Part shown: one piece after another, positions 1 through 64,000 of the stretch
Layout of the letters: each line of letters opens with the position of its first letter
Numbering within the stretch: position 1 is the stretch's first letter
Assembly: GCF_001618685.1 (NCBI RefSeq)
Contig: NZ_CP014342.1
Location: 558,001 to 622,000, forward strand
Source: Geobacillus subterraneus
Lineage (GTDB): Bacteria > Bacillota > Bacilli > Bacillales > Anoxybacillaceae
Reading direction: 5' to 3'
Length of the DNA stretch: 64,000 bases
The notes under the pieces: generated by a model
Seen by the model: only the letters and a program-made list of their open reading frames with translations
Database searches by the model: none
What the model was told of the DNA's origin: nothing
Made by a program: the position numbers and the translations under genes

Positions 1-1
1 G

Positions 2-1762
2 CCGGAAGACAATCCGCTGTACGCCGGGCGGATCGTGAAAAACGTCCAGATCGGCCCGTCGCCGCTTTGGATGCAGGCGCGCTTGATGGCGGCCGGCATT
101 CGCCCGCACAACAATGTTGTCGATATCACCAACTACATTTTGCTTGAGTACGGCCAGCCGCTACACGCGTTTGACTACGACCGCCTCGGTTCGAAGGAGA
201 TCGTCGTCCGCCGGGCGAAGGCAGGGGAAACGATCGTGACGCTTGACGATGCCAAGCGGAAGCTGACCGAAGACCATCTCGTCATCACGAACGGCCATGA
301 GCCGGTCGCTTTAGCCGGCGTGATGGGCGGAGCCAACTCGGAAGTGCGCGATAACACGAAAACAGTGTTCATCGAAGCGGCGTATTTTACGAGTCCGGTC
401 ATTCGTCAGGCGGTAAAAGATCACGGACTGCGCAGCGAAGCGAGCACCCGCTTTGAAAAAGGGATCGATCCGGCGCGGACGAAAGAAGCGCTCGAGCGCG
501 CCGCGGCGCTGATGGCCGAATACGCCGGCGGTGAGATTGTCGGCGGCATCGTCGAAGCCAGCACATGGAAAGAAGAGCCGGTGGTCGTGACGGTCACGCT
601 TGAACGGATCAACGGTGTCCTCGGCACGGCGATGTCGAAAGAGGAAGTGGCCGCGATTTTGGCGAACTTGCAATTTCCGTTCACAGAAGACAACGGAACG
701 TTCACCGTTCATGTCCCATCGCGCCGCCGCGATATTGCGATCGAAGAAGATATCATCGAGGAAGTCGCCCGCCTGTACGGCTACGACCATTTGCCGGCGA
801 CGTTGCCGGTGGCCGAGGCAAAACCGGGCGAGCTGACGCCATACCAAGCGAAACGCCGCCGCGTCCGCCGCTATTTGGAAGGCGCCGGCTTGTTCCAGGC
901 GATCACGTATTCATTGACGAGCCCGGACAAAGCGACGCGGTTTGCTTTGGAGACCGCCGAACCGATCCGCTTGGCGCTGCCGATGAGCGAGGAGCGGAGC
1001 GTTCTCCGGCAAAGTTTAGTGCCGCATTTGCTTGAAGCGGCGAGCTACAACCGCGCCCGCCAAGTCGAGAACGTCGCTCTGTATGAAATCGGCTCCGTCT
1101 ATTTGTCGCGTGGGGAAAACGTCCAGCCGGCGGAAAACGAGCGGCTCGCCGGCGTCATCACCGGTTTATGGCATGCTCACCTTTGGCAAGGAGAGAAAAA
1201 AGCGGCCGATTTCTATGTTGCAAAAGGCGTGCTTGACGGCTTGTTCGACCTGCTTGGGCTGTCTGATCGCATCAGCTACCGCCCGGCGAAGCGCGCCGAC
1301 TTGCATCCGGGGCGGACGGCGGAGATTGCGCTTGACGGAACGGTGATCGGCTTTGTCGGCCAGCTCCACCCAGCCGTGCAAAAAGAGTACGATTTGAAAG
1401 AAACGTACGTCTTTGAGCTCGCCTTGGCCGAGCTGTTGAACGCGGAAGGAGAAGCGATCCGCTACGAATCGATTCCGCGCTTCCCGTCGGTCGTGCGCGA
1501 CATCGCTTTAGTCGTCGATGACAACATCGAAGCAGACGCCCTCAAGCAGGCGATCGAAGAAGCCGGGAAACCGCTGTTGAAAGACGTCGCCCTCTTTGAC
1601 GTCTACCAAGGCGACCGCCTGCCGGCCGGAAAAAAATCGCTCGCCTTCTCGCTCCGCTACTATGATCCGGAACGGACGCTCACCGATGAAGAAGTCACGG
1701 CCGTCCATGAGCGGGTATTGGCGGCGGTCGAAGAGCAGTTTGGCGCGGTGTTGCGCGGGTAA
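2..1762 (+). CDS. pheT: Phenylalanyl-tRNA synthetase beta subunit, 5'-truncated
   Basis: PheT pairs with PheS to charge tRNA-Phe in the cytoplasm. The reading frame is open from base 2, so the N-terminal part (the family is about 800 residues; roughly 586 remain) lies left of the window. Visible are the B3/4 editing region, with the [15 protein letters not shown] and GQPLHAFD motifs about 20-55 residues into the fragment, then the B5 and core-like regions, and a C-terminal anticodon-binding (FDX-ACB) domain beginning near [15 protein letters not shown]. Internal GTG codons such as the one at base 35 are not starts, because the family continues upstream. A hairpin terminator follows the stop. 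pheS is expected just upstream. Confidence 0.97.
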
Positions 1763-1779
1763 TGCCGCAGCGGTATGAA

Positions 1780-1808
1780 GCAGGGAGCACGGGCAGCTCC
1801 CTGTTTTT
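1780..1808 (+). terminator. Intrinsic terminator after pheT
   Basis: CAGGGAGC (1781-1788) pairs perfectly with GCTCCCTG (1796-1803) and runs into TTTTT. Confidence 0.85.
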
Positions 1809-1848
1809 CTATTCTGTCACACCGAAGCGTGCAAAAAGGGGGAGAACG

Positions 1849-2634
1849 ATGCGAACCATTCAGGCCGCGATCATTGCCTTGCTTTTGCTTGCCGGGTTGT
1901 ATGGATGCGCCGCGGGGCGGCCGGATGGCAGACAACAACCGGTTGAGCTCACCGTCTCAGCGGCTGCCAGTTTGCAAGACGCGCTAGAGGAAGTGAAAAC
2001 CGTCTTCGAGCGCGAGCATCCGAACATCCGCATTCACTATAACTTTGGGTCATCCGGCGCCTTGCAAAAACAAATCGCGCAAGGGGCGCCGGTCGATTTG
2101 TTTTTCTCCGCCGCCGTCCAGCCGTTTGCGGAGCTGAAACAAGAAGGGCTGATGGATTCTGCGCATGAAAAAACGGTGTTAGCCAACGAACTCGTGCTCA
2201 TTGTGCCAAAACAAGAAGAAGGGGCGATTCAGTCGCTCGATGACATCACTCGCGCGAAACGGGTGGCCATTGGCATCCCTGAGTCGGTGCCGGCCGGCAT
2301 ATACGCGAAACAAACGCTTGAGCAGGCCGGGTTATGGGAAAAAGTCAAGCCGCGCCTCGTTCTGGCCAAAGACGTCCGCCAAGTGTTGACGTATGTCGAA
2401 ACGGGCAACGTCGACGCCGGCTTTGTGTACCGGACGGACGCGCTTGTCTCCGGCAACGTGAAAATTGCGGCTGTGGTGCCTGATGAGATGCACGAACCGA
2501 TCGTCTATCCGCTCGGCGTGGTCAAGACGACCAAGTATCTGCAAGAAGCGCGCCAGTTTTATGCTTATTTAACGAGCGAACAAGCGTTGAAGCAGTTTGA
2601 ACGGCATGGGTTCCGCCGCGCCCGGCAGCACTAA
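1849..2634 (+). CDS. modA: Molybdate ABC transporter substrate-binding lipoprotein
   Basis: This is a periplasmic-binding-type protein of the ModA family, which captures molybdate or tungstate outside the membrane for a ModBC importer. The 261-residue product starts at an ATG behind AAGGGGGAG and has a lipoprotein signal with lipobox GLYGC (Cys20). The family signature follows: LTVSAAASLQDALEEV near the N-terminus, then FGSSGALQKQIAQGAPVDLF, and a GFVYRTDA segment near residue 200. It stands alone: pheT lies upstream behind a terminator and the fluoride-riboswitch unit lies downstream. No modB or modC is in the window, so its permease is either elsewhere or absent. Tungstate instead of molybdate specificity cannot be excluded. 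Confidence 0.9.
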   Translation: MRTIQAAIIALLLLAGLYGCAAGRPDGRQQPVELTVSAAASLQDALEEVKTVFEREHPNIRIHYNFGSSGALQKQIAQGAPVDLFFSAAVQPFAELKQEGLMDSAHEKTVLANELVLIVPKQEEGAIQSLDDITRAKRVAIGIPESVPAGIYAKQTLEQAGLWEKVKPRLVLAKDVRQVLTYVETGNVDAGFVYRTDALVSGNVKIAAVVPDEMHEPIVYPLGVVKTTKYLQEARQFYAYLTSEQALKQFERHGFRRARQH

Positions 2635-2645
2635 ACAGGGGGCTC

Positions 2646-2675
2646 TTCACAACATCAGGGTATTTATGGTAAAAT
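2646..2675 (+). promoter_or_regulatory. Candidate sigma-A promoter for the crcB unit
   Basis: TTCACA (2646-2651), an 18-bp spacer and TAAAAT (2670-2675), preceded by TGG as an extended -10. The expected start site, near 2682, lies just ahead of the fluoride aptamer. Confidence 0.6.
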
Positions 2676-2689
2676 AAAACTCGTTCAAC

Positions 2690-2776
2690 AACATAGGCGA
2701 TGGGGTTCGCCATAATCGCCGGCTTCCGGCTGATGACTCCTGCTGCGTTTGCATGCGGCAGGAGTCTGTTTCTTTT
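2690..2776 (+). promoter_or_regulatory. Fluoride riboswitch (crcB motif) with terminator
   Basis: The aptamer opens with GGCGATGGGGTTCGCC, in which GGCGA (2696-2700) pairs with TCGCC (2707-2711). ATAA, a short second hairpin (CCGG/CCGG, about 2719-2730) and the conserved TGATGACTCCTG follow. The expression platform is a terminator: GACTCCTGC (2735-2743) pairs with GCAGGAGTC (2758-2766), followed by TGTTTCTTTTT. The conserved TGATGACTCC lies at the 5' edge of the terminator stem, so fluoride binding would favour read-through into the two channel genes. This matches the known crcB motif, and the downstream genes confirm it. Confidence 0.93.
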
Positions 2777-2795
2777 TGGAAGGGAGGAACGGTCA

Positions 2796-3182
2796 TTGGT
2801 TTATCTCGCCGTTGGCATCGCCGGCATGATCGGCGCGCTTGTCCGTTATGGGCTCGGTTTGCTTGTTCCCGCCGCCCATGGCTTTCCGTTTGCGACGCTT
2901 TTCATCAACTGGACAGGCTCGTTTTTGCTCAGCTGGCTCACGGTCACATTCACCCGCCGCCCCACGTGGCCGCCATGGGTGCAAACGGCGGTGACGAGCG
3001 GTTTTGTCGGCTCGTATACGACGTTTTCCACCCTTAGCGTCGAGTGTGTCGAATTGCTGGAACAAGGACGATGGGGCATGGCCGCTGGTTATATCGCCGC
3101 CAGTTTGTTCGGCGGTCTAACCGCGGCATGGGCGGGCTCCGCTGCCGCCCAGCCAAAGCGAAAGGGGGAAATGGTCCGATGA
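2796..3182 (+). CDS. crcB: Fluoride channel subunit CrcB/Fluc (first copy)
   Basis: Small membrane protein of the Fluc family, which exports fluoride through a dual-topology dimeric channel. I place the start at TTG 2796, behind GGGAGG, giving 128 residues; the open frame upstream of it is riboswitch sequence. Four hydrophobic segments are apparent. Family motifs are present: G-x-x-G-A-x-x-R-Y near residues 8-18, FINWTGSFLL near 50, and the Phe-box/polar track GSYTTFSTLSVE near 80. The gene overlaps the next copy by four bases (ATGA). Tandem copies usually encode a heterodimer, with each subunit fixed in opposite orientation. Confidence 0.92.
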   Translation: MVYLAVGIAGMIGALVRYGLGLLVPAAHGFPFATLFINWTGSFLLSWLTVTFTRRPTWPPWVQTAVTSGFVGSYTTFSTLSVECVELLEQGRWGMAAGYIAASLFGGLTAAWAGSAAAQPKRKGEMVR

Positions 3183-3550
3183 TGGCATCGCTATTGGTGA
3201 TGATCGGCGGTTTTTTTGGCGCCATCTGCCGTTACGCCGTCAGCCGCTGGGCAGCCCGGCGCTCGCCGCGCTTCCCGCTCGGCACGCTCATTGTGAACTT
3301 ACTTGGCTCGTTTTTGCTCGGCTGGCTGGCTGGAAGCGGCGCCGCCGATGCTGAAAAATTGCTTGTCGGCACCGGTTTTATGGGCGCGTTCACGACGTTT
3401 TCCACGTTCAAATGGGAAAGCGTGCAAATGATGCAGCGAAAACAACAAGGAAAAACGAGGACTTATTTGGTGGTCGTCTGCTCTTATTTGGTCGTTACCT
3501 ACTCGTTTGGCGTGTTGTTAGCATGGCTTGGCTACCATCTTGGGCGTTGA
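3179..3550 (+). CDS. crcB: Fluoride channel subunit CrcB/Fluc (second copy)
   Basis: Second Fluc-family subunit, 123 residues, starting at an ATG that overlaps the previous stop codon and follows the ribosome site AAAGGGGGAA. Motifs repeat those of the first copy: GGFFGAICRY near residue 15, LIVNLLGSFLLGW near 40, and GAFTTFSTFKWESV near 75, which carries the conserved Phe and Thr residues of the fluoride pathway. Four membrane segments are visible, the last near LVVVCSYLVVTYSFGVLLAW. Tight translational coupling to the first copy suggests 1:1 synthesis of a heterodimeric channel. Nothing is odd apart from the C-terminus being shorter than in the first copy. Confidence 0.93.
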   Translation: MMASLLVMIGGFFGAICRYAVSRWAARRSPRFPLGTLIVNLLGSFLLGWLAGSGAADAEKLLVGTGFMGAFTTFSTFKWESVQMMQRKQQGKTRTYLVVVCSYLVVTYSFGVLLAWLGYHLGR

Positions 3551-3563
3551 AAGTTTCCCAAAA

Positions 3564-3708
3564 AGCGGATCGGTGTGTACAGCGAGGCATGGAGCGGAAC
3601 ATGATGGTAAACTTTGTTCGCCGAACAGAATGGATAAAGCAGCGATGACAGCAAGGCGTTCCAAAATGCCTATCCATCCGGATGTTCGCTTTTCCCAACC
3701 GATCCGCT
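3564..3708. repeat. 145-bp nested inverted-repeat element between convergent genes
   Basis: The outer arms are AGCGGATCGGT (3564-3574) and ACCGATCCGCT (3698-3708), a perfect 11-bp inverted repeat. Inside, AGCGGAACAT (about 3593) pairs with ATGTTCGCT (about 3682-3690) with one bulged G, and ATGGATA (about 3630) pairs with TATCCAT (3671-3677). The octamer TTTCCCAA occurs at 3554-3561 and again at 3691-3698. The element fills most of the gap between crcB (plus strand) and the yibF-like gene (minus strand). It has no T-run typical of a terminator and no convincing reading frame. It could be a structured RNA, a bidirectional stop or a small mobile palindrome. Confidence 0.6.
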
Positions 3709-3762
3709 AAACGGGGTGTCGACGGACGACTATGGTGTCAACGAAAACAACATTGATAACAT

Positions 3763-4524
3763 TTATTTCCTCCCTTTTTTTACTAAAAAATAAGCGGTCA
3801 CCCACGAAGTGATTGGAATAGTTGATGCTACACCAATCCCGGCAAAAAAGATCGCGATCATTTCTGCGCTAAATATTTTTGAATTTACGATTTGATCGAT
3901 AGAGTAGGATAAATCTTTAAACCAGATAAGCAATGCCAAATAGCTGCCGAAGAAGGCGAAAAACAACGTATTTGTACTCGTTCCTAATAGATCCCTCCCC
4001 ATACGTAAACCGAAGGCAAACAAATCTTTCCTGCTAATGGATGGATGGTGATGGAATATTTCGCGCATTGGAGACGAAATGGCAATCGCCGTATCTGTAA
4101 TCGCACCTATTGTACTCATAATAATGACAGATGCCCCGATTTTCACAAAGTCGATTCCAATGTAAAGGGAAAAGGCGGAAATCCCCTCGGCTTCCTCTTC
4201 GCCAAATCCTTGAATCATAGCATTTTCAGTCACAATGACAATAAAGAAGAGCAGGATCACCACAGTGGCTATGCTAGAAATGAAGGCAGTGATTGTTTTT
4301 GTGCTCACTCCATTGATGTAAAAAAGGCTAATGCAGCTGATCAACGTGGATGCAATCAATGTTAAGATGATCGGATCAGCTTTTGGAATCAGCATAATCA
4401 GGATAGTGAGTATGAGCACGCCAAAGTTGAAGAATATGGCCAAGAAAGATCGTGCCCCTTTTTTCCCGCCAACAAGGACCATCAGAATGAATAAAATGGT
4501 TCCTAACCAGAACAATGTATTCAT
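3763..4524 (-). CDS. YibE/F-family membrane protein (shorter paralogue)
   Basis: A 253-residue, very hydrophobic protein with about seven membrane segments, assigned to the YibE/F family, whose function is unknown. It shares two signatures with the gene that overlaps it upstream: GAITDTAIAISS near residue 145 and GRDLLGTSTNTLFFAFFG near 175, so the two are paralogues and probably form one complex. The ATG overlaps the stop of the upstream gene (ATGA) behind an AAAGAGGG ribosome site, so the two genes are co-translated. Base composition is visibly AT-richer than in the flanking genes (runs of A/T, few GC-rich codons), which suggests acquisition from a lower-GC Firmicute. Confidence 0.82.
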   Translation of the reverse strand: MNTLFWLGTILFILMVLVGGKKGARSFLAIFFNFGVLILTILIMLIPKADPIILTLIASTLISCISLFYINGVSTKTITAFISSIATVVILLFFIVIVTENAMIQGFGEEEAEGISAFSLYIGIDFVKIGASVIIMSTIGAITDTAIAISSPMREIFHHHPSISRKDLFAFGLRMGRDLLGTSTNTLFFAFFGSYLALLIWFKDLSYSIDQIVNSKIFSAEMIAIFFAGIGVASTIPITSWVTAYFLVKKGRK

Positions 4525-5657
4525 GCTCTTGCCCTCTTTCTCTTAATGAAAAAAATAGTCGTATATAACCCTATTGGGATTGTCATTACGATTCCAATCC
4601 CCCCAGCTAAAGCTCTAGCCAATTCCAGCGAAAGGTTCATCGACAGGGTGAACATTAAGGGGGAGGCATTTTTTAAATACAAAATAAGCATAGGGATGGA
4701 GCCGCTTATATAGGCAAAAAACAAAATATTTGTCATCGTTCCCATAATATCCTTCCCGATCTCCATTCCCGAAGCTTTCAGTGCTTTGATCGATATGTTG
4801 TTATTCTTTTCATACAATCCAAAGATGGAAGAGGACATTGTAATTGCCACATCCATTACAGCTCCTAAAGATCCGATAAATACTCCGGCCATAAACACGA
4901 CTTTATAAGGACGAGTTACAAATTGCATTTCCTCATATCGAAGGCCTTGTTCTGACGTGAATTGCATGACAAGATAAGTGATCAACAGCGACATAAACGT
5001 TCCCAGTAAGGTGGCAACAATAGCGGCATATGTTTTTTCATTAAACCCGTTAACGAGCAACAAAGAAATGGTAGTAAACAAAATGATACTAATGCCGCAT
5101 ATGATTAAGAGACTGATGCCGGATGTATGGAGATAAACATCCAATGCATAGGATAACAAAATGGAGTTGACGGCTAAACTTATAATCGACAACAATCCTT
5201 GCTTTTTCCCGATGAGAAGCAAAGTCAAGATGAAAACCCATGCCGCCATCAATACGTATTTGTCACGCTTTACACCTTGGATCGTTCCAGTTAAATGTGA
5301 GTTTTCGTTTCTATTTGCATCAATCGAAACAAACAATTCATCTCCAACACGATATTGTTGATCATAAGCTTTCGATGAGGAATACTGGTTAGTTAAGTGA
5401 ATAAGCCGCCCTTTTTGGTCGCCATTTTTCAATTGAGCAATGATGCGTTGGGTGAATAGACGATCTTCATTTTCATGCATATCAGTTACTTTCGTTGTAT
5501 CTGTCAGTTCTATTTTGATCACTTTGGCAATGGGACGATCATAGAAGGGATGATTGTAGTGAACAAAAAGAACGGAGGCGGCCAAACAAATTCCGATGAG
5601 CGCGTACAACAAAATTTGTTTTTGAGACATTTTTTTTAATTTGTCCTTCCATACCAT
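4521..5657 (-). CDS. YibE/F-family membrane protein (longer paralogue)
   Basis: A 378-residue member of the YibE/F family of unknown function. One N-terminal membrane segment (about residues 10-30) precedes an extracytoplasmic domain of about 90 residues, followed by seven or so membrane segments. The paired family motifs are GAVMDVAITMSS near residue 255 and GKDIMGTMTNILFFAY near 290; the Asp residues in both are conserved in the partner gene. I chose ATG 5657, nine bases after GGGGG, over the TTG two codons upstream, which sits too close to that site. AT-rich composition marks this pair as foreign relative to its neighbours. It is the first gene of a two-gene minus-strand unit. Confidence 0.82.
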   Translation of the reverse strand: MVWKDKLKKMSQKQILLYALIGICLAASVLFVHYNHPFYDRPIAKVIKIELTDTTKVTDMHENEDRLFTQRIIAQLKNGDQKGRLIHLTNQYSSSKAYDQQYRVGDELFVSIDANRNENSHLTGTIQGVKRDKYVLMAAWVFILTLLLIGKKQGLLSIISLAVNSILLSYALDVYLHTSGISLLIICGISIILFTTISLLLVNGFNEKTYAAIVATLLGTFMSLLITYLVMQFTSEQGLRYEEMQFVTRPYKVVFMAGVFIGSLGAVMDVAITMSSSIFGLYEKNNNISIKALKASGMEIGKDIMGTMTNILFFAYISGSIPMLILYLKNASPLMFTLSMNLSLELARALAGGIGIVMTIPIGLYTTIFFIKRKRARA

Positions 5658-5849
5658 TCGCAAAAACCCCCAAATGTAGGAATGAATTCACCCGGCTTCT
5701 AGAAATATTTTCTCTTATAGTCATAATACATTTTTTCACTCACTTAGCGCAAAAAGGGGGATTACAGAGGTCAGGCTGCAGGGGGACACGATGATGTGAA
5801 AAAACGATTGATTTTTCCTTTCATCCTTGTTACGTTAATAGTGGTAATG
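5658..5849. other. Divergent intergenic region, yibE-like / marR
   Basis: An AT-rich gap holding the promoters of both directions. For marR, a weak TTGATT (5808-5813), 17 bp, TACGTT (5831-5836) arrangement is the best I can see. No clear promoter was found for the minus-strand pair, although TATTAT/TATAAG-like sequences occur near 5715-5735. No gene is apparent. Confidence 0.35.
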
Positions 5850-5923
5850 GTTCAATAGTTGAACTAAATAGGCAGATCGAGTGAGCTAATTGATCAGGCT
5901 GGCAAATGGTTCAACGAGTGAAT
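5850..5923 (+). promoter_or_regulatory. Twin operator-like palindromes before marR
   Basis: GTTCAATAGTTGAAC (5850-5864) is a perfect 6-3-6 inverted repeat. A second, imperfect copy, GTTCAACGAGTGAAT, lies at 5909-5923, 59 bp further on and just before the SD site. The arrangement suits a dimeric MarR protein repressing its own operon. Confidence 0.6.
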
Positions 5924-5939
5924 GATTGGAGGTGAGCAG

Positions 5940-6392
5940 ATGGTAGAAAGAAACATCGACGATTGGATCGACCGCTATTTGTCCGTTTCGTTTCTCGTGA
6001 TGAAGCGCGGAGCGGCGCTCGTCAAAGTCGGGCTTGATGAGGAGATGACGCATGACCAATATTATTTGCTGCGCTACATTCGCCGGCGGGGGGCGTGCAC
6101 GTCGACGGAACTGGCGGCGATGTTTGGTGTGAACAAAAGCGCGGTGACGGCGATGACGAACCGCCTCGTCGACAAAGGCTGGCTGCGCCGTGACCGTGAT
6201 GAAAGCGACCGACGTGTTGTGGCCTTATCGTTGACGCCACAAGGAGAGGAATGGGTGGCGGAGATGGACCGGAGCGTCTATCGGCTGGTGGAAGACGTGA
6301 TCGCTCGCTTTCCGGAGAAAGAAATCGAGACGTTCATCCGGACGTATGAAAAACTGGCCCGCGTGCTGCAGGAGGTGGAGGAAGCGAGATGA
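5940..6392 (+). CDS. MarR-family transcriptional regulator
   Basis: A 150-residue winged-helix repressor, probably binding the palindromes just upstream and responding to a toxic ligand. The helix-turn-helix and wing read TSTELAAMFGVNKSAVTAM, then NRLVDKGWLRR and DRRVVALSLTPQGEEW (about residues 55-100), which is the standard MarR layout. Flanking helices form the dimer interface. ATG 5940 is chosen because GGAGGTGA lies directly before it. The stop overlaps the start of the large exporter gene (ATGA), so the regulator and its likely target are one operon. The inducing compound is unknown. Confidence 0.9.
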   Translation: MVERNIDDWIDRYLSVSFLVMKRGAALVKVGLDEEMTHDQYYLLRYIRRRGACTSTELAAMFGVNKSAVTAMTNRLVDKGWLRRDRDESDRRVVALSLTPQGEEWVAEMDRSVYRLVEDVIARFPEKEIETFIRTYEKLARVLQEVEEAR

Positions 6393-9300
6393 GGGCGATC
6401 ATCAAAGGAAAATGGTTCGTGTTCATCGGTTGGATCATCATCGCGGCGGTGCTCATGATGACCGCTCCGAACATGGGTGCGCTCGTCCGGGAAAAAGGAC
6501 AGCTGAGCGTGCCGGACGGCTATTCGTCGTCGATGGCGGCACAATTGATGAAAGAGGCAAACGAGCAAAAAAACAAAGAAAATGAACGCTCCGCCGTGCT
6601 CGTCTTTTATCAGAAAGACGGATTGACGGCGGAAGACAAACAAGAAATTGAACGGGCGGTGAACGCGCTCGAAAAGAAGAAAAGCGATCTCCATATCACG
6701 AACATCGTTTCACCGTTTGCCAATCCGGAACTAGAAAAAGAGCTTTTGTCAAAAGACAATACAACGATGCTCGTTTCCATCAGCATCGACCCGGCCGGGC
6801 GGACGGCGAAGCAGTTGACCGACGCGTTGTATGAAGCGGTGGACGGCGTCAAGGTCGAGCATTATTTCACCGGCGGGTGGATGATCGATGAAGATGTGGT
6901 GACAAGCTCGCTTGAAGGCGTGAAGAAGACGGAAGGGATTACGATCGTCTTCATTTTGCTTGTTCTGCTCGCTGTATTCCGTTCACCGGTAGCCCCGCTG
7001 ATTCCATTAGTGGCGGTCGGGGCGACGTATGCCGTTTCACAGTCGATCGTTGCTTTTTTGGTTGACAACGTGAACTTTCCGCTATCAACGTTTACGCAAA
7101 TCTTTTTAGTCGCCGTTTTGTTTGGCATTGGGACCGACTATTGCATTTTGCTGCTGAGCCGGTTTAAAGAAGAGTTGGCGAAACTTGGCGATCGGACAGA
7201 AGCGATTGTTGTCACGTACCGGACGGCGGGAAAAACGGTGTTGGCGAGCGGATTGGCGGTGATGATCGGGTTTGCGGCGATCGGACTGTCGACATTTCAG
7301 TTGTACCAATCGGCAGCAGCCGTCGCCGTCGGGGTGGCGGTGCTGCTTGTGGCGCTTGTGACGCTCGTGCCGTTTTTCATGGCAGTGCTTGGCGAGAAGC
7401 TGTTTTGGCCGGTTCGCGGAAAGCTTGAGCACGGACAAAGCCGGCTTTGGCTGGCGGCTGGACGGTTTGCATTCGCCCGTCCGCTGCTGGCGCTCGCCAT
7501 CGTCGCAGCGGTAACGGTGCCGGTGCTCGTGACGTACGATGGCAAACTGTCGTTTGATTCAATGGAAGAAATCGGCGACCATTATCGCTCGGTTAAAGCG
7601 TTTGACATTATTGCCGACCACTTCAATCCGGGGGATGCGATGCCGACGCAAATCGTGGTAAAAGGCAAGCAGCCGCTCGATTCTGAAGAAGGGTTGGCGC
7701 TCATCGAAAAAATCAGCCGCGAGGTTGAGAACGTCGACGGCGTGGCAAGCGTCCGCTCGGCAACGCGCCCGACCGGCGAGCCGATCAAAGAGCTGTTTGT
7801 CACCGAGCAGGCGAAACAACTGAAAGACGGCCTTGGCGCCGGCAAAGACGGCATCGAAAAAATCGGTGCTGGGCTTGAAACGGCAAGCGATCAGCTCTCC
7901 GCTTCCGCGCCGCAGCTGAAGCAAGCGTCATCCGGCATCGGCCAGCTCGTCTCGGGAACGGAGCAGTTAAAAAACGGCATCGTCAAGCTGCAAAACGGCC
8001 TTCGTCAAATCGAACGAGGCGTACGCCAAGGAGCGATGGGCGCCGGCGAGCTGAAAAACGGTTTGGCGACCTTGCGCGACAATGCGAAAAAACTGCAAGA
8101 CGGTGCCACGCAGCTACTTAGCGGCTACAAACAGGCCGAACAAGGCTTGGCGGCGATCAGCAGCCAATACAAGCAAGTCGAAACAGGCTTAAAGGCGGTC
8201 GCTGATCAGCTCACGGCTGTGCAAATGATGCTTGCACAAGTCGAGCAGTCGCATCCGGAGCTCGGTCAAGACGCGCAATATCAACGGGCGAAAATGACGG
8301 TCGCTGCTTTATCTGATCAAGCGAAGCAAATGGCGGCTGGCCTCGCGCAGTTGAACGGGGCGCTTGACCAAACGCGCACCGGCCTAGCGAAAGCGAATGA
8401 GTCGTTTGCCCAACTCACCGCCGGTCAGGCAGCCGTCAACGGCGGTTTAGACAAGGTGATCGCCGGGCTCGATGAACTGGCGGTTGGCTTGACGAAAGCA
8501 GCCGACGGTCAACAACAAGCCGTTGATCAACTGCCGCAATTTGCAGCTGGCCTCGAGCAAGTCAATGGCGGCCAGCGGCAGCTGCTTGAGCATTTCTCGG
8601 CGCTTGGCGGTCAGCTCGGCCAGCTTGTCAACGGCCTAGACCAAAGCGCGTCCGGTTTGCGGCAAGTGGCCAGCGGCCTTGGGACGGCGGAGGTGTATTT
8701 GGCCGATTTGTCATCGGCACCGGCGAAGGAAATGGCCGGCTGGCATATGCCGAAAGCGGCGCGTGAAAGCAAAGAGTTTGCGCAGGCGAAAGACGCGTAT
8801 ATGTCGAAAGACCGGCGCATTGTCACGTTCGATGTCATTTTAGATGAAAATCCGTATTCCATATCGGCGCTCGGCCGCATTGATGACATTCGCGCCGCCG
8901 CAGAACGGGCGGTGAAAGGAACGAAATGGGAAGGCGCGACGATCGCTGTCGGCGGCGTCACAAGCGTGTATGCCGATTTGCGGGCGATTTCGAACGCCGA
9001 CTATCGGCATACCGCGGTGCTTATGCTTATTGGCATCGCCATCGTGTTGGCGGTGCTGCTCCGTTCGCTCATCATGCCGCTGTATTTGATGCTGTCGCTT
9101 GTATTAACCTATTACACATCCATGGCTGTCACCGAGCTGATTTTCGTCAACGGCCTCGGCTATGCCGGTTTGAACTGGGCAGTATCGTTTTTCGCCTTCG
9201 TTTTGCTTATGGCGCTCGGCATCGATTACAGCATCTTCCTGATGGACCGGTTCAACGAATATCGCGGCCGGCCGGTGAAAGAGGCGATGCTGTCAGCGAT

Positions 9301-9553
9301 GGGACATATGGGAACGGTCATCATCTCGGCCGCCGTCATTTTGGGCGGGACGTTTGCCGCGATGTATCCGTCCGGCGTTCTGTCGCTCTTGCAAATCGCG
9401 ACGATTATATTGACAGGGCTTTTGCTTTACGCTCTAGTCGTTCTCCCGCTGTTTGTCCCCGTCATGGTCCGCACGTTCGGCCGCGCCAACTGGTGGCCAT
9501 TCCGGCAGCCGGTGAGCGAAGCGGATGGGCTGGAACAGCAGAAAATTAGTTAA
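6389..9553 (+). CDS. MMPL/RND-type large membrane exporter (YdfJ/YdgH-like)
   Basis: A 1054-residue transporter of the MMPL family, presumably a proton-driven exporter of lipids or hydrophobic drugs. It has two homologous membrane halves: one segment near residues 8-28 plus a bundle at about 180-345, and a second bundle at about 870-1035. The proton-relay motifs are GTDYCILLLSRF near 246 and GIDYSIFLMDRF near 945. Between the halves, residues about 472-772 form an unusually long extracytoplasmic insert of heptads with repeated L-x-x-G-L-x-x-L patterns, as in YhgE/Pip-type proteins, which predicts a long coiled stalk. It is translationally coupled to marR and ends at a terminator, so the two genes form a self-contained resistance-type operon. 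Confidence 0.92.
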   Translation: MRAIIKGKWFVFIGWIIIAAVLMMTAPNMGALVREKGQLSVPDGYSSSMAAQLMKEANEQKNKENERSAVLVFYQKDGLTAEDKQEIERAVNALEKKKSDLHITNIVSPFANPELEKELLSKDNTTMLVSISIDPAGRTAKQLTDALYEAVDGVKVEHYFTGGWMIDEDVVTSSLEGVKKTEGITIVFILLVLLAVFRSPVAPLIPLVAVGATYAVSQSIVAFLVDNVNFPLSTFTQIFLVAVLFGIGTDYCILLLSRFKEELAKLGDRTEAIVVTYRTAGKTVLASGLAVMIGFAAIGLSTFQLYQSAAAVAVGVAVLLVALVTLVPFFMAVLGEKLFWPVRGKLEHGQSRLWLAAGRFAFARPLLALAIVAAVTVPVLVTYDGKLSFDSMEEIGDHYRSVKAFDIIADHFNPGDAMPTQIVVKGKQPLDSEEGLALIEKISREVENVDGVASVRSATRPTGEPIKELFVTEQAKQLKDGLGAGKDGIEKIGAGLETASDQLSASAPQLKQASSGIGQLVSGTEQLKNGIVKLQNGLRQIERGVRQGAMGAGELKNGLATLRDNAKKLQDGATQLLSGYKQAEQGLAAISSQYKQVETGLKAVADQLTAVQMMLAQVEQSHPELGQDAQYQRAKMTVAALSDQAKQMAAGLAQLNGALDQTRTGLAKANESFAQLTAGQAAVNGGLDKVIAGLDELAVGLTKAADGQQQAVDQLPQFAAGLEQVNGGQRQLLEHFSALGGQLGQLVNGLDQSASGLRQVASGLGTAEVYLADLSSAPAKEMAGWHMPKAARESKEFAQAKDAYMSKDRRIVTFDVILDENPYSISALGRIDDIRAAAERAVKGTKWEGATIAVGGVTSVYADLRAISNADYRHTAVLMLIGIAIVLAVLLRSLIMPLYLMLSLVLTYYTSMAVTELIFVNGLGYAGLNWAVSFFAFVLLMALGIDYSIFLMDRFNEYRGRPVKEAMLSAMGHMGTVIISAAVILGGTFAAMYPSGVLSLLQIATIILTGLLLYALVVLPLFVPVMVRTFGRANWWPFRQPVSEADGLEQQKIS

Positions 9554-9567
9554 AATGACCGGTTGCT

Positions 9568-9605
9568 GCCGCTCCCAAATGATTCGGGAAGCGGCTTTCT
9601 TTTTT
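9568..9605 (+). terminator. Intrinsic terminator after the MMPL gene
   Basis: GCCGCTCCC (9568-9576) pairs with GGGAAGCGGC (9586-9595) with one mismatch and is followed by TTTCTTTTTTC. Confidence 0.8.
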
Positions 9606-9848
9606 CGCGGGGCGGTGAACAGCAGCGGTTTTTCCTCACCGTGAGCGAACGAGCGAAACGGCAAGGTTTTTCGATTGGCACAGGATGCGGTGAAGCGGCA
9701 TGTTCCCTGCAATCGCTGCGCTCTTAGGCATGGTTTGCGCCATCATAGTGACATTTCCGTTTCATAAGCATATTTTTTTCGTTTTCGCTCAATGTAAAGT
9801 ATGATGAGAAGCAGAGAACATTCCAGACTGGAAAGGAGGAAGGCGGGC
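9606..9848. other. Intergenic region before the DJ-1/PfpI gene
   Basis: No gene was recognised. A T-rich run (9771-9786) precedes TATGAT (9800-9805), which is the likely -10 for the next gene; the -35 is unclear. GTTTTC (9781-9786), a 12-bp gap and GTATGA resembles a sigma-B promoter only loosely. Confidence 0.35.
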
Positions 9849-10514
9849 ATGACGAAACGAGTGCTTATGGTGGTGACGAACCATACGACGATCACCGACG
9901 ACCACAAAACCGGGCTTTGGCTTGAAGAGTTTGCCGTGCCGTATTTGGTGTTTAAAGAAAAAGGGTATGACGTGAAAGTGGCGAGCATCAAAGGCGGCGA
10001 CGTGCCGTTGGATCCGCGCAGCATCAATGAGAAAGACCCGTCTTGGGCCGAGGCGGAAGCGGCGCTGAAAAACACGGCACGTTTAAGCAAAGATGACGCG
10101 AACGGATTTGACGCCATTTTTCTCCCCGGGGGACACGGGACGATGTTCGATTTCCCGGACAACGAAACGCTGCAATACGTGTTGCAGCAATTCGCCGAAG
10201 ACGGCCGGATCATCGCCGCTGTCTGCCATGGGCCGTCAGGGTTGGTGAACGCGACATACAAAGACGGGACGCCGATCGTGAAAGGGAAAACGGTCACCTC
10301 GTTTACCGATGAGGAAGAACGCGAGGTCGAACTTGATGTGCATATGCCGTTTTTGCTTGAGTCGACCTTGCGCCTGCGCGGGGCGAATTTCGTCCGCGGC
10401 GAGAAATGGACCGATTTCTCGGTGCGCGACGGCAACTTGATCACCGGGCAAAACCCGCAATCGAGCCGGAGCACGGCGGAAAAAGTCGTCGCGGCGCTCG
10501 AAGAACGGGCATGA
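9849..10514 (+). CDS. DJ-1/PfpI-family protein (Hsp31/YdeA-like)
   Basis: A 221-residue single-domain member of the DJ-1/PfpI superfamily, with the Hsp31-like features that go with glyoxalase III, deglycase or chaperone activity. The nucleophile elbow AAVCHGPSGLVN carries Cys near residue 124 followed by His. The oxyanion-loop motif FLPGGHGTMFD lies near residue 97, and Glu residues in LWLEEFAVPY near 30 are candidates for the acid. The start follows GAAAGGAGGAAGG. The gene is monocistronic, between its own promoter region and a terminator. The choice among glyoxalase, protease and chaperone roles cannot be made from sequence; protection against methylglyoxal or heat stress is the usual inference. 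Confidence 0.88.
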   Translation: MTKRVLMVVTNHTTITDDHKTGLWLEEFAVPYLVFKEKGYDVKVASIKGGDVPLDPRSINEKDPSWAEAEAALKNTARLSKDDANGFDAIFLPGGHGTMFDFPDNETLQYVLQQFAEDGRIIAAVCHGPSGLVNATYKDGTPIVKGKTVTSFTDEEEREVELDVHMPFLLESTLRLRGANFVRGEKWTDFSVRDGNLITGQNPQSSRSTAEKVVAALEERA

Positions 10515-10621
10515 GAGGGCGACTGACAGACACTTGAACGAGCAAGGACGGCCGTCCATGGAAAGCCGCTGCCTCTCTTTTATGTGCCGTCTCCGGTCGT
10601 TGGTCATCGGTAACCTAGGGG

Positions 10622-10675
10622 AAAAGGCTGTCCGAAACAACCGGTTCGCCGGATTGGATCGGACAGCCTTTTTCG
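10622..10675. terminator. Long hairpin terminator after the DJ-1/PfpI gene
   Basis: AAAAGGCTGTCCGA (10622-10635) pairs with TCGGACAGCCTTTTT (from 10659), with an inner CCGG/CCGG stem. A-rich and T-rich flanks allow it to work on both strands. Confidence 0.8.
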
Positions 10676-10699
10676 CTGGTTGCGTGCTGAAAATACTTG

Positions 10700-10742
10700 C
10701 AAAAACGAAGACACGCGGGAAAGAGGGAAAACCGCGTCGTTC
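10700..10742 (-). terminator. Probable terminator of rnhC
   Basis: Read on the minus strand, GACGCGG pairs with CCGCGTGTC (one bulge) and is followed by TTCGTTTTT. The rest of 10515-10804 shows no gene. Confidence 0.55.
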
Positions 10743-10804
10743 AGCCGCGGCGGGCCGGCCGTCGCAGCGACGCTAACGTTTCCCATGGACGCGGATCGAA
10801 ACGA

Positions 10805-11740
10805 TTACCGGCGCTTGGCGATGGCAAGCGCCTTTTTCGTATTGGCAAAATGAAGCTTGGCGCACGTCTCAAGCATCTCTTCCCCACGCAGGCGGATGAT
10901 CCGGGCCGCGGCTTCATCGACGACAGCACCGGCGCCTTTCGGGAGCGGGAAGCCGGTGGTGCGCGATAATCGCTCCATCTCTTCTAAAAACACATAGCGG
11001 GCGATGATCGAAGCGGCGGCGACGGCTACGTGGACACTTTCCGCCTTTGGGAGGCAATGCACCCGCTCGTGGACGATGCAGTCTTCCTCAGCAAGGTAGC
11101 GGAAATACGAGTCGCGTTCTAAAAATTGGTCGATGATGATCGCTTCCGGTTCGATCGGCGCGATAGCGTCAACGAGTTTGGCGAGCGTCCGGTTGTGAAG
11201 GAGCGCCTTCATTTTCGTCTGCGGCATGCCGCTTCGCTGCCAGCGGTTATATTCGGCGTTAGTTAGCACGGTGACGGCATAAGGTGCCGTTTTCATGATG
11301 GCTGGCGCGATCCGTTTGATCGCTTCATCGTTCAATTGTTTTGAATCTCTCACGCCAAGCGCCGCGATGTTGGCGATATGCGACCGATCAACGTAGGCAG
11401 CGGCGACGACGATCGGGCCGAAATAGTCTCCGGTGCCGACTTCATCCGAACCGATGGCGGAAAGCTTCGCGAGCCTATGTTCCAATGGGGGCGAGGTGCT
11501 CTCTCTCCTCTGTCGTTTGGCTGGGTCAGCTCCCTGCTCCCCCATCCATTTCGCCGCTTCTTGCTCCGCCGCTTTCCCTTGAAACAGCACTTTCCCCGAG
11601 CGGTAGGCGGTAATCGTGACATCCGGGCGCTTGACGGCGAACAACGCTCCGGGCGGAAGCCGGTCGGACAAGGCGTTTTCGTAGTGGGCGCGCAAGGCGG
11701 CAAGCAGCTGTTGGTCGGCTTGAATCACATAGTTTGACAA
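10805..11740 (-). CDS. rnhC: Ribonuclease HIII
   Basis: RNase HIII cuts the RNA strand of RNA-DNA hybrids and is typical of Gram-positives that lack a second type 1 enzyme. The 311-residue protein has the TBP-like substrate-binding domain (about 1-80, with VKRPDVTITAYRSGKVLFQG) and a C-terminal RNase H fold. Active-site Asp99-Glu100 lie in GSDEVGTGDYFGP, and further acids lie in IIIDQFLERDSYF near 201-213. The start is TTG, eight bases after AAAGGAGAG. The linker around residues 70-90 (QRRESTSPPLEHR) is variable in the family. The gene is divergent from zapA, and their extended -10 promoters overlap. Confidence 0.96.
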   Translation of the reverse strand: MSNYVIQADQQLLAALRAHYENALSDRLPPGALFAVKRPDVTITAYRSGKVLFQGKAAEQEAAKWMGEQGADPAKRQRRESTSPPLEHRLAKLSAIGSDEVGTGDYFGPIVVAAAYVDRSHIANIAALGVRDSKQLNDEAIKRIAPAIMKTAPYAVTVLTNAEYNRWQRSGMPQTKMKALLHNRTLAKLVDAIAPIEPEAIIIDQFLERDSYFRYLAEEDCIVHERVHCLPKAESVHVAVAAASIIARYVFLEEMERLSRTTGFPLPKGAGAVVDEAAARIIRLRGEEMLETCAKLHFANTKKALAIAKRR

Positions 11741-11792
11741 CGTTCGCTCTCTCCTTTATCCTCTTTTGGGTCCCTTTGTGTCGCATCTTTCC

Positions 11793-11817
11793 ATTATACC
11801 AGCGTTCGTGATATGAT
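11793..11817. promoter_or_regulatory. Back-to-back extended -10 promoters, rnhC / zapA
   Basis: On the minus strand TGGTATAAT (TATAAT at 11798-11793) faces rnhC. On the plus strand TGATATGAT (TATGAT at 11812-11817) faces zapA. Both carry the TGn extension and have poor -35 boxes. Confidence 0.5.
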
Positions 11818-11851
11818 AAACAGTAGGATTTGGCGAAATGGGGGAGAAAGC

Positions 11852-12127
11852 TTGACAAAACAGCCAAAAACGCGGGTGAGCGTCCGCATCTACGGTCAAG
11901 ACTATACGATCGTCGGCACGGAAAGCCCGGCCCATATCCGGCTTGTGGCGGCGTTCGTTGACGATAAAATGCACGAGTTCAGCGAAAGAAACCCGATGCT
12001 TGATGTACCGAGGCTGGCCGTGTTGACGGCCGTCAATATCGCCAACGAATATTTAAAGCTGAAGCAAGAGTACGATCGGCTTGCGGCTAAGCTGAAAGAG
12101 GAAAAGGATGGGGAAGACGATGATTGA
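11852..12127 (+). CDS. zapA: Cell division protein ZapA
   Basis: ZapA bundles FtsZ protofilaments and stabilises the Z-ring. The product has 91 residues, close to the usual size. The N-terminal beta-rich head reads RVSVRIYGQDYTIVG, followed by the ZapA segment HIRLVAAFVDDKMHEF and a C-terminal coiled coil (about 55-90, NEYLKLKQEYDRLAAKLKEEKDG). The TTG at 11852 is chosen because GGGGGAG lies about eight bases upstream and the family begins here. It overlaps the CvpA-family gene by eight bases, so the two are co-translated. Confidence 0.93.
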   Translation: MTKQPKTRVSVRIYGQDYTIVGTESPAHIRLVAAFVDDKMHEFSERNPMLDVPRLAVLTAVNIANEYLKLKQEYDRLAAKLKEEKDGEDDD

Positions 12128-12659
12128 TGTCGTGCTTTTATTTGTCCTGCTGTTAGGCGCGATGATCGGACTGAAGCGCGGTTTTATTCTCCAATTTATC
12201 CATATGGCCGGGTTTCTCATCGCCTTTTTTGTCGCTTATAGGTACTATGAGCGGTTTGTGCCGACGCTGCGCCTCTGGATTCCGTATCCGACGTTCGGCG
12301 ATCCGGAGACAGTAAAGCTGTTGTTTCAGAGCACGCATTTAGATGATGCGTATTACCGCGCGATTTCGTTCGCCCTTTTGTTTTTTGTGGTGAAAATCGT
12401 GCTCCAGATCATCGGTTCGATGCTCGATTTTGTTGCCCAGCTGCCGCTGCTGCGCAGCGTCAACCGCTTGGCGGGGGCCGCGCTCGGATTTGCGGAAGTG
12501 TATTTGCTCGTCTTTTTGCTTTTGTATATCGGTGCGCTCGTGCCGATTGACAGCGTTCAAGAGCAGCTGCAGCGTTCGCTCATGGCAACCGTGATTGTGA
12601 AACATACGCCGGTGTTGTCAGAGATGCTTGACAACTGGTGGATTCATGGCCGCGTCTAA
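12120..12659 (+). CDS. CvpA-family membrane protein
   Basis: A 179-residue integral membrane protein of the CvpA/colicin V production family, counterpart of B. subtilis YshB. Four hydrophobic helices are visible: MIDVVLLFVLLLGAMIG, then IHMAGFLIAFFVAYRYY, a third near residues 80-105, and a last near FAEVYLLVFLLLYIGALV. The family motif G-x-x-R-G (LKRGFILQFIH) sits at residues 17-27. The start is the ATG at 12120, within the end of zapA, with GGGGAAG ahead of it. Its function is not established. Linkage to zapA suggests an envelope or division role, and some family members support toxin or biofilm secretion. Confidence 0.88.
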   Translation: MIDVVLLFVLLLGAMIGLKRGFILQFIHMAGFLIAFFVAYRYYERFVPTLRLWIPYPTFGDPETVKLLFQSTHLDDAYYRAISFALLFFVVKIVLQIIGSMLDFVAQLPLLRSVNRLAGAALGFAEVYLLVFLLLYIGALVPIDSVQEQLQRSLMATVIVKHTPVLSEMLDNWWIHGRV

Positions 12660-12701
12660 CGGAGCGCGGCCGCGGTGTTTTGGGAAAGGAAGGGGACGAG
12701 A

Positions 12702-14426
12702 ATGAACGTCCATAAAAAAGAAGTCATCCGCCTGCTCGAAACGATCGCATTGTACATGGAGATCAAAGGGGAGAACCCGTTTAAGGTGAACGCGTTCCGC
12801 AAAGCGGCGAGCGCGTTGGAAGCGGACGAACGTAGCTTGTCGGAAATCGGCGATTTCACCGCCATTCCCGGCATCGGCAAAAGCACGGCAGCGATCATCA
12901 CCGAGTTTGTCGAAACCGGTTCATCATCGGTGCTAGAGGAATTAAAGCGCGACATTCCGGAAACGCTGCTCGCCTTGCTTACGATCCCGGGGCTTGGCGG
13001 CAAAAAAATCGCCAAGCTGCATCAAGAGCTGGGCATTGTCGATATGGATGGATTGAAGGAAGCGTGCCTTGCGGGAAAAGTACGAGAGCTTCCCGGCTTC
13101 GGGGCGAAAACAGAAGAAAAGCTGCTGGCGGCGATTGAGGAAGCAGGCAAACGCCCCGAGCGGCTGCCGCTTGCCTGGGTGTTGCCGATGGCGGTTGATA
13201 TCGAGCGCCAGCTTGCCGAAATGGATGGGGTGATCCGTTTTTCACGGGCCGGCAGTTTGCGGCGTTTGAAGGAAACGGTGAAAGATTTGGATTATGTGAT
13301 CGCTACTGATCGCCCGTCCGAAGTGCGCGAAGCGCTCCTTCGTCTTTCGCGCATCCGCGAGGTGATCGCCGCCGGAGAAACGAAAGTGTCGCTTCTTTTT
13401 CAATACGATTATGAAGTGGCGGCTGATTTCCGGCTCGTCAGCACGGCCGAGTTTGCGACCGCGCTTCACCATTTTACCGGATCGAAAGAGCATAATGTGC
13501 GCATGCGCCAGCTCGCCAAAGAGCGCAGGGAAAAAATTAGCGAATACGGCGTCGAAGACCAAACGACAGGGGATGTGAAAACATTCCCTGATGAACCGGC
13601 GTTTTACGTCCACTTCGGGTTGCCGTACATTCCGCCTGAACTGCGCGAAGACGGTACGGAAGTCGAGCGGTATTCTTCGGATTATCCACTTGTCCATGTT
13701 GACGATATCCAAGGCGATTTGCATATGCATTCGGCGTGGAGCGACGGGGCGTGTTCGCTCGAGGAGCTGGCTGAGGCGTGTCGCCGCCGCGGCTACCGGT
13801 ATATCGCCATTACCGACCATTCGCACTATTTGAAAGTCGCCAACGGTTTGACGCCGGAGCGGCTGCGGCGCCAGCGCGAGGAAATTGAACGGCTGAACGC
13901 GCGCTATTCCGATTTTACGATCTTAGCCGGCATCGAGATGGATATTTTGCCGGATGGGACGCTCGATTACGATGATGACGTGCTCAAGGAGCTCGATTTT
14001 GTCATCGCTGCCATTCACTCTGCGTTCAAACAGCCACGCGAGACGATCATGAAGCGGCTTGAAGCGGCGCTTTTCCACCCGTATGTCGATGTCATCGCCC
14101 ATCCGACCGGCCGGCTGATCGGGCAGCGCGACGGCTATGACGTCGATATCGAGCGGCTGATCGAGCTGGCGGCGAAGACGAAAACGGTGCTCGAGCTCAA
14201 CGCCAACCCGAACCGGCTCGATTTGTCGGCTGCTTATGTGAAAAAAGCGGAGGAAGCGGGGGCGTACATCGCCATCAACACGGACGCCCACCATTTGGAC
14301 ATGCTCGATGATATGGCGATTGGTGTGGCGACGGCAAGGAAAGGCTGGATCAAAAAAGAGACGGTCATCAACACATGGCCGCTTGAGAAACTGCAACAGT
14401 TTTTGCGCGCCAAACGAAAGAAATGA
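12702..14426 (+). CDS. polX: DNA polymerase X family protein with PHP domain
   Basis: A gap-filling repair polymerase, 574 residues. The N-terminal polymerase X part has helix-hairpin-helix motifs [10 protein letters not shown] near 59, [10 protein letters not shown] near 94 and [11 protein letters not shown] near 130. Its palm carries [17 protein letters not shown] near 187-204, with the G-S-x-R-R and D-L-D metal-site pattern. The C-terminal PHP domain starts at [12 protein letters not shown] (His341, His343) and carries [14 protein letters not shown] and the late NTDAHH motif; in this family it gives 3'-5' exonuclease activity. ATG 12702 follows AAGGGGACG. It is placed between the zapA-cvpA pair and mutS2, as in B. 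subtilis. Confidence 0.95.
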
Positions 14427-14446
14427 ATCAGCTGGGGGTTAGATAC

Positions 14447-16801
14447 GTGCAACAAAAAGTGCTTCACACCCTAGAATTCGATAAAGTGAAAGAGCAGTTG
14501 GTCGAGCATGCGTCATCCGCGCTCGGTTTAGAGAAAATCACCGCCCTTGTTCCGTCGTCCGACTTGGACGAAGTGGCGGTTTGGCTCGAAGAAACGGATG
14601 AAGCGGCCGCGGTGTTGCGGCTGCGCGGCTATGTGCCGCTTGATGGAGTCGTCAACATCCGTCCGCATTTGAAACGGGCGGCGATCGGCGGCATGTTAAG
14701 TCCGCTTGAGCTGCTCGAGGTGGCGGCGACGGCCGCGGCGAGCCGGCAAATAAAGCGGTTAATTGCCGACTTGCAGGAAGAGCATGGCGGGCTTATGCGG
14801 CTTGCCGGCTATGCCGATGAGCTTGCCGAAGTGCCGGCGCTGGAAGAGGACATCCGCCGCTCAATCGATGAGCATGGCGAGGTGTTGGACGCAGCGAGCG
14901 ACCGTCTTCGTTCGCTCCGGGGGCAAATCCGGACGGCCGAAGCGCGCATCCGCGAAAAACTCGAAAGCATTATCCGCTCGCCATCGGCACAAAAGCGGCT
15001 GTCGGATGCGATCATTACGATCCGCAACGACCGGTACGTCATCCCAGTCAAGCAAGAATACCGCGGCGCTTACGGCGGCATTGTCCATGACCAGTCGGCG
15101 TCCGGGGCGACGCTGTTTATCGAGCCGCAGGCGGTTGTCGAGCTGAATAACGCGCTGCGCGAGGCGCGGGCGAAAGAAAAGCAAGAAATCGAACGCATTT
15201 TGCGCGAGCTCTCAGCCAAAGTGGCCGAACAGGCCGAACCGCTCGAGCGGGCGGTTGCGGCACTCGCTCATTTGGATTTCTTGTTTGCCAAAGCGAAATA
15301 CGCGCGCCGGCTACAGGCGGCAAAACCGGCAGTTAACAATCGCGGTTACCTCCGCTTTTTGCAGGCGCGCCACCCGCTGCTCGACCAAGACAAAGCGGTG
15401 CCAAACGACATTGTATTGGGCGGTGATTATACGACAATTGTCATCACTGGGCCGAACACCGGCGGAAAAACGGTGACGTTAAAAACGGTTGGCTTGTTGA
15501 CATTAATGGCGCAAGCCGGGCTGTTTATCCCGGCGTCCGACGGGTCGGAAGCGGCCGTGTTCCGCGCAGTGTACGCGGATATCGGCGATGAGCAGTCGAT
15601 CGAACAAAGCTTGAGCACGTTCTCGTCCCATATGGTCAATATCGTCGACATTTTGCGCCACGTTGATGAGGAAAGCCTTGTGCTCTTTGATGAGCTCGGA
15701 GCGGGCACCGACCCGCAAGAAGGGGCGGCGCTTGCCATTGCTATTTTGGACGAGGTGCACGGGCGCGGGGCGCGGACGGTGGCGACGACGCATTATCCGG
15801 AGTTGAAAGCGTACGGCTACAACCGCCCCGGGGTGGTGAACGCGAGCGTTGAATTTGACACCGAAACGCTCCGCCCAACGTATAACTTGTTGATCGGCAT
15901 CCCCGGCCGCAGCAACGCCTTTGACATCTCGCGCCGCTTAGGGCTCGATGAGCGGATCATCGAGCGGGCGAAGGCGCAAGTGAGTGCTGAAACCCATAGC
16001 GTGGAAAACATGATCGCTTCGCTCGAGCGAAGCAAAAAGCAAGCCGAGGAAGATGAGGCGCGGGCGCGCGTGGCGCTTGAGGAAGCCAAGCGGCTGCGCG
16101 CCGAGTGGGAACAGAAACTCGAAGAGCTGGAAGACGAAAAAGCAGAGCAGCTCGCCGAGGCGGCGCAAAAGGCGGCCGACATCATCCGTGCTGCCGAACG
16201 CGAGGCGGAACGGGTGATCCACGAGCTGCGCCGCCTGCAAAAAGAAAAGCAGGCGGAAGTGAAAGAGCACGAGCTTATCGCTGCGAAACAGCGGCTCGCT
16301 TCTGCTATGCCGACGGTGGAAAAACGGAAAAAGGCGAAAAAAACGGCGGCGCGCCATGCGTTCCAGCCGGGTGATGAAGTGAAAGTGACGAGCTTAAACC
16401 AAAAAGGGTATTTGATCGAAAAAGTGTCAGAGGACGAATGGCAAGTGCAGCTCGGTATTTTGAAAATGAAAATTCGCGAGCGCGACTTGGAGTATATCGG
16501 CAGCGCGCCGGCCAAAGAAGTGACACCGATTGCGACGGTGAAAGGCAAGGACGCCCACGTGAGCCTCGAGCTTGATTTGCGCGGCGAACGGTACGAAGAT
16601 GCCCTCGTTCGGCTGGAAAAATATATTGATGACGCTGTACTTGCCGGCTATCCGCGCGTCTCGATCATCCACGGCAAAGGAACAGGCGCGCTTCGCCAAG
16701 GAGTGCAGCAGTTTTTAAAACAGCATCGGGCGGTAAAGAGCTTCCGGTTCGGCGCGGCGAATGAAGGCGGCACTGGGGTGACGGTCGTCGAACTGAAATG
16801 A
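14447..16801 (+). CDS. mutS2: Endonuclease MutS2 / ribosome-associated quality-control ATPase
   Basis: MutS2 is a MutS-like ATPase. In Bacillus it rescues collided ribosomes and may suppress recombination. The 784-residue protein lacks the MutS mismatch-recognition domain and begins at the core lever region. The ATPase site is [14 protein letters not shown] (about 334-347), with [15 protein letters not shown] as Walker B near 412. A long charged coiled coil covers about 525-635. The KOW-like segment follows, and then the C-terminal Smr nuclease domain with [12 protein letters not shown] and [12 protein letters not shown] (about 708-760). GTG 14447 is used, with GGGGG upstream and family agreement. 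It lies 20 bases after polX. Confidence 0.95.
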
Positions 16802-16816
16802 TAAGGGGAGAGAGTG

Positions 16817-17224
16817 ATGACGCCGTTTTGGGAGCACGACATGGTGAGAACGGCGGCCAATTTCAGCGTCGCGGTGTTGTGCATCGTCGTGTTTTTGGCC
16901 GTGTTTGAGCTGGTGACGAGATACAAAAATTGGGAGGAAATCCGCAACGGTAATGTGGCGGTGGCGATGGCGACGGGCGGAAAGATTTTTGGCATCGCCA
17001 ACATTTTTCGCTATGCGCTTGACCGCCATGAGTCGCTGTTATCGATGGTCGGCTGGGGCGTATATGGGTTTTTGCTTTTATTGGCGGCATACTTTATTTA
17101 CGAGTTTTTGACGCCGAAGTTCAATATTGATGAGGAAATCGCCAACGACAACCGGGCGGTCGGCTTTATTTCGATGGTCATTTCTGTCGGCTTGTCGTTT
17201 GTGATCGGCGAAGGCATTCAGTAA
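16817..17224 (+). CDS. DUF350-family membrane protein (YshE-like)
   Basis: A 135-residue protein of the DUF350 family of unknown function, counterpart of B. subtilis YshE. Four membrane segments are visible: FSVAVLCIVVFLAVFELV near 15-33, a central pair including WGVYGFLLLLAAYFIYEF, and VGFISMVISVGLSFVIGEGI at the C-terminus. The loop RNGNVAVAMATGGKIFGIANIF near 45-65 is the most conserved part of the family. The start is ATG 16817 behind AAGGGGAGAG. It follows mutS2 by 15 bases and is followed 14 bases later by a micro-membrane protein, so the three are probably co-transcribed. Confidence 0.85.
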   Translation: MTPFWEHDMVRTAANFSVAVLCIVVFLAVFELVTRYKNWEEIRNGNVAVAMATGGKIFGIANIFRYALDRHESLLSMVGWGVYGFLLLLAAYFIYEFLTPKFNIDEEIANDNRAVGFISMVISVGLSFVIGEGIQ

Positions 17225-17238
17225 AGGGGAACAAAGCG

Positions 17239-17403
17239 ATGGACGCAGTAGTGAAAGGGCTGTTGATCATCGTCGGTCTACTGTTGGTCGGCGGCATTGT
17301 GTATATGGCGGTGCGCAACAGATCGATGGATGTGTTGGCGAAAATTTTGTTTGTCATCTGTGCCTGTTTTCTTTTGACGGGGTTGATGTATTGGTTTTGG
17401 TGA
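17239..17403 (+). CDS. 54-residue membrane microprotein
   Basis: A short gene easily missed by length filters. The ATG lies behind AAAGGGGAAC, and the frame closes at TGA immediately before a strong terminator. The 54-residue product has two hydrophobic helices: one near residues 5-22 (VKGLLIIVGLLLVGGIVYM) and one near 33-53 rich in Leu, Cys, Phe and Trp (LFVICACFLLTGLMYWFW). They are separated by a short basic-acidic turn (AVRNRSMDVLAK). Start signal, operon position (14 bases after the DUF350 gene) and a terminator all support expression. I do not recognise a family. A subunit or regulator of the DUF350 protein is a guess from position. Confidence 0.75.
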   Translation: MDAVVKGLLIIVGLLLVGGIVYMAVRNRSMDVLAKILFVICACFLLTGLMYWFW

Positions 17404-17433
17404 CGCTGGATATAGTTCCAGCGTTCTTTTTTT
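17404..17433 (+). terminator. Intrinsic terminator ending the mutS2 / DUF350 unit
   Basis: CGCTGGA pairs perfectly with TCCAGCG across a six-base loop, followed by TTCTTTTTTT. Confidence 0.9.
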
Positions 17434-17485
17434 GTGATGAAAAATTGAGAATAATAGAATAAAATAAGAGCAAGGGGGGATTGTG

Positions 17486-19186
17486 ATGGAAAAGCGATGG
17501 CTCGCTCATTATCCGCCGTCCATTCCTGCTACGCTCGACTATCCAAAGAAAACGCTTTCTGGCTATTTGCGGGAGACGGCGGAACAATTCGGAGACCATG
17601 AGGCGATTGACTTTTTGGGCAAAACGATGACGTTTCGCGAGCTGTACGAGCAAGCATTGACATTCGCGCATTATTTGCGGACGATCGGATTGAAAAAAGG
17701 GGATCGGGTGGCGATTATGCTGCCGAACTGCCCGCAGGCGGTCATCAGCTACTACGGGACGCTCCTAGCCGGCGGCATCGTCGTGCAGACGAACCCGCTT
17801 TACACCGAGTATGAGCTTGAATACCAGCTGAACGACAGCGGCGCCTCGGTGCTCGTGACGATGGATCTTCTGTATCCAAAGGCGGAAAAGGTGAAAGGGA
17901 GGACGCCGGTCAAACATTGGATTGTCACGAGAATGCAAGATTATTTGCCCACGGTGAAGAAATGGCTGTATCCGCTTGTGCAGCGGAAGCAAAACATGCC
18001 CATCGTCCGCATCGCGGAAAGCGAAACCGTTCATCTGTTCCGCACGATCGTCAGTCAGAAGGAAACCGCTCCGATCGGGGTGGACATCGATCCGGTGGAA
18101 GATGTGGCGCTGCTGCAATATACAGGCGGCACGACGGGACATCCGAAAGCGGCCATGTTGACGCATCGCAACTTGATCGCCAATACGCTCATGTGTGCCC
18201 ATTGGGTGTATAAATGCGAAAAAGGAAAAGAAACGGTGCTCGGTGTGCTTCCGTTTTTCCACGTGTACGGCATGACGACGGTGATGAATTTGTCCGTGAT
18301 GATGGCGAGTAAAATGGTGCTGCTCCCGCGCTTTGATGTCAAGCAAACATTAAAAGCAATCGAGCGCACCCGGCCGACGATGTTCCCAGGCGCGCCGACG
18401 ATGTACATCGCTTTGTTGAACCATCCGGATTTGCCGAAATATGATTTATCCTCGATCAACGTCTGCATCAGCGGCTCCGCTCCGCTGCCGGTCGAGGTGC
18501 AGGAGCAGTTTGAACGGGCGACGGGCGGAAAGTTGATTGAAGGCTATGGGTTAACCGAGGCGTCCCCTGTCACCCATAGCAACTTCCTTTGGGATGGCGA
18601 ACGGGTGAAAGGAAGCATCGGCGTTCCGTGGCCGGATACGGACGCGAAAATCATTTCCTTGGAAACGGGTGAGGAAGCAAAGCCGGGAGAGCGTGGAGAA
18701 CTCGTCGTGCGCGGGCCGCAAGTGATGAAAGGCTACTGGAATCGTCCGGAAGAGACCGAGCAAGTGCTGCGCGACGGATGGCTGTATACAGGTGACATTG
18801 GATATATGGATGAGCGTGGGTATTTTTATATCGTCGACCGCAAGAAAGATGTCATTATCGCCGGCGGTTACAACATTTACCCGCGCGAAGTCGAAGAAGC
18901 GCTGTATGAGCACCCGAAAGTGCAGGAAGCGGCCGTGATCGGCGTTCCGGATCCGTACCGCGGCGAGACGGTGAAAGCGTTCGTCGTGTTAAAGCCGGGG
19001 GAGATGTGCAGCGAACAGGAGCTTGACGCGTTTATGCGCCAGCGCCTGGCTGCTTACAAAGTGCCGCGCATCTACGAGTTCCGCAGCGAATTGCCGAAGA
19101 CGACGATCGGCAAAATTTTGCGCCGCGTGTTGGTGGAAGAGGAGAAAAAGAAGCTTGACAAATCGGCAGAATTGCCCGTAAAATGA
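17486..19186 (+). CDS. lcfA: Long-chain fatty-acid--CoA ligase
   Basis: Activates long-chain fatty acids to acyl-CoA with ATP, the entry step to beta-oxidation. The 566-residue protein belongs to the ANL adenylating superfamily. The P-loop YTGGTTGHPKAAMLTH lies near 209-224, the A5 region EGYGLTEASPVTH near 352, the YTGDIGYMDERGYFYI and DRKKDVIIAGGYNIYPREVEE motifs near 432-470, and the catalytic-lysine motif LPKTTIGKILRR near 533-544. The start is the ATG behind AAGGGGGGATTGTG. It is first in the beta-oxidation cluster lcfA-fadR-fadB-etfB-etfA. I see no FadR box upstream of it; a FadR-boxed promoter lies at its 3' end. Confidence 0.95.
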   Translation: MEKRWLAHYPPSIPATLDYPKKTLSGYLRETAEQFGDHEAIDFLGKTMTFRELYEQALTFAHYLRTIGLKKGDRVAIMLPNCPQAVISYYGTLLAGGIVVQTNPLYTEYELEYQLNDSGASVLVTMDLLYPKAEKVKGRTPVKHWIVTRMQDYLPTVKKWLYPLVQRKQNMPIVRIAESETVHLFRTIVSQKETAPIGVDIDPVEDVALLQYTGGTTGHPKAAMLTHRNLIANTLMCAHWVYKCEKGKETVLGVLPFFHVYGMTTVMNLSVMMASKMVLLPRFDVKQTLKAIERTRPTMFPGAPTMYIALLNHPDLPKYDLSSINVCISGSAPLPVEVQEQFERATGGKLIEGYGLTEASPVTHSNFLWDGERVKGSIGVPWPDTDAKIISLETGEEAKPGERGELVVRGPQVMKGYWNRPEETEQVLRDGWLYTGDIGYMDERGYFYIVDRKKDVIIAGGYNIYPREVEEALYEHPKVQEAAVIGVPDPYRGETVKAFVVLKPGEMCSEQELDAFMRQRLAAYKVPRIYEFRSELPKTTIGKILRRVLVEEEKKKLDKSAELPVK

Positions 19187-19209
19187 AAATATGAATGATG
19201 GTTCATTCA
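19155..19209 (+). promoter_or_regulatory. FadR-controlled promoter of fadR-fadB-etfBA
   Basis: TTGACA (19155-19160), 18 bp and TAAAAT (19179-19184), both inside the last codons of lcfA. At the expected start site lies TGAATGATGGTTCATTCA (19192-19209), a perfect 7-4-7 palindrome matching the Bacillus FadR box. FadR bound here would block initiation until long-chain acyl-CoA releases it. Confidence 0.85.
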
Positions 19210-19245
19210 TTTGGCGGATGGAAAGTGAGAAAAGGAGAATCCATA

Positions 19246-19833
19246 TTGCGGAGGGAAAAGCCGAAATTTAAGCAAATCATTGACGCTGCCGTCGTCGTCA
19301 TCGCCGAGCACGGCTACCATCAAGCACAGGTGTCGAAAATCGCCAAGCAGGCCGGTGTCGCCGACGGCACGATCTACCTTTATTTTAAAAACAAAGAGGA
19401 TATTTTAATTTCGCTTTTTCAGGAAAAGATGGGGGCGTTCATCGAGAAAATTGAACAAGAGACAGAAGGAATTTCAAGCCCCCTAGAGAAATTGTATGTA
19501 TTGGTGAAAACTCATTTTTCCGCCCTCGCCGCTGATCCGCATATGGTGGTCGTGACGCAGCTTGAGCTGCGCCAGTCGAACAAAGAGCTGCGCCATCGCA
19601 TCAATGAGGTGCTGAAAGGATATTTGCGGCTCATCGACCGCATCATCATGGAGGGGATGGAAAAAGGGGAGTTTCGCCAAGATTTAGACGTCCGGCTCAC
19701 TCGGCAAATGATCTTTGGCACCCTGGATGAAACGGTGACGACGTGGGTGATGAACGAGCAAAAGTATGACTTGGCCGCCCTCGCCGATCCGGTGTACGAA
19801 CTGCTCGTCAAAGGGTGCGCCGCCGGACGTTAG
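19246..19833 (+). CDS. fadR: TetR-family fatty-acid regulator FadR
   Basis: FadR represses beta-oxidation genes and is released by long-chain acyl-CoA. The 195-residue protein has the TetR helix-turn-helix VSKIAKQAGVADGTIYLYFKNKEDIL near residues 28-53, almost the Bacillus sequence in memory. The C-terminal ligand domain carries VVTQLELRQSN near 103 and RQMIFGTLDETVTTWVMN near 160. I place the start at TTG 19246, 10 bases after AAAGGAGAA, because residues upstream of it are not part of the family and overlap the operator. It is followed 25 bases later by fadB. Confidence 0.92.
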   Translation: MRREKPKFKQIIDAAVVVIAEHGYHQAQVSKIAKQAGVADGTIYLYFKNKEDILISLFQEKMGAFIEKIEQETEGISSPLEKLYVLVKTHFSALAADPHMVVVTQLELRQSNKELRHRINEVLKGYLRLIDRIIMEGMEKGEFRQDLDVRLTRQMIFGTLDETVTTWVMNEQKYDLAALADPVYELLVKGCAAGR

Positions 19834-19858
19834 GAAAGGCAGAAAGGGGAGAGGCTTC

Positions 19859-20632
19859 ATGAATTTTTTTCGCGTAGCGAAAGAGGAGTTCGTCGCTGTC
19901 GTGACGTTTTCGCGGCCGCCGGCGAACGCCCTTTCATCAGCGGTTTTGAAAGAGCTTTCAACCGTGTTGGACGAGCTTGAGATCGACCCGGACGTGCGCG
20001 TCGTGTTGCTTCATGGCGAGGGGCGGTTTTTCTCAGCCGGCGCCGATATTAAAGAATTCACGTCCATCGCTTCCGTCGAGGAGGCATCCGGCTTGTCGCG
20101 CAACGGCCAACTCGTGATGGAGCGGATCGAACGCTTTTCCAAACCAGTCATTGCGGCGATTCACGGCGCCGCATTAGGCGGTGGGTTGGAGCTGGCTATG
20201 AGCTGCCACATTCGTGTGGTGGCGGAAAACGCCAAACTCGGCCTGCCGGAGCTGCAGCTTGGCATCATCCCTGGATTTGCTGGCACGCAGCGGCTTGTGC
20301 GCTACGTCGGCTTTGGTAAGGCAGCCGAAATGATGTGGACGAGCGAGCCGATTACCGGCGCAGAGGCTGTGCAATGGGGGCTTGCCAACAAGGCGGTGCC
20401 GGAAGAACGGCTTCTTGACGAGGCCAAAGCGCTGGCGAAAAAGATCGCCGCCAAAAGTCCGCTTTCCGTTCGGGCGGTTATTGAGTTGCTTAACGCCGCC
20501 AAGGAAAAAACGTTCGTTGAGGCCGTGCGCGAGGAAGCGGAATGGTTTGGCCGCGTGTTTGGATCCGAGGATGCAAAAGAAGGCGTGCAGGCGTTTTTGG
20601 AAAAACGGCCGCCCGTCTTTAAAGGGAAATAA
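19859..20632 (+). CDS. fadB: Enoyl-CoA hydratase (beta-oxidation)
   Basis: Crotonase-fold hydratase that adds water to trans-2-enoyl-CoA, 257 residues. The oxyanion-hole segment reads FFSAGADIKEF near residue 60, followed by the helix IHGAALGGGLELAMSCHIRV near 100-119, with the first catalytic Glu, and LPELQLGIIPGFAGTQRLVR near 130, with the second. The C-terminal trimerisation helix contains VFGSEDAKEGVQAFLEKRPPVF. The start has AAAGGGGAGAGG ahead of it. Position in the fadR operon with etfBA supports a role in fatty-acid degradation rather than in a specialised crotonase pathway. Confidence 0.93.
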   Translation: MNFFRVAKEEFVAVVTFSRPPANALSSAVLKELSTVLDELEIDPDVRVVLLHGEGRFFSAGADIKEFTSIASVEEASGLSRNGQLVMERIERFSKPVIAAIHGAALGGGLELAMSCHIRVVAENAKLGLPELQLGIIPGFAGTQRLVRYVGFGKAAEMMWTSEPITGAEAVQWGLANKAVPEERLLDEAKALAKKIAAKSPLSVRAVIELLNAAKEKTFVEAVREEAEWFGRVFGSEDAKEGVQAFLEKRPPVFKGK

Positions 20633-20696
20633 TCTTTGTCAATATCTGAATGTTGGAACATGAAACAATGTTCAATCAAACCGAGGAGGGAACGAC

Positions 20697-21473
20697 ATGA
20701 ACATTTTTGTGTTGATGAAACGCACGTTTGACACGGAAGAAAAAATCTCCATCGTCAACGGCAAGATTAACGAGGAAGGTGCTGAATTCATCATCAACCC
20801 GTACGATGAATACGCCATCGAAGAGGCGATCCAAGTGCGCGACAAACACGGCGGCGAAGTGACAGTCGTCACCGTCGGCAGCGAGGAAGCGGAAAAAGAG
20901 CTGCGCACAGCGCTCGCTATGGGCTGCGACAAAGCGGTGCTCATCAACATTGACGACGATGTCGAAGAGCAAGACCAATATACGACCGCGAAAGTGCTCG
21001 CCGAATACTTAAAAGATAAAAATCCGGATTTGATTTTGGCCGGCAATGTAGCCATTGACGGCGGCTCCGGGCAAGTCGGCCCGCGCGTGGCGGAATTGCT
21101 CGGCATCCCATACGTGACGACGATTACGAAGCTTGACATTGCCGACGGCGGAAAAGTGACCGTTGTGCGCGACGTCGAGGGGGATGAGGAAGTGATCGAA
21201 ACGTCGCTGCCGCTCCTTGTCACCGCCCAACAAGGGCTGAATGAGCCGCGTTACCCGTCGCTGCCAGGCATTATGAAAGCGAAAAAGAAACCGCTTGATG
21301 AGCTCGAGCTTGATGACTTGGATCTTGACGAGGACGAGGTCGAGGCGAAAACGAAAACGATCGAAGTGTTCTTGCCGCCGAAGCGGGAGGCAGGAAAAAT
21401 TTTGCAAGGCGAGATTGCTGATCAAGTCAAAGAGCTTGTCGGGCTGCTCCGCTCCGAAGCGAAAGTCGTTTAA
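20697..21473 (+). CDS. etfB: Electron transfer flavoprotein beta subunit
   Basis: EtfB binds AMP and, with EtfA, carries electrons from acyl-CoA dehydrogenases to the respiratory chain. The 258-residue protein shows the family N-terminus MNIFVLMKRTFDTEEKI, the segment PYDEYAIEEAIQVRDKHGG near 40, DLILAGNVAIDGGSGQVGPR near 105-124 (nucleotide region), and the C-terminal recognition-loop area NEPRYPSLPGIMKAKKKP near 183-200, which docks on dehydrogenases. A good ribosome site, GAGGAGGGAAC, precedes the ATG. It lies 64 bases after fadB and 75 before etfA. Confidence 0.95.
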   Translation: MNIFVLMKRTFDTEEKISIVNGKINEEGAEFIINPYDEYAIEEAIQVRDKHGGEVTVVTVGSEEAEKELRTALAMGCDKAVLINIDDDVEEQDQYTTAKVLAEYLKDKNPDLILAGNVAIDGGSGQVGPRVAELLGIPYVTTITKLDIADGGKVTVVRDVEGDEEVIETSLPLLVTAQQGLNEPRYPSLPGIMKAKKKPLDELELDDLDLDEDEVEAKTKTIEVFLPPKREAGKILQGEIADQVKELVGLLRSEAKVV

Positions 21474-21548
21474 AACGGCAGACGGTGCGGTTGTCGGCGC
21501 TCTCTAACGGACGGAAACCATGAACAATAAGGGTAGGGGGACTGAAAC

Positions 21549-22526
21549 ATGGCACGCAAAGTATTAACATTGGCAGAAGTTCGCGACGGATCGCTGCGCA
21601 ATGTTTCGTTTGAAGCGATCGCAGCGGCCAAAACGATCGCTGAAGGCGGGGAAGTTGTGGCGGCGCTCGTCGGCGATCAAGTGCAAGCGCATGCAAATGA
21701 GCTGATTTTCCGCGGGGCGGATCGCGTCGTTGTCGTTGAGCATCCAAACTTGAAATTTTATACGTCCGACGGCTATTCGCAAGCGATAAAAGCGGTGATC
21801 GACAAAGAAGAGCCGGAAGCCATTGTCTTTGGCCATACAGCGCTCGGCAAAGACTTGTCGCCGAAGCTGGCCGTGAAGCTGGACGCCGGCCTTGTTTCCG
21901 ACGTGGTGGCGGTCGAAGAAGCGGGCGGCAACATTGTGTTCACGCGCCCGATCTACTCCGGCAAAGCGTTTGAAAAGAAAATCGTCACTGACGGCATCAT
22001 CTTTGCGACGGTGCGCCCGAACAACATCGCGCCGCTCGACCGCGATGAATCGCGTTCCGGCAGCGTTGAATCGATGGCGGTCGAGATTAAAGATTTGCGC
22101 GCGATCGTCAAAGAAGTCGTCCGCAAAACGGCCGAAGGAGTCGACTTGACGGAAGCGAAAGTGATTGTCGCCGGCGGCCGCGGCGTGAAAAGTGCCGAAG
22201 GGTTCCAGCCGCTCAAAGAGTTGGCCGAAGTATTGGGCGGTGCGGTCGGCGCGTCGCGCGGGGCGTGCGATGCCGGCTATTGCGACTACTCGCTGCAAAT
22301 TGGTCAAACCGGGAAAGTCGTGACGCCAGACCTTTACATCGCCTGCGGCATCTCAGGCGCCATCCAGCACTTGGCGGGCATGTCGAACTCGAAAGTAATC
22401 GTCGCCATTAACAAGGACCCGGAAGCGAACATTTTCAAAGTGGCCGATTACGGCATTGTTGGCGATTTGTTCGAAGTCGTTCCGCTCCTGACCGAAGAAT
22501 TCAAAAAGCTGAAAGTGCATTCGTAA
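21549..22526 (+). CDS. etfA: Electron transfer flavoprotein alpha subunit
   Basis: EtfA holds the FAD of the electron transfer flavoprotein. The product has 325 residues, usual length. The C-terminal FAD domain is clear: [15 protein letters not shown] near residue 200, [20 protein letters not shown] near 235-254, [25 protein letters not shown] near 256-280, and [19 protein letters not shown] near 295-313. The N-terminal half is the variable domain that wraps EtfB. It is last in the fadR-fadB-etfB-etfA unit, closed by a terminator six bases after the stop codon. Confidence 0.96.
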
Positions 22527-22534
22527 TCAGCCCA

Positions 22535-22567
22535 AACGGGTGGCGTGGCACGCGCTGCCCGTTTTTT
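22535..22567 (+). terminator. Intrinsic terminator of the fad-etf operon
   Basis: AACGGGTGGCG pairs with CGCGCTGCCCGTT (mismatches only inside) and is followed by TTTTTTC. Confidence 0.8.
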
Positions 22568-22589
22568 CTTGGATAAATTCCACCGCGAA

Positions 22590-22646
22590 GCGAATATTAG
22601 AAACGAGGCAAAATATTCGCGTCGTTTCAAATGTCCATGGTATACT
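22590..22646 (+). promoter_or_regulatory. trxA promoter with upstream inverted repeat
   Basis: An extended -10, TGGTATACT (TATACT 22641-22646), serves trxA. Upstream lies a perfect 9-bp inverted repeat, GCGAATATT (22590-22598) and AATATTCGC (22612-22620), whose right arm reaches the -35 region. It could be an operator. Confidence 0.5.
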
Positions 22647-22683
22647 TTGCTTGCAGCATTCTAGCATATGGGAGGGATTTCGC

Positions 22684-22998
22684 ATGGCCATTATCAATGC
22701 GACAGATCAAACATTCGCCGCAGAAACGAAAGACGGCGTCGCGCTCGTTGACTTTTGGGCGCCATGGTGCGGCCCGTGCCGCATGATCGCTCCGGTGCTT
22801 GAGGAGCTTGATCAAGAAATGGGCGACAAGGTGAAAATCGTCAAAGTCAACGTTGACGAAAACCAAGAAACAGCAGCGAAATTCGGCGTGATGAGCATTC
22901 CGACGCTGCTCGTGTTCAAAAACGGCGAACTTGTCGATAAAGCGATCGGCTACCAGCCGAAAGAAGCGCTTGTCCAGCTTGTCGGCAAACATGTGTAA
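22684..22998 (+). CDS. trxA: Thioredoxin
   Basis: Cytoplasmic dithiol reductase, 104 residues. The active site WAPWCGPCRM sits near residues 25-34, the cis-proline motif MSIPTLLVFKNGE near 71-83, and the buried Asp in the VDFWAPW strand is present. The start ATG follows GGGAGGGATTTCGC. The gene is monocistronic: a terminator precedes the promoter and another follows the stop. The B. subtilis orthologue is essential and stress-induced; an unassigned inverted repeat upstream could mediate control here. Confidence 0.97.
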   Translation: MAIINATDQTFAAETKDGVALVDFWAPWCGPCRMIAPVLEELDQEMGDKVKIVKVNVDENQETAAKFGVMSIPTLLVFKNGELVDKAIGYQPKEALVQLVGKHV

Positions 22999-23007
22999 CT
23001 TGGCGGA

Positions 23008-23040
23008 AGATCCACGGTTCGATGAACGTGGATCTTTTTT
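23008..23040 (+). terminator. Intrinsic terminator after trxA
   Basis: AGATCCACG pairs perfectly with CGTGGATCT, followed by TTTTTT. Confidence 0.92.
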
Positions 23041-23103
23041 ATTGGCATGGTGTTCTTTTCATCACGCAGAGATGAAACATGTCCTCATTTTAGCAAAGAC
23101 TTA

Positions 23104-23162
23104 TTGACAGTGAAAATCATTATCTATTATAATAAATCGTGTTAATGAAAATCATTATCAAA
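23104..23162 (+). promoter_or_regulatory. Fur-regulated promoter with two Fur boxes
   Basis: TTGACA (23104-23109), 18 bp and TATAAT (23128-23133) form a near-consensus promoter. A Fur box overlaps its core (23106-23124, 16 of 19 to GATAATGATAATCATTATC), and a second lies just downstream (23141-23159, 17 of 19). The TGAAAATCATTATC core is repeated exactly. Iron-loaded Fur should shut this promoter tightly. Confidence 0.88.
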
Positions 23163-23180
23163 ATAGCGGGGGGATACATA

Positions 23181-24386
23181 ATGTCCTGGAAATGGAAGTG
23201 GATGGCCGTGTTCACGGCCGCGGCGTTGGCGCTTGCCGCCTGCGGCCAAAGCGAACAGACGGCGAGGACAGAAAAAGAAAACAGCAATCAAACGGCCGTA
23301 GAGAAACAAGAAGAGACGAAAACGGAGACGAAAACGGAAGAGGAAAGCGAACAGGCGGACGTGGATTACGCCGGTGCCTTCAGCGAAGCGTTGGCGGAGC
23401 TTGATAAAGCAAAACAGGGCGCGACGGTTGATTTCGCGAAAGTGGAAAGCTTATACAAAGAAAAGCTGCAGCCGCTTGTGCAAAAGCGCGATGCAGAGTT
23501 GGAGGATACGCTTGACCAGCATATTACGACGGCATTGGCTGCCGGAAAAGACGGGTCGCTTGAGCCGATGGTCGTCAAGCAAATTTTTGATAAGTTGATG
23601 CAAAAAGTGTTTTACACGACGATCAAACACGAGTTTACTGAAGCGGAAGAACATTGGGCCAATAAAGAGGAAGTGAAAGAAGAGATCGAGGAAGCAAAAG
23701 CGTTTTACGCGATTTTGCAGCCGACGGTGGAAAAGCGTGATGCGGCCTATGGAACGAAGTTAGTTGACGCGATCAGCGGCGCGTTCGCGCAAATGGAGCA
23801 AGCGGTCCAAAACGACGATGCGCTGGCATTCGCCCTCGGCAAGCAAGTCGTCGATAAAACGTTGATGAAAACATTTTACTTAGCGAGCGGAGCGCTGCCG
23901 CACGGCTACGCGGCAAAGGCAGCGGCTGCGGCGAAAGAAAGTGCCGAAGAGGCAAAAGTGAAGCAGGCGGAAGGCTGGGCGTTTTATCAGTCCGTCTATC
24001 CATATATGAAACGGCATGCGGCCGAGGAAGCCGACTATATTTTGAAACAGTTCGACTTGCAGACGGACGTCAAAACGCTCGATCCGAAAGCAGTGAACCA
24101 CGCGTTCGTGCGTGGATGGGCGAAAGTGGCCCTTCATGAGTATGAAGAAAGCCAAGAAAATTGGGGGCAAGACAAGTCGGTGATCACCGCTTTAGAAGGT
24201 GCGCTTTTTATTAACATGATGGAAAATGATATCAAAACGCTGCTCGGCAACGAGGCCTACAACACCTTGAACGATCAAGCGACACACTACTTAGAAGCAG
24301 CGAAGGCGAAAAATAAAGCTGAGGGCGACAAATGGCTGCCGCAAATTGAAGCCGCGCTGCAGCAAGTGATTGAAAAAGCAAAATAA
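23181..24386 (+). CDS. Fur-regulated three-repeat lipoprotein, probable iron-binding partner of FTR1
   Basis: A 401-residue lipoprotein (lipobox LAAC, Cys21) with a Glu/Lys/Thr-rich linker (about 22-62) and an all-helical body. I see three repeats of about 80-95 residues. Their first halves align as LQPLVQKRDAELEDTL (97-112), LQPTVEKRDAAYGTKL (179-194) and VYPYMKRHAAEEADYI (272-287). The second halves align as KQIFDKLMQKVFY (133-145), KQVVDKTLMKTFY (221-233) and NHAFVRGWAKVAL (306-318). Repeats 1 and 3 end in HEFTEAEEHW (150-159) and HEYEESQENW (319-328), candidate metal ligands. The segment at 172-202 resembles residues 126-157 of the protein at 28761. Fur control and the nearby FTR1 permease point to iron capture. 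It is not a clear EfeO, although H319-E-Y-E322 would satisfy HxxE. Confidence 0.72.
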   Translation: MSWKWKWMAVFTAAALALAACGQSEQTARTEKENSNQTAVEKQEETKTETKTEEESEQADVDYAGAFSEALAELDKAKQGATVDFAKVESLYKEKLQPLVQKRDAELEDTLDQHITTALAAGKDGSLEPMVVKQIFDKLMQKVFYTTIKHEFTEAEEHWANKEEVKEEIEEAKAFYAILQPTVEKRDAAYGTKLVDAISGAFAQMEQAVQNDDALAFALGKQVVDKTLMKTFYLASGALPHGYAAKAAAAAKESAEEAKVKQAEGWAFYQSVYPYMKRHAAEEADYILKQFDLQTDVKTLDPKAVNHAFVRGWAKVALHEYEESQENWGQDKSVITALEGALFINMMENDIKTLLGNEAYNTLNDQATHYLEAAKAKNKAEGDKWLPQIEAALQQVIEKAK

Positions 24387-24395
24387 TCGCTGACA

Positions 24396-24421
24396 GGGGT
24401 GTCCGCAGGGCGCCCTTTTTT
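24396..24421 (+). terminator. Intrinsic terminator after the iron lipoprotein gene
   Basis: GGGTGTCC (24397-24404) pairs with GGGCGCCC (24408-24415) using G-U pairs, then TTTTTTT. A small CAAGTG/CACTTG inverted repeat follows. Confidence 0.8.
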
Positions 24422-24596
24422 CGCAAGTGTCAGCCGCACTTGATGGCGCCTGTGTCCTAAAACTAGTCTGCCGAGCCGGCTCGACCGCCTGTCTAGATAA
24501 ATGGGAACATTTAGTTTCCATCCGTGGCTCACGATGTTCACCGGCCGCTATGGTAAGATGCTAATGAACAGGGAATTTCATAACGGGGTGAAGCAT

Positions 24597-25541
24597 ATGA
24601 AAGTGATTGTGACCGGGGGAGCGGGATTTATCGGCAGCCATCTCGCTGCCTATTTGAGCGGTCAAGGATACGAGGTGGCAGCCGTTGATTGTTTTCATCC
24701 GTACTATCCCGCCGAACGGAAAGAGCGGCAGTTTCAGGCGCTTACCGGCGGCCGGGTGCCGCTTGTCCGCTTGGACTTACTTGATGGGGAACAGACAAAG
24801 CGGTGGTTTGCGCAGTTCCGTCCCGATGCCGTCTACCACTTGGCGGCGCTGCCGGGGGTGCCGTATTCGCTTGAGCAGCCGCTCACCTATATTGACTACG
24901 ATATTAAGGCAACGGTGAACGTCTTGGCGGCGGCCGGGGAAGCCGAGGTCCGCCACGTGTTGTTCGCTTCGTCTTCATCCGTGTATGGCGATCGCGGCAA
25001 TGTGCCGCTTAAGGAAGAAATGGCTGATGGGCGCGTCGTTTCGCCGTATGCGGCCGCAAAATACGGGGCGGAGTCGTTTTGCCATGCATACGCTCACCTC
25101 TACGGCTACAAAATGACCATTTTTCGCTATTTTACTGTTTATGGTCCGTGGGGGCGGCCGGATATGGCCATCGGCACGTTTCTCCGCCGGCTGATGAACG
25201 GCGAGGAGATCACGGTATATGGCTCTGGGACGGCGCGCGATTATACGTACATCGATGATATTGTCGCCGGCATGGTGGCGGCGCTTGATCGCAGCGGCAG
25301 CCAAAGCGAGGTATTTAACTTGGGCGCAGGGGCGCCGGTCACGATGGAACAGCTGCTTGTCGAGCTGCGGAAGCATTTCCCGGATATGAAGGTCGTGCGT
25401 GCACCGGAACGGAAAGGCGATGTCAAAGCGACGTGGGCGGACATTACGAAGGCGAAGCGGGCGTTTGGCTACGAGCCGAAGGTGCCGTTTGCTGAAGGGT
25501 TGGCCCGGACGGTGGTGTGGGCGCGCGAATATGAGCGGTAA
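24597..25541 (+). CDS. NAD-dependent epimerase/dehydratase (extended SDR)
   Basis: A 314-residue nucleotide-sugar epimerase of the extended short-chain dehydrogenase family, UDP-glucose/UDP-glucuronate 4-epimerase type. Motifs are the Rossmann TGGAGFIGSH (6-15), YHLAALPGVPYS near 80, the Ser motif FASSSSVYGDRG near 123, catalytic Tyr151 and Lys155 in SPYAAAKYGAE, and RYFTVYGPWGRPDMA near 180 with ARDYTYIDDI near 217. The start has ACGGGGTGAAGC ahead of it. It probably supplies an activated sugar to the downstream membrane and glycosyltransferase genes; the exact sugar cannot be told. It overlaps the next gene by 11 bases. Confidence 0.88.
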   Translation: MKVIVTGGAGFIGSHLAAYLSGQGYEVAAVDCFHPYYPAERKERQFQALTGGRVPLVRLDLLDGEQTKRWFAQFRPDAVYHLAALPGVPYSLEQPLTYIDYDIKATVNVLAAAGEAEVRHVLFASSSSVYGDRGNVPLKEEMADGRVVSPYAAAKYGAESFCHAYAHLYGYKMTIFRYFTVYGPWGRPDMAIGTFLRRLMNGEEITVYGSGTARDYTYIDDIVAGMVAALDRSGSQSEVFNLGAGAPVTMEQLLVELRKHFPDMKVVRAPERKGDVKATWADITKAKRAFGYEPKVPFAEGLARTVVWAREYER

Positions 25542-26463
25542 GCTGGCTGCCAAGGTGGTGTTGCGGACGGCCGGCGCGGCGCTGCTGTTCATTTTTGTCT
25601 GGCTGACATACCGCTATTTTGACATTCGGCTGCTGCTCCGGCATCTGGCGGAACTAGTCCGCCATCCGGCGGATCTAGCTGCGGCCGCTTTTGTGTATGG
25701 CATGTCATTTTGGCTGCGGGCATGGGCATGGAAGCAGTATGTCGGGAAACCGATCGCTTTCTCTGTCTATTGGCGTGCGGTGCTGCTCAGTTTGTTCATC
25801 AATCACCTTGCGCCGGTGAAAATCGGCGATGCGGCCCGCGTTGCTGTGCTCGCCCGCCAGCCTGGCGTTTCGGCCAGCGAGTCGGTCGAGTCAGTCGCGG
25901 TCATGCGGCTGCTGGACATGGCTGTGTTAGGCAGTTTCGCCGCCGCTGGGATGTATGTGTATATGCATCGAATTCCCGGTGTTCCGCTGTTGGCGGCGCT
26001 CGCTGCGGCCGGCCTCGTACTCGCTCTTGCTGTGTTTCGCCGCCCGCTCCGTATGGAACGGTTATGGCGGCGATGGCGGACGGTGTTTCGCAGCCGGCGC
26101 GGCGTGTTGATCGCCGCGGCGGTGGCGGCGAGCTGGCTGTGCGAGGCGGCGGTCATTGACATGATCGCTAAAGCGGTCGGCATGCCGCTTTCCTTTTGGC
26201 AGGCAGTATGGGTCAACAGCGCAACCGTCTCCGGTCAAATTGCCCAACTCACTCCTGGCGGAGCAGGAACGTATGAGGCGGTGATGGCGTTTGCGTTAAC
26301 TGCGCTGGGGGCGCCGGGGAGCGTGGCGTATACGGCGGCTGTGCTTACCCATGCGTTGAAATTCTTGTTTTCATACGCGGCCGGGGCCGTTGTGCTCGCG
26401 TTTTGGCGGTCCGACTGGCAGGCGGTGCGAAACGTATGGAGAAAGGAAAGGGAGAGGGTATGA
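25531..26463 (+). CDS. Flippase-like membrane protein (LPG synthase TM/UPF0104 family)
   Basis: A 310-residue protein with about eight membrane helices, of the lysylphosphatidylglycerol-synthase transmembrane (UPF0104/AglD-like) family, often found with glycosyltransferases and thought to move lipid-linked intermediates. Family motifs are INHLAPVKIGDAARVAVLAR near 90-109, VESVAVMRLLDMAVLG near 120-135, and the late GQIAQLTPGGAGTYEAVMAFALT near 232-254. The soluble MprF aminoacyl-transfer domain is absent. The start ATG overlaps the epimerase end, and the stop overlaps the next start (ATGA), so the cassette is translationally coupled. Confidence 0.83.
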   Translation: MSGKLAAKVVLRTAGAALLFIFVWLTYRYFDIRLLLRHLAELVRHPADLAAAAFVYGMSFWLRAWAWKQYVGKPIAFSVYWRAVLLSLFINHLAPVKIGDAARVAVLARQPGVSASESVESVAVMRLLDMAVLGSFAAAGMYVYMHRIPGVPLLAALAAAGLVLALAVFRRPLRMERLWRRWRTVFRSRRGVLIAAAVAASWLCEAAVIDMIAKAVGMPLSFWQAVWVNSATVSGQIAQLTPGGAGTYEAVMAFALTALGAPGSVAYTAAVLTHALKFLFSYAAGAVVLAFWRSDWQAVRNVWRKERERV

Positions 26464-27959
26464 AAGAAGCATCACGGTTTGAAAAAATCGCGGCGCGCTG
26501 CTGGAATTTGTTGAATGAAGGAAAACCGTTCACGCCGATTTTTGTTGCCGGAACGATGGCCATCTACCATGCTGCTGACCTCACTCAAGTTCATGCATCG
26601 GCTTGGCTGCTCGGCCTGGCAGCGGCGCTGCCGCTGTTTGTCGTCTACTATGTATACGATTACCCGCTGTTTTTGCGCAATTATTTATGGATTCCGTATA
26701 TGGCATTTCTCATCATTTGGTCGTTTGCCGACGCTGCCCTATTGCTGCTGGCGGCCGGGCTCTATTTTTTCTTCACCGTCTTTTTTTGGGGAACGCTGTA
26801 TTACCATTTGCGCATCGGCACGTCATGGTGGAATTTTACCCGCTTTTGGAAGCTGGTGCTAAAAAATAGCGATTCGACGAGCGGCAATGCTCAAGAACAG
26901 CTGCCGAAATGCTTCCTTCTTCTGTCCGTGTGGGAATACGCTGGGCGGCAGATCGAACAAGGGGCGTCTTTGGCGCCGCTGTACAGCTCGTTTTGGCTGT
27001 TTGCCGCCGGGGTGTGGCTGTTCTCGTGGGTGTTGCACCGGTATTTGTTCGATTGGAAACCGGATGTCATCCCGACGTATACCGACAACGTGCCCGTTCC
27101 GTCCGCGCCGGTCAATGATAAAGTATATGTCATCGTCATTGACGGCATGCGCAAAGATCGGTTTGAGGCGGCGAACGCCCCGTTTTTAAAACGGCTGCGC
27201 GCGCATGGAACGGAATTTGCACAAATGGAAACCGTTTATCCGGCGCGTACGGTCGTCTGCTTTACTTCGATGTTCACTGGCACGTACCCGTTTGAGCACG
27301 GCATCCGGTCGAATATGGTATGGAAGCTCGGGGTGAAAGTCGAGACGATTTTCGATTCACTCCGCAAAATCGGAAAAACAGGCCGCTTGCTCGGCATCGC
27401 CCATTTGGTTGATTCGTTCGGCGACGATGTGGAAACGGTGACGGCCGTCATGCCGAACGACCTCGCCGACCGTTATATCATCGAGCGGGCGAAACGCATC
27501 GTCGAGGAACAAAACCCGGACTTGCTTGTCGTACAGTTGATCGCCACCGATCAAACCGGCCATAGCCGCGGTGTGCTGTACGACGAGTATATCGAAAAAA
27601 TTGAAGAAGCCGACGCCTTGGTTGCCGAGTTTGTCGGCTGGCTTGAGAAACGCGGCGAGCTTGAGCGCGCGACATTGATCGTCTGCGCCGACCACGGCCA
27701 AGCGGACGGCATCGGCGGCCACGGCCATTTGGATGAGGGAGAACGGTACGTCCCGTTTTTTCTATACGGGCCGGCCATCGAACCGGGAAAACGGGTCGAC
27801 GAGAAAAAAAGCCTCGTCTCGCTCGCGCCGACGATCGCCTATTTGTTCGGCGCGCCGTATCCAAGCCATAGCCGCGGCCCGGTGTTAATTGAGGCGATAC
27901 GAAAGGAGGAGAGCGATGAAGAAGCAGCGCGTCATCGTCTTTTTGCCGGCGCACAATGA
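26460..27959 (+). CDS. Membrane-anchored alkaline phosphatase/phosphodiesterase-superfamily protein
   Basis: A 499-residue protein: about 215 N-terminal residues carry five or six membrane helices, and the C-terminal domain belongs to the type I phosphodiesterase/nucleotide pyrophosphatase group. Metal-site residues read VIDGMRKDRF (Asp228), the nucleophile Thr264 in YPARTVVCFTSMFTG, a further Asp/His region in VQLIATDQTGHSRG near 358-371, CADHGQADG (Asp411, His412) and GGHGHLDEG just after. The start is ATGA-coupled to the flippase-like gene behind GGGAGAGGGT. Expected to act outside the membrane on a phosphodiester or phospholipid-linked head group. The substrate is unknown; a phosphoglycan or phospholipid-head transferase is equally possible. 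Confidence 0.8.
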   Translation: MKEASRFEKIAARCWNLLNEGKPFTPIFVAGTMAIYHAADLTQVHASAWLLGLAAALPLFVVYYVYDYPLFLRNYLWIPYMAFLIIWSFADAALLLLAAGLYFFFTVFFWGTLYYHLRIGTSWWNFTRFWKLVLKNSDSTSGNAQEQLPKCFLLLSVWEYAGRQIEQGASLAPLYSSFWLFAAGVWLFSWVLHRYLFDWKPDVIPTYTDNVPVPSAPVNDKVYVIVIDGMRKDRFEAANAPFLKRLRAHGTEFAQMETVYPARTVVCFTSMFTGTYPFEHGIRSNMVWKLGVKVETIFDSLRKIGKTGRLLGIAHLVDSFGDDVETVTAVMPNDLADRYIIERAKRIVEEQNPDLLVVQLIATDQTGHSRGVLYDEYIEKIEEADALVAEFVGWLEKRGELERATLIVCADHGQADGIGGHGHLDEGERYVPFFLYGPAIEPGKRVDEKKSLVSLAPTIAYLFGAPYPSHSRGPVLIEAIRKEESDEEAARHRLFAGAQ

Positions 27960-28698
27960 AGAAGAAGCGATTGGCGACGTCATCCGCCGCATTCCGCGCC
28001 GCTTTCACCCGGATGTCGAAGTAAGCGTCCTTGTCATTGACGATGGATCGACGGACCGGACGGCTGAAGTAGCAAAAGAAGCAGGGGCCGATGACATTTG
28101 CCGTCTGCCGGAAAATCGCGGCCTCGGGGCGGCGGTGCGCCGCGGGCTTGAGGAATGCGTGCGCCGCGGCGCGGACGTCGGTGTCATGATTGACGCTGAC
28201 AATGAATATCCGCCGGAGCAAATTCCCGACATTTTGGATCCCATTTTTGCCGGCGAGGCCGATTATACGATTGGCTCGCGCTTCCTTGGCACGATTCGCG
28301 GCATGAAATGGCACCGCCGCCTCGGGAATTATTTGTTCACTCGGCTGCAGTCGCTGCTTCTTGACCAGCGCCTTTATGACGGACAGTCAGGCATGCGCGC
28401 CTTTTCGCGCCAGGCAATGGAGGAGGCGGAAATTATCCACGATTACAATTACGCCCAAGTGCTGACGCTCAACTTGGTGCGCAAAGGGTTTCGACTAAAG
28501 GAAGTGCCGATCCGCTACCAAGTGCGGACGACCGGCCGCTCGTTCATCAAATTTACCGCCTACATGACCGCCGTTATTCCGGCGATATGGAAAGAAATGC
28601 GCCGCCCGGTCGCCAAAGTCGCTATCGACCGCGATTCCCGGAGCAGGTACGGCACTGTCCATAAGGCGGCTTCCCCTAGCCGCCAGCATGTTTTGTAA
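27916..28698 (+). CDS. Family 2 glycosyltransferase (dolichol-phosphate-mannose-synthase-like)
   Basis: A 260-residue GT-A fold transferase. The N-terminus carries VIVFLPAHNEEEAIGDVIRRIP, then LVIDDGSTDRTAEVA near 37-51 and GLGAAVRRGLE near 68; the metal motif MIDADNEYPPEQI holds Asp93 and Asp95. DYTIGSRFLG near 116 and GQSGMRAFSR near 156 complete the DPM-like pattern. No C-terminal membrane pair follows, so it is probably soluble or peripheral and transfers a sugar to a polyprenyl phosphate. It starts 44 bases inside the phosphodiesterase gene behind AAAGGAGGAGAG. It is the last gene of the cassette, ending just ahead of the second Fur promoter. Confidence 0.88.
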   Translation: MKKQRVIVFLPAHNEEEAIGDVIRRIPRRFHPDVEVSVLVIDDGSTDRTAEVAKEAGADDICRLPENRGLGAAVRRGLEECVRRGADVGVMIDADNEYPPEQIPDILDPIFAGEADYTIGSRFLGTIRGMKWHRRLGNYLFTRLQSLLLDQRLYDGQSGMRAFSRQAMEEAEIIHDYNYAQVLTLNLVRKGFRLKEVPIRYQVRTTGRSFIKFTAYMTAVIPAIWKEMRRPVAKVAIDRDSRSRYGTVHKAASPSRQHVL

Positions 28699-28704
28699 AT
28701 CGTA

Positions 28705-28733
28705 TTGACAGAGATTATGATAATCATTATCAT
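28705..28733 (+). promoter_or_regulatory. Fur-regulated promoter of the FTR1 unit
   Basis: TTGACA (28705-28710), 17 bp and TATCAT (28728-28733). GATTATGATAATCATTATC (28713-28731) matches the 19-bp Fur consensus at 18 positions and occupies the spacer and -10, giving strong iron repression. Confidence 0.9.
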
Positions 28734-28760
28734 TAATCTTAACAGAAGGGAGAGGAAAAA

Positions 28761-29522
28761 ATGAGAATGTTCCGCCTCTTTTTTTACATAGCAATGATCG
28801 TTATGATCCATCTCATTCCGATTAAAGCGTTTGCCTACTCGTACGGAAATCCGAATGAAGAAGCGGTCGCCGAAGCTTACAAGCAGATGAAGGAAAAACT
28901 GAACGAACAGCCGCCGAATTTTGCCGCGGCTAAAGAAATTTTTGAAACGGTAAAAGAAGAAATCGACATGCATATGGGGCCCGAGCCGGCAAAAGAGGTG
29001 CTTGGAGCCATCGAAGCCAAAGACCGTCAAGCGGTGACTGAAAATATGGAAGAAATTTTAGTGCTCAATATCGCCCGCCGCTTAGACAATATTGAGAAAA
29101 ACTTTGACCAGTATGATACGAGCAAGCGGCTGTTGGCGAAGGCGTTTGCGACGTATGAGGCGCTGTCGCCGATCATTCAAGGAAAAGACACGGCGCTTGA
29201 CAAGCAGCTGCGCACGGAGTTTGACAACGCATTGCAGTCGCTTGGCAACCCGGGGCTGTTCGGCGTCGGGGAGAAAAAATCGGACATCAATGCGTTTAAA
29301 CAAAGCAAAGAGACGATTTTAACGGCGCTGCAGAAGCAATTCGGTTTGAAAAGCTTAGAAGTTGGCCATTTTTCGGAAAGCGCCACGGAAAAACCGGATG
29401 AAGTGAGAAAAAAGGAATGGACCGACTTGTCAGAATTGAAAAACTGGATTCCTCTCATTGTGATCGTTGCGATCATCATTGGCGCTGTCTTGATTTATGT
29501 ACGGCGTCGGAAACGGACTTAG
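28761..29522 (+). CDS. Fur-regulated membrane-anchored protein, FTR1 partner
   Basis: A 253-residue protein with a signal peptide (about 1-25, ending AFA), an extracytoplasmic helical domain (about 26-225) and one C-terminal membrane helix (about 229-247) followed by a basic RRRKRT tail. The segment at 126-157 (LAKAFATYEALSPIIQGKDT and on) aligns with residues 172-202 of the three-repeat lipoprotein at 23181, so the two share a repeat unit; the segment at 57-115 looks like a more diverged copy. It is rich in Glu and Asp. It lies directly behind a Fur promoter and 27 bases before the FTR1 gene, so it is probably the iron-presenting subunit. I do not recognise a named family. Confidence 0.75.
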   Translation: MRMFRLFFYIAMIVMIHLIPIKAFAYSYGNPNEEAVAEAYKQMKEKLNEQPPNFAAAKEIFETVKEEIDMHMGPEPAKEVLGAIEAKDRQAVTENMEEILVLNIARRLDNIEKNFDQYDTSKRLLAKAFATYEALSPIIQGKDTALDKQLRTEFDNALQSLGNPGLFGVGEKKSDINAFKQSKETILTALQKQFGLKSLEVGHFSESATEKPDEVRKKEWTDLSELKNWIPLIVIVAIIIGAVLIYVRRRKRT

Positions 29523-29549
29523 TCTACTTGTGAAGGGGGAGGCGGGGGC

Positions 29550-30473
29550 ATGGAAGTTCAAGCGCTGCTCATTACGTTTCGCGAAGCGCTCGAGGCATTG
29601 CTTATTATCGGGATTATTACGTCATATTTGAAACGGGTGAACCATCGCGAGTATACGAAATACGTATGGCTTGGCGCCGCCTTGGCGGTGGCCGCCAGCG
29701 TCGGTGTCGCTATTTTGTTTCAAGTCGTGTTGACCGGCTTCGCTGCGATGGCAAGTGAAATCTACTTGAAAATCGGCATTATGCTCGTCTCGACGCTGCT
29801 GTTGACGCAAATGGTGTTTTGGATGGCTGAGCATAGCCAGCACATAAAAAAAAGCGTCGAAGGGAAAATGGATCAGTTCATCACAGCCGGCAATGTCGTC
29901 GGGATGGTCATCCATTCGTTTTTAGTCGTGTTGCGCGAAGGGGTGGAAACCGTCTTTTTCTTCGCCGCCATCACACACGGCAACATCGGCGCGGCGCTGC
30001 AAGGCTGGGGAGCCGCGACAGGCATGGCCATCGCCGCCTTGGTCAGCTACTTCTTCTTTAAGGGAACGATGCGCATCCCGCTCAAGACATTCTTTAAGGT
30101 GACCGGCGCTTTTATCGTCCTCATTGCTGCCGGGTTGCTCGTGCAAGCCATTTCCATGATGCAAGACATCGGTCTGATCGGCAGCGTCATGCCACATGTG
30201 TACGATTTGACTTGGCTGCTTCCGGAACACCCGATCGATTATGAGCATTATTTGCGCGACCACGGTGTGGCCCCCATCTTCTCCGGTGAAGTCGGCGTCT
30301 TTTTAAAAGCGCTGTTCGGCTACTCGTCGATGCCGTCGCTTGAGGAAATGATCGCCTATATCGGCTACTTTGTCGTCATTTACTTGCTCGTGACGAGCCG
30401 CCAAGGCCAAAAGAACAGCAAAGAGCACCCGTCGGCCGCGGCGCTTAAGGAAAAGACGAAAGGCATTCTGTAA
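29550..30473 (+). CDS. FTR1-family high-affinity iron permease (EfeU-like)
   Basis: A seven-helix permease of the oxidase-dependent iron transporter family, 307 residues. Both iron-binding R-E-x-x-E motifs are present: R11-E-A-L-E15 in the first helix and R129-E-G-V-E133 in the fourth. A short GMVIHSFLVVLREG context surrounds the second. A 40-residue outside loop near 215-260 (LLPEHPIDYEHYLRDHG) precedes the last helix, FVVIYLLVTSRQG. The start ATG follows GAAGGGGGAGGCGG. No DyP peroxidase (EfeB) or multicopper oxidase lies nearby, so any oxidation step must come from elsewhere or the partners must differ from EfeUOB. A terminator follows. Confidence 0.93.
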   Translation: MEVQALLITFREALEALLIIGIITSYLKRVNHREYTKYVWLGAALAVAASVGVAILFQVVLTGFAAMASEIYLKIGIMLVSTLLLTQMVFWMAEHSQHIKKSVEGKMDQFITAGNVVGMVIHSFLVVLREGVETVFFFAAITHGNIGAALQGWGAATGMAIAALVSYFFFKGTMRIPLKTFFKVTGAFIVLIAAGLLVQAISMMQDIGLIGSVMPHVYDLTWLLPEHPIDYEHYLRDHGVAPIFSGEVGVFLKALFGYSSMPSLEEMIAYIGYFVVIYLLVTSRQGQKNSKEHPSAAALKEKTKGIL

Positions 30474-30476
30474 AGG

Positions 30477-30505
30477 TACAAGGCGCTGCGCCTTGTATTT
30501 TTTCT
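30477..30505 (+). terminator. Intrinsic terminator after the FTR1 gene
   Basis: TACAAGGCG pairs perfectly with CGCCTTGTA across a CTG loop, then TTTTTTTCTTT. Confidence 0.92.
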
Positions 30506-30519
30506 TTGGAGGGAATCTC

Positions 30520-31956
30520 GTGAAACGACTGCTGCACGACCGGCTTTGGCTTTGTTTCAGCATCGGGCTGGCCGCCGTTTTGGCCGGCGCCGCGTTGTAT
30601 TGGGCAAGCCCGTATGCGGCCACATGGGATGAAGTCGATTTTGCGCTGGCGCTTGAGCGCTACGACTTGTTAGGCATGCAGCCGCATTTTCCCGGCTATC
30701 CGTATTTCATTTTAGGCGGCATGGCCGTTCACACGGCCATCGCCAATCCGGCTAAGGCGCTTTCCGTGTTGAATGTTCTCGTTCTCTTGTCCGCCGTTTT
30801 TCCGCTCGTTTGGCTGCTGCGCCGGAACGTTTCGCTCCCGGCGGCGCTGCTCGCCGCTTTGGCCGTGCTCTCTTCAAGCTATGTGCTCCTCGCCGCCGCC
30901 CGGCCGATGTCTGACGGCGCGGCGCTCGGCGTGCTCTGGTGGTACATGTGGGCGGTGGAGCGGGCGCACCGACAGACGACATGGAAGGCGCAGCTGTTGC
31001 CGGCCGCTTTATTCAGCGTGCTGATGGGAGTGCGCCTGTCGTATGCTCCATTCGGCGCCGCGCTGTTGTTCCTTTGGTATGAAGACTGGAGCACGCACCG
31101 CCGCTTGGGCCGGGTGGCGGCCTCCGTTTTGGTGGCTGCGTTGTTTCAATTCATTTGGGTGGCAGCGGTGGCGCGCACGGAGGGCGGTCTTTTCCCGTTT
31201 TTCAAGCTCGGCTGGGCGTTTGTCCACGGCCATTTCAGCGATTGGGGCGGAACAGCGGCAGCGAGTCCGCTTCCGTTTTCCGAGCGGGTGCAACGGTTTT
31301 TGATCGACAACTTTTTTTGGACCGGCATCGCCTGCCAAAACGCTTGGCTGCTCGCTGCCTATGCGGCAATCGGCGCCATCGCCTGGCGCGCCGGGCGGTT
31401 TCGGCCGCCGCGCGCACTTGTCGTTTCCGCCCTGCTGTACGCCGTTTGGGCGCTATTGGCGCAAAACATTGAAAAACCGCGCCACCTTCTTCCGTTGATC
31501 CATTTTGCCCTGTTTTATGTGTGGGGCCGCTTTTTGGCTGTGCCGAGGGGATGGGGATTAGCGCTGGCGGCAGCGGTCGTGCTGCTGCAGGCGGCCGTCG
31601 GCATCGGGCAGCTGCGCGAGCAAGCGGCGACGCCGCCGGCTGTATACCAGTTGGCGGACGAGTTGCGTGACAAACCGCCGTCGTTTGTGGTATATACGTG
31701 GGAAGAAACGCGCGTGTTCGACTATTTGCATGTGCCGTTTCCGCATAAAGATGTGTTCCGTTTTTCCTTCTTTTTGCAAGACAAAGAAAACTACCGCCAT
31801 GCTACAATTTATATGACCAATCATGTTGTTGACGGGTTTCGCGCCCAAGGAGTCGATGTTTCCCGCCATGTGCGCAAAGTGAAAACATATCGTTCCAGTC
31901 TGCTTGCCGATCCGGTGTACGGAACGATTACGCTGTACGAATGGGTCGGGGAATAG
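30520..31956 (+). CDS. Polytopic membrane glycosyltransferase (GT39/ArnT-like)
   Basis: A 478-residue membrane protein with ten or more hydrophobic helices and a short C-terminal extracytoplasmic domain (about 380-478). The first outside loop carries ATWDEVDFALALERYDLLG (about 36-54), the Asp-Glu pair typical of GT-C enzymes that use polyprenyl-phosphate sugars, and PHFPGYPYF follows. GTG 30520 is taken as the start because GGAGGGAATCTC precedes it. It lies 46 bases after the FTR1 stop but is separated by a terminator, so it relies on read-through or an unseen promoter. It may use the polyprenyl sugar made by the GT2 enzyme upstream. The acceptor is unknown. Confidence 0.75.
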   Translation: MKRLLHDRLWLCFSIGLAAVLAGAALYWASPYAATWDEVDFALALERYDLLGMQPHFPGYPYFILGGMAVHTAIANPAKALSVLNVLVLLSAVFPLVWLLRRNVSLPAALLAALAVLSSSYVLLAAARPMSDGAALGVLWWYMWAVERAHRQTTWKAQLLPAALFSVLMGVRLSYAPFGAALLFLWYEDWSTHRRLGRVAASVLVAALFQFIWVAAVARTEGGLFPFFKLGWAFVHGHFSDWGGTAAASPLPFSERVQRFLIDNFFWTGIACQNAWLLAAYAAIGAIAWRAGRFRPPRALVVSALLYAVWALLAQNIEKPRHLLPLIHFALFYVWGRFLAVPRGWGLALAAAVVLLQAAVGIGQLREQAATPPAVYQLADELRDKPPSFVVYTWEETRVFDYLHVPFPHKDVFRFSFFLQDKENYRHATIYMTNHVVDGFRAQGVDVSRHVRKVKTYRSSLLADPVYGTITLYEWVGE

Positions 31957-31971
31957 GATGGAGTGATGGCC

Positions 31972-33744
31972 ATGAACGACCGGCTGAAGGAAAAGCTGTC
32001 CGTGCTCCCGGAACAGCCGGGCTGCTATTTAATGAAAGATAAACACGGAACGGTCATTTACGTCGGCAAGGCGAAGTCGCTAAAAGCGCGCGTCCGCTCG
32101 TATTTTACCGGGACGCATGACGGCAAAACGCAGCGGCTCGTCGAGGAAATCGCCGATTTTGAATATATCGTCACCTCGTCAAACGCCGAGGCGCTCATTT
32201 TGGAAATGAACTTGATTAAAAAGCATGATCCGAAATACAACGTCATGCTGAAAGATGATAAAAGCTATCCGTTTATTAAAATTACCGCCGAAACACATCC
32301 GCGCCTCTTGATCACCCGTAAAGTGAAAAAAGACGGCGGCAAATATTTCGGCCCGTATCCGAACGTGCAGGCGGCGAATGAGACGAAAAAGCTGCTCGAC
32401 CGTTTGTATCCGCTCCGCAAATGTTCGACGATGCCTTCGCGCGCCTGTTTGTATTACCATATGGGCCAATGCCTCGCCCCGTGCGTCAACCCGGTGTCGG
32501 ACGAACAAAATAAGGCGATGGTTGAACAAATCGTCCGCTTTTTAAACGGCGGCTATGAAGACGTAAAGCGGGAGTTGGCCGAGAAAATGCACGAGACGGC
32601 GGAAGCGCTCGAATTTGAGCGGGCGAAAGAATACCGCGACCAAATCGCGGCGATTGAGATGACGATGGAAAAGCAAAAAATGATGTTCAATGATTTCATC
32701 GACCGCGATGTATTCGGCTATGCGTACGACAAGGGCTGGATGTGCGTGCAAGTGTTTTTCCTCCGCCAAGGAAAGCTGATCGAGCGCGACGTGTCCATTT
32801 TTCCGCTTTACCAAGACCCGGATGAGGAAATGCTGACGTTTTTGGGCCAGTTTTATGCGAAAGCGCATCATTTGAAGCCGAAAGAAGTCGTCCTCCCGTC
32901 CGACATTGACGGGGAGCTTGCCCGTGAATTGCTCGGCGTAGCCGTCGTCCAGCCGAAAAAAGGGAAGAAAAAAGAGCTTGTGGAGCTGGCGAGCCAAAAC
33001 GCCGCCATTGCCTTGAAGGAACAGTTTTATTTCATTGAGCGCGATGAAGAGCGGACGATCAAAGCCATCGAGCGTCTCGGAGAGCGCCTCGGCATTCCAG
33101 CGCCGCGTCGCATCGAGGCGTTTGACAACTCGAACATTTACGGGGCCGATCCGGTCTCGGCGCTCGTCGTGTTCCTTGACGGCAAGCCAGCGAAAAAAGA
33201 ATACCGGAAATATAAGGTAAAAACAGTGGCGGGACCGAACGATTATGAAACGATGCGCGAAGTTGTGCGCCGCCGCTATACGCGCGTGTTGAAAGAAGGA
33301 TTGCCGCTTCCCGATTTGATCATCATCGACGGCGGTAAAGGCCACTTGTCGGCGGTGCGGGATGTATTGGAAAACGAGCTCGGCCTCGATGTGCCGCTGG
33401 CCGGGCTGGCGAAAGACGAAAAACACCGCACATCGGAGCTCATCGCCGGCGATCCGCCAGCCGTCGTGCCGCTTGACCGGCAAAGCCAAGAGTTTTATTT
33501 GCTGCAGCGCATTCAAGATGAAGTGCACCGGTTTGCGGTCACATTCCACCGTCAGACGCGGCAGAAGACGATGTTCCATTCCGTTCTCGATGACATCCCC
33601 GGTGTCGGAGCAAAACGGAAAAAGGCGCTATTAAACTATTTTGGCTCGGTGAAAAAGATGAAAGAAGCGACGATTGAAGAGTTGCAACAGGCGAACATCC
33701 CGCGGGCGGTGGCGGAGAAAATTTACGAGAAGCTGCATGAATAG
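31972..33744 (+). CDS. uvrC: Excinuclease ABC subunit C
   Basis: UvrC makes both incisions in nucleotide excision repair. The 590-residue protein has the GIY-YIG nuclease ([20 protein letters not shown], about 14-33), a UVR motif near 200-235 that binds UvrB, the RNase H-like endonuclease ([20 protein letters not shown] and [11 protein letters not shown], about 380-460), and C-terminal helix-hairpin-helices ([20 protein letters not shown], about 543-562). Three in-frame starts (GTG 31963, ATG 31966, ATG 31972) are possible; ATG 31972 fits the family and has GGATGGAGTGATG ahead. It lies 15 bases after the GT39-like gene. Confidence 0.97.
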
Positions 33745-33750
33745 CGGTTA

Positions 33751-33784
33751 AAAGGGCGTCCCGTAAGCGCGGGGCGCCCTTTGT
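33751..33784 (+). terminator. Terminator after uvrC
   Basis: AAAGGGCGTCCC pairs with GGGGCGCCCTTT (one G-U pair). The following T-run is short (TTTGTT). Confidence 0.7.
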
Positions 33785-33832
33785 TGCCCTTGCTGAGAAG
33801 TCATTGCTTCGACTATAGACGACTAGCGGTGA

Positions 33833-34285
33833 TCAATCAATGGTTTGTTTCCGGTCCCACTTCACTAAAATGCGCGCCTTGCCTGCCTGTTTTGCCGGCA
33901 ATTCGACCGCTTCGGTGACGAATCGTTTTTGCTGCTCAATTTGTTGGGCGAGAAACCCGGCTTCGAGCTGAAAGGTGCAGCTGTCGTATAAGGAAAGGCG
34001 GGCGGAGACAATCGGACCGGACAGCTCGATGTGCAGTTCATCTTTCCGCTCCTCGTCGGCCGACAGCGTCCCCCAGCCAGCCCGCTCAAAAAAGACGGCG
34101 ATGTCCTCCATTGTAGCGAGCGGATAGCGGCGCGCCAGCTGCTTGCCGGCCCAGTATAAAAGGGCGGCGCCATCTTTACCGAGCAGCTCGGGAAGAAGCG
34201 AATGGCGGAGCAGCTCAGCGCCAAATGCGGAAAGCGTGATCGATCCAAACGTTTCATACTGTTCCTCTAACCGTGGCTGTTTCAT
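33833..34285 (-). CDS. DUF2507-family protein (YslB-like)
   Basis: A 150-residue cytoplasmic protein of the DUF2507 family, counterpart of B. subtilis YslB, of unknown function. Recognisable segments are FGSITLSAFGAELLRHSLLPELLG near 12-35, ALLYWAGKQLARRYP near 40-54, and AVFFERAGWGTL near 63, the last resembling V4R-type small-molecule domains. Start ATG behind AGAGGGGAAGACG on the minus strand. It is convergent with uvrC and divergent from sdhC, as in Bacillus. No partner is suggested by context beyond the shared sdh promoter region. Confidence 0.85.
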   Translation of the reverse strand: MKQPRLEEQYETFGSITLSAFGAELLRHSLLPELLGKDGAALLYWAGKQLARRYPLATMEDIAVFFERAGWGTLSADEERKDELHIELSGPIVSARLSLYDSCTFQLEAGFLAQQIEQQKRFVTEAVELPAKQAGKARILVKWDRKQTID

Positions 34286-34372
34286 CGTCTTCCCCTCTTT
34301 CTATCCATTTCCTCATTATAGCTGAACTGCCGGCGGCGTGCACTCCCTTTCTTCAGAGAGGGAAAATATGAG

Positions 34373-34386
34373 AATGTTTGAACATT
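34373..34386. promoter_or_regulatory. Palindrome upstream of the sdh promoter
   Basis: AATGTTTGAACATT is a 6-2-6 perfect palindrome ending 16 bp before the -35 of sdhC. It could be an operator; no regulator was assigned. Confidence 0.35.
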
Positions 34387-34402
34387 TTGTGGCGATGTTT
34401 TC

Positions 34403-34479
34403 TTGACGCTTGTACAATGTGGGAGTACAATGAATGTGACAAATGCAAGATGGAAATGGAAGGCGTTTCTATTTCCATC
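34403..34479 (+). promoter_or_regulatory. sdhCAB promoter and leader hairpin
   Basis: TTGACG (34403-34408), 17 bp and TACAAT (34426-34431) form the promoter. About 11 bases into the expected transcript, GATGGAAATGGAA (34449-34461) pairs with TTTCTATTTCCATC (34466-34479) in a stem of 13 pairs and a five-base loop. No T-run follows, so it is not a terminator; it could protect the 5' end or bind a regulator. Confidence 0.65.
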
Positions 34480-34528
34480 CTGTAACGAGGGGAATTTATT
34501 TTTACTTACGTTAAAGGGGGTTTACATA

Positions 34529-35137
34529 ATGGCAGGGAATCGCGAGTTTTATTATCGCCGGCTCCATTCGCTGCTCGGGGTTATCCCCGTTGGGGTGTTT
34601 TTAGTGCAGCACTTGGTCGTCAACCATTTTGCGACGCGCGGGCCGGAAGCGTTTAACCGGGCGGCTGCGTTTATGGCAAACTTGCCGTTCCGTATTTTCT
34701 TGGAAATTTTCATTATTTTCCTTCCATTGCTGTTCCACGCGGTATACGGCATTTACATCGCGTTTACAGCCAAATTCAACACGCGCCAGTACGGCTATTT
34801 CCGCAACTGGATGTTCATGCTTCAGCGGATTACGGGCATTATCACATTGATTTTTGTCGTCTGGCACGTGTATGAAACAAGGGTGCAAGCCGCGTTTGGC
34901 GCTGAAGTGAATTATGATATGATGGCCAATATTGTCGATAATCCGTTTATGCTTTGGTTTTATATTATCGGCATTTTGTCGACCGTCTTTCACTTCGCCA
35001 ACGGTTTATGGTCGTTCTTCGTCAGCTGGGGTTTAACGGTATCCCCTCGTTCACAGCAAGTGTTCACGTACATTACGATGATCATCTTTGTCGCGCTTTC
35101 GATTGTCGGCATTCGCGCCATTTTGGCTTTTGCGTAA
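34529..35137 (+). CDS. sdhC: Succinate dehydrogenase cytochrome b558 subunit
   Basis: Membrane anchor and haem-b subunit of complex II, 202 residues with five membrane helices, of the Bacillus type that has a single large anchor rather than SdhC plus SdhD. It begins MAGNREFYYRRLHSLLGVIPVG. Candidate haem ligands are the histidines in RLHSLLG, VQHLVVNHFA, PLLFHAVYG, VWHVYETR and TVFHFANG. ATG 34529 follows AAAGGGGG at 10 bases. It is first in sdhCAB, with an unusually long 151-bp gap before sdhA. Quinone reduction (menaquinone) is inferred from the Bacillus enzyme. Confidence 0.95.
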   Translation: MAGNREFYYRRLHSLLGVIPVGVFLVQHLVVNHFATRGPEAFNRAAAFMANLPFRIFLEIFIIFLPLLFHAVYGIYIAFTAKFNTRQYGYFRNWMFMLQRITGIITLIFVVWHVYETRVQAAFGAEVNYDMMANIVDNPFMLWFYIIGILSTVFHFANGLWSFFVSWGLTVSPRSQQVFTYITMIIFVALSIVGIRAILAFA

Positions 35138-35288
35138 AAAATTGATTTCAGCTGTTGGATGACATGAACCGCTGCGTTGGCTCTTGATGGATCACGCTGC
35201 AGCCGTTTGTCGAACGAACGCTTGATCGACAGAGGCAAACCGTGGGACATTGAAGCAAAAGCAGCAATTTTCTAGGGAGTGAGTAGCC

Positions 35289-37046
35289 ATGAAAAAAGGA
35301 AAAATCATCGTTGTTGGCGGCGGATTGGCCGGCTTGATGGCCACGATTAAAATCGCCGAAGCAGGAGTGCCTGTCGAGTTGTTTTCACTCGTTCCGGTAA
35401 AGCGTTCTCACTCCGTCTGTGCCCAAGGCGGCATTAACGGAGCGGTCAATACGAAAGGGGAAGGCGACTCGCCGTGGGAACATTTTGACGACACCGTCTA
35501 CGGCGGCGACTTTTTGGCGAACCAGCCCCCGGTCAAAGCGATGTGCGAGGCAGCGCCGGGGATCATTTACATGCTTGACCGGATGGGCGTCATGTTCAAC
35601 CGCACGCCGGAAGGATTGCTCGACTTCCGCCGTTTCGGGGGAACGCAGCACCACCGCACGGCTTACGCCGGGGCAACGACCGGCCAGCAAATTTTGTATG
35701 CGCTTGACGAGCAAGTGCGCCGCCATGAAGTGGCTGGGCTTGTGACGAAATATGAGCATTGGGAGTTTTTGGGAGTCGTTTTAGATGACGAACAAATTTG
35801 CCGCGGCATCGTCGCGCAAGACTTACGATCCATGGAGATTAAAGCGTTTCCTGCCGATGCCGTCATTTTGGCGACCGGCGGACCGGGGATCATTTTCGGA
35901 AAATCGACGAACTCGGTCATCAATACCGGTTCGGCGGCGTCGATCGCCTATCAGCAAGGCGTCTATTATGCAAACGGCGAATTTATCCAAATCCATCCGA
36001 CCGCGATTCCGGGCGATGACAAGCTTCGGTTGATGAGCGAATCGGCGCGCGGGGAAGGCGGCCGCGTCTGGACGTACAAAGACGGAAAACCGTGGTACTT
36101 CCTTGAAGAAAAATACCCGGCTTACGGAAACTTAGTGCCGCGCGACATCGCTGCCCGGGAAATTTTCCATGTGTGCGTCGACTTGAAGCTCGGCATTAAC
36201 GGGGAAAACATGGTGTATTTGGATCTTTCCCATAAAGATCCGAAAGAGCTGGATATTAAGCTCGGCGGCATTATTGAAATTTACGAGAAATTCATGGGCG
36301 AAGACCCGCGCAAAGTGCCGATGAAAGTGTTTCCTGCTGTTCACTATTCAATGGGCGGCTTATGGGTCGACTATGACCAAATGACAAACATTAAAGGGCT
36401 GTTTGCCGCCGGTGAGTGCGACTACTCTATTCATGGCGCCAACCGTCTCGGCGCGAACTCGCTCTTATCGGCCATTTATGGCGGGATGGTCGCCGGCCCG
36501 AACGCGGTCCGCTACATCCGCGGTCTTGAAAAATCGGCCGATGCGCTGCCGTCGGCGCTGTTTGATGGCTATGTCAAACAAGAACAAGAAAAGTGGGAAA
36601 ACATTCTGTCGATGGACGGTACGGAAAACGCCTATGTGCTGCATAAAGAGCTCGGCGAATGGATGACAGCGAACGTGACGATCGTCCGCTACAACGACCG
36701 GCTGCTGAAAACGGACGAAAAAATTCAAGAGCTGATGGAGCGGTACAAAAACATCAGCGTCACCGACACGGCGAAGTGGAGCAACCAAGGGGCGACGTTT
36801 ATCCGTCAGCTGTACAACATGCTGCAGCTTGCCCGCGTCATCACGCTCGGCGCGTATCATCGCAACGAAAGCCGCGGAGCGCACTACAAACCGGAGTTTC
36901 CGGAGCGCAATGACGAAGAGTGGCTGAAAACGACGATGGCCCGCTACACGCCAGACGGTCCGGCATTCCATTACGAAGAGATCGATGTTTCGTTGATCAA
37001 GCCGCGCAAACGCGACTACAGCAAAAAGAAAGAGGAAGTGAAGTAA
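35289..37046 (+). CDS. sdhA: Succinate dehydrogenase flavoprotein subunit
   Basis: Oxidises succinate to fumarate on the cytoplasmic face. The 585-residue protein has the FAD dinucleotide motif VVGGGLAGLMATIKIAEAG (8-26), the covalent-FAD His in RSHSVCAQGGINGAVN near 40-55, HHRTAYAGATTGQ near 120, HPTAIPGDDKLRLMSESARGEGG near 237-259 (substrate site), and HGANRLGANSLLSAIYGG near 380-397. The start ATG follows TAGGGAGTGAG. The 151-bp gap after sdhC holds a GTCGA/TCGAC hairpin and an AAAATTG/CAATTTT inverted repeat, which may process or stabilise the message. It is separated from sdhB by one base. Confidence 0.97.
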   Translation: MKKGKIIVVGGGLAGLMATIKIAEAGVPVELFSLVPVKRSHSVCAQGGINGAVNTKGEGDSPWEHFDDTVYGGDFLANQPPVKAMCEAAPGIIYMLDRMGVMFNRTPEGLLDFRRFGGTQHHRTAYAGATTGQQILYALDEQVRRHEVAGLVTKYEHWEFLGVVLDDEQICRGIVAQDLRSMEIKAFPADAVILATGGPGIIFGKSTNSVINTGSAASIAYQQGVYYANGEFIQIHPTAIPGDDKLRLMSESARGEGGRVWTYKDGKPWYFLEEKYPAYGNLVPRDIAAREIFHVCVDLKLGINGENMVYLDLSHKDPKELDIKLGGIIEIYEKFMGEDPRKVPMKVFPAVHYSMGGLWVDYDQMTNIKGLFAAGECDYSIHGANRLGANSLLSAIYGGMVAGPNAVRYIRGLEKSADALPSALFDGYVKQEQEKWENILSMDGTENAYVLHKELGEWMTANVTIVRYNDRLLKTDEKIQELMERYKNISVTDTAKWSNQGATFIRQLYNMLQLARVITLGAYHRNESRGAHYKPEFPERNDEEWLKTTMARYTPDGPAFHYEEIDVSLIKPRKRDYSKKKEEVK

Positions 37047-37047
37047 G

Positions 37048-37809
37048 ATGAGCGAGAACAAAACGGTTCGATTCATCATTACGCGCCAAGATCGTCCGGA
37101 CTCTGCGCCATATGAAGAAGAGTTTGTCATCCCGTACCGCCCGAACATGAACGTCATTTCGGCGCTCATGGAAATCCGCCGCAACCCGGTCAACGCCAAA
37201 GGCGAAAAAACGACACCGGTCGTTTGGGAAATGAACTGTTTGGAAGAAGTGTGCGGAGCATGTTCGATGGTGATTAACGGCAAGCCGCGCCAAGCGTGTG
37301 CGGCCTTGATCGACCAGCTCGAGCAGCCGATCCGCCTCGAGCCGATGCGCACGTTCCCGGTCATCCGCGACTTGGTCATCGACCGGAGCCGGATGTTTGA
37401 TGCGCTAAAACGCGTCAAAGCATGGATTCCAATCGACGGAACGTACGACTTGGGTCCGGGTCCGCGCATGCCGGAGCGGAAGCGGCAATGGGCGTACGAG
37501 CTGTCCAAATGCATGACGTGCGGGGTCTGTCTTGAAGCGTGCCCGAACGTCAACAGCAAGTCGAACTTTATCGGCCCGGCGCCGCTGTCGCAAGTGCGGC
37601 TGTTTAACGCCCATCCGACCGGAGCGATGCATAAAGCTGAGCGGCTGCGGGCGATTATGGGCGACGGCGGTTTGGCCAACTGCGGCAACTCGCAAAACTG
37701 TGTGCAGTCGTGCCCGAAAGGCATTCCGCTGACGACGTCAATCGCCGCGTTAAACCGCGACACGACGATCCAAATGTTCCGCGATTTCTTTGGCAGCGAC
37801 GAAGCGTAA
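37048..37809 (+). CDS. sdhB: Succinate dehydrogenase iron-sulfur subunit
   Basis: Passes electrons from FAD to the membrane quinone site. The product has 253 residues. The 2Fe-2S ligands lie in NCLEEVCGACSMVINGKPRQ plus the following A-C, the 4Fe-4S ligands in CMTCGVCLEACP near 152-163, and the 3Fe-4S region in NCGNSQNCVQSCPKGIPLTT near 211-230. The N-terminal domain is the ferredoxin fold and the C-terminal part is helical. The ATG lies one base after the sdhA stop, with GAGGAAGTGAAG as ribosome site inside sdhA. A terminator closes the operon. Confidence 0.97.
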   Translation: MSENKTVRFIITRQDRPDSAPYEEEFVIPYRPNMNVISALMEIRRNPVNAKGEKTTPVVWEMNCLEEVCGACSMVINGKPRQACAALIDQLEQPIRLEPMRTFPVIRDLVIDRSRMFDALKRVKAWIPIDGTYDLGPGPRMPERKRQWAYELSKCMTCGVCLEACPNVNSKSNFIGPAPLSQVRLFNAHPTGAMHKAERLRAIMGDGGLANCGNSQNCVQSCPKGIPLTTSIAALNRDTTIQMFRDFFGSDEA

Positions 37810-37823
37810 CAGTTGAACCTCTC

Positions 37824-37856
37824 ATCCCCTCCGTGGCCAGCCATGGAGGGGATTTT
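37824..37856 (+). terminator. Intrinsic terminator after sdhB
   Basis: ATCCCCTCC pairs with GGAGGGGAT, with an inner GG/CC pair, and is followed by TTTTGCGC. The T-run is short, so some read-through toward gerE is possible. Confidence 0.8.
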
Positions 37857-37940
37857 GCGCTTGCCCAGCCCCCTTGTCTTTGATCAGGTGGGGAGGCGAA
37901 AAAAAGACCTATTTTTCTATTAGATAAGCAAAATTTCGTC

Positions 37941-37968
37941 ACCGCCGCCCTTGCTCTCACATACGATA
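37941..37968 (+). promoter_or_regulatory. Sigma-K promoter of gerE
   Basis: AC (37941-37942), 17 bp and CATACGATA (37960-37968) match the sigma-K pattern AC-N17-CATAnnnTA exactly, placing transcription near 37975 in the late mother cell. Confidence 0.82.
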
Positions 37969-38015
37969 TGGTGAGGAAATACCCATCCGGCAGTTCGGGC
38001 CCATTGAGAGCAAGG
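37949..38015 (+). repeat. Inverted repeat spanning the gerE promoter and ribosome site
   Basis: CCTTGCTCTCA (37949-37959) and TGAGAGCAAGG (38005-38015) are perfect 11-bp complements. The right arm overlaps the first four bases of the gerE SD AAGGAGGG (38012-38019). The left arm lies upstream of the expected sigma-K start site. Confidence 0.8.
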
Positions 38016-38028
38016 AGGGTTACAACCG

Positions 38029-38253
38029 TTGAAGGATCAATCGTTTCAATCGAAGCCGCTGTTGACAAAGAGAGAAAAAGAAGTCTTCGAATTGCTCGTG
38101 CAAGACAAGACGACGAAGGAGATCGCCAAAGAGCTGTTTATCAGCGAGAAAACTGTTCGCAACCATATTTCGAATGCGATGCAAAAGCTTGGGGTCAAGG
38201 GGCGCTCGCAAGCGGTCATTGAATTGCTTCGAATGGGCGAACTTGAACTATAA
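38029..38253 (+). CDS. gerE: Sporulation transcription regulator GerE
   Basis: GerE is the last mother-cell regulator in sporulation; it activates and represses coat genes together with sigma-K. The 74-residue protein is a bare LuxR/FixJ-type helix-turn-helix: LLTKREKEVFELLVQDKTTK near 11-30 and ELFISEKTVRNHISNAMQKL near 35-54, then GRSQAVIELLRMGEL, close to the Bacillus sequence in memory. Translation starts at TTG 38029, 10 bases after AAGGAGGG. A perfect sigma-K promoter precedes it. The SD forms part of an inverted repeat that only longer read-through transcripts would contain. Confidence 0.96.
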   Translation: MKDQSFQSKPLLTKREKEVFELLVQDKTTKEIAKELFISEKTVRNHISNAMQKLGVKGRSQAVIELLRMGELEL

Positions 38254-38302
38254 ACGATGCCGGCTTTCCCTTTTCGGATGGCCGGCTGTTATGTTCCTTT
38301 GC

Positions 38303-38340
38303 GGCCGGACGAGGCTTTGCCGCCTGTCTGGCCTTTTGTC
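38303..38340 (+). terminator. Terminator after gerE
   Basis: GGCCGGAC pairs with GTCTGGCC (one mismatch), with an inner AGGC/GCCT stem, followed by TTTTGTC. A GCCGGC/GCCGGC repeat lies just upstream. Confidence 0.65.
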
Positions 38341-38367
38341 TGCAGCGGCGTTCTATATTATTTTGTA

Positions 38368-38395
38368 TTGATTATGTCCCCCGGTATTGTAAAAT
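38368..38395 (+). promoter_or_regulatory. Candidate promoter of the marR-like gene and racE
   Basis: TTGATT (38368-38373), 16 bp and TAAAAT (38390-38395). Confidence 0.45.
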
Positions 38396-38469
38396 GAAAA
38401 ATAGAATGGCCGTTGGCTGAGGCACGTTGTTTTGGGGCCAGGCCGCGAAAATGATCAAGGGGAGATTGT

Positions 38470-38913
38470 ATGTCGTCTGCGATGAACGAAAAAACGGTTG
38501 CCGAGTTGGAAAAATTGCTTCGCTATATCGCCGCCAACTTAAAACAGCGCGGCCGCGAAATTTTAACGAACTACCCCATCACGCCTCCGCAGTTTGTCGC
38601 GTTGCAATGGCTGCTTGAAGAAGGGGACTTGACGGTTGGCGAGTTATCGAGCAAAATGTATTTGGCGTGCAGCACGACGACCGACTTGGTCGATCGCATG
38701 GAGCGAAACGGTCTCGTCGCCCGAGTGCGTGATGAACATGATCGGCGCGTCGTCCGCATTCACCTGCTCGAAAAAGGCGAGCGCATCATTGAGGAAGTGA
38801 TTGAAAAACGCCAGCGCGATTTGGCCCAAGTGCTGGAAAACTTTTCGGATGAAGAAATTGTCGTTTTTGAGCGCTGTTTGCGCAAACTGCATCAAGAAAT
38901 GATGAAAGAATGA
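38470..38913 (+). CDS. MarR-family transcriptional regulator (YsmB-like)
   Basis: A 147-residue winged-helix protein, counterpart of B. subtilis YsmB. The DNA-binding region runs GDLTVGELSSKMYLACSTTT near 58-77, DLVDRMERNGLVARVRDEHD near 78-97, and RRVVRIHLLEKGERI near 98-112. The N-terminal segment NYPITPPQFVALQWLLEEG is typical. The start has AAGGGGAGATTGT ahead. It lies nine bases before racE and is probably co-transcribed with it. Whether it controls racE, or anything nearby, is unknown; no palindrome stands out at the promoter. Confidence 0.88.
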   Translation: MSSAMNEKTVAELEKLLRYIAANLKQRGREILTNYPITPPQFVALQWLLEEGDLTVGELSSKMYLACSTTTDLVDRMERNGLVARVRDEHDRRVVRIHLLEKGERIIEEVIEKRQRDLAQVLENFSDEEIVVFERCLRKLHQEMMKE

Positions 38914-38922
38914 GGCGATCAC

Positions 38923-39717
38923 TTGGAAAGAGCAATTGGTGTCATTGATTCAGGAGTCGGCGGCTTAACCGTCGCCAAAGAAATTATGCGGCAGCTGCCA
39001 AAGGAACAGATCATTTACCTTGGCGACACCGCCCGCTGTCCGTACGGGCCGCGCCCGGTTGAAGAAATTCGCCGATTTACATGGCAGATGATTCACTACT
39101 TGCGGCAATATCCGTTGAAAATGCTTGTCATTGCCTGCAACACGGCAACCGCGGTCGCGCTCGATGAAGTGCGGGAGCGGCTTGACATTCCGGTGCTTGG
39201 CGTCGTTCATCCCGGCGCCCGCGCCGCCTTGAAGGCGACGAAAAGCGGGCATATCGGTGTGATTGGCACCGTCGGGACGGTCAGAAGCAAAGCGTATGAA
39301 AAAGCGCTCCAATCGATCAACCCGCACGTTCGTGTCGAAAGCTTGGCCTGTCCGAAGTTCGTCCCGCTTGTCGAAAGCGGCGATTTTGAAGGGGAGAAGG
39401 CGGTGGCGATTGTCGCCGAATCGCTTGCTCCGCTGCGTCCGCGGCCGATTGATGTGCTCATTTTAGGGTGCACGCATTACCCGTTGCTGGCCCCGCTCAT
39501 TCGGGCGTATATGGGCAAAAAGGTGAAACTCATCTGCTCCGGCGATGAAACGGCCCGCGAAGTGAGCACGATTTTGCATCATAGCCACCTCCTTTACACC
39601 GGCAGGCGCGAACCGGAGCATTTGTTTTTCACGACCGGATCAAAAGAACTGTTTGAAAAGATTTCAAGAAAATGGTTTGGCAAATCGATCGGCAAAGTCG
39701 AGGCGATTCGTCTGTGA
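38923..39717 (+). CDS. racE: Glutamate racemase
   Basis: Makes D-glutamate for peptidoglycan (and for poly-gamma-glutamate in some Bacillus). The product has 264 residues, the usual length. The two catalytic cysteines are Cys72 in [11 protein letters not shown] and Cys183 in LGCTHYPLL. Asp9 in [14 protein letters not shown] and the [11 protein letters not shown] loop near 32-42 complete the substrate pocket. It starts at TTG, with TGAGGCGATCAC ahead, nine bases after the MarR-like gene. It ends with a strong terminator. Confidence 0.96.
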
Positions 39718-39720
39718 CCG

Positions 39721-39760
39721 AAAAAATCCTTTAGCGCGTGGACGCTAAAGGATTTTTTTA
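39721..39760 (+). terminator. Intrinsic terminator after racE
   Basis: AAAATCCTTTAGCG pairs perfectly with CGCTAAAGGATTTT and runs into TTTTTTT. Confidence 0.94.
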
Positions 39761-39822
39761 TTCTATTTTGGCAACCGGCTCGTATACATAGTAGTACAAA
39801 CTACGAGTAGGAGGGAACGTCA

Positions 39823-40899
39823 ATGGGCAAACGGACGGTTCATAGATGGACAGCGCCGGTGCTCGCTTCGCTTTTGCTGCTTGGCGGCTGCGGTTTGTTT
39901 GGGAATGATGAGGCAGTGAAGGAGATCGATCCGCCGCAAGAAACGAGCTATGTCAAAGACGGTCAGGCGCTCCAAGAGGCAACGGGGGACAAAAAGGGAG
40001 AGAAAGAGGAAGCGAAGGCTACCGAGACGGTGAAGAGGGAATTATACTTAATTGACAAAAATGGCTTCGTCGTGCCGCAAACAGTAGAGTTGCCGAAAAC
40101 GCAGGCGGTTGCGAAACAAGTGCTCGAATATTTAGTCGAGGATGGCCCGGTATCCGAAGTGTTGCCAAATGGCTTCCGCGCCGTCATTCCGGCAGGCACG
40201 ACTGTGCTTGGCACAAAACTGGAAAAAGACGGGACGTTGATCGCCGACTTTTCGCCGGAATTTAAGCAATACAAACCGGAGGATGAAAAGCGGATTTTGC
40301 AAGCCATTACGTGGACATTGACCCAATTTGACAACATTAAGCGCGTCAAAATCCGGATTAACGGCTATGACCAAGAGGTGATGCCGGTCAATAAAACACC
40401 GATCCAAGGCGGAGTCAGCCGGGCGGATGGCATCAATATCGAGGCGAGCGGCGTGCCGGACATTACGAATACGCACCCGGTCACGGTTTATTTTGTCGCC
40501 CAGCAGGGAGACAACACATATTATGTGCCGGTGACAAGACGGGTACCCAATAAAGAAAAGGACGATATCGCTGCGGCGATCAATGAGCTCATCCAAGGGC
40601 CGGACCACGGCAGCGGGCTTGTTGGCGTCTTTCAGCCGGATGCCAAGCTTGTCGATGCCCCGAAATATGAGGACGGCAAAGTGACGCTCAACTTTAACGA
40701 GGGCATTTATGGCAGCAACAAGAAACATGTGATTTCCGATGTCGTATTAAATTCGCTTGTGCTGTCGCTCACCGAGCAAAATGGGGTTGAAAGCGTGGCG
40801 ATCACCGTCAACGGCAAAGCCGATCTCGTCACCGAAGATGGCAAGCCGCTCACAAAACCGGTCACCCGGCCGCAAAACGTCAATACAGGGACATTTTAA
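39823..40899 (+). CDS. gerM: Sporulation/germination lipoprotein GerM
   Basis: A 358-residue lipoprotein needed in B. subtilis for normal sporulation and germination; in the mother cell it acts at the engulfing membrane with the SpoIIIA-SpoIIQ channel. The lipobox LGGC has Cys23, followed by a charged linker (about 30-68). Two GerMN domains are visible: one with VEDGPVSEVLPNGFRAVIPAG near 105-125 and EDEKRILQAITWTLTQF near 148, and a second with ELIQGPDHGSGLVGVF near 255-270 and VVLNSLVLSLTEQNGV near 307. A TATACATA element (39783-39790) vaguely resembles a sigma-E -10, but I see no good -35. Confidence 0.93.
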   Translation: MGKRTVHRWTAPVLASLLLLGGCGLFGNDEAVKEIDPPQETSYVKDGQALQEATGDKKGEKEEAKATETVKRELYLIDKNGFVVPQTVELPKTQAVAKQVLEYLVEDGPVSEVLPNGFRAVIPAGTTVLGTKLEKDGTLIADFSPEFKQYKPEDEKRILQAITWTLTQFDNIKRVKIRINGYDQEVMPVNKTPIQGGVSRADGINIEASGVPDITNTHPVTVYFVAQQGDNTYYVPVTRRVPNKEKDDIAAAINELIQGPDHGSGLVGVFQPDAKLVDAPKYEDGKVTLNFNEGIYGSNKKHVISDVVLNSLVLSLTEQNGVESVAITVNGKADLVTEDGKPLTKPVTRPQNVNTGTF

Positions 40900-40934
40900 C
40901 AAGCTGGAAACAAAGGGGGCCATTATGGTATAAC

Positions 40935-40971
40935 AAAGAGGTGGAAACGTATTCCGCCTCTTTATTTTTTG
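40935..40971 (+). terminator. Intrinsic terminator after gerM
   Basis: AAAGAGGTGGAA pairs with TTCCGCCTCTTT (one G-U) across a five-base loop, then ATTTTTT. Confidence 0.9.
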
Positions 40972-41115
40972 GAAAACGGCGGAAAGCTGACCGCTTGGGG
41001 AGTGCGATCGAAACAGGAAAGATGTTCTTTACACCGCCTGCGGTTTGCCTGAAGGGGCAGCCTGGCGCTAGGCAGCCAAGCGGGAGTCATCCAAGGAGAA
41101 AAAAGGAGGATTGTG

Positions 41116-41889
41116 ATGAGAACGGACGGACGAAACAACCGCGAACTTCGCCCTGTACATATACAACCGCATTATATGAAGCATGCTGAAGGTTCGGTTT
41201 TGATTGAAATCGGCGACACGAAAGTGATTTGCACGGCGACGGTTGAAGAGAGAGTGCCGCCGTTTATGCGCGGCGGAGGGAAAGGCTGGATTACGGCTGA
41301 ATATGGGATGCTGCCGCGGGCGACCGAACAGCGGAATGCGAGGGAAGCGAGCAAAGGGAAAGTGTCAGGGCGGACGATGGAAATTCAGCGTCTGATCGGC
41401 CGGGCGCTCCGCTCGGTCGTTGAGCTGGAACAGCTCGGCGAGCGGACCGTCTGGATTGACTGCGACGTCATTCAAGCGGACGGCGGAACGCGGACGGCGT
41501 CGATTACCGGTGCGTATGTGGCGCTCGTGCTGGCGCTCTCTAAGCTTGTGGAGGAAGGGAAGCTTGCGTCGCTTCCGGTTCGCGATTTTCTCGCTGCCAC
41601 CTCAGTCGGCATCGATCCTGAACATGGGGTCATTCTCGATTTAAATTACAGCGAGGATGCCCGCGCGAAAGTCGACATGAACGTCGTCATGACCGGAGCC
41701 GGCCAGTTTGTCGAAATTCAAGGCACCGGGGAGGAAGCGTCCTTTTCGCGCGCCGAGCTAGAGGAATTGCTCGAGGCGGCGCAGATGGGCATTGAACAGC
41801 TCATCGCCATTCAGCGCCGCGTATTGGGCGAGCGGGCGGCCCGCATCGGAGTGAAGCACGAAGCAGAACGGGAGGAGAAGGCGGAATGA
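41116..41889 (+). CDS. rph: Ribonuclease PH
   Basis: Phosphorolytic 3'-5' exoribonuclease that trims tRNA 3' ends, forming a hexameric ring. The product has 257 residues. Motifs are [20 protein letters not shown] at the N-terminus, [20 protein letters not shown] near 55-74, the phosphate-binding [20 protein letters not shown] near 76-95 and [14 protein letters not shown] near 122-135. ATG 41116 lies behind AAAAGGAGGATTGTG. It overlaps rdgB by four bases (ATGA), so rph-rdgB-ysnB form one coupled unit, as in Bacillus. Confidence 0.96.
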
Positions 41890-42500
41890 AGGAGATCATT
41901 ATTGCTACGAAAAATGCCGGCAAGGCGCGCGAGTTTGCCGCCTTGTTTGCCAAGCGGGGCATCGAAGTGAAATCGCTCCTTGATTTTCCGGACGTTCCCG
42001 ATGTCGAAGAAACGGGGAGCACATTTGCCGAAAATGCCAAATTAAAAGCTGAGGCGGTGTGCCAACGCTTGCAGCGGCCGGTCATCGCCGATGATTCCGG
42101 GCTTGCCGTTGATGCGCTCGGCGGCCGGCCGGGCGTCCATTCAGCCCGCTACGCCGGGGAAGACAAAAACGATGCGCGCAACATCGCTAAACTGCTTCAT
42201 GAACTTGACGGAGTGCCGATGGAGAAGCGCACCGCCCGCTTTCATTGCGCGCTGGCCGTTGCCATTCCCGGGCGGCCGACCGTCATTGTCGAGGCGACGT
42301 GTGACGGTTATATCGCCGAAGCGCCGCGCGGAGAGGGCGGTTTTGGATATGACCCTGTCTTTTATCTTCCGGAGCGGGGGAAAACGATGGCCGAATTTTC
42401 GCCCGAAGAGAAAAATGCCATCAGCCATCGGGCGAAGGCGCTGGCGAAGCTGAATGAGCAATGGGACGAGATCATGGCCGAAAAGGGGCGGACGGAATGA
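41886..42500 (+). CDS. rdgB: XTP/dITP diphosphohydrolase (non-canonical purine NTPase)
   Basis: Removes dITP, XTP and dXTP from the nucleotide pool. The 204-residue Ham1/RdgB protein has [18 protein letters not shown] (4-21), the [20 protein letters not shown] motif near 67-86 with acidic metal ligands, and [15 protein letters not shown] near 149-163, with SHRAKAL near 180. It is translationally coupled at both ends: the ATG overlaps the rph stop, and its own stop overlaps the next ATG. Counterpart of B. subtilis YsnA. Confidence 0.95.
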
Positions 42501-43006
42501 AAGCGGTCATTGTCAGTGACAGTCACGGGCTGACCGCCGAGCTCGCTCAAATTGTGTCGCGCCATCGCCATGAAGCGGATTTGTTCATTCATTGCGGTGA
42601 TTCCGAGCTGCCGGCGGAAGCGGATGAAATTGCTCCGTTTGCGGTCGTGCGCGGCAATTGCGATTGGACAGCGGCGTTTCCCGACGAGCGAACCGAGGAG
42701 GCAGGCGGCGTCCGCTTCTTTGTCACCCACGGCCACTTATACGGCGTGAAAACGTCGCTGTTACGTTTATACTATCGGGCGAAAGAAACAGGGGCCAACG
42801 TCGTTTGCTTCGGCCACTCCCACCTCGCCGGCGCCGAGCGAATCGATGAAGTGTTGTTCATCAATCCAGGCAGCATCGCCTTGCCGCGCGGGAGAAAAGA
42901 AAAAACATATGCGGTGCTGACAGTCGGCAAAGGCCAAGCGCTCGTTCAATTTTATGATGTGGCCGGGCGTGCGATCCCGGACTTGGAACAAACGTTTTCC
43001 TTCTAG
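42497..43006 (+). CDS. YfcE/MJ0936-family metallophosphoesterase (YsnB-like)
   Basis: A 169-residue calcineurin-like phosphoesterase of the small YfcE/MJ0936 family. Metal-site motifs are complete: VSDSHG (D-x-H) near 6, HCGDSE near 34, VRGNCDW near 54 (G-N-x-D-x), VTHGHLYG near 76, and CFGHSHLAG near 105. The physiological substrate is unknown; in vitro the family hydrolyses phosphodiesters. Coupling to rph and rdgB hints at RNA or nucleotide turnover, which is inference from operon position only. It is followed one base later by a terminator. Confidence 0.9.
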
Positions 43007-43030
43007 GCGGACAAGTGTCCGCTTTTTTAT
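43007..43030 (+). terminator. Intrinsic terminator after the ysnB-like gene
   Basis: GCGGAC pairs with GTCCGC across AAGT, then TTTTTTATTTTT. Confidence 0.88.
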
Positions 43031-43130
43031 TTTTCGGCGCCTCTCCCCCCTCTTTCTAACTAATCTTATTTGCCTCCTGTTGTGGAGAGAAAAATTTTTT
43101 TAAAATCAGCAAATCCTTGATTCTATCACA

Positions 43131-43225
43131 TTGTAAGCGTATACAAGTAGTTTGACCAATCAAAATTTTCAAAAAACGTTATTGACGGCGGGGAAGTTTA
43201 GGATTATTATAATTTTCAAATAAGA
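43131..43225 (+). promoter_or_regulatory. Control region of the ilv-leu operon: cre, CodY-like boxes, promoter
   Basis: TTGTAAGCGTATACA (43131-43145) fits the CcpA cre consensus WTGNAANCGNWNNCW at every position. AATTTTCAAAAAACG (43164-43178) and AATTTTCAAATAAGA (43211-43225) match the CodY box AATTTTCWGAAAATT with three and four mismatches. The promoter is TTGACG (43182-43187), 17 bp and TATTAT (43205-43210). The cre lies about 80 bp upstream of the start, a place suited to activation; the second CodY box covers the start site. Confidence 0.7.
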
Positions 43226-43295
43226 GAAACGACTCAAACCCATCATCGAGCCGTTCGAAGCAACTGTTGACTGATCAAGGAAGAGGGGAACCGAA

Positions 43296-44195
43296 GTGGG
43301 CGAACAATGGATCTATTTAAACGGAGAATTTGTAACGAAAGAAAACGCAAAAATATCGGTTTATGACCACGGATTTTTGTATGGGGACGGCGTGTTTGAG
43401 GGCATTCGCGTCTATAGCGGCAACGTATTCCGCCTGGAAGAACATATAGATCGGCTGTACAACTCCGCGAAGTCCATTTTGCTGAACATCCCGTACACGA
43501 AAGATGAAATGATTGACCGTGTGCTCGAAACCATCCGCCGCAACGGCTACCAAGATGCGTACATCCGCCTTGTCGTTTCGCGCGGAGTCGGCGATTTGGG
43601 GCTCGATCCGTATAAATGCAAAACGCCGCAAATCGTCATTATCGTTGAGCCGCTGGCGCTCTTCCCAAAACATTTATATGAAACGGGCATCGAAGTGGTG
43701 ACAGTGGCGACGCGCCGCAACCGCTCTGACGTGTTGAGCCCGAAAGTCAAATCGCTCAACTATTTGAACAATGTTCTCGTGAAGATCGAAGCGCATTTGG
43801 CCAACGTCAGCGAAGCGCTCATTTTAAACGACCAAGGATATGTAGCTGAAGGTTCTGGGGATAACGTCTTCATCATCAAAAACGGCGTCGTTTACACGCC
43901 GCCGGGATATGTCGGAGCGCTTGAAGGCATTACGCGCCAGGCGATTATCGAAATTGCCGAGGATCTCGGCTATACGGTCAAAGAAGAGCCATTTACCCGC
44001 CATGATGTATATGTCGCAGATGAAGTGTTTTTAACCGGGACGGCGGCCGAAGTCATTTCCGTCATCAAAGTTGACGGCCGGACGATCGGCGACGGAACGC
44101 CTGGTCCGCATACGAAGCGGCTTCTTGAAGAATTCCGCCGCCGCGTTGTTGCCGAGGGAGTTAAAGTATATCCGACGAACGCCAATGTCGGTTAA
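43296..44195 (+). CDS. ilvE: Branched-chain amino acid aminotransferase
   Basis: Last step of Val, Leu and Ile synthesis, moving the amino group from glutamate with PLP. The 299-residue fold-type IV enzyme has SVYDHGFLYGDGVFEGIRVY (21-40), the PLP lysine Lys152 in SPKVKSLNYLNNV, the cofactor-phosphate segment LNDQGYVAEGSGDNVFII near 176-193, and FLTGTAAEVISVIKVDGR near 245-262. It starts at GTG 43296 behind AAGAGGGGAACC. It leads the ilv-leu operon, but lies before the T-box, so its expression escapes leucine-tRNA control while sharing the CcpA/CodY promoter. Confidence 0.96.
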   Translation: MGEQWIYLNGEFVTKENAKISVYDHGFLYGDGVFEGIRVYSGNVFRLEEHIDRLYNSAKSILLNIPYTKDEMIDRVLETIRRNGYQDAYIRLVVSRGVGDLGLDPYKCKTPQIVIIVEPLALFPKHLYETGIEVVTVATRRNRSDVLSPKVKSLNYLNNVLVKIEAHLANVSEALILNDQGYVAEGSGDNVFIIKNGVVYTPPGYVGALEGITRQAIIEIAEDLGYTVKEEPFTRHDVYVADEVFLTGTAAEVISVIKVDGRTIGDGTPGPHTKRLLEEFRRRVVAEGVKVYPTNANVG

Positions 44196-44214
44196 GCGGC
44201 AATGACAATTGCAT

Positions 44215-44525
44215 ACGGAAAAAGCGTTGACGAGGATAAGTAGTCAGCGGGGCCAACATCCACAGAGAGCCGGGGGAGCTGGGAACCGGTGATGTTGCCG
44301 CTTGATGAACTCACCTCTGAGCGCCAGCCTGAACGCCAAACAGCAAGTAGGGTTGGACGGGTGGAGACGCGCGCTTCACCCGTTACGAAAACGAGCGGCT
44401 GGCTTCGGCCGGTTGCTCCTAAGGCGGCCGTGATGGCCGTGAAGAAGGGTGGTACCGCGGAAAGGAAACCTTTTCGCCCCTTTGGCTGGGCAAGTCCGGC
44501 CATGGAGGGTGAAAAGGTTTTTTAT
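44215..44525 (+). promoter_or_regulatory. Leucine T-box leader between ilvE and ilvB
   Basis: A complete T-box. Stem I shows AGGATAAGTAGT (loop-E-like), the AGAGAG apical region near 44265 and a specifier loop GATGAACTCACCTCTGAG, with CTC (Leu) at 44310-44312. The antiterminator bulge AGGGTGGTACCGCG lies at 44446-44459. The terminator pairs AAACCTTTTCGCCC (from about 44467) with GGGTGAAAAGGTTT, followed by TTTTTATAT. Uncharged tRNA-Leu binding the specifier and the TGGT bulge would favour read-through into ilvB. Confidence 0.95.
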
Positions 44526-44555
44526 ATGGATGACAAACAACGGGGAGGATCGACG

Positions 44556-46289
44556 ATGGCAAAGATGAAAGTGGAGGAACAAGTGAGGACGAAGGCGAGA
44601 ATGAGCGGGTCGCTGATGTTGATTGAAGCGCTGAAGGCGGAAAACGTCGAAGTCATTTTCGGCTATCCGGGCGGCGCGGTGCTGCCGCTTTATGACGAGC
44701 TGTATAAAGCCGGCGTGTTTCACGTGTTAACGCGCCATGAGCAAGGGGCCATCCATGCGGCGGAAGGGTACGCGCGCATTTCCGGGAAACCCGGGGTTGT
44801 CATCGCCACCTCCGGCCCGGGGGCGACAAACATCGTCACCGGGCTGACGGACGCGATGATGGATTCGCTGCCGCTCGTTGTCTTTACCGGGCAAGTGGCG
44901 ACGAGCGTCATCGGCTCGGATGCGTTTCAAGAGGCGGATGTCGTTGGGATTACGATGCCGATCACCAAGCATAACTATCAAGTGCGCGACATCAGCGAGC
45001 TGCCGAAAATCATTAAAGAAGCGTTTCATATTGCGACGACCGGGCGGCCAGGGCCGGTGTTGATCGATATTCCAAAAGATGTGACGACGGCCGAAGGGGA
45101 GTTTGACTACGATCAAGACGTTCATCTGCCCGGCTATCAGCCGACGACACAGCCGAACCATTGGCAAATCCGGCGGCTCGTCGAGGCGGTCAGCCAGTCG
45201 AAGCGCCCGGTCATTTTAGCCGGCGCCGGCGTCTTGCACGCCAACGCGGCCGATGAACTGCGACAATATGCAGAGCAGCAAAAGATCCCGGTCGTCCATA
45301 CGCTCCTTGGCCTCGGCGGCTTCCCGGCTGACCACCCGCTTTTTCTCGGCATGGCCGGCATGCACGGGACTTATACGGCGAATATGGCGCTGTATGAATG
45401 CGACTTGCTCATTAACATCGGCGCCCGCTTCGACGACCGGGTTACCGGCAATTTAAAATATTTTGCGCCAAAGGCGACGGTCGCCCATATTGACATCGAC
45501 CCGGCGGAAATCGGCAAAAACGTGCCGACGAAAATCCCGATCGTCAGCGATGCGAAAGCGGCCTTGCACGAGCTGATCGACCAGCAAGGCAAACCGGCCG
45601 ACACGGCGGCATGGCTTGCCCAGCTTGATGAGTGGAAGCGGCGATTCCCGCTTTATTACGAGCCGGAAGAAGGGACGATCAAACCGCAAAAGCTCATTGA
45701 GATGATTTATGAGCTGACGGGCGGCGAGGCGATCGTTACAACCGATGTCGGCCAGCATCAAATGTGGGCGGCGCAATATTACAAGTTTAACCGGCCGAAC
45801 CGCTGGGTCACATCCGGGGGGCTTGGCACGATGGGCTTCGGGCTTCCGGCGGCCATCGGCGCCCAGCTTGCCGACCGGAGCGCCACGGTCGTTTCGATCG
45901 TCGGCGACGGCGGCTTCCAAATGACATTCCAAGAACTGTCGGTCATTCAAGAGCTGCAGCTGCCGATCAAAGTCGTCATCGTCAACAACCAGGCGCTCGG
46001 CATGGTGCGGCAATGGCAGGAGCTGTTTTATGACAAACGGTACTCCCATTCGCTCATTCCGAACCAGCCGGATTTCGTGAAATTGGCTGAAGCATACGGC
46101 ATGCCGGGGCTGCGGGCGAAGACGGAAGCGGAAGCTGCCGAAGTATTAAAACAAGCATTTGCCATCGACGGTCCGGTGCTGCTTGACTTCCACGTCCGCG
46201 CCGACGAAAACGTCTATCCGATGGTCGCGCCCGGAAAAGGGCTTCATGAAATGGTGGGGGTGAAAGCATGCGAAGAATTATCACAATGA
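44556..46289 (+). CDS. ilvB: Acetolactate synthase large subunit
   Basis: ThDP-dependent enzyme joining pyruvate to pyruvate or 2-oxobutyrate, first common step of Val/Leu/Ile synthesis; 577 residues. [16 protein letters not shown] near 31-46 and the catalytic Glu in [20 protein letters not shown] near 55-74 lie at the N-terminus. The FAD-binding middle domain contains [15 protein letters not shown] near 265-279. The ThDP motif [17 protein letters not shown] begins near 450, and its tail VVIVNN near 474. The ATG at 44556 follows CGGGGAGGATCGACG; the open frame further upstream is T-box leader and not coding. It overlaps ilvH by 22 bases. Confidence 0.96.
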
Positions 46290-46786
46290 CCGTCAACAAC
46301 CGTCCAGGCGTATTAAACCGCATCACCGGGCTGTTTACGAAGCGGCATTACAACATTGAAAGCATCACCGTCGGCCATACGGAAATCGACGGGGTATCGC
46401 GGATGACGTTCGTCGTCAACGTTGACGATGAGCGGATCGCTGAACAAATTATTAAGCAGTTAAACAAGCAAATCGATGTGTTGAAAGTGAGTGATATCAC
46501 TGACCAGGCCATCGTCGCACGCGAGCTGGCGCTCGTGAAAGTGGCGGCCGCTCCGGCGATCCGCCAAGAAATTTATACGCTTATCGAACCGTTCCGCGCT
46601 TCGATCGTTGACGTGAGCAAAGACAGCCTCGTCATTCAAGTGACCGGCGAGCCGGAAAAGGTCGAAGCGTTGATCGAGCTGCTCCGCCCGTATGGCATCA
46701 AAGAAGTGGCGCGCACGGGTACGACTGCGTTCACCCGCGGAGCGCAAAAAGCGGCGACCAGCCAGAAAACAGCGTTCATCATTTAA
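46268..46786 (+). CDS. ilvH: Acetolactate synthase small (regulatory) subunit
   Basis: Regulatory partner of IlvB that raises activity and confers valine feedback. The 172-residue protein has an N-terminal ACT domain ([20 protein letters not shown], then [15 protein letters not shown], about 1-36) and a C-terminal IlvN domain with [20 protein letters not shown] near 75-94 and [20 protein letters not shown] near 136-155. The start lies within the ilvB end, with GGTGGGGGTGAAAGC as ribosome site, giving translational coupling suited to a fixed subunit ratio. Confidence 0.95.
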
Positions 46787-49382
<2,596 letters not shown>

Positions 49383-49398
49383 AACGGGGGGATCAAGC

Positions 49399-50514
49399 AT
49401 GGGAAACTATCGGATTGCCGTCTTGCCGGGCGATGGCATCGGCCAAGAAGTGACATCTGGAGCGGTGGACGTATTAAAAGCGGTCGGAATCCGGTTTGGA
49501 CATGAGTTTACATTCGAATACGGGTTAATCGGCGGGGCGGCGATCGATGAAGCAGGGACGCCGCTCCCGGAAGAAACGCTTCGCCTTTGCCAACAAAGCG
49601 ACGCCGTCTTGCTTGGGGCGGTCGGCGGTCCGAAGTGGGACGAAAATCCTCCGCACCTGCGCCCGGAAAAAGGGCTGCTTGCCATCCGCCAACAGCTTGG
49701 GTTATACGCGAACTTGCGGCCGGTCGTCTGCTATGACAGCTTGGCTTCTGCTTCACCGCTAAAACCGGATCTCGTGCAAGATGTCGATTTCATCATCGTG
49801 CGCGAATTGACCGGCGGCATTTACTTCGGCCAGCCGAGCGGCCGCGTCGTCGAAAACGGAGAAGAAAAAGCGGTTGACACGCTCTTATATAAAAAGGAAG
49901 AGATCGAGCGGATCGTGCGCATGGCGTTTACGTTAGCGCGCGGCCGGAAGAAAAAAGTGACCTCGGTCGACAAGGCGAACGTGCTCTCCTCAAGTCGGTT
50001 ATGGCGGGAAGTGGCTGAAGAGGTGGCTAAACAATTCCCGGACGTTGAGCTTGAGCATATGCTTGTCGACAACGCGGCGATGCAACTCATCCGCGCGCCG
50101 AAGCAATTTGATGTGATCGTCACGGAAAACATGTTTGGCGACATTTTAAGCGATGAAGCATCGATGTTATCCGGGTCGCTTGGGATGCTGCCGTCAGCCA
50201 GCTTGTCGGCTTCCGGACCAAGCTTGTATGAGCCGGTGCACGGATCGGCGCCCGATATCGCTGGCATGCGAAAGGCGAATCCGATTGCCGCTATTTTGTC
50301 AGCCGCTATGATGCTTCGCCTGTCGTTCGGGCTCGCCGCCGAGGCGGAAGCGATCGAGCATGCGGTGCAGCAGGCGCTTACCGCGGGCTTGCGCACAGCT
50401 GACCTGGCGCAAAGCAGCGGCCGCGTCGTATCGACGGACGAAATGGTCGAGGAGATCAAAACAGCGGTACTCGACTATACAGCAATCGCGCAAATTATGA
50501 CCGTTTATGCATGA
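49399..50514 (+). CDS. leuB: 3-isopropylmalate dehydrogenase
   Basis: NAD-dependent oxidative decarboxylase of leucine synthesis, 371 residues. It begins [20 protein letters not shown] (6-25). The substrate and cofactor motifs are [11 protein letters not shown] near 71-81, LRPVVCYD near 105, [15 protein letters not shown] near 134-148, the metal-site [20 protein letters not shown] near 236-255, and [12 protein letters not shown] near 277-288. It follows leuA by 16 bases behind AACGGGGGGATC. Thermophilic LeuB enzymes of this type are well known for stability, but nothing in the sequence marks this one as unusual. Confidence 0.96.
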
Positions 50515-50533
50515 GACGTGCGAGGTGAAGGCA

Positions 50534-51949
50534 GTGAAACCAAAAACGATCATCGAAAAAATATGGGAAAACCATGTCGTCTACCGCGAAGAAGGGAAGC
50601 CGGATTTGCTGTATATCGATTTGCATTTAGTGCATGAAGTGACATCGCCGCAGGCGTTTGAGGGGCTGCGCCAAAACGGACGGAAAGTGCGGCGGCCGGA
50701 CTTGACGTTTGCGACGATGGACCATAACGTGCCGACCGTCAACCGATTTGTCATTACCGATGAAGTGGCGCGCAATCAAATCGCTGCGCTTGAGCGCAAC
50801 TGCCGCGAGTTTGGTGTTCCGCTCGCCGATTTGCATAGCGAAGAGCAAGGAATCGTCCACGTGATCGGCCCGGAGCTCGGCTTGACCCAGCCGGGAAAAA
50901 CGATCGTCTGCGGCGACAGCCATACATCGACGCACGGGGCGTTTGGCGCCTTAGCGTTTGGCATCGGCACGAGCGAAGTCGAACACGTGCTAGCGACACA
51001 AACGCTTTGGCAGCATAAACCGAAAACGCTGCAAATCCGCATCAACGGCCAGCTCGGTAAAGGGGTGACGGCGAAAGACGTCATTTTGGCCATCATCGGC
51101 CGCTACGGCGTCGGCGTTGGCACCGGCTATATTATCGAGTTTACCGGTGAGGCGATTCGCCGCATGTCGATGGAAGAGCGGATGACGATTTGCAATATGT
51201 CGATCGAAGCCGGAGCGCGCGCCGGCCTTATCAGTCCAGATGAAACGACGTTTGCCTATTTGCGCGGCCGCAAATATGCGCCAAAAGGCGAGGCGTTTGA
51301 GCAAGCGGTTGAACGCTGGCGGGCGCTTGCCAGCGACGAGGGGGCCGAGTATGACAAAACGATCGAAATCGATGCCTCAACCATTGCTCCGATGGTAACG
51401 TGGGGAACGAACCCAGCGATGAGCACATCGGTTGACGGAACGGTGCCCGACCCGGAACAGTTCGAAAGCGAAACCGAGCGCAACGCGGTGCGCCGGGCGC
51501 TTCAGTATATGGGGTTGAACCCCGGCATGCCGATTACCGACATTCCGGTGCAACATGTATTTATCGGCTCATGTACGAACTCGCGCATCAGTGATTTGCG
51601 TGAAGCGGCGAAAATCGTCAAAGGCCAAAAAGTAGCCCCCGGTGTCAGAGCCCTTGTTGTGCCTGGATCGCAGCAAGTCAAAAAACAGGCCGAAGAAGAA
51701 GGGCTGGCGCAAATTTTCCTCGAGGCCGGCTTTGAGTGGCGCGATGCCGGCTGCAGCGCCTGTTTGGGCATGAATCCGGACATCATTCCGGAAGGCGAAC
51801 ATTGTGCGTCGACATCGAACCGCAACTTTGAAGGGCGGCAAGGAAAAGGAGCGCGCACGCATCTTGTCAGCCCGGCGATGGCCGCTGCCGCCGCCATTTA
51901 CGGCCGCTTTGTCGATGTGCGCCAGCTTGAAGCTGAACCGGTCCGGTAA
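50534..51949 (+). CDS. leuC: 3-isopropylmalate dehydratase large subunit
   Basis: Aconitase-type 4Fe-4S enzyme that, with LeuD, isomerises 2- to 3-isopropylmalate. The 471-residue protein contains [19 protein letters not shown] near 25-43, [11 protein letters not shown] near 60, [20 protein letters not shown] near 127-146, the first cluster cysteine in [13 protein letters not shown] near 345-357, and the pair in [11 protein letters not shown] near 408-418. GTG 50534 is chosen behind CGAGGTGAAGGCA because family members start near here. It starts 19 bases after leuB. A 92-bp gap of no recognised content precedes leuD. Confidence 0.95.
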
Positions 51950-52041
51950 CGGACGGACGCTCCTTGAAGCGGCCGCATCCCGCCTTAGGGATATCCACTT
52001 TTGGCAAGGTGACTGATACATCTGACGGAGGGAGAGAGACG

Positions 52042-52635
52042 ATGAAGCCGTTTACGATTCACCGAGGAAAAACCGCCGGCATCGATCGGGCGAACATCGA
52101 TACCGATCAAATCATCCCGAAACAGTTTTTAAAGCGGATCGAGCGTACCGGATTTGGCCAATTTCTATTTTATGACTGGCGCTATTTCAGCGACGGCACG
52201 CCGAATCCGGAGTTTGAGCTCAACCGTCCGGAAAATGAAGGGGCAACGATTTTAGTCGCCGGCGAAAATTTCGGCTGCGGTTCATCGCGCGAACATGCGC
52301 CCTGGTCGCTTCAAGATTACGGATTTCGCGCGATCATTGCTCCTTCGTTTGCCGATATCTTTTACAATAACTGCTTAAAAAACGGGCTGCTGCCGATTCG
52401 GCTTGATGAAGAGGATGTCCGGTATTTATTAAAACAGAGCCGGCGCGCTGATTACGAGCTGACCGTTTCGCTTGAAGAGCAGCGGGTGTTTGATGACGAA
52501 GGATTTTCACGCCCGTTTGACATCGATCCGTACCGGAAACAGCTGCTCTTAAAAGGCTGGGACGAGATTGACTTAACGTTTGTGTACGAACCGTATATCG
52601 CCGCCTACGAGCAAAAACATTGTCCGCGGCCGTAA
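52042..52635 (+). CDS. leuD: 3-isopropylmalate dehydratase small subunit
   Basis: Swivelling domain 4 of isopropylmalate isomerase, 197 residues. Motifs are NIDTDQIIPKQFLKRIERTGFG near 17-38, RPENEGATILVAGENFGCGSS near 63-83 with the Ser loop SREHAPWSLQDYGFRAIIAPS just after, and the C-terminal region DIDPYRKQLLLKGWDEID near 158-175. ATG 52042 is preceded by CGGAGGGAGAGAGACG. It is the last gene of the ilv-leu operon, ending at a terminator. Confidence 0.95.
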   Translation: MKPFTIHRGKTAGIDRANIDTDQIIPKQFLKRIERTGFGQFLFYDWRYFSDGTPNPEFELNRPENEGATILVAGENFGCGSSREHAPWSLQDYGFRAIIAPSFADIFYNNCLKNGLLPIRLDEEDVRYLLKQSRRADYELTVSLEEQRVFDDEGFSRPFDIDPYRKQLLLKGWDEIDLTFVYEPYIAAYEQKHCPRP

Positions 52636-52677
52636 AGCGCTCTGTGTTCGGAGCGGCAACGCAAGGCGGATGGAGTG

Positions 52678-52712
52678 AGGGTGTCCTAAACGCAACGGGA
52701 CGCCCTTTTTTC
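52678..52712 (+). terminator. Terminator of the ilv-leu operon
   Basis: AGGGTGTCC pairs with GGGACGCCCT (G-U and one mismatch), then TTTTTTC. Confidence 0.75.
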
Positions 52713-53025
52713 ATCACGGTATGCGCGCGGTGAACCGTTCCGTTAGGGGGAGGCGATGGTGCTGTCAGTGAGGAGACCCCCTCCAATTGAGAACATTTGA
52801 CGTTAAGGAAGTATAAACATGACTGAGGGACGGAAGCAGCGGTTTTCTATCGATTTTTTCATCGATCTTTTGCCTGTCTCGTGAAGGAAGGGAGTCCGTT
52901 CGGTCGGGTTCGTTTTTTGTCCGGCCGAAGTGGGATCAGGGCGCTGTCGTTATTTTGCCGCGGCGCTTGTTTCGTTAGGGAAAACTTGCTACACTTGTGG
53001 TAAATGCAAATGGGAGCAGGCGAAG
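52713..53025. other. Structured intergenic region between leuD and the TPR gene
   Basis: No established gene. It holds several hairpins: GGGGG (about 52745) with CCCCC (about 52776), ATCGAT/ATCGAT around a T-run (52849-52866), and TTCGGTCGG (about 52896) with CCGGCCGAA (about 52920), none with a classic terminator tail. A 21-codon reading frame with a ribosome site is listed separately. TTGTTT (52968-52973), 17 bp and TACACT is the best promoter candidate for the TPR gene. Confidence 0.45.
52819..52884 (+). CDS. Possible 21-residue small protein
   Basis: ATG at 52819, eight bases after AAGGAA, opens 21 codons ending in TGA at 52882-52884. The product would start MTEGRKQRFS and continue with an amphipathic IDFFIDLLPVS tail. 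It is free-standing in the leuD-TPR gap. Support is only the start signal and isolation; the frame could be chance. Confidence 0.25.
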   Translation: MTEGRKQRFSIDFFIDLLPVS

Positions 53026-54009
53026 ATGGGAAACGGAAAAAAAGGGAAAATTATTATGTTTCCACGAACGAAAGAACGGTTGATTGAAGAGGCGTTCACA
53101 GCGCTTGAGGCGAAGCAGTACAAGGAAGCGCTCCGCTTTTTGCGCGCCGCCGAACAGCTTGGCGACGGCAGCTTTCCGATCCGGCTCGGCCTTGCGGTGT
53201 GCTGCTACGAACTCGGAGATTACGATGAGGCGGATTGGCGCCTGGCTGCGCTGCTTGACGAGCAGCCGAACAATAGCGAGCTGTTGCAAATGTATGTTGC
53301 CCTGCTGTTGCAGACGAACCGCTACCGGGAAGCGGAAGCGGCGATCCGCTCCGCTTTGCGCCGTCAGACATTGCCGGTTTCGTTGCGCGAACAGCTTCGC
53401 CAGCTGCTTCGGTTCAGTGAAAAAATGAACGCCCGTCCGCTGCCGCCCGCCGAATGGAAGCGGGTAAAACGGCTGCTGGAATCGGATGATATCGCCGAAC
53501 AAATGCAGCTCATTAAACAGTTGGAAAAAGAAGACATCGCTCCCGTACTGTCGTTGCTGAAGCAATATTTACGCGAACCGAAAAAAAGCCCAATGGCGAA
53601 AACGATGCTGCTTCGGCTTCTGACGGTGAAACAGATTGACGAGGCAGTGACGGTCGAGAAGTTTGGACAGCGCATCGATGTCGTCCCATCCGCCTTAAAC
53701 GAACAGGCGGAAACGGAATTTGCTTCGACGCTGCTGCGGCTGCTTGAGCAGCGGCTCACGGCGGAAAGCCCGAGCTTGTATGAAACGGCGGCGGAAATTT
53801 GGCTTCGCTATGCCTACATCTTGTATCCGTTCCCGCCGGAGCCGGCCGACGCCGATGTATGGCTTGCCGCTCTCCATTGGATGGCGAGCCGGTTTCAAGG
53901 AACGGACGCTGATATGAGCACGTTGGCTGCCCGCTACGGCGTAGCGGTGGCGGAGATAGCGAAACTTTGCAAAAAGCTGCACGAAATAGAGAAACTTTCC
54001 TACCTTTGA
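53026..54009 (+). CDS. Tetratricopeptide-repeat protein (YsoA-like)
   Basis: A 327-residue cytoplasmic protein, positioned like B. subtilis YsoA. TPR-type helices are visible: RLIEEAFTALEAKQYKEALRFL near 17-38, IRLGLAVCCYELGDYDEADWRL near 50-71, and SELLQMYVALLLQTNRYREAEAAI near 83-106. A less regular helical C-terminus includes WLRYAYILYPFPPEPADADVWL. The start at 53026 has GGGAGCAGG ahead; ATG 53056 (MFPRTKERL) is an alternative. Its function is unknown, and no partner is obvious although tig follows. Confidence 0.78.
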   Translation: MGNGKKGKIIMFPRTKERLIEEAFTALEAKQYKEALRFLRAAEQLGDGSFPIRLGLAVCCYELGDYDEADWRLAALLDEQPNNSELLQMYVALLLQTNRYREAEAAIRSALRRQTLPVSLREQLRQLLRFSEKMNARPLPPAEWKRVKRLLESDDIAEQMQLIKQLEKEDIAPVLSLLKQYLREPKKSPMAKTMLLRLLTVKQIDEAVTVEKFGQRIDVVPSALNEQAETEFASTLLRLLEQRLTAESPSLYETAAEIWLRYAYILYPFPPEPADADVWLAALHWMASRFQGTDADMSTLAARYGVAVAEIAKLCKKLHEIEKLSYL

Positions 54010-54023
54010 TGGATGGTTCTGTA

Positions 54024-54051
54024 TTGAAACATGGCTTTTGTATGTTATAAT
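54024..54051 (+). promoter_or_regulatory. Sigma-A promoter of tig
   Basis: TTGAAA (54024-54029), 16 bp and TATAAT (54046-54051). A second TATAAT overlaps at 54051-54056. Confidence 0.7.
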
Positions 54052-54172
54052 ATAATGGCTGTGCTATGTATCTGTTTTCGCATACTTGGCTACATAATAT
54101 GGACATAATAAGAGGATAATGGACAAGCAGATTGCCATGATCCGAGCAATGATTTTAGGTGGAGGGAACAGT

Positions 54173-55459
54173 ATGTCAGTCAAATGGGAAAAGCTTGAAG
54201 GCAACGAAGGCGTATTGACCGTTGAGGTCGACGCGGAGCAGGTGAACAAAGGCTTGGATGCCGCATTCAAAAAAGTGGTGAAAAACGTCGCGCTTCCGGG
54301 CTTCCGCAAAGGAAAAGTGCCGCGCGTCTTGTTTGAAAAGCGATTTGGCGTTGAGGCGCTCTATCAAGATGCCCTCGATATTTTGCTGCCGGAAGCGTAT
54401 GCGAAAGCGGTCGAAGAGGCAGGCATTGAGCCGGTATCGATGCCGGAAATCGACATTGAACAAATGGAAAAAGGGAAAAGCTTAATTTTCAAAGCGAAAG
54501 TGACCGTTAAACCGGAAGTGAAACTCGGTCAATACAAAGGGCTTGAAGTCGAAAAAATCGATACGACGGTCACGGATGAAGATGTCGAAAATGAGCTGAA
54601 GCGCCTGCAGGAAAACTATGCCGAACTGGTCGTCAAAGAAGACGGGACAGTGGAAAACGGCGATACGGTCGTCATCGACTTTGAAGGGTTTGTCGACGGT
54701 GAACCGTTTGAAGGCGGCAAAGCGGAAAACTATTCGCTTGAAATCGGCTCCGGAACGTTCATTCCTGGATTTGAAGAGCAGCTTGTCGGCATGAAAGCAG
54801 GCGAAGAAAAAGACATTCAAGTCACCTTCCCGGAAGAGTACCATGCTGAACAGCTGGCTGGCAAACCGGCGACGTTCAAGGTGAAAGTGCACGAAGTAAA
54901 AGCGAAACAACTGCCGGCGCTTGACGATGAATTTGCCAAAGACGCCGACGAAGAAGTCGAAACGCTTGATGAGCTGAAAGCGAAAATCCGCGCCCGCTTA
55001 GAAGAAGCGAAAAAGAACGAGGCAGAAGCGGCCGTGCGCAACGCGGTCGTCGAGAAAGCGGCGGCCAACGCGGAAATCGACATTCCGGCCGTCATGGTGC
55101 AAAACGAGACCGACCGGATGCTTCGTGAATTTGACCAGCGCCTGCAAATGCAAGGGCTGAACTTGCAGCTGTACTACCAGTTCTCCGGCCAGGACGAAGC
55201 GGCGCTGCGCGAGCAGATGAAAGAAGATGCCGAAAAGCGGGTGCGCGCGGCCTTGACGCTTGAAGCGATCGCCCAAGCGGAAAACATCGACGTGACTGAC
55301 GAAGAGGTGAACGAAGAGCTCGAAAAAATGGCGGCAGCCTACAATTTGAGCGTTGACAAGTTAAAAGAGCTGCTCGGCAGCTTGGATGGCGTCAAAGAAG
55401 ATTTAAAATGGCGCAAAACGGTCGATTTTCTTGTAGAGCACAGCACGGTTGCGGCATAA
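54173..55459 (+). CDS. tig: Trigger factor (ribosome-bound chaperone, prolyl isomerase)
   Basis: Binds near the ribosome exit tunnel and folds nascent chains. The 428-residue protein has the N-terminal ribosome-binding domain with the signature [19 protein letters not shown] near 41-59, the FKBP-type isomerase domain from [20 protein letters not shown] near 160 to [12 protein letters not shown] near 245 ([18 protein letters not shown] in the middle), and a long helical C-terminal arm domain (about 250-428). ATG 54173 follows GGTGGAGGGAACAGT. It has its own promoter and terminator, with clpX next. Confidence 0.97.
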
Positions 55460-55475
55460 TAATAAAGTAGGGAAG

Positions 55476-55512
55476 GAACAAGGCGCGAGACGTTCGTGCC
55501 TTGTTCTTTATC
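55476..55512 (+). terminator. Intrinsic terminator after tig
   Basis: GAACAAGGC pairs perfectly with GCCTTGTTC across a 13-base loop, then TTTATCT. Confidence 0.75.
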
Positions 55513-55594
55513 TCACCAATAGCGATTGAAGAGTGATTTTTCAAACTTTTCTAACACATTACAGTTTTTTCATTCGCTTTTTCAGGAACATTTA

Positions 55595-55603
55595 TGGTAA
55601 AAT
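55595..55603 (+). promoter_or_regulatory. Extended -10 promoter of clpX
   Basis: TGGTAAAAT with TAAAAT at 55598-55603; no good -35 is visible. Confidence 0.45.
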
Positions 55604-55689
55604 AGCGAATACATAAGTTTTTTGCAACGAAGGATGGCGAGGCACGATACATAACGCAGGCGCGATTCCGTTAGCAAGGGGTGAATCAC

Positions 55690-56955
55690 ATGTTTAAATT
55701 TAATGATGAAAAAGGGCAGTTGAAGTGTTCGTTTTGCGGAAAAACGCAAGACCAAGTGCGCAAGCTGGTCGCCGGGCCGGGTGTCTACATTTGCGACGAG
55801 TGCATTGAGCTATGCACAGAGATCGTCGAGGAAGAGCTTGGCAATGAGGAAGAATTTGAGTTTAAAGATGTGCCAAAGCCGTTAGAAATCCGCGAAATTT
55901 TAGATGAATACGTCATCGGCCAGGATGAGGCAAAAAAATCGCTCGCCGTTGCCGTTTACAATCATTATAAACGGATTAACTCCGGCAGCAAAATTGACGA
56001 TGTCGAGCTGTCGAAAAGCAACATTTTGATGATCGGGCCGACCGGAAGCGGGAAAACGCTCTTGGCGCAAACATTGGCGCGCATTTTAAACGTGCCGTTT
56101 GCCATCGCCGATGCGACGTCGCTCACGGAAGCGGGTTATGTCGGTGAGGACGTCGAAAACATTTTGCTGAAGCTCATTCAGGCGGCTGACTACGACGTCG
56201 AACGGGCGGAAAAAGGCATTATTTACATCGATGAAATCGATAAAATCGCCCGCAAATCGGAAAACCCTTCCATTACTCGCGACGTTTCGGGCGAAGGGGT
56301 GCAGCAGGCGCTGCTCAAAATTTTGGAAGGCACGATCGCCAGCGTTCCGCCGCAGGGCGGCCGCAAACATCCGCATCAGGAGTTCATCCAAATCGACACG
56401 ACGAACATTTTGTTCATTTGCGGCGGGGCGTTTGACGGCATCGAGCCGATCATCAAGCGCCGCCTCGGCAAAAAAGTGATCGGGTTCGGTGCGGAAATGA
56501 ACCAAGCCGATGTTGATGAGAAAAACTTGCTGTCGAAAGTGCTGCCGGAAGATTTACTCAAATTCGGGCTTATTCCGGAGTTTATCGGCCGTCTCCCAGT
56601 CATTACGACGCTTGAGCCGCTCGATGAACAAGCGCTGATTGACATTTTAACGAAACCGAAAAACGCTATTATCAAGCAGTACCAGAAAATGCTCGAGCTT
56701 GACGGCGTTGAACTGGAGTTTGAAGAAGCGGCGCTCCGCGAAATCGCCAAAAAAGCGATCGAACGGAAAACGGGTGCGCGCGGCCTCCGTTCGATCATCG
56801 AAGGCATTATGCTTGATGTCATGTTTGAGCTTCCATCGCGCGAAGATGTGCAAAAATGCATCATTACGCTCGATACCGTGCGCGGCACAAAACCGCCGAA
56901 ACTCATCCGTCACGACGGCACGGTGGTCGAACACGAACGGAAAACGTCCGCTTAA
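55690..56955 (+). CDS. clpX: ATP-dependent Clp protease ATP-binding subunit ClpX
   Basis: AAA+ unfoldase that feeds substrates to ClpP. The 421-residue protein has the N-terminal C4 zinc finger (CSFCGKTQ near 11-18 and ICDECIELC near 35-43), Walker [14 protein letters not shown] near 115-127, Walker [12 protein letters not shown] near 177-187, the RKH pore-loop region [12 protein letters not shown] near 222-233, and the IGF loop [11 protein letters not shown] near 263-273, which docks on ClpP. The ATG at 55690 behind AAGGGGTGAATCAC is used rather than the GTG nine bases upstream, because it matches the family N-terminus. Confidence 0.97.
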
Positions 56956-56956
56956 T

Positions 56957-56990
56957 AAGGAAACCGCCTTTTACGGCGGTTTCTTTTTTT
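56957..56990 (+). terminator. First of two tandem terminators after clpX
   Basis: GGAAACCGCC pairs with GGCGGTTTC across a six-base loop, then TTTTTTT. Confidence 0.92.
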
Positions 56991-57005
56991 GACGGCATGC
57001 CCGAA

Positions 57006-57026
57006 GCGCCAGGCGGCGCTTTTTTT
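57006..57026 (+). terminator. Second tandem terminator after clpX
   Basis: GCGCC (57006-57010) pairs with GGCGC (57015-57019), then seven T residues ending one base before the sigma-F -35 of lonB. Confidence 0.75.
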
Positions 57027-57056
57027 GTTTATTCCCGCCGGTTCGCGGAGATACTA
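57027..57056 (+). promoter_or_regulatory. Sigma-F promoter of lonB
   Basis: GTTTA (57027-57031), 15 bp and GGAGATACTA (57047-57056) fit the sigma-F pattern GYWTA-N15-GGnRAnAnTw at every position, implying transcription in the early forespore. Confidence 0.8.
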
Positions 57057-57096
57057 TCATACTACATACTACTTGAAGGCAGGAGGATATCGGGGC

Positions 57097-58773
57097 ATGG
57101 ATTGGACGAATATCGTGCTTGTGATTCAGTTGTTTTTCGGGGTCATCATCGGCCTTTATTTTTGGAATTTGCTCAAAGGACAGCGCGTGCAAAAAGTATC
57201 CATCGATAAAGAATCGCGCAAAGAGATGGAGCAGCTCCGCAAGCTGCGCTCCATTTCGCTGACCGAGCCGCTCGCGGAAAAAGTGCGGCCGAAACGTTTT
57301 GACGATATCGTCGGCCAGGAAGATGGGATCAAGGCGCTCAAAGCGGCGCTGTGCGGGCCGAACCCGCAACATGTCATCATTTACGGACCGCCCGGCGTCG
57401 GCAAGACGGCTGCAGCCCGGCTTGTGTTGGAAGAAGCGAAAAAAAACCCGCTCTCCCCGTTTAACAAAAATGCTGTATTCGTTGAGCTTGACGCGACGAC
57501 GGCGCGCTTTGACGAGCGCGGCATCGCCGATCCGCTCATCGGCTCGGTGCATGACCCGATCTATCAAGGGGCCGGGGCGATGGGACAGGCCGGCATTCCT
57601 CAGCCGAAGCAAGGGGCGGTGACGAACGCCCATGGCGGCGTTTTGTTTATTGATGAAATTGGCGAACTCCATCCGATTCAAATGAACAAGCTGCTCAAAG
57701 TGCTTGAGGATCGGAAAGTGTTTTTTGAAAGCGCCTATTACAGCAAAGAAAACCCGCAAATTCCAAGCCATATTCACGACATTTTCCAAAACGGACTGCC
57801 GGCCGATTTCCGCCTTGTCGGGGCGACGACGCGAACGCCAAACGAGATTCCTCCGGCCATTCGTTCCCGTTGTTTAGAAGTGTTTTTCCGTGAATTGGAT
57901 CAAGACGAAATCGCCTTGATCGCTAAAAAAGCGGCGGAAAAAATCCGCCTGAACGTCTCCGAAAGCGGCATTCGCCTCCTTGCCGCCTACGCGCGCAACG
58001 GGCGGGAAGCAGTCAACATGATGCAGATCGCCGCCGGCCTCGCCATTACGGAAAATCGGGAGAAAATTTTAGATAAGGATATCGAATGGGTCATTCACTC
58101 AAGCCAAATGGCCCCGCGCTACGAAAAGAAAATCGCTTCCGCTCCGGCTGTCGGCGTTGTGAACGGCTTGGCGGTGTACGGGCCGAACACCGGCGCGCTT
58201 CTCGAAATCGAAGTGACCGCCCTGCCGGCGAAAGGAAAAGGATCCATCAATGTGACCGGCATTGTCGAGGAAGAAAGCATCGGCAGTCCGGAAAAATCGG
58301 TGCGCCGCAAAAGTATGGCGCGCGGCTCAGCGGAAAATGTCATTACCGTGCTGCGCGCGATGGGCGTGCCGGCGGATCGCTACGATATTCATGTCAACTT
58401 TCCGGGCGGGGTGCCGGTTGACGGCCCCTCGGCTGGGGTGGCGATCGCGGTTGGCATTTATTCAGCCATTTACCAGCTGCCGGTCGATCATACTGTCGCG
58501 ATGACCGGCGAAATCAGCATCCGCGGCTATGTCAAGCCAGTCGGCGGTGTGTTTGCCAAAATCAAAGCAGCCAAGCAAGCCGGAGCGAAAAAAGTCATTA
58601 TCCCGATTGAGAACATGCAATCGCTGTTGCGGGAAGTGAGCGGCATTCAAATTATCGCCGTCCGCCGCCTCGAGGAAGCGCTCGTCCATGTGTTCGGCGA
58701 AGAAGCGCTCCGTCGGGGAACCGCATTTTTGCCGGCTGCTGCCGCCGATCGCTCGGGGAAAAAGCTCGTATAA
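57097..58773 (+). CDS. lonB: Forespore ATP-dependent protease LonB
   Basis: Sporulation-specific Lon protease, 558 residues. The N-terminal membrane helix (IVLVIQLFFGVIIGLYFWNL, about 5-24) replaces the large Lon substrate domain. The AAA+ module has Walker [15 protein letters not shown] near 98-111, Walker B GGVLFIDEIGELH near 183-195 and an arginine finger near PPAIRSRCLEVFF. The protease domain carries catalytic Ser in PVDGPSAGVAIAVG near 441-454 and Lys in YVKPVGGVFAKIKAAKQAGA near 475-494. ATG 57097 follows AGGAGGATATCGGGGC. Its sigma-F promoter abuts a terminator. It lies upstream of the housekeeping lonA, as in Bacillus. Confidence 0.96.
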   Translation: MDWTNIVLVIQLFFGVIIGLYFWNLLKGQRVQKVSIDKESRKEMEQLRKLRSISLTEPLAEKVRPKRFDDIVGQEDGIKALKAALCGPNPQHVIIYGPPGVGKTAAARLVLEEAKKNPLSPFNKNAVFVELDATTARFDERGIADPLIGSVHDPIYQGAGAMGQAGIPQPKQGAVTNAHGGVLFIDEIGELHPIQMNKLLKVLEDRKVFFESAYYSKENPQIPSHIHDIFQNGLPADFRLVGATTRTPNEIPPAIRSRCLEVFFRELDQDEIALIAKKAAEKIRLNVSESGIRLLAAYARNGREAVNMMQIAAGLAITENREKILDKDIEWVIHSSQMAPRYEKKIASAPAVGVVNGLAVYGPNTGALLEIEVTALPAKGKGSINVTGIVEEESIGSPEKSVRRKSMARGSAENVITVLRAMGVPADRYDIHVNFPGGVPVDGPSAGVAIAVGIYSAIYQLPVDHTVAMTGEISIRGYVKPVGGVFAKIKAAKQAGAKKVIIPIENMQSLLREVSGIQIIAVRRLEEALVHVFGEEALRRGTAFLPAAAADRSGKKLV

Positions 58774-58978
58774 GCCAAGGATGGGCGATGGACGGGAGAC
58801 GTGCGTCCGCCTGCCTCGGGCGGCTGCGGGGCACACCGTTTCGTATGCAGCTGGCGAAGGGGCGGAATCGATAGGTTGACCAGTTGTCAGCACACGGCTT
58901 CGGCGCAAGCGGATGATCGCCGGAGTCGGTTTTTCTTTGCCCGTAAACAACGGCCGCCCCTTTTGGCGTTCGTCAAAT

Positions 58979-59008
58979 TTTACAAATCCGGCCGTCGTAC
59001 TATACAAT
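58979..59008 (+). promoter_or_regulatory. Candidate sigma-A promoter of lonA
   Basis: TTTACA (58979-58984), 18 bp and TACAAT (59003-59008). The preceding 58774-58978 shows no gene; a TTCGGCG/CGCCGGA hairpin (58899-58924) before a T-run may end lonB. Confidence 0.5.
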
Positions 59009-59042
59009 AAACGAATAGAAGCGAGATATGGAGGTGTTCGGC

Positions 59043-61370
59043 GTGAACGGAAAGAAAAAGGAGACGGCGGTCCCGCTTTTGCCGCTGCGGGGGCTGCTTG
59101 TGTTTCCGACGATGGTGCTCCACTTGGACGTCGGGCGCGAGAAATCGGTGAAAGCGCTCGAACAGGCGATGGTCGAGGACCATATGATTTTGCTGACGTC
59201 GCAAAAAGATGTCGCCGTCGACGAACCGGACATGGACGACTTATATAGAATGGGGACGATCGCGCGCGTCAAGCAGCTGTTGAAACTGCCGAACGGCACG
59301 TTCCGCGTGCTTGTCGAAGGCATCGCCCGGGCGCTGATCACCGAAGTCGTCAGCGAGGAGCCGTATTTTTCTGTCAAGGTCGAAAAGTTTGCCGACCGGG
59401 CGGCGAAAGATCTAGAAGACGAGGCGCTCAAACGGACGATGCTCGAATATTTCGAGCAGTACATAAACTTGTCCAAGCGGTTGTCGGCTGACATTTACGC
59501 TTCGATCGTCGACATTGATGAGCCGGGGCGGATGGCCGATATTATCGCCTCGCATTTGCCGCTCAAGCTCGAAGAAAAACAGCGCATTTTAGAAACGATC
59601 GACGTCAAGGAACGGCTGAATCAAATTATTCAAATTTTGCACAACGAGAAAGAAGTGCTCCAGCTTGAGAAAAAAATTAGCGCCCGCGTCAAACAGTCGA
59701 TGGAGCGGACGCAAAAAGAGTATTATTTGCGCGAGCAAATGAAAGCCATTCAAAAAGAGCTCGGCGAAAAAGAAGGAAAAACGGGTGAAGTCGAGACGCT
59801 CAAAGAGAAAATCGAAGCGGCCGGCATGCCCGAACACGTGAAAGAAACGGCGCTCAAGGAGCTTGACCGCTATGAAAAAATTCCGGCGACATCGGCCGAA
59901 AGCGCGGTCATCCGCAACTACTTAGATTGGCTCATCGCTTTGCCGTGGTCGAAAGAAACGGAAGACATTCACGACATTAAACGAGCGGAGGCGATTTTAA
60001 ACGAAGAGCATTACGGGCTCGATAAGGTGAAAGAGCGGGTGCTCGAGTTTTTGTCGGTGCAGCAGCTGACCCAATCGTTAAAAGGACCGATTCTTTGCCT
60101 CGCCGGACCGCCGGGGGTCGGAAAAACGTCGCTTGCCCGCTCGATCGCCAAAGCGCTCGGCCGCCGTTTCGTGCGCATGTCGCTCGGCGGCGTGCGCGAT
60201 GAATCGGAAATTCGCGGCCATCGCCGCACGTATGTCGGGGCGATGCCGGGCCGCATCATTCAAGGAATGAAAAAAGCAGGCACGATCAATCCGGTCTTTT
60301 TGCTCGATGAAATCGACAAAATGTCAAGCGACTTCCGCGGCGACCCGTCTGCGGCCATGCTTGAGGTGCTTGACCCGGAACAAAACCATACGTTCAGCGA
60401 CCATTATATCGAAGAGCCGTACGATTTATCGAAAGTGATGTTTATCGCCACCGCCAACAATTTGGCGACAATTCCGCAGCCGCTTTTGGATCGGATGGAA
60501 GTCATTCACATTCCGGGCTATACGGAAGTGGAAAAGCTGCATATCGCCAAACGGCATTTGCTGCCGAAGCAGCTGGCTGAGCACGGACTAAAAAAGGCGG
60601 CGCTCCAAGTTCGTGATGATGCGATGTTGGCCATCATCCGCCATTACACGCGTGAAGCCGGCGTGCGGGAGCTTGAGCGGCAGCTGGCTGCCATTTGCCG
60701 GAAAGCGGCCCGCCTCATCGTCTCCGGCGAGAAAAAGCGGGTGGTAGTTACGGAAAATAATGTCGAAGAGTTTTTAGGGAAGCGAAAATATCGTTATGGT
60801 CAGGCGGAAGCGGAGGACCAAATTGGGGTGGCGACCGGGCTTGCGTACACGGCGTTTGGCGGCGATACGCTCGCCATCGAAGTGTCGCTCGCGAAAGGAA
60901 ACGGCAAGCTCGTTTTGACCGGCAAGCTCGGCGATGTGATGAAAGAATCAGCGCAGGCGGCGTTCAGCTACGTGCGTTCGCGCGCCGAGGAGCTCGGCAT
61001 CGACCCGAAATTTCACGAAACGTACGACATCCATATTCACGTTCCGGAAGGCGCCGTGCCAAAAGACGGGCCGTCTGCAGGCATTACGATCGCCACCGCA
61101 CTCATTTCCGCGCTGACGGGCAAGCCGGTGAGCCGCTTTGTTGGCATGACCGGCGAAATTACGCTGCGCGGCCGCGTGCTTCCGATCGGCGGCTTAAAAG
61201 AGAAAACGTTAAGCGCCCACCGTGCCGGACTGAAAACGGTCATTTTGCCGAAAGACAATGAGAAAGACTTGGCTGACATTCCAGACACGGTAACGCGCGA
61301 TTTGCGTTTTGTGCTCGTCTCCCATCTCGATGAGGTGCTGCCGCATGCGCTTGTGGGGTGGAAACGGTGA
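59043..61370 (+). CDS. lonA: ATP-dependent protease La (LonA)
   Basis: Housekeeping quality-control protease, 775 residues. The N-terminal substrate domain starts [20 protein letters not shown] (about 11-30). A helical linker runs near 185-245 with [20 protein letters not shown]. The AAA+ domain has Walker [14 protein letters not shown] near 354-366 and Walker [14 protein letters not shown] near 418-430. The C-terminal protease domain has the Ser dyad partner in [17 protein letters not shown] near 672-688 and Lys in [14 protein letters not shown] near 714-727. GTG 59043 is chosen because GGAGGTG lies eight bases ahead; ATG 59028 overlaps that site. Its stop overlaps the engB start. Confidence 0.96.
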
Positions 61371-61954
61371 ACGTGACGAAAGCGGAACTCGTGATCAGCG
61401 CTGTCAAACCGGAGCAATATCCGGACGGCGGGCGGCCGGAAGTGGCGCTCGCCGGCCGCTCAAACGTCGGCAAATCGTCATTTATCAACAAAATGATCAA
61501 TCGAAAAAACTTGGCGCGCACCTCATCAAAGCCAGGCAAAACACAGACGTTGAACTTTTATTTGATTAACGATTCGTTTTACTTTGTCGACGTGCCTGGC
61601 TACGGGTTTGCCCGCGTGTCCAAGCAGGAGCGGCAAAAATGGGGAAAAATGATGGAGACGTATTTTACGACGCGCGAGACGCTCAAAGCGGCGCTGTTGC
61701 TTGTCGATTTGCGCCACCCGCCGACAAAAGACGATGTCATGATGTATGAGTTTTTCAAACATTACGAGATTCCCGTCATTGTCATTGCAACGAAAGCGGA
61801 TAAAGTGCCGCGCGGCAAGCAGCAAAGCCATGCGAAAATCGCGCGTGAAACGCTGGGGTTGGCGGCCGGGGACTTGCTCATTTTGTTTTCCGCCGAGACT
61901 GGGCAAGGAAAAGCGGAAGCGTGGGCGGCGCTCTTGCCGTTTTTGACCGAGTGA
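61367..61954 (+). CDS. engB: Ribosome-biogenesis GTPase EngB/YsxC
   Basis: Essential GTPase acting late in 50S subunit assembly. The 195-residue protein has G1 [16 protein letters not shown] near 31-46, switch [17 protein letters not shown] near 57-72, G3 [13 protein letters not shown] near 77-89, G4 [11 protein letters not shown] near 143-153 and a late G5-like [10 protein letters not shown] near 175-184. The start GTG 61367 overlaps the lonA stop (GTGA), so it is translationally coupled to the protease gene. A terminator follows, shared with the convergent downstream gene. Confidence 0.96.
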
Positions 61955-61986
61955 CAAAACGAAATCGGCATATATGGCAGCGGTGG

Positions 61987-62022
61987 AAAAGGTGTCCCGA
62001 TCGCTCGAGACACCTTCTTTTC
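61987..62022. terminator. Terminator between convergent engB and the LiaI-like gene
   Basis: GAAAAGGTGTC pairs with GACACCTTCTTTTC. An A-run and a T-run flank the stem, so it can stop transcription from both sides. Confidence 0.85.
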
Positions 62023-62030
62023 GTTTCCGG

Positions 62031-62516
62031 CTACCTCCGTTTGGCCCATAGTACGTAAATGCCGAGGACGATGAGCCCGAGCGGCCAAAACTTCCAGACG
62101 GAAGAAAGGCCGGTTTGGACGAGGTGAAACAGCGGCTGGCCGCGGCCGGAGAACGTCAGCACAACGGCGAGAAGCAAAAAAAATGCGCCGAAGCCGGCGC
62201 CGCTTTTTTGTTTGCGGCTGCTGGCGAAAAAGGAGAGCGCGATGATGAAAAAAAACATGTTTGCGCCATGGGGCCAGGACGGAAAGGCGTTCGCAAGCAA
62301 CAGCTCGACGCCGAAGCCGAACAAAAGAAAGCCGGGGAAGACATAATGGTACTCGCGCGCCGAATACGCCTGCCCGAGCAAGGCGGCGCCGCAAATGGCG
62401 AGCAAAGCCGGCCACCCTTGGAGGAAGCGGAGCAACGGAATCGCCATTTGCCCGGCGAGAAAGTACAACCCGAGGCCGATAAACAAGATGCCGGAGAAAG
62501 CGGTTCTGTTTTTCAC
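62031..62516 (-). CDS. Small membrane protein resembling LiaI/LiaF-type TM domains
   Basis: A 161-residue protein with about five membrane helices and a short basic tail (LWAKRR). It opens KNRTAFSGILFIGLGLYFLA, then WPALLAICGAALLGQAY, FPGFLLFGFGVELLLANAF, NMFFFIIALSFFASSRK and a final WPLGLIVLGIYVLW. The repeated WPLxLIxLG pattern is typical of DUF5668/LiaF-like membrane domains. GTG 62516 is preferred: GGGGGACACGATC precedes it, whereas the ATG 30 bases upstream (62546) has no ribosome site. It has no partner genes beside it and is convergent with engB and divergent from hemA. Function unknown; an envelope-stress accessory is a guess. Confidence 0.65.
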   Translation of the reverse strand: MKNRTAFSGILFIGLGLYFLAGQMAIPLLRFLQGWPALLAICGAALLGQAYSAREYHYVFPGFLLFGFGVELLLANAFPSWPHGANMFFFIIALSFFASSRKQKSGAGFGAFFLLLAVVLTFSGRGQPLFHLVQTGLSSVWKFWPLGLIVLGIYVLWAKRR

Positions 62517-62564
62517 GATCGTGTCCCCCGTTTCCCATTTAGACATGTTTATGGTAGAATGATC

Positions 62565-62576
62565 ACTGTATACAGT
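62565..62576. promoter_or_regulatory. Palindrome between the LiaI-like gene and hemA
   Basis: ACTGTATACAGT is a perfect 12-bp palindrome, with outer TGAT/ATCA extending it imperfectly. It lies 48 bp upstream of the LiaI-like start and about 62 bp upstream of the hemA -10. Confidence 0.4.
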
Positions 62577-62634
62577 TTATCATAGCTCGCGATCGATGTT
62601 CACAATTTTTTCAAACCGGAACGATGGACGTCTA

Positions 62635-62643
62635 TGTTATAAT
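62635..62643 (+). promoter_or_regulatory. Extended -10 promoter of hemA
   Basis: TGTTATAAT with TATAAT at 62638-62643; the -35 is weak. Confidence 0.55.
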
Positions 62644-62680
62644 AATAGAAGGGATTTGGCTAAGAAGGGGGGATTGCACC

Positions 62681-64000
62681 GTGCAGATCATCGTGGTTGG
62701 CGTCAATTATAAAACCGCCCCTATAGAAATTCGGGAAAAGTTGGCGTTTGGCGAGGCGGAGCTCGGCGAGGCGATGACAAAGCTCGCTAAGCAAAAAAGC
62801 ATCCTCGAAAACGTCATCGTGTCAACGTGCAACCGGACGGAAATTTACGCGGTCGTCGATCAACTGCATACCGGCCGTTACTATATAAAAGCGTTTTTAG
62901 CCGACTGGTTCGGGATGGAAGCGGAAGCGATCGCCCCGTATTTGCTTGTCTTTGAAGGGGAGGCGGCTGCGGGACATTTGTTCCGCGTAGCTGCCGGCCT
63001 CGATTCGATGGTGCTCGGAGAAACGCAAATTTTAGGACAAGTGAAACACAGTTATTTGCTCGCTCAAGAGCTTGGAACGAGCGGCACGATTTTTAACCAC
63101 CTGTTTAAACAGGCGGTGACGTTCGCCAAACGCGCCCATTCGGAAACCGGGATCGGCGCGCATGCCGTGTCGGTCAGCTATGCGGCTGTCGAATTGGCCA
63201 AGAAAATTTTCGGCCATCTCAACGGCAAACATGTCCTCATTATCGGTGCCGGGAAAATGGGAACGCTGGCAGCCCAAAACTTGTACGGCAACGGTGTCGG
63301 CAAAGTGACCGTCGTCAACCGGACGCTTGACAAAGCGAAGCAGCTCGCGGCGCAATTTTCTGGCGAGGCGAAACCGCTCAGCGAATTGTCGTGCGCGTTG
63401 CTCGAAGCGGATATCGTCATCAGCTCGACGGGTGCGAAAGGCTATATGTTAACGAAAGAGATGATGGCGCCGCTTGAGAAAATGCGGAAAGGCCGCCCGC
63501 TGTTTATGGTCGACATCGCCGTTCCGCGCGATTTAGACCCGGCGCTCGCCGAACTGGAAACGGTCTTTTTGTATGACATTGACGACTTGCAAGACGTCGT
63601 CGCCGCGAATTTGGCCGAACGGCAAAAGGCTGCCGCCCGCATCGAGACGATGATTGAAACGGAACTGGCAGCGTTTGGCCAATGGCTGCAGACGCTCGGC
63701 GTCGTGCCGGTCATCGCAGCGCTGCGCGAAAAAGCGCTCGCCATTCAGGCGGAAACGATGAAAAGCTTGGAACGGAAGCTGCCCCATTTGTCGGAGCGCG
63801 ATCGGAAAGTGCTGAACAAACATACGAAAAGCATTATTAACCAGCTGCTCCGCGACCCGATTTTGCAGGCGAAGGAGCTTGCCGTCGGTCCGAACGCCGA
63901 CGAAGCGCTTCAGCTGTTTATGAAAATTTTTAATATCGAAGATGCGGTGAAAGCAGAGCAACGGAACGCGCAGCAGGCGGAAGGGCAGTTGCGGGATGAG
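62681..64000 (+). CDS. hemA: Glutamyl-tRNA reductase, 3'-truncated by the window
   Basis: First committed step of tetrapyrrole synthesis: reduces Glu-tRNA to glutamate-1-semialdehyde with NADPH. The frame is open from GTG 62681 (behind AAGGGGGG) to the last base, 440 codons, and Bacillus HemA is about 455, so only a short tail is missing. Visible are [18 protein letters not shown] (6-23), the catalytic Cys50 in [19 protein letters not shown], the substrate region [16 protein letters not shown] near 108-123, the NADPH motif [19 protein letters not shown] near 186-204, and [12 protein letters not shown] near 280, with a long helical dimerisation domain at the end. It probably starts the hem operon. 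Confidence 0.96.

What the first reader, a model, noticed from the sequence alone, without database searches (positions are those of the whole stretch)
37949..38019. Built-in lock on gerE translation that only sigma-K transcripts escape
A perfect 11-bp inverted repeat has its left arm inside the sigma-K promoter (before the start site) and its right arm over the SD site. RNA reading through from sdhCAB would carry both arms and hide the SD. RNA started by sigma-K near 37975 lacks the left arm and is open. The same logic is known for the T4 lysozyme gene, where early long transcripts are locked. Here it would keep GerE off in vegetative cells despite a leaky upstream terminator.
Basis: partly seen in the sequence, partly recalled or inferred. 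Interest (0 to 1): 0.65.

Follow-up and report, generated by a model that had tools for sequence, protein, structure and literature searches.

The report
Read-through lock on gerE translation
In Geobacillus and its relatives, the promoter of the late sporulation gene gerE carries a sequence that can pair with the gene's ribosome-binding site, so RNA that runs in from upstream genes should be poorly translated while RNA started at the proper promoter is freer.

Summary
CCTTGCTCTCA (37949-37959) and TGAGAGCAAGG (38005-38015) are perfect 11-bp complements. The left arm lies in the spacer of a sigma-K-type promoter; the right arm reaches into the SD of gerE. Among 257 SD-bearing ORFs in 464 kb of the same genome, gerE has the strongest long-range anti-SD.

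The SD is predicted to pair with the spacer in 39 of 40 family genomes (nine genera), although the spacer is highly variable and pairs in several registers. Opening the SD costs about 10.4 kcal/mol in read-through RNA, 5.2 in sigma-K RNA and 5.7 with shuffled spacers; 24 of 28 distinct spacers beat their shuffles. Outside the family the pattern is sporadic (15 of 77).

The closest precedent is in the same cascade: a hairpin is proposed to lock B. subtilis sigG read-through RNA and cannot form in the native transcript (PMC5942855). T4 gene e is the tested case (PMC3014915). All five sigG loci tried gave the same step. So this is a new, lineage-specific member of a known kind. Read-through RNA and the translation block remain untested.

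The parts
37048..37809 (+). sdhB, upstream gene of the likely read-through transcript
   Evidence: ORF; Fer2_3/Fer4 Pfam matches
37824..37853 (+). hairpin after sdhB with a short U tail (UUUUGCGC); possible weak terminator
   Evidence: I2; -24.4 kcal/mol; not flagged by the terminator scan
37939..37942 (+). -35 element TCAC of the sigma-K-type promoter
   Evidence: sequence; TCAC or TAAC at this place in the 33 aligned family sequences
37943..37959 (+). 17-nt promoter spacer; carries the anti-SD left arm
37949..37959 (+). left arm CCTTGCTCTCA
   Evidence: I6
37960..37968 (+). -10 element CATACGATA
   Evidence: sequence; CATA invariant in 33 family sequences
37974..37975 (+). inferred sigma-K start of transcription
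   Evidence: inferred from the -10 position, not mapped; 5' ends from about -20 to +10 around it give a similar low opening cost
38005..38015 (+). right arm TGAGAGCAAGG
   Evidence: I6
38012..38019 (+). Shine-Dalgarno sequence AAGGAGGG of gerE
   Evidence: sequence; invariant in 33 family sequences
38029..38253 (+). gerE, 74 aa, TTG start
   Evidence: Pfam GerE PF00196 E 7.5e-24

Best explanation
The spacer of the gerE sigma-K promoter carries an anti-SD. RNA that enters gerE from upstream (sdhCAB here; a thioesterase gene in several relatives) includes the spacer, and this 5' strand pairs with the SD 45 nt downstream and keeps ribosomes off. RNA started by sigma-K RNA polymerase begins downstream of the spacer, cannot form the helix, and is translated. 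The lock would keep the late mother-cell regulator GerE from being made outside its time despite read-through. Shown by sequence and computation: the complementarity, its maintenance across the family, and the predicted difference in SD accessibility. Inferred: that read-through RNA is present, that it is poorly translated, and that this is why the arms are kept.
For: Perfect arms, and rank 1 of 257 ORFs in the genome sample. 39 of 40 family genomes have at least 0.55 of the SD 8-mer predicted to pair with the spacer at 37 C, and 38 of 40 at least 0.5 at 60 C. Spacer shuffles: 24 of 28 distinct pairs at p<=0.05, mean opening cost 10.4 against 5.7 for shuffles. Drift control: of 22 spacers with at least 3 differences from the family consensus, 13 pair with their own SD region better than 95% of random mutants with as many changes at random positions (mean p 0.096); with the changes kept at the observed positions, 7 of 22 do (mean p 0.19). 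Swap control: own pairs beat permuted pairs, P about 0.02 with 8 SD types. In the window's register, 16 cells have changes on both sides against 7.4 shuffled, and pairing beats every slid version. L034, L038, L040 and L044 spell the 20-nt complement with different 3 nt left out, as expected if promoter spacing (17 nt) and pairing are both constrained (alignments; my reading). Switch-like dependence on the 5' end in four genomes. The same kind of step at sigG in 5 of 5 genomes tried.
Against: No transcript or translation data. RNAalifold on the fixed family alignment does not choose the long-range helix; it draws a hairpin over the -10 and a leader/SD helix; I attribute this to register shifts. 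In the pair count, the number of pairs with two-sided change (2 against 2.6 shuffled) and of further pair types (6 against 8.6) do not exceed shuffles, and one slid version (+2) has nearly the same covariation score (0.179 against 0.180). The swap test rests on 8 SD types, since 14 nt around the SD are invariant. L042 has no lock (0.01), and L009, L035, L042 and L049 do not beat their shuffles, so by that test 8 of 9 genera pass. 17 of 24 non-family genomes with the thioesterase gene within 66 nt show no significant lock, so that gene order does not require one. 16 of 21 sdhB-adjacent family members have a strong terminator-like hairpin. The sigma-K transcript still has a 5-6 kcal/mol SD cost. 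spoIIID, a negative control, rises from 3.9 to about 8 in the window's genome.
Confidence: 0.7

Rival explanations
1. Chance or composition: a pyrimidine-rich spacer naturally resembles an anti-SD, and the shared ancestry of one family repeats one accident.
For: Whole-fold z-score only -1.04; shuffled family spacers already pair to 0.31 of the SD on average; swap test only P about 0.02; drift null at observed positions passed by only 7 of 22.
Against: 24 of 28 spacers beat composition-matched shuffles; spacers far from the consensus (10-11 of 17 differences, genus g2) still pair, p<=0.007 and <=0.013 in the two drift nulls; non-family spacers tested in the same ways stand out little or not.
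Confidence: 0.12
2. DNA-level element: the two arms are inverted binding sites for a DNA-binding regulator of the gerE promoter, and RNA pairing is incidental.
For: The left arm lies in a promoter; inverted repeats are typical operators.
Against: The arm sequence differs between genera in content and register while complementarity to the SD stays, unlike a conserved site; the arms are 45 nt apart, one reaching into the SD.
Confidence: 0.08
3. Action in trans: upstream RNA ending in or after the spacer acts as an antisense RNA on the SD of sigma-K gerE mRNA, tuning GerE made during sporulation.
For: The same complementarity would allow it; in 18 of 40 family genomes a thioesterase gene ends just before or in the promoter.
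Against: In the window no + strand terminator-like site was flagged between 37600 and 38300; cis pairing at 45 nt should outcompete trans pairing (inference).
Confidence: 0.06
4. Mutational upkeep: template switching between quasi-palindromic arms copies one arm onto the other, so complementarity persists without function.
For: Could explain shifting registers in the spacer.
Against: Would be expected also outside the family; the spacer keeps 17 nt between -35 and -10 in all 33 aligned sequences.
Confidence: 0.04

Closest known systems
Bacillus subtilis sigG read-through hairpin (spoIIG into sigG), PMC5942855 passages
   Same: A sporulation regulator behind another transcription unit; a hairpin (20+ bp) proposed to block translation of read-through RNA and unable to form in RNA from the gene's own promoter. 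My check of five sigG loci gives SD-opening costs of 1.3-6.6 kcal/mol with 40 nt or less upstream of the SD and 9.3-18.6 with 50 nt or more; the left arm reads as lying in the promoter spacer (promoter motif recalled).
   Different: Forespore sigma-F/G promoter and gene; seen at all five sigG loci checked, in two families; gerE's lock is sigma-K-linked, found in one family, in variable registers.
Phage T4 gene e (lysozyme) early-transcript lock, PMC3014915 passages
   Same: Long early transcripts hide the ribosome-binding site, late-promoter transcripts lack the 5' strand, and in related phages late promoters lie in the region that encodes it; a 100-fold effect is reported.
   Different: Phage lysis gene with measured effect; no homology.
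IS10/Tn10 fold-back inhibition of transposase from outside promoters (recalled; not found in the listings)
   Same: RNA from outside promoters folds back on the ribosome-binding site.
   Different: Transposon self-protection; arm comes from the element's end.
RBS hairpin inside the native sigG leader, PMC5942855 passages
   Same: SD pairing in a sporulation mRNA.
   Different: Acts in the native transcript; a similar leader pairing in gerE did not covary here.

Membership tests
Read-through translation lock (T4 e / sigG type) | One arm of a helix covers the SD or start codon | tested here: met
   Right arm 38005-38015 overlaps SD 38012-38019; at least 0.55 of the SD 8-mer pairs with the spacer in 39 of 40 family genomes at 37 C
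Read-through translation lock (T4 e / sigG type) | The other arm lies upstream of the native transcription start, so the native RNA lacks it | tested here: met
   Left arm is in the promoter spacer by sequence; start site inferred, not mapped; in four genomes the low state holds for 5' ends from about 20 nt upstream to 10 nt downstream of it
Read-through translation lock (T4 e / sigG type) | SD predicted closed in long RNA, more open in native RNA | tested here: met
   10.4 against 5.2 kcal/mol over 28 distinct family pairs, shuffled spacers 5.7
Read-through translation lock (T4 e / sigG type) | Arms kept as complements in relatives | tested here: met
   Within the family only: 24 of 28, 13 of 22 and 7 of 22 in two drift nulls; outside it 12 of 76 by the shuffle test, swap test P 0.19
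Read-through translation lock (T4 e / sigG type) | Read-through RNA exists | not testable with these tools
   Only context: short or no gap to an upstream thioesterase gene in 18 of 40 family genomes
Read-through translation lock (T4 e / sigG type) | Long RNA is poorly translated | not testable with these tools
   Needs reporter or in vitro translation
Known Rfam regulatory RNA | Match to an Rfam family | tested here: not met
   (37700-38400): two matches, both far below gathering score
RBS-sequestering hairpin within the native sigma-K leader | Leader strand and SD vary together | tested here: not met
   Permutation P 0.45 (24 SD types) and 0.61 (27 variant types); leader shuffles mean p 0.33 family, 0.51 others

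The most novel reading that the evidence does not exclude
Spore formers use promoter spacers as translation locks for late developmental regulators as a general device: sigG in the five genomes tried and gerE throughout the Geobacillus/Anoxybacillus family, with scattered gerE locks elsewhere that tend to sit behind a closely adjacent upstream gene. The spacer sequence is then under a double constraint, spacing for the sigma factor and complementarity to the SD, and gerE shows an ongoing re-invention of one 17-nt solution from genus to genus.
Probability: 0.35. Interest if true: 0.68.

Novelty: new member of a known kind. Interest (0 to 1): 0.52.

Why it matters
It would show that a terminal mother-cell regulator is insulated from read-through at translation, as proposed for sigG, and that promoter spacers, usually treated as filler, can carry an RNA function. 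It gives a clean, testable two-function sequence and a comparative method (spacer against SD) that can be run over other developmental genes.

Tried and rejected
(1) A conserved local anti-SD inside the sigma-K leader (ACCCAUCC or CCCUUC with GGAGGG): striking by eye across the order, and leader duplexes had mean shuffle p 0.26, but no covariation with variant SDs and no gain over shuffled leaders in the accessibility test. Rejected as a demonstrated lock. (2) Order-wide conservation of the spacer lock: rejected; mean shuffle p 0.435 over 79 non-redundant sequences. (3) RNAalifold on the family alignment does not find the long-range helix. (4) Rfam: nothing near a gathering score. (5) SD opening is weaker in four Geobacillus genomes with spacer CGCCGCTCTTGCTCTCA (L009 group: 6.7 with 4 nt before the spacer, 8.1-8.3 with 23 nt). 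(6) Other regulators: spoIIID was scored in four genomes (maximum 8.1 in the window's genome, 5.7, 6.1 and 4.9 in the others). spoVT and sigK could not be scored (two sigK rows came from a bad parse and are not used). (7) Lock strength by upstream gene inside the family: means 10.1 (14 sdhB-adjacent pairs) and 11.2 (13 thioesterase-adjacent pairs), no clear difference. (8) Literature: the listings showed no title on a gerE read-through lock; the library holds only open-licence papers. Dropped rows: L207 and L208 (gerE not parsed) and L203 (no SD by my pattern). G025 of the family had no gerE match at 1e-25.

Full report
WHAT IS THERE. The window lies in a single-contig 3.47-Mb genome. I infer Geobacillus from context; a relative in another genus of the same family, L042, shows the same sequence as named Anoxybacillus rupiensis L059 in the stretch printed. 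sdhB ends at 37809, gerE is 38029-38253 with a TTG start. Between them is a sigma-K-type promoter: TCAC, 17 nt, CATACGATA (consensus elements recalled; the spacing fits the 14-16 nt gap between a 5-nt -35 and a 10-nt -10 given in passages of PMC517825). The finding's repeat is exact: CCTTGCTCTCA in the spacer and TGAGAGCAAGG running into the SD AAGGAGGG. In the predicted fold, GCC 37944-37946 and GGU 38018-38020 extend it.

IS IT MORE THAN CHANCE HERE. The whole-region fold is unremarkable against shuffles (z -1.04). As a specific feature it is not: among 257 SD-bearing ORFs found by a simple caller in the window plus 20 sampled 20-kb stretches of the same genome, gerE has the strongest duplex between its SD region and the stretch 33-90 nt upstream (-25.4; mean -11.0, sd 3.7) and the longest helix (11; next 8).

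COMPARATIVE TEST. gerE was found in 14 of 14 genomes of the genus, 40 of 41 of the family at 1e-25 and 371 of 397 sampled from the order at 1e-22. I read upstream regions for the 40 family members and for further loci; 187 parsed sequences were reduced to 79 non-redundant ones, three of them from the family. Order-wide, spacer-to-SD duplexes are close to shuffled spacers (mean p 0.435). In the family they are not: 24 of 28 distinct spacer/SD pairs raise the cost of opening the SD to a level reached by at most 5% of shuffles, mean 10.4 against 5.7 kcal/mol; the 76 others average 6.0 against 5.7, with 12 of 76 at p<=0.05. The four family pairs that fail are L009 (shared by four genomes), L035, L042 and L049; by genus, 8 of 9 pass. 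At least 0.55 of the SD 8-mer is predicted to pair with the spacer in 39 of 40 family genomes at 37 C (38 of 40 at 0.5 or more at 60 C); the exception at 37 C is L042. By distinct pairs, 27 of 28 reach 0.5 against 15 of 77 outside, where L065 had been added to the 76. The Fisher P of 2.6e-13 there ignores relatedness.

MAINTENANCE RATHER THAN ANCESTRY. The spacer is highly variable inside an otherwise conserved promoter-leader region (alignment A1, 33 sequences). Complementarity is kept in different ways: genus g7 L036 pairs CCTTGCTTTCAC with GTGAAAGCAAGG, a matched change from the window's arms; L034, L038, L040 and L044 spell the 20-nt complement with different 3 nt left out; genus g2 uses CCCTTCTTGC with GCAAGGAGGG, one G-U pair included. 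Random mutants of the consensus with as many changes pair less well: 13 of 22 spacers with at least 3 differences lie beyond 95% of mutants when positions are random, 7 of 22 when the observed positions are kept. Own pairs beat permuted pairs with P about 0.02. In the window's fixed register 76.7% of cells pair and the slid versions reach at most 59.5%; 16 cells have two-sided changes against 7.4 in shuffles, but the number of pairs with such changes and of further pair types do not exceed shuffles, and one slid version nearly equals the covariation score. RNAalifold on the same alignment does not choose this helix.

HOW IT WOULD WORK. In four genomes scanned, the computed opening cost of the SD depends on the 5' end like a switch: 10-16 kcal/mol with the spacer included, and at most about 6 once the 5' end lies within about 20 nt upstream to 10 nt downstream of the inferred start. 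Upstream context gives read-through a route. Searching only for SdhB and the thioesterase, sdhB is the nearest in 21 of 40 family genomes, 16 of them with a strong terminator-like hairpin (the window's has tail UUUUGCGC). In 18 a 4HBT thioesterase gene is nearest, its stop 38-44 nt before the spacer in nine genomes and 1 nt before it in eight of the nine of genus g2 (the ninth, L057, was scored -32), without a convincing terminator. One genome (L049) had no hit in the stretch held. The one genome without a lock (L042) has the longest sdhB gap (322 nt) and the strongest terminator score among family members; this is a single case. Inside the family lock strength does not differ clearly between the two contexts. 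Outside it, 7 of 24 genomes with the thioesterase within 66 nt have a significant lock against 5 of 52 others (Fisher P 0.043), a post hoc comparison that ignores relatedness; 17 of 24 have none, so that gene order alone does not require a lock.

CONTROLS FROM KNOWN SYSTEMS. Passages of PMC5942855 state that in B. subtilis a large hairpin is proposed to block translation of sigG read-through RNA from the spoIIG promoter and cannot form in the native transcript. I retrieved sigG from five genomes; all five show the step (opening cost 1.3-6.6 with 40 nt or less upstream of the SD, 9.3-18.6 with 50 nt or more), the left arm reading as part of the promoter (motif recalled). spoIIID, scored in four genomes, stays at 6.1 or less in three and rises from 3.9 to 8.1 in the window's genome, smaller than the steps at gerE (window's genome) and sigG. 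Passages of PMC3014915 describe the T4 gene e case with a reported 100-fold effect. So the kind is known; gerE is a new member, consistent only within one family.

WHAT IS NOT SHOWN. No transcript map, no translation data. The B. subtilis passages read here treat gerE as sigma-K dependent (PMC5540618) and report CitB binding at the gerE 3' UTR (PMC7430163); the passages seen do not address read-through into gerE.

Noticed in passing
37974-38028 and relatives: The sigma-K leader of gerE is strongly conserved across much of the order (GACTAAATATATACCCATCC ... GCTGGCGAAGGCAAGGAGGG type). It contains a pyrimidine tract complementary to the SD, but this did not covary; function unknown.
   Followed up: partly
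37956-37975 (-10 region): In the family alignment RNAalifold draws a small hairpin over the -10 region, with its outer pair U-A in 13 and C-G in 10 of 33 sequences.
   Followed up: no
37908-37929: CCTATTTTTCTATTAGATAAGC upstream of the -35 is conserved, with few changes, in several family genera; it resembles a SpoIIID box as I recall it. Not tested.
   Followed up: no
genus g2 loci L050-L058: The stop codon of the upstream thioesterase gene overlaps the -35 of the gerE promoter (scored 1 nt before the spacer in eight of nine genomes), leaving no room for a terminator.
   Followed up: partly
genomes G049, G120, G130, G187, G272, G333: gerE matches are much weaker (about 1e-23; congeners of G120, G130, G272 and G333 reach about 1e-38). 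Some may be split genes like the gin-interrupted gerE of B. cereus (PMC5595907 passages). Not examined.
   Followed up: no
L233 (sigG locus of the same genome), also L229-L232: The proposed sigG read-through hairpin is present, with opening cost 14.9-18.6 kcal/mol for RNA with 50 nt or more upstream of the SD in L233.
   Followed up: yes
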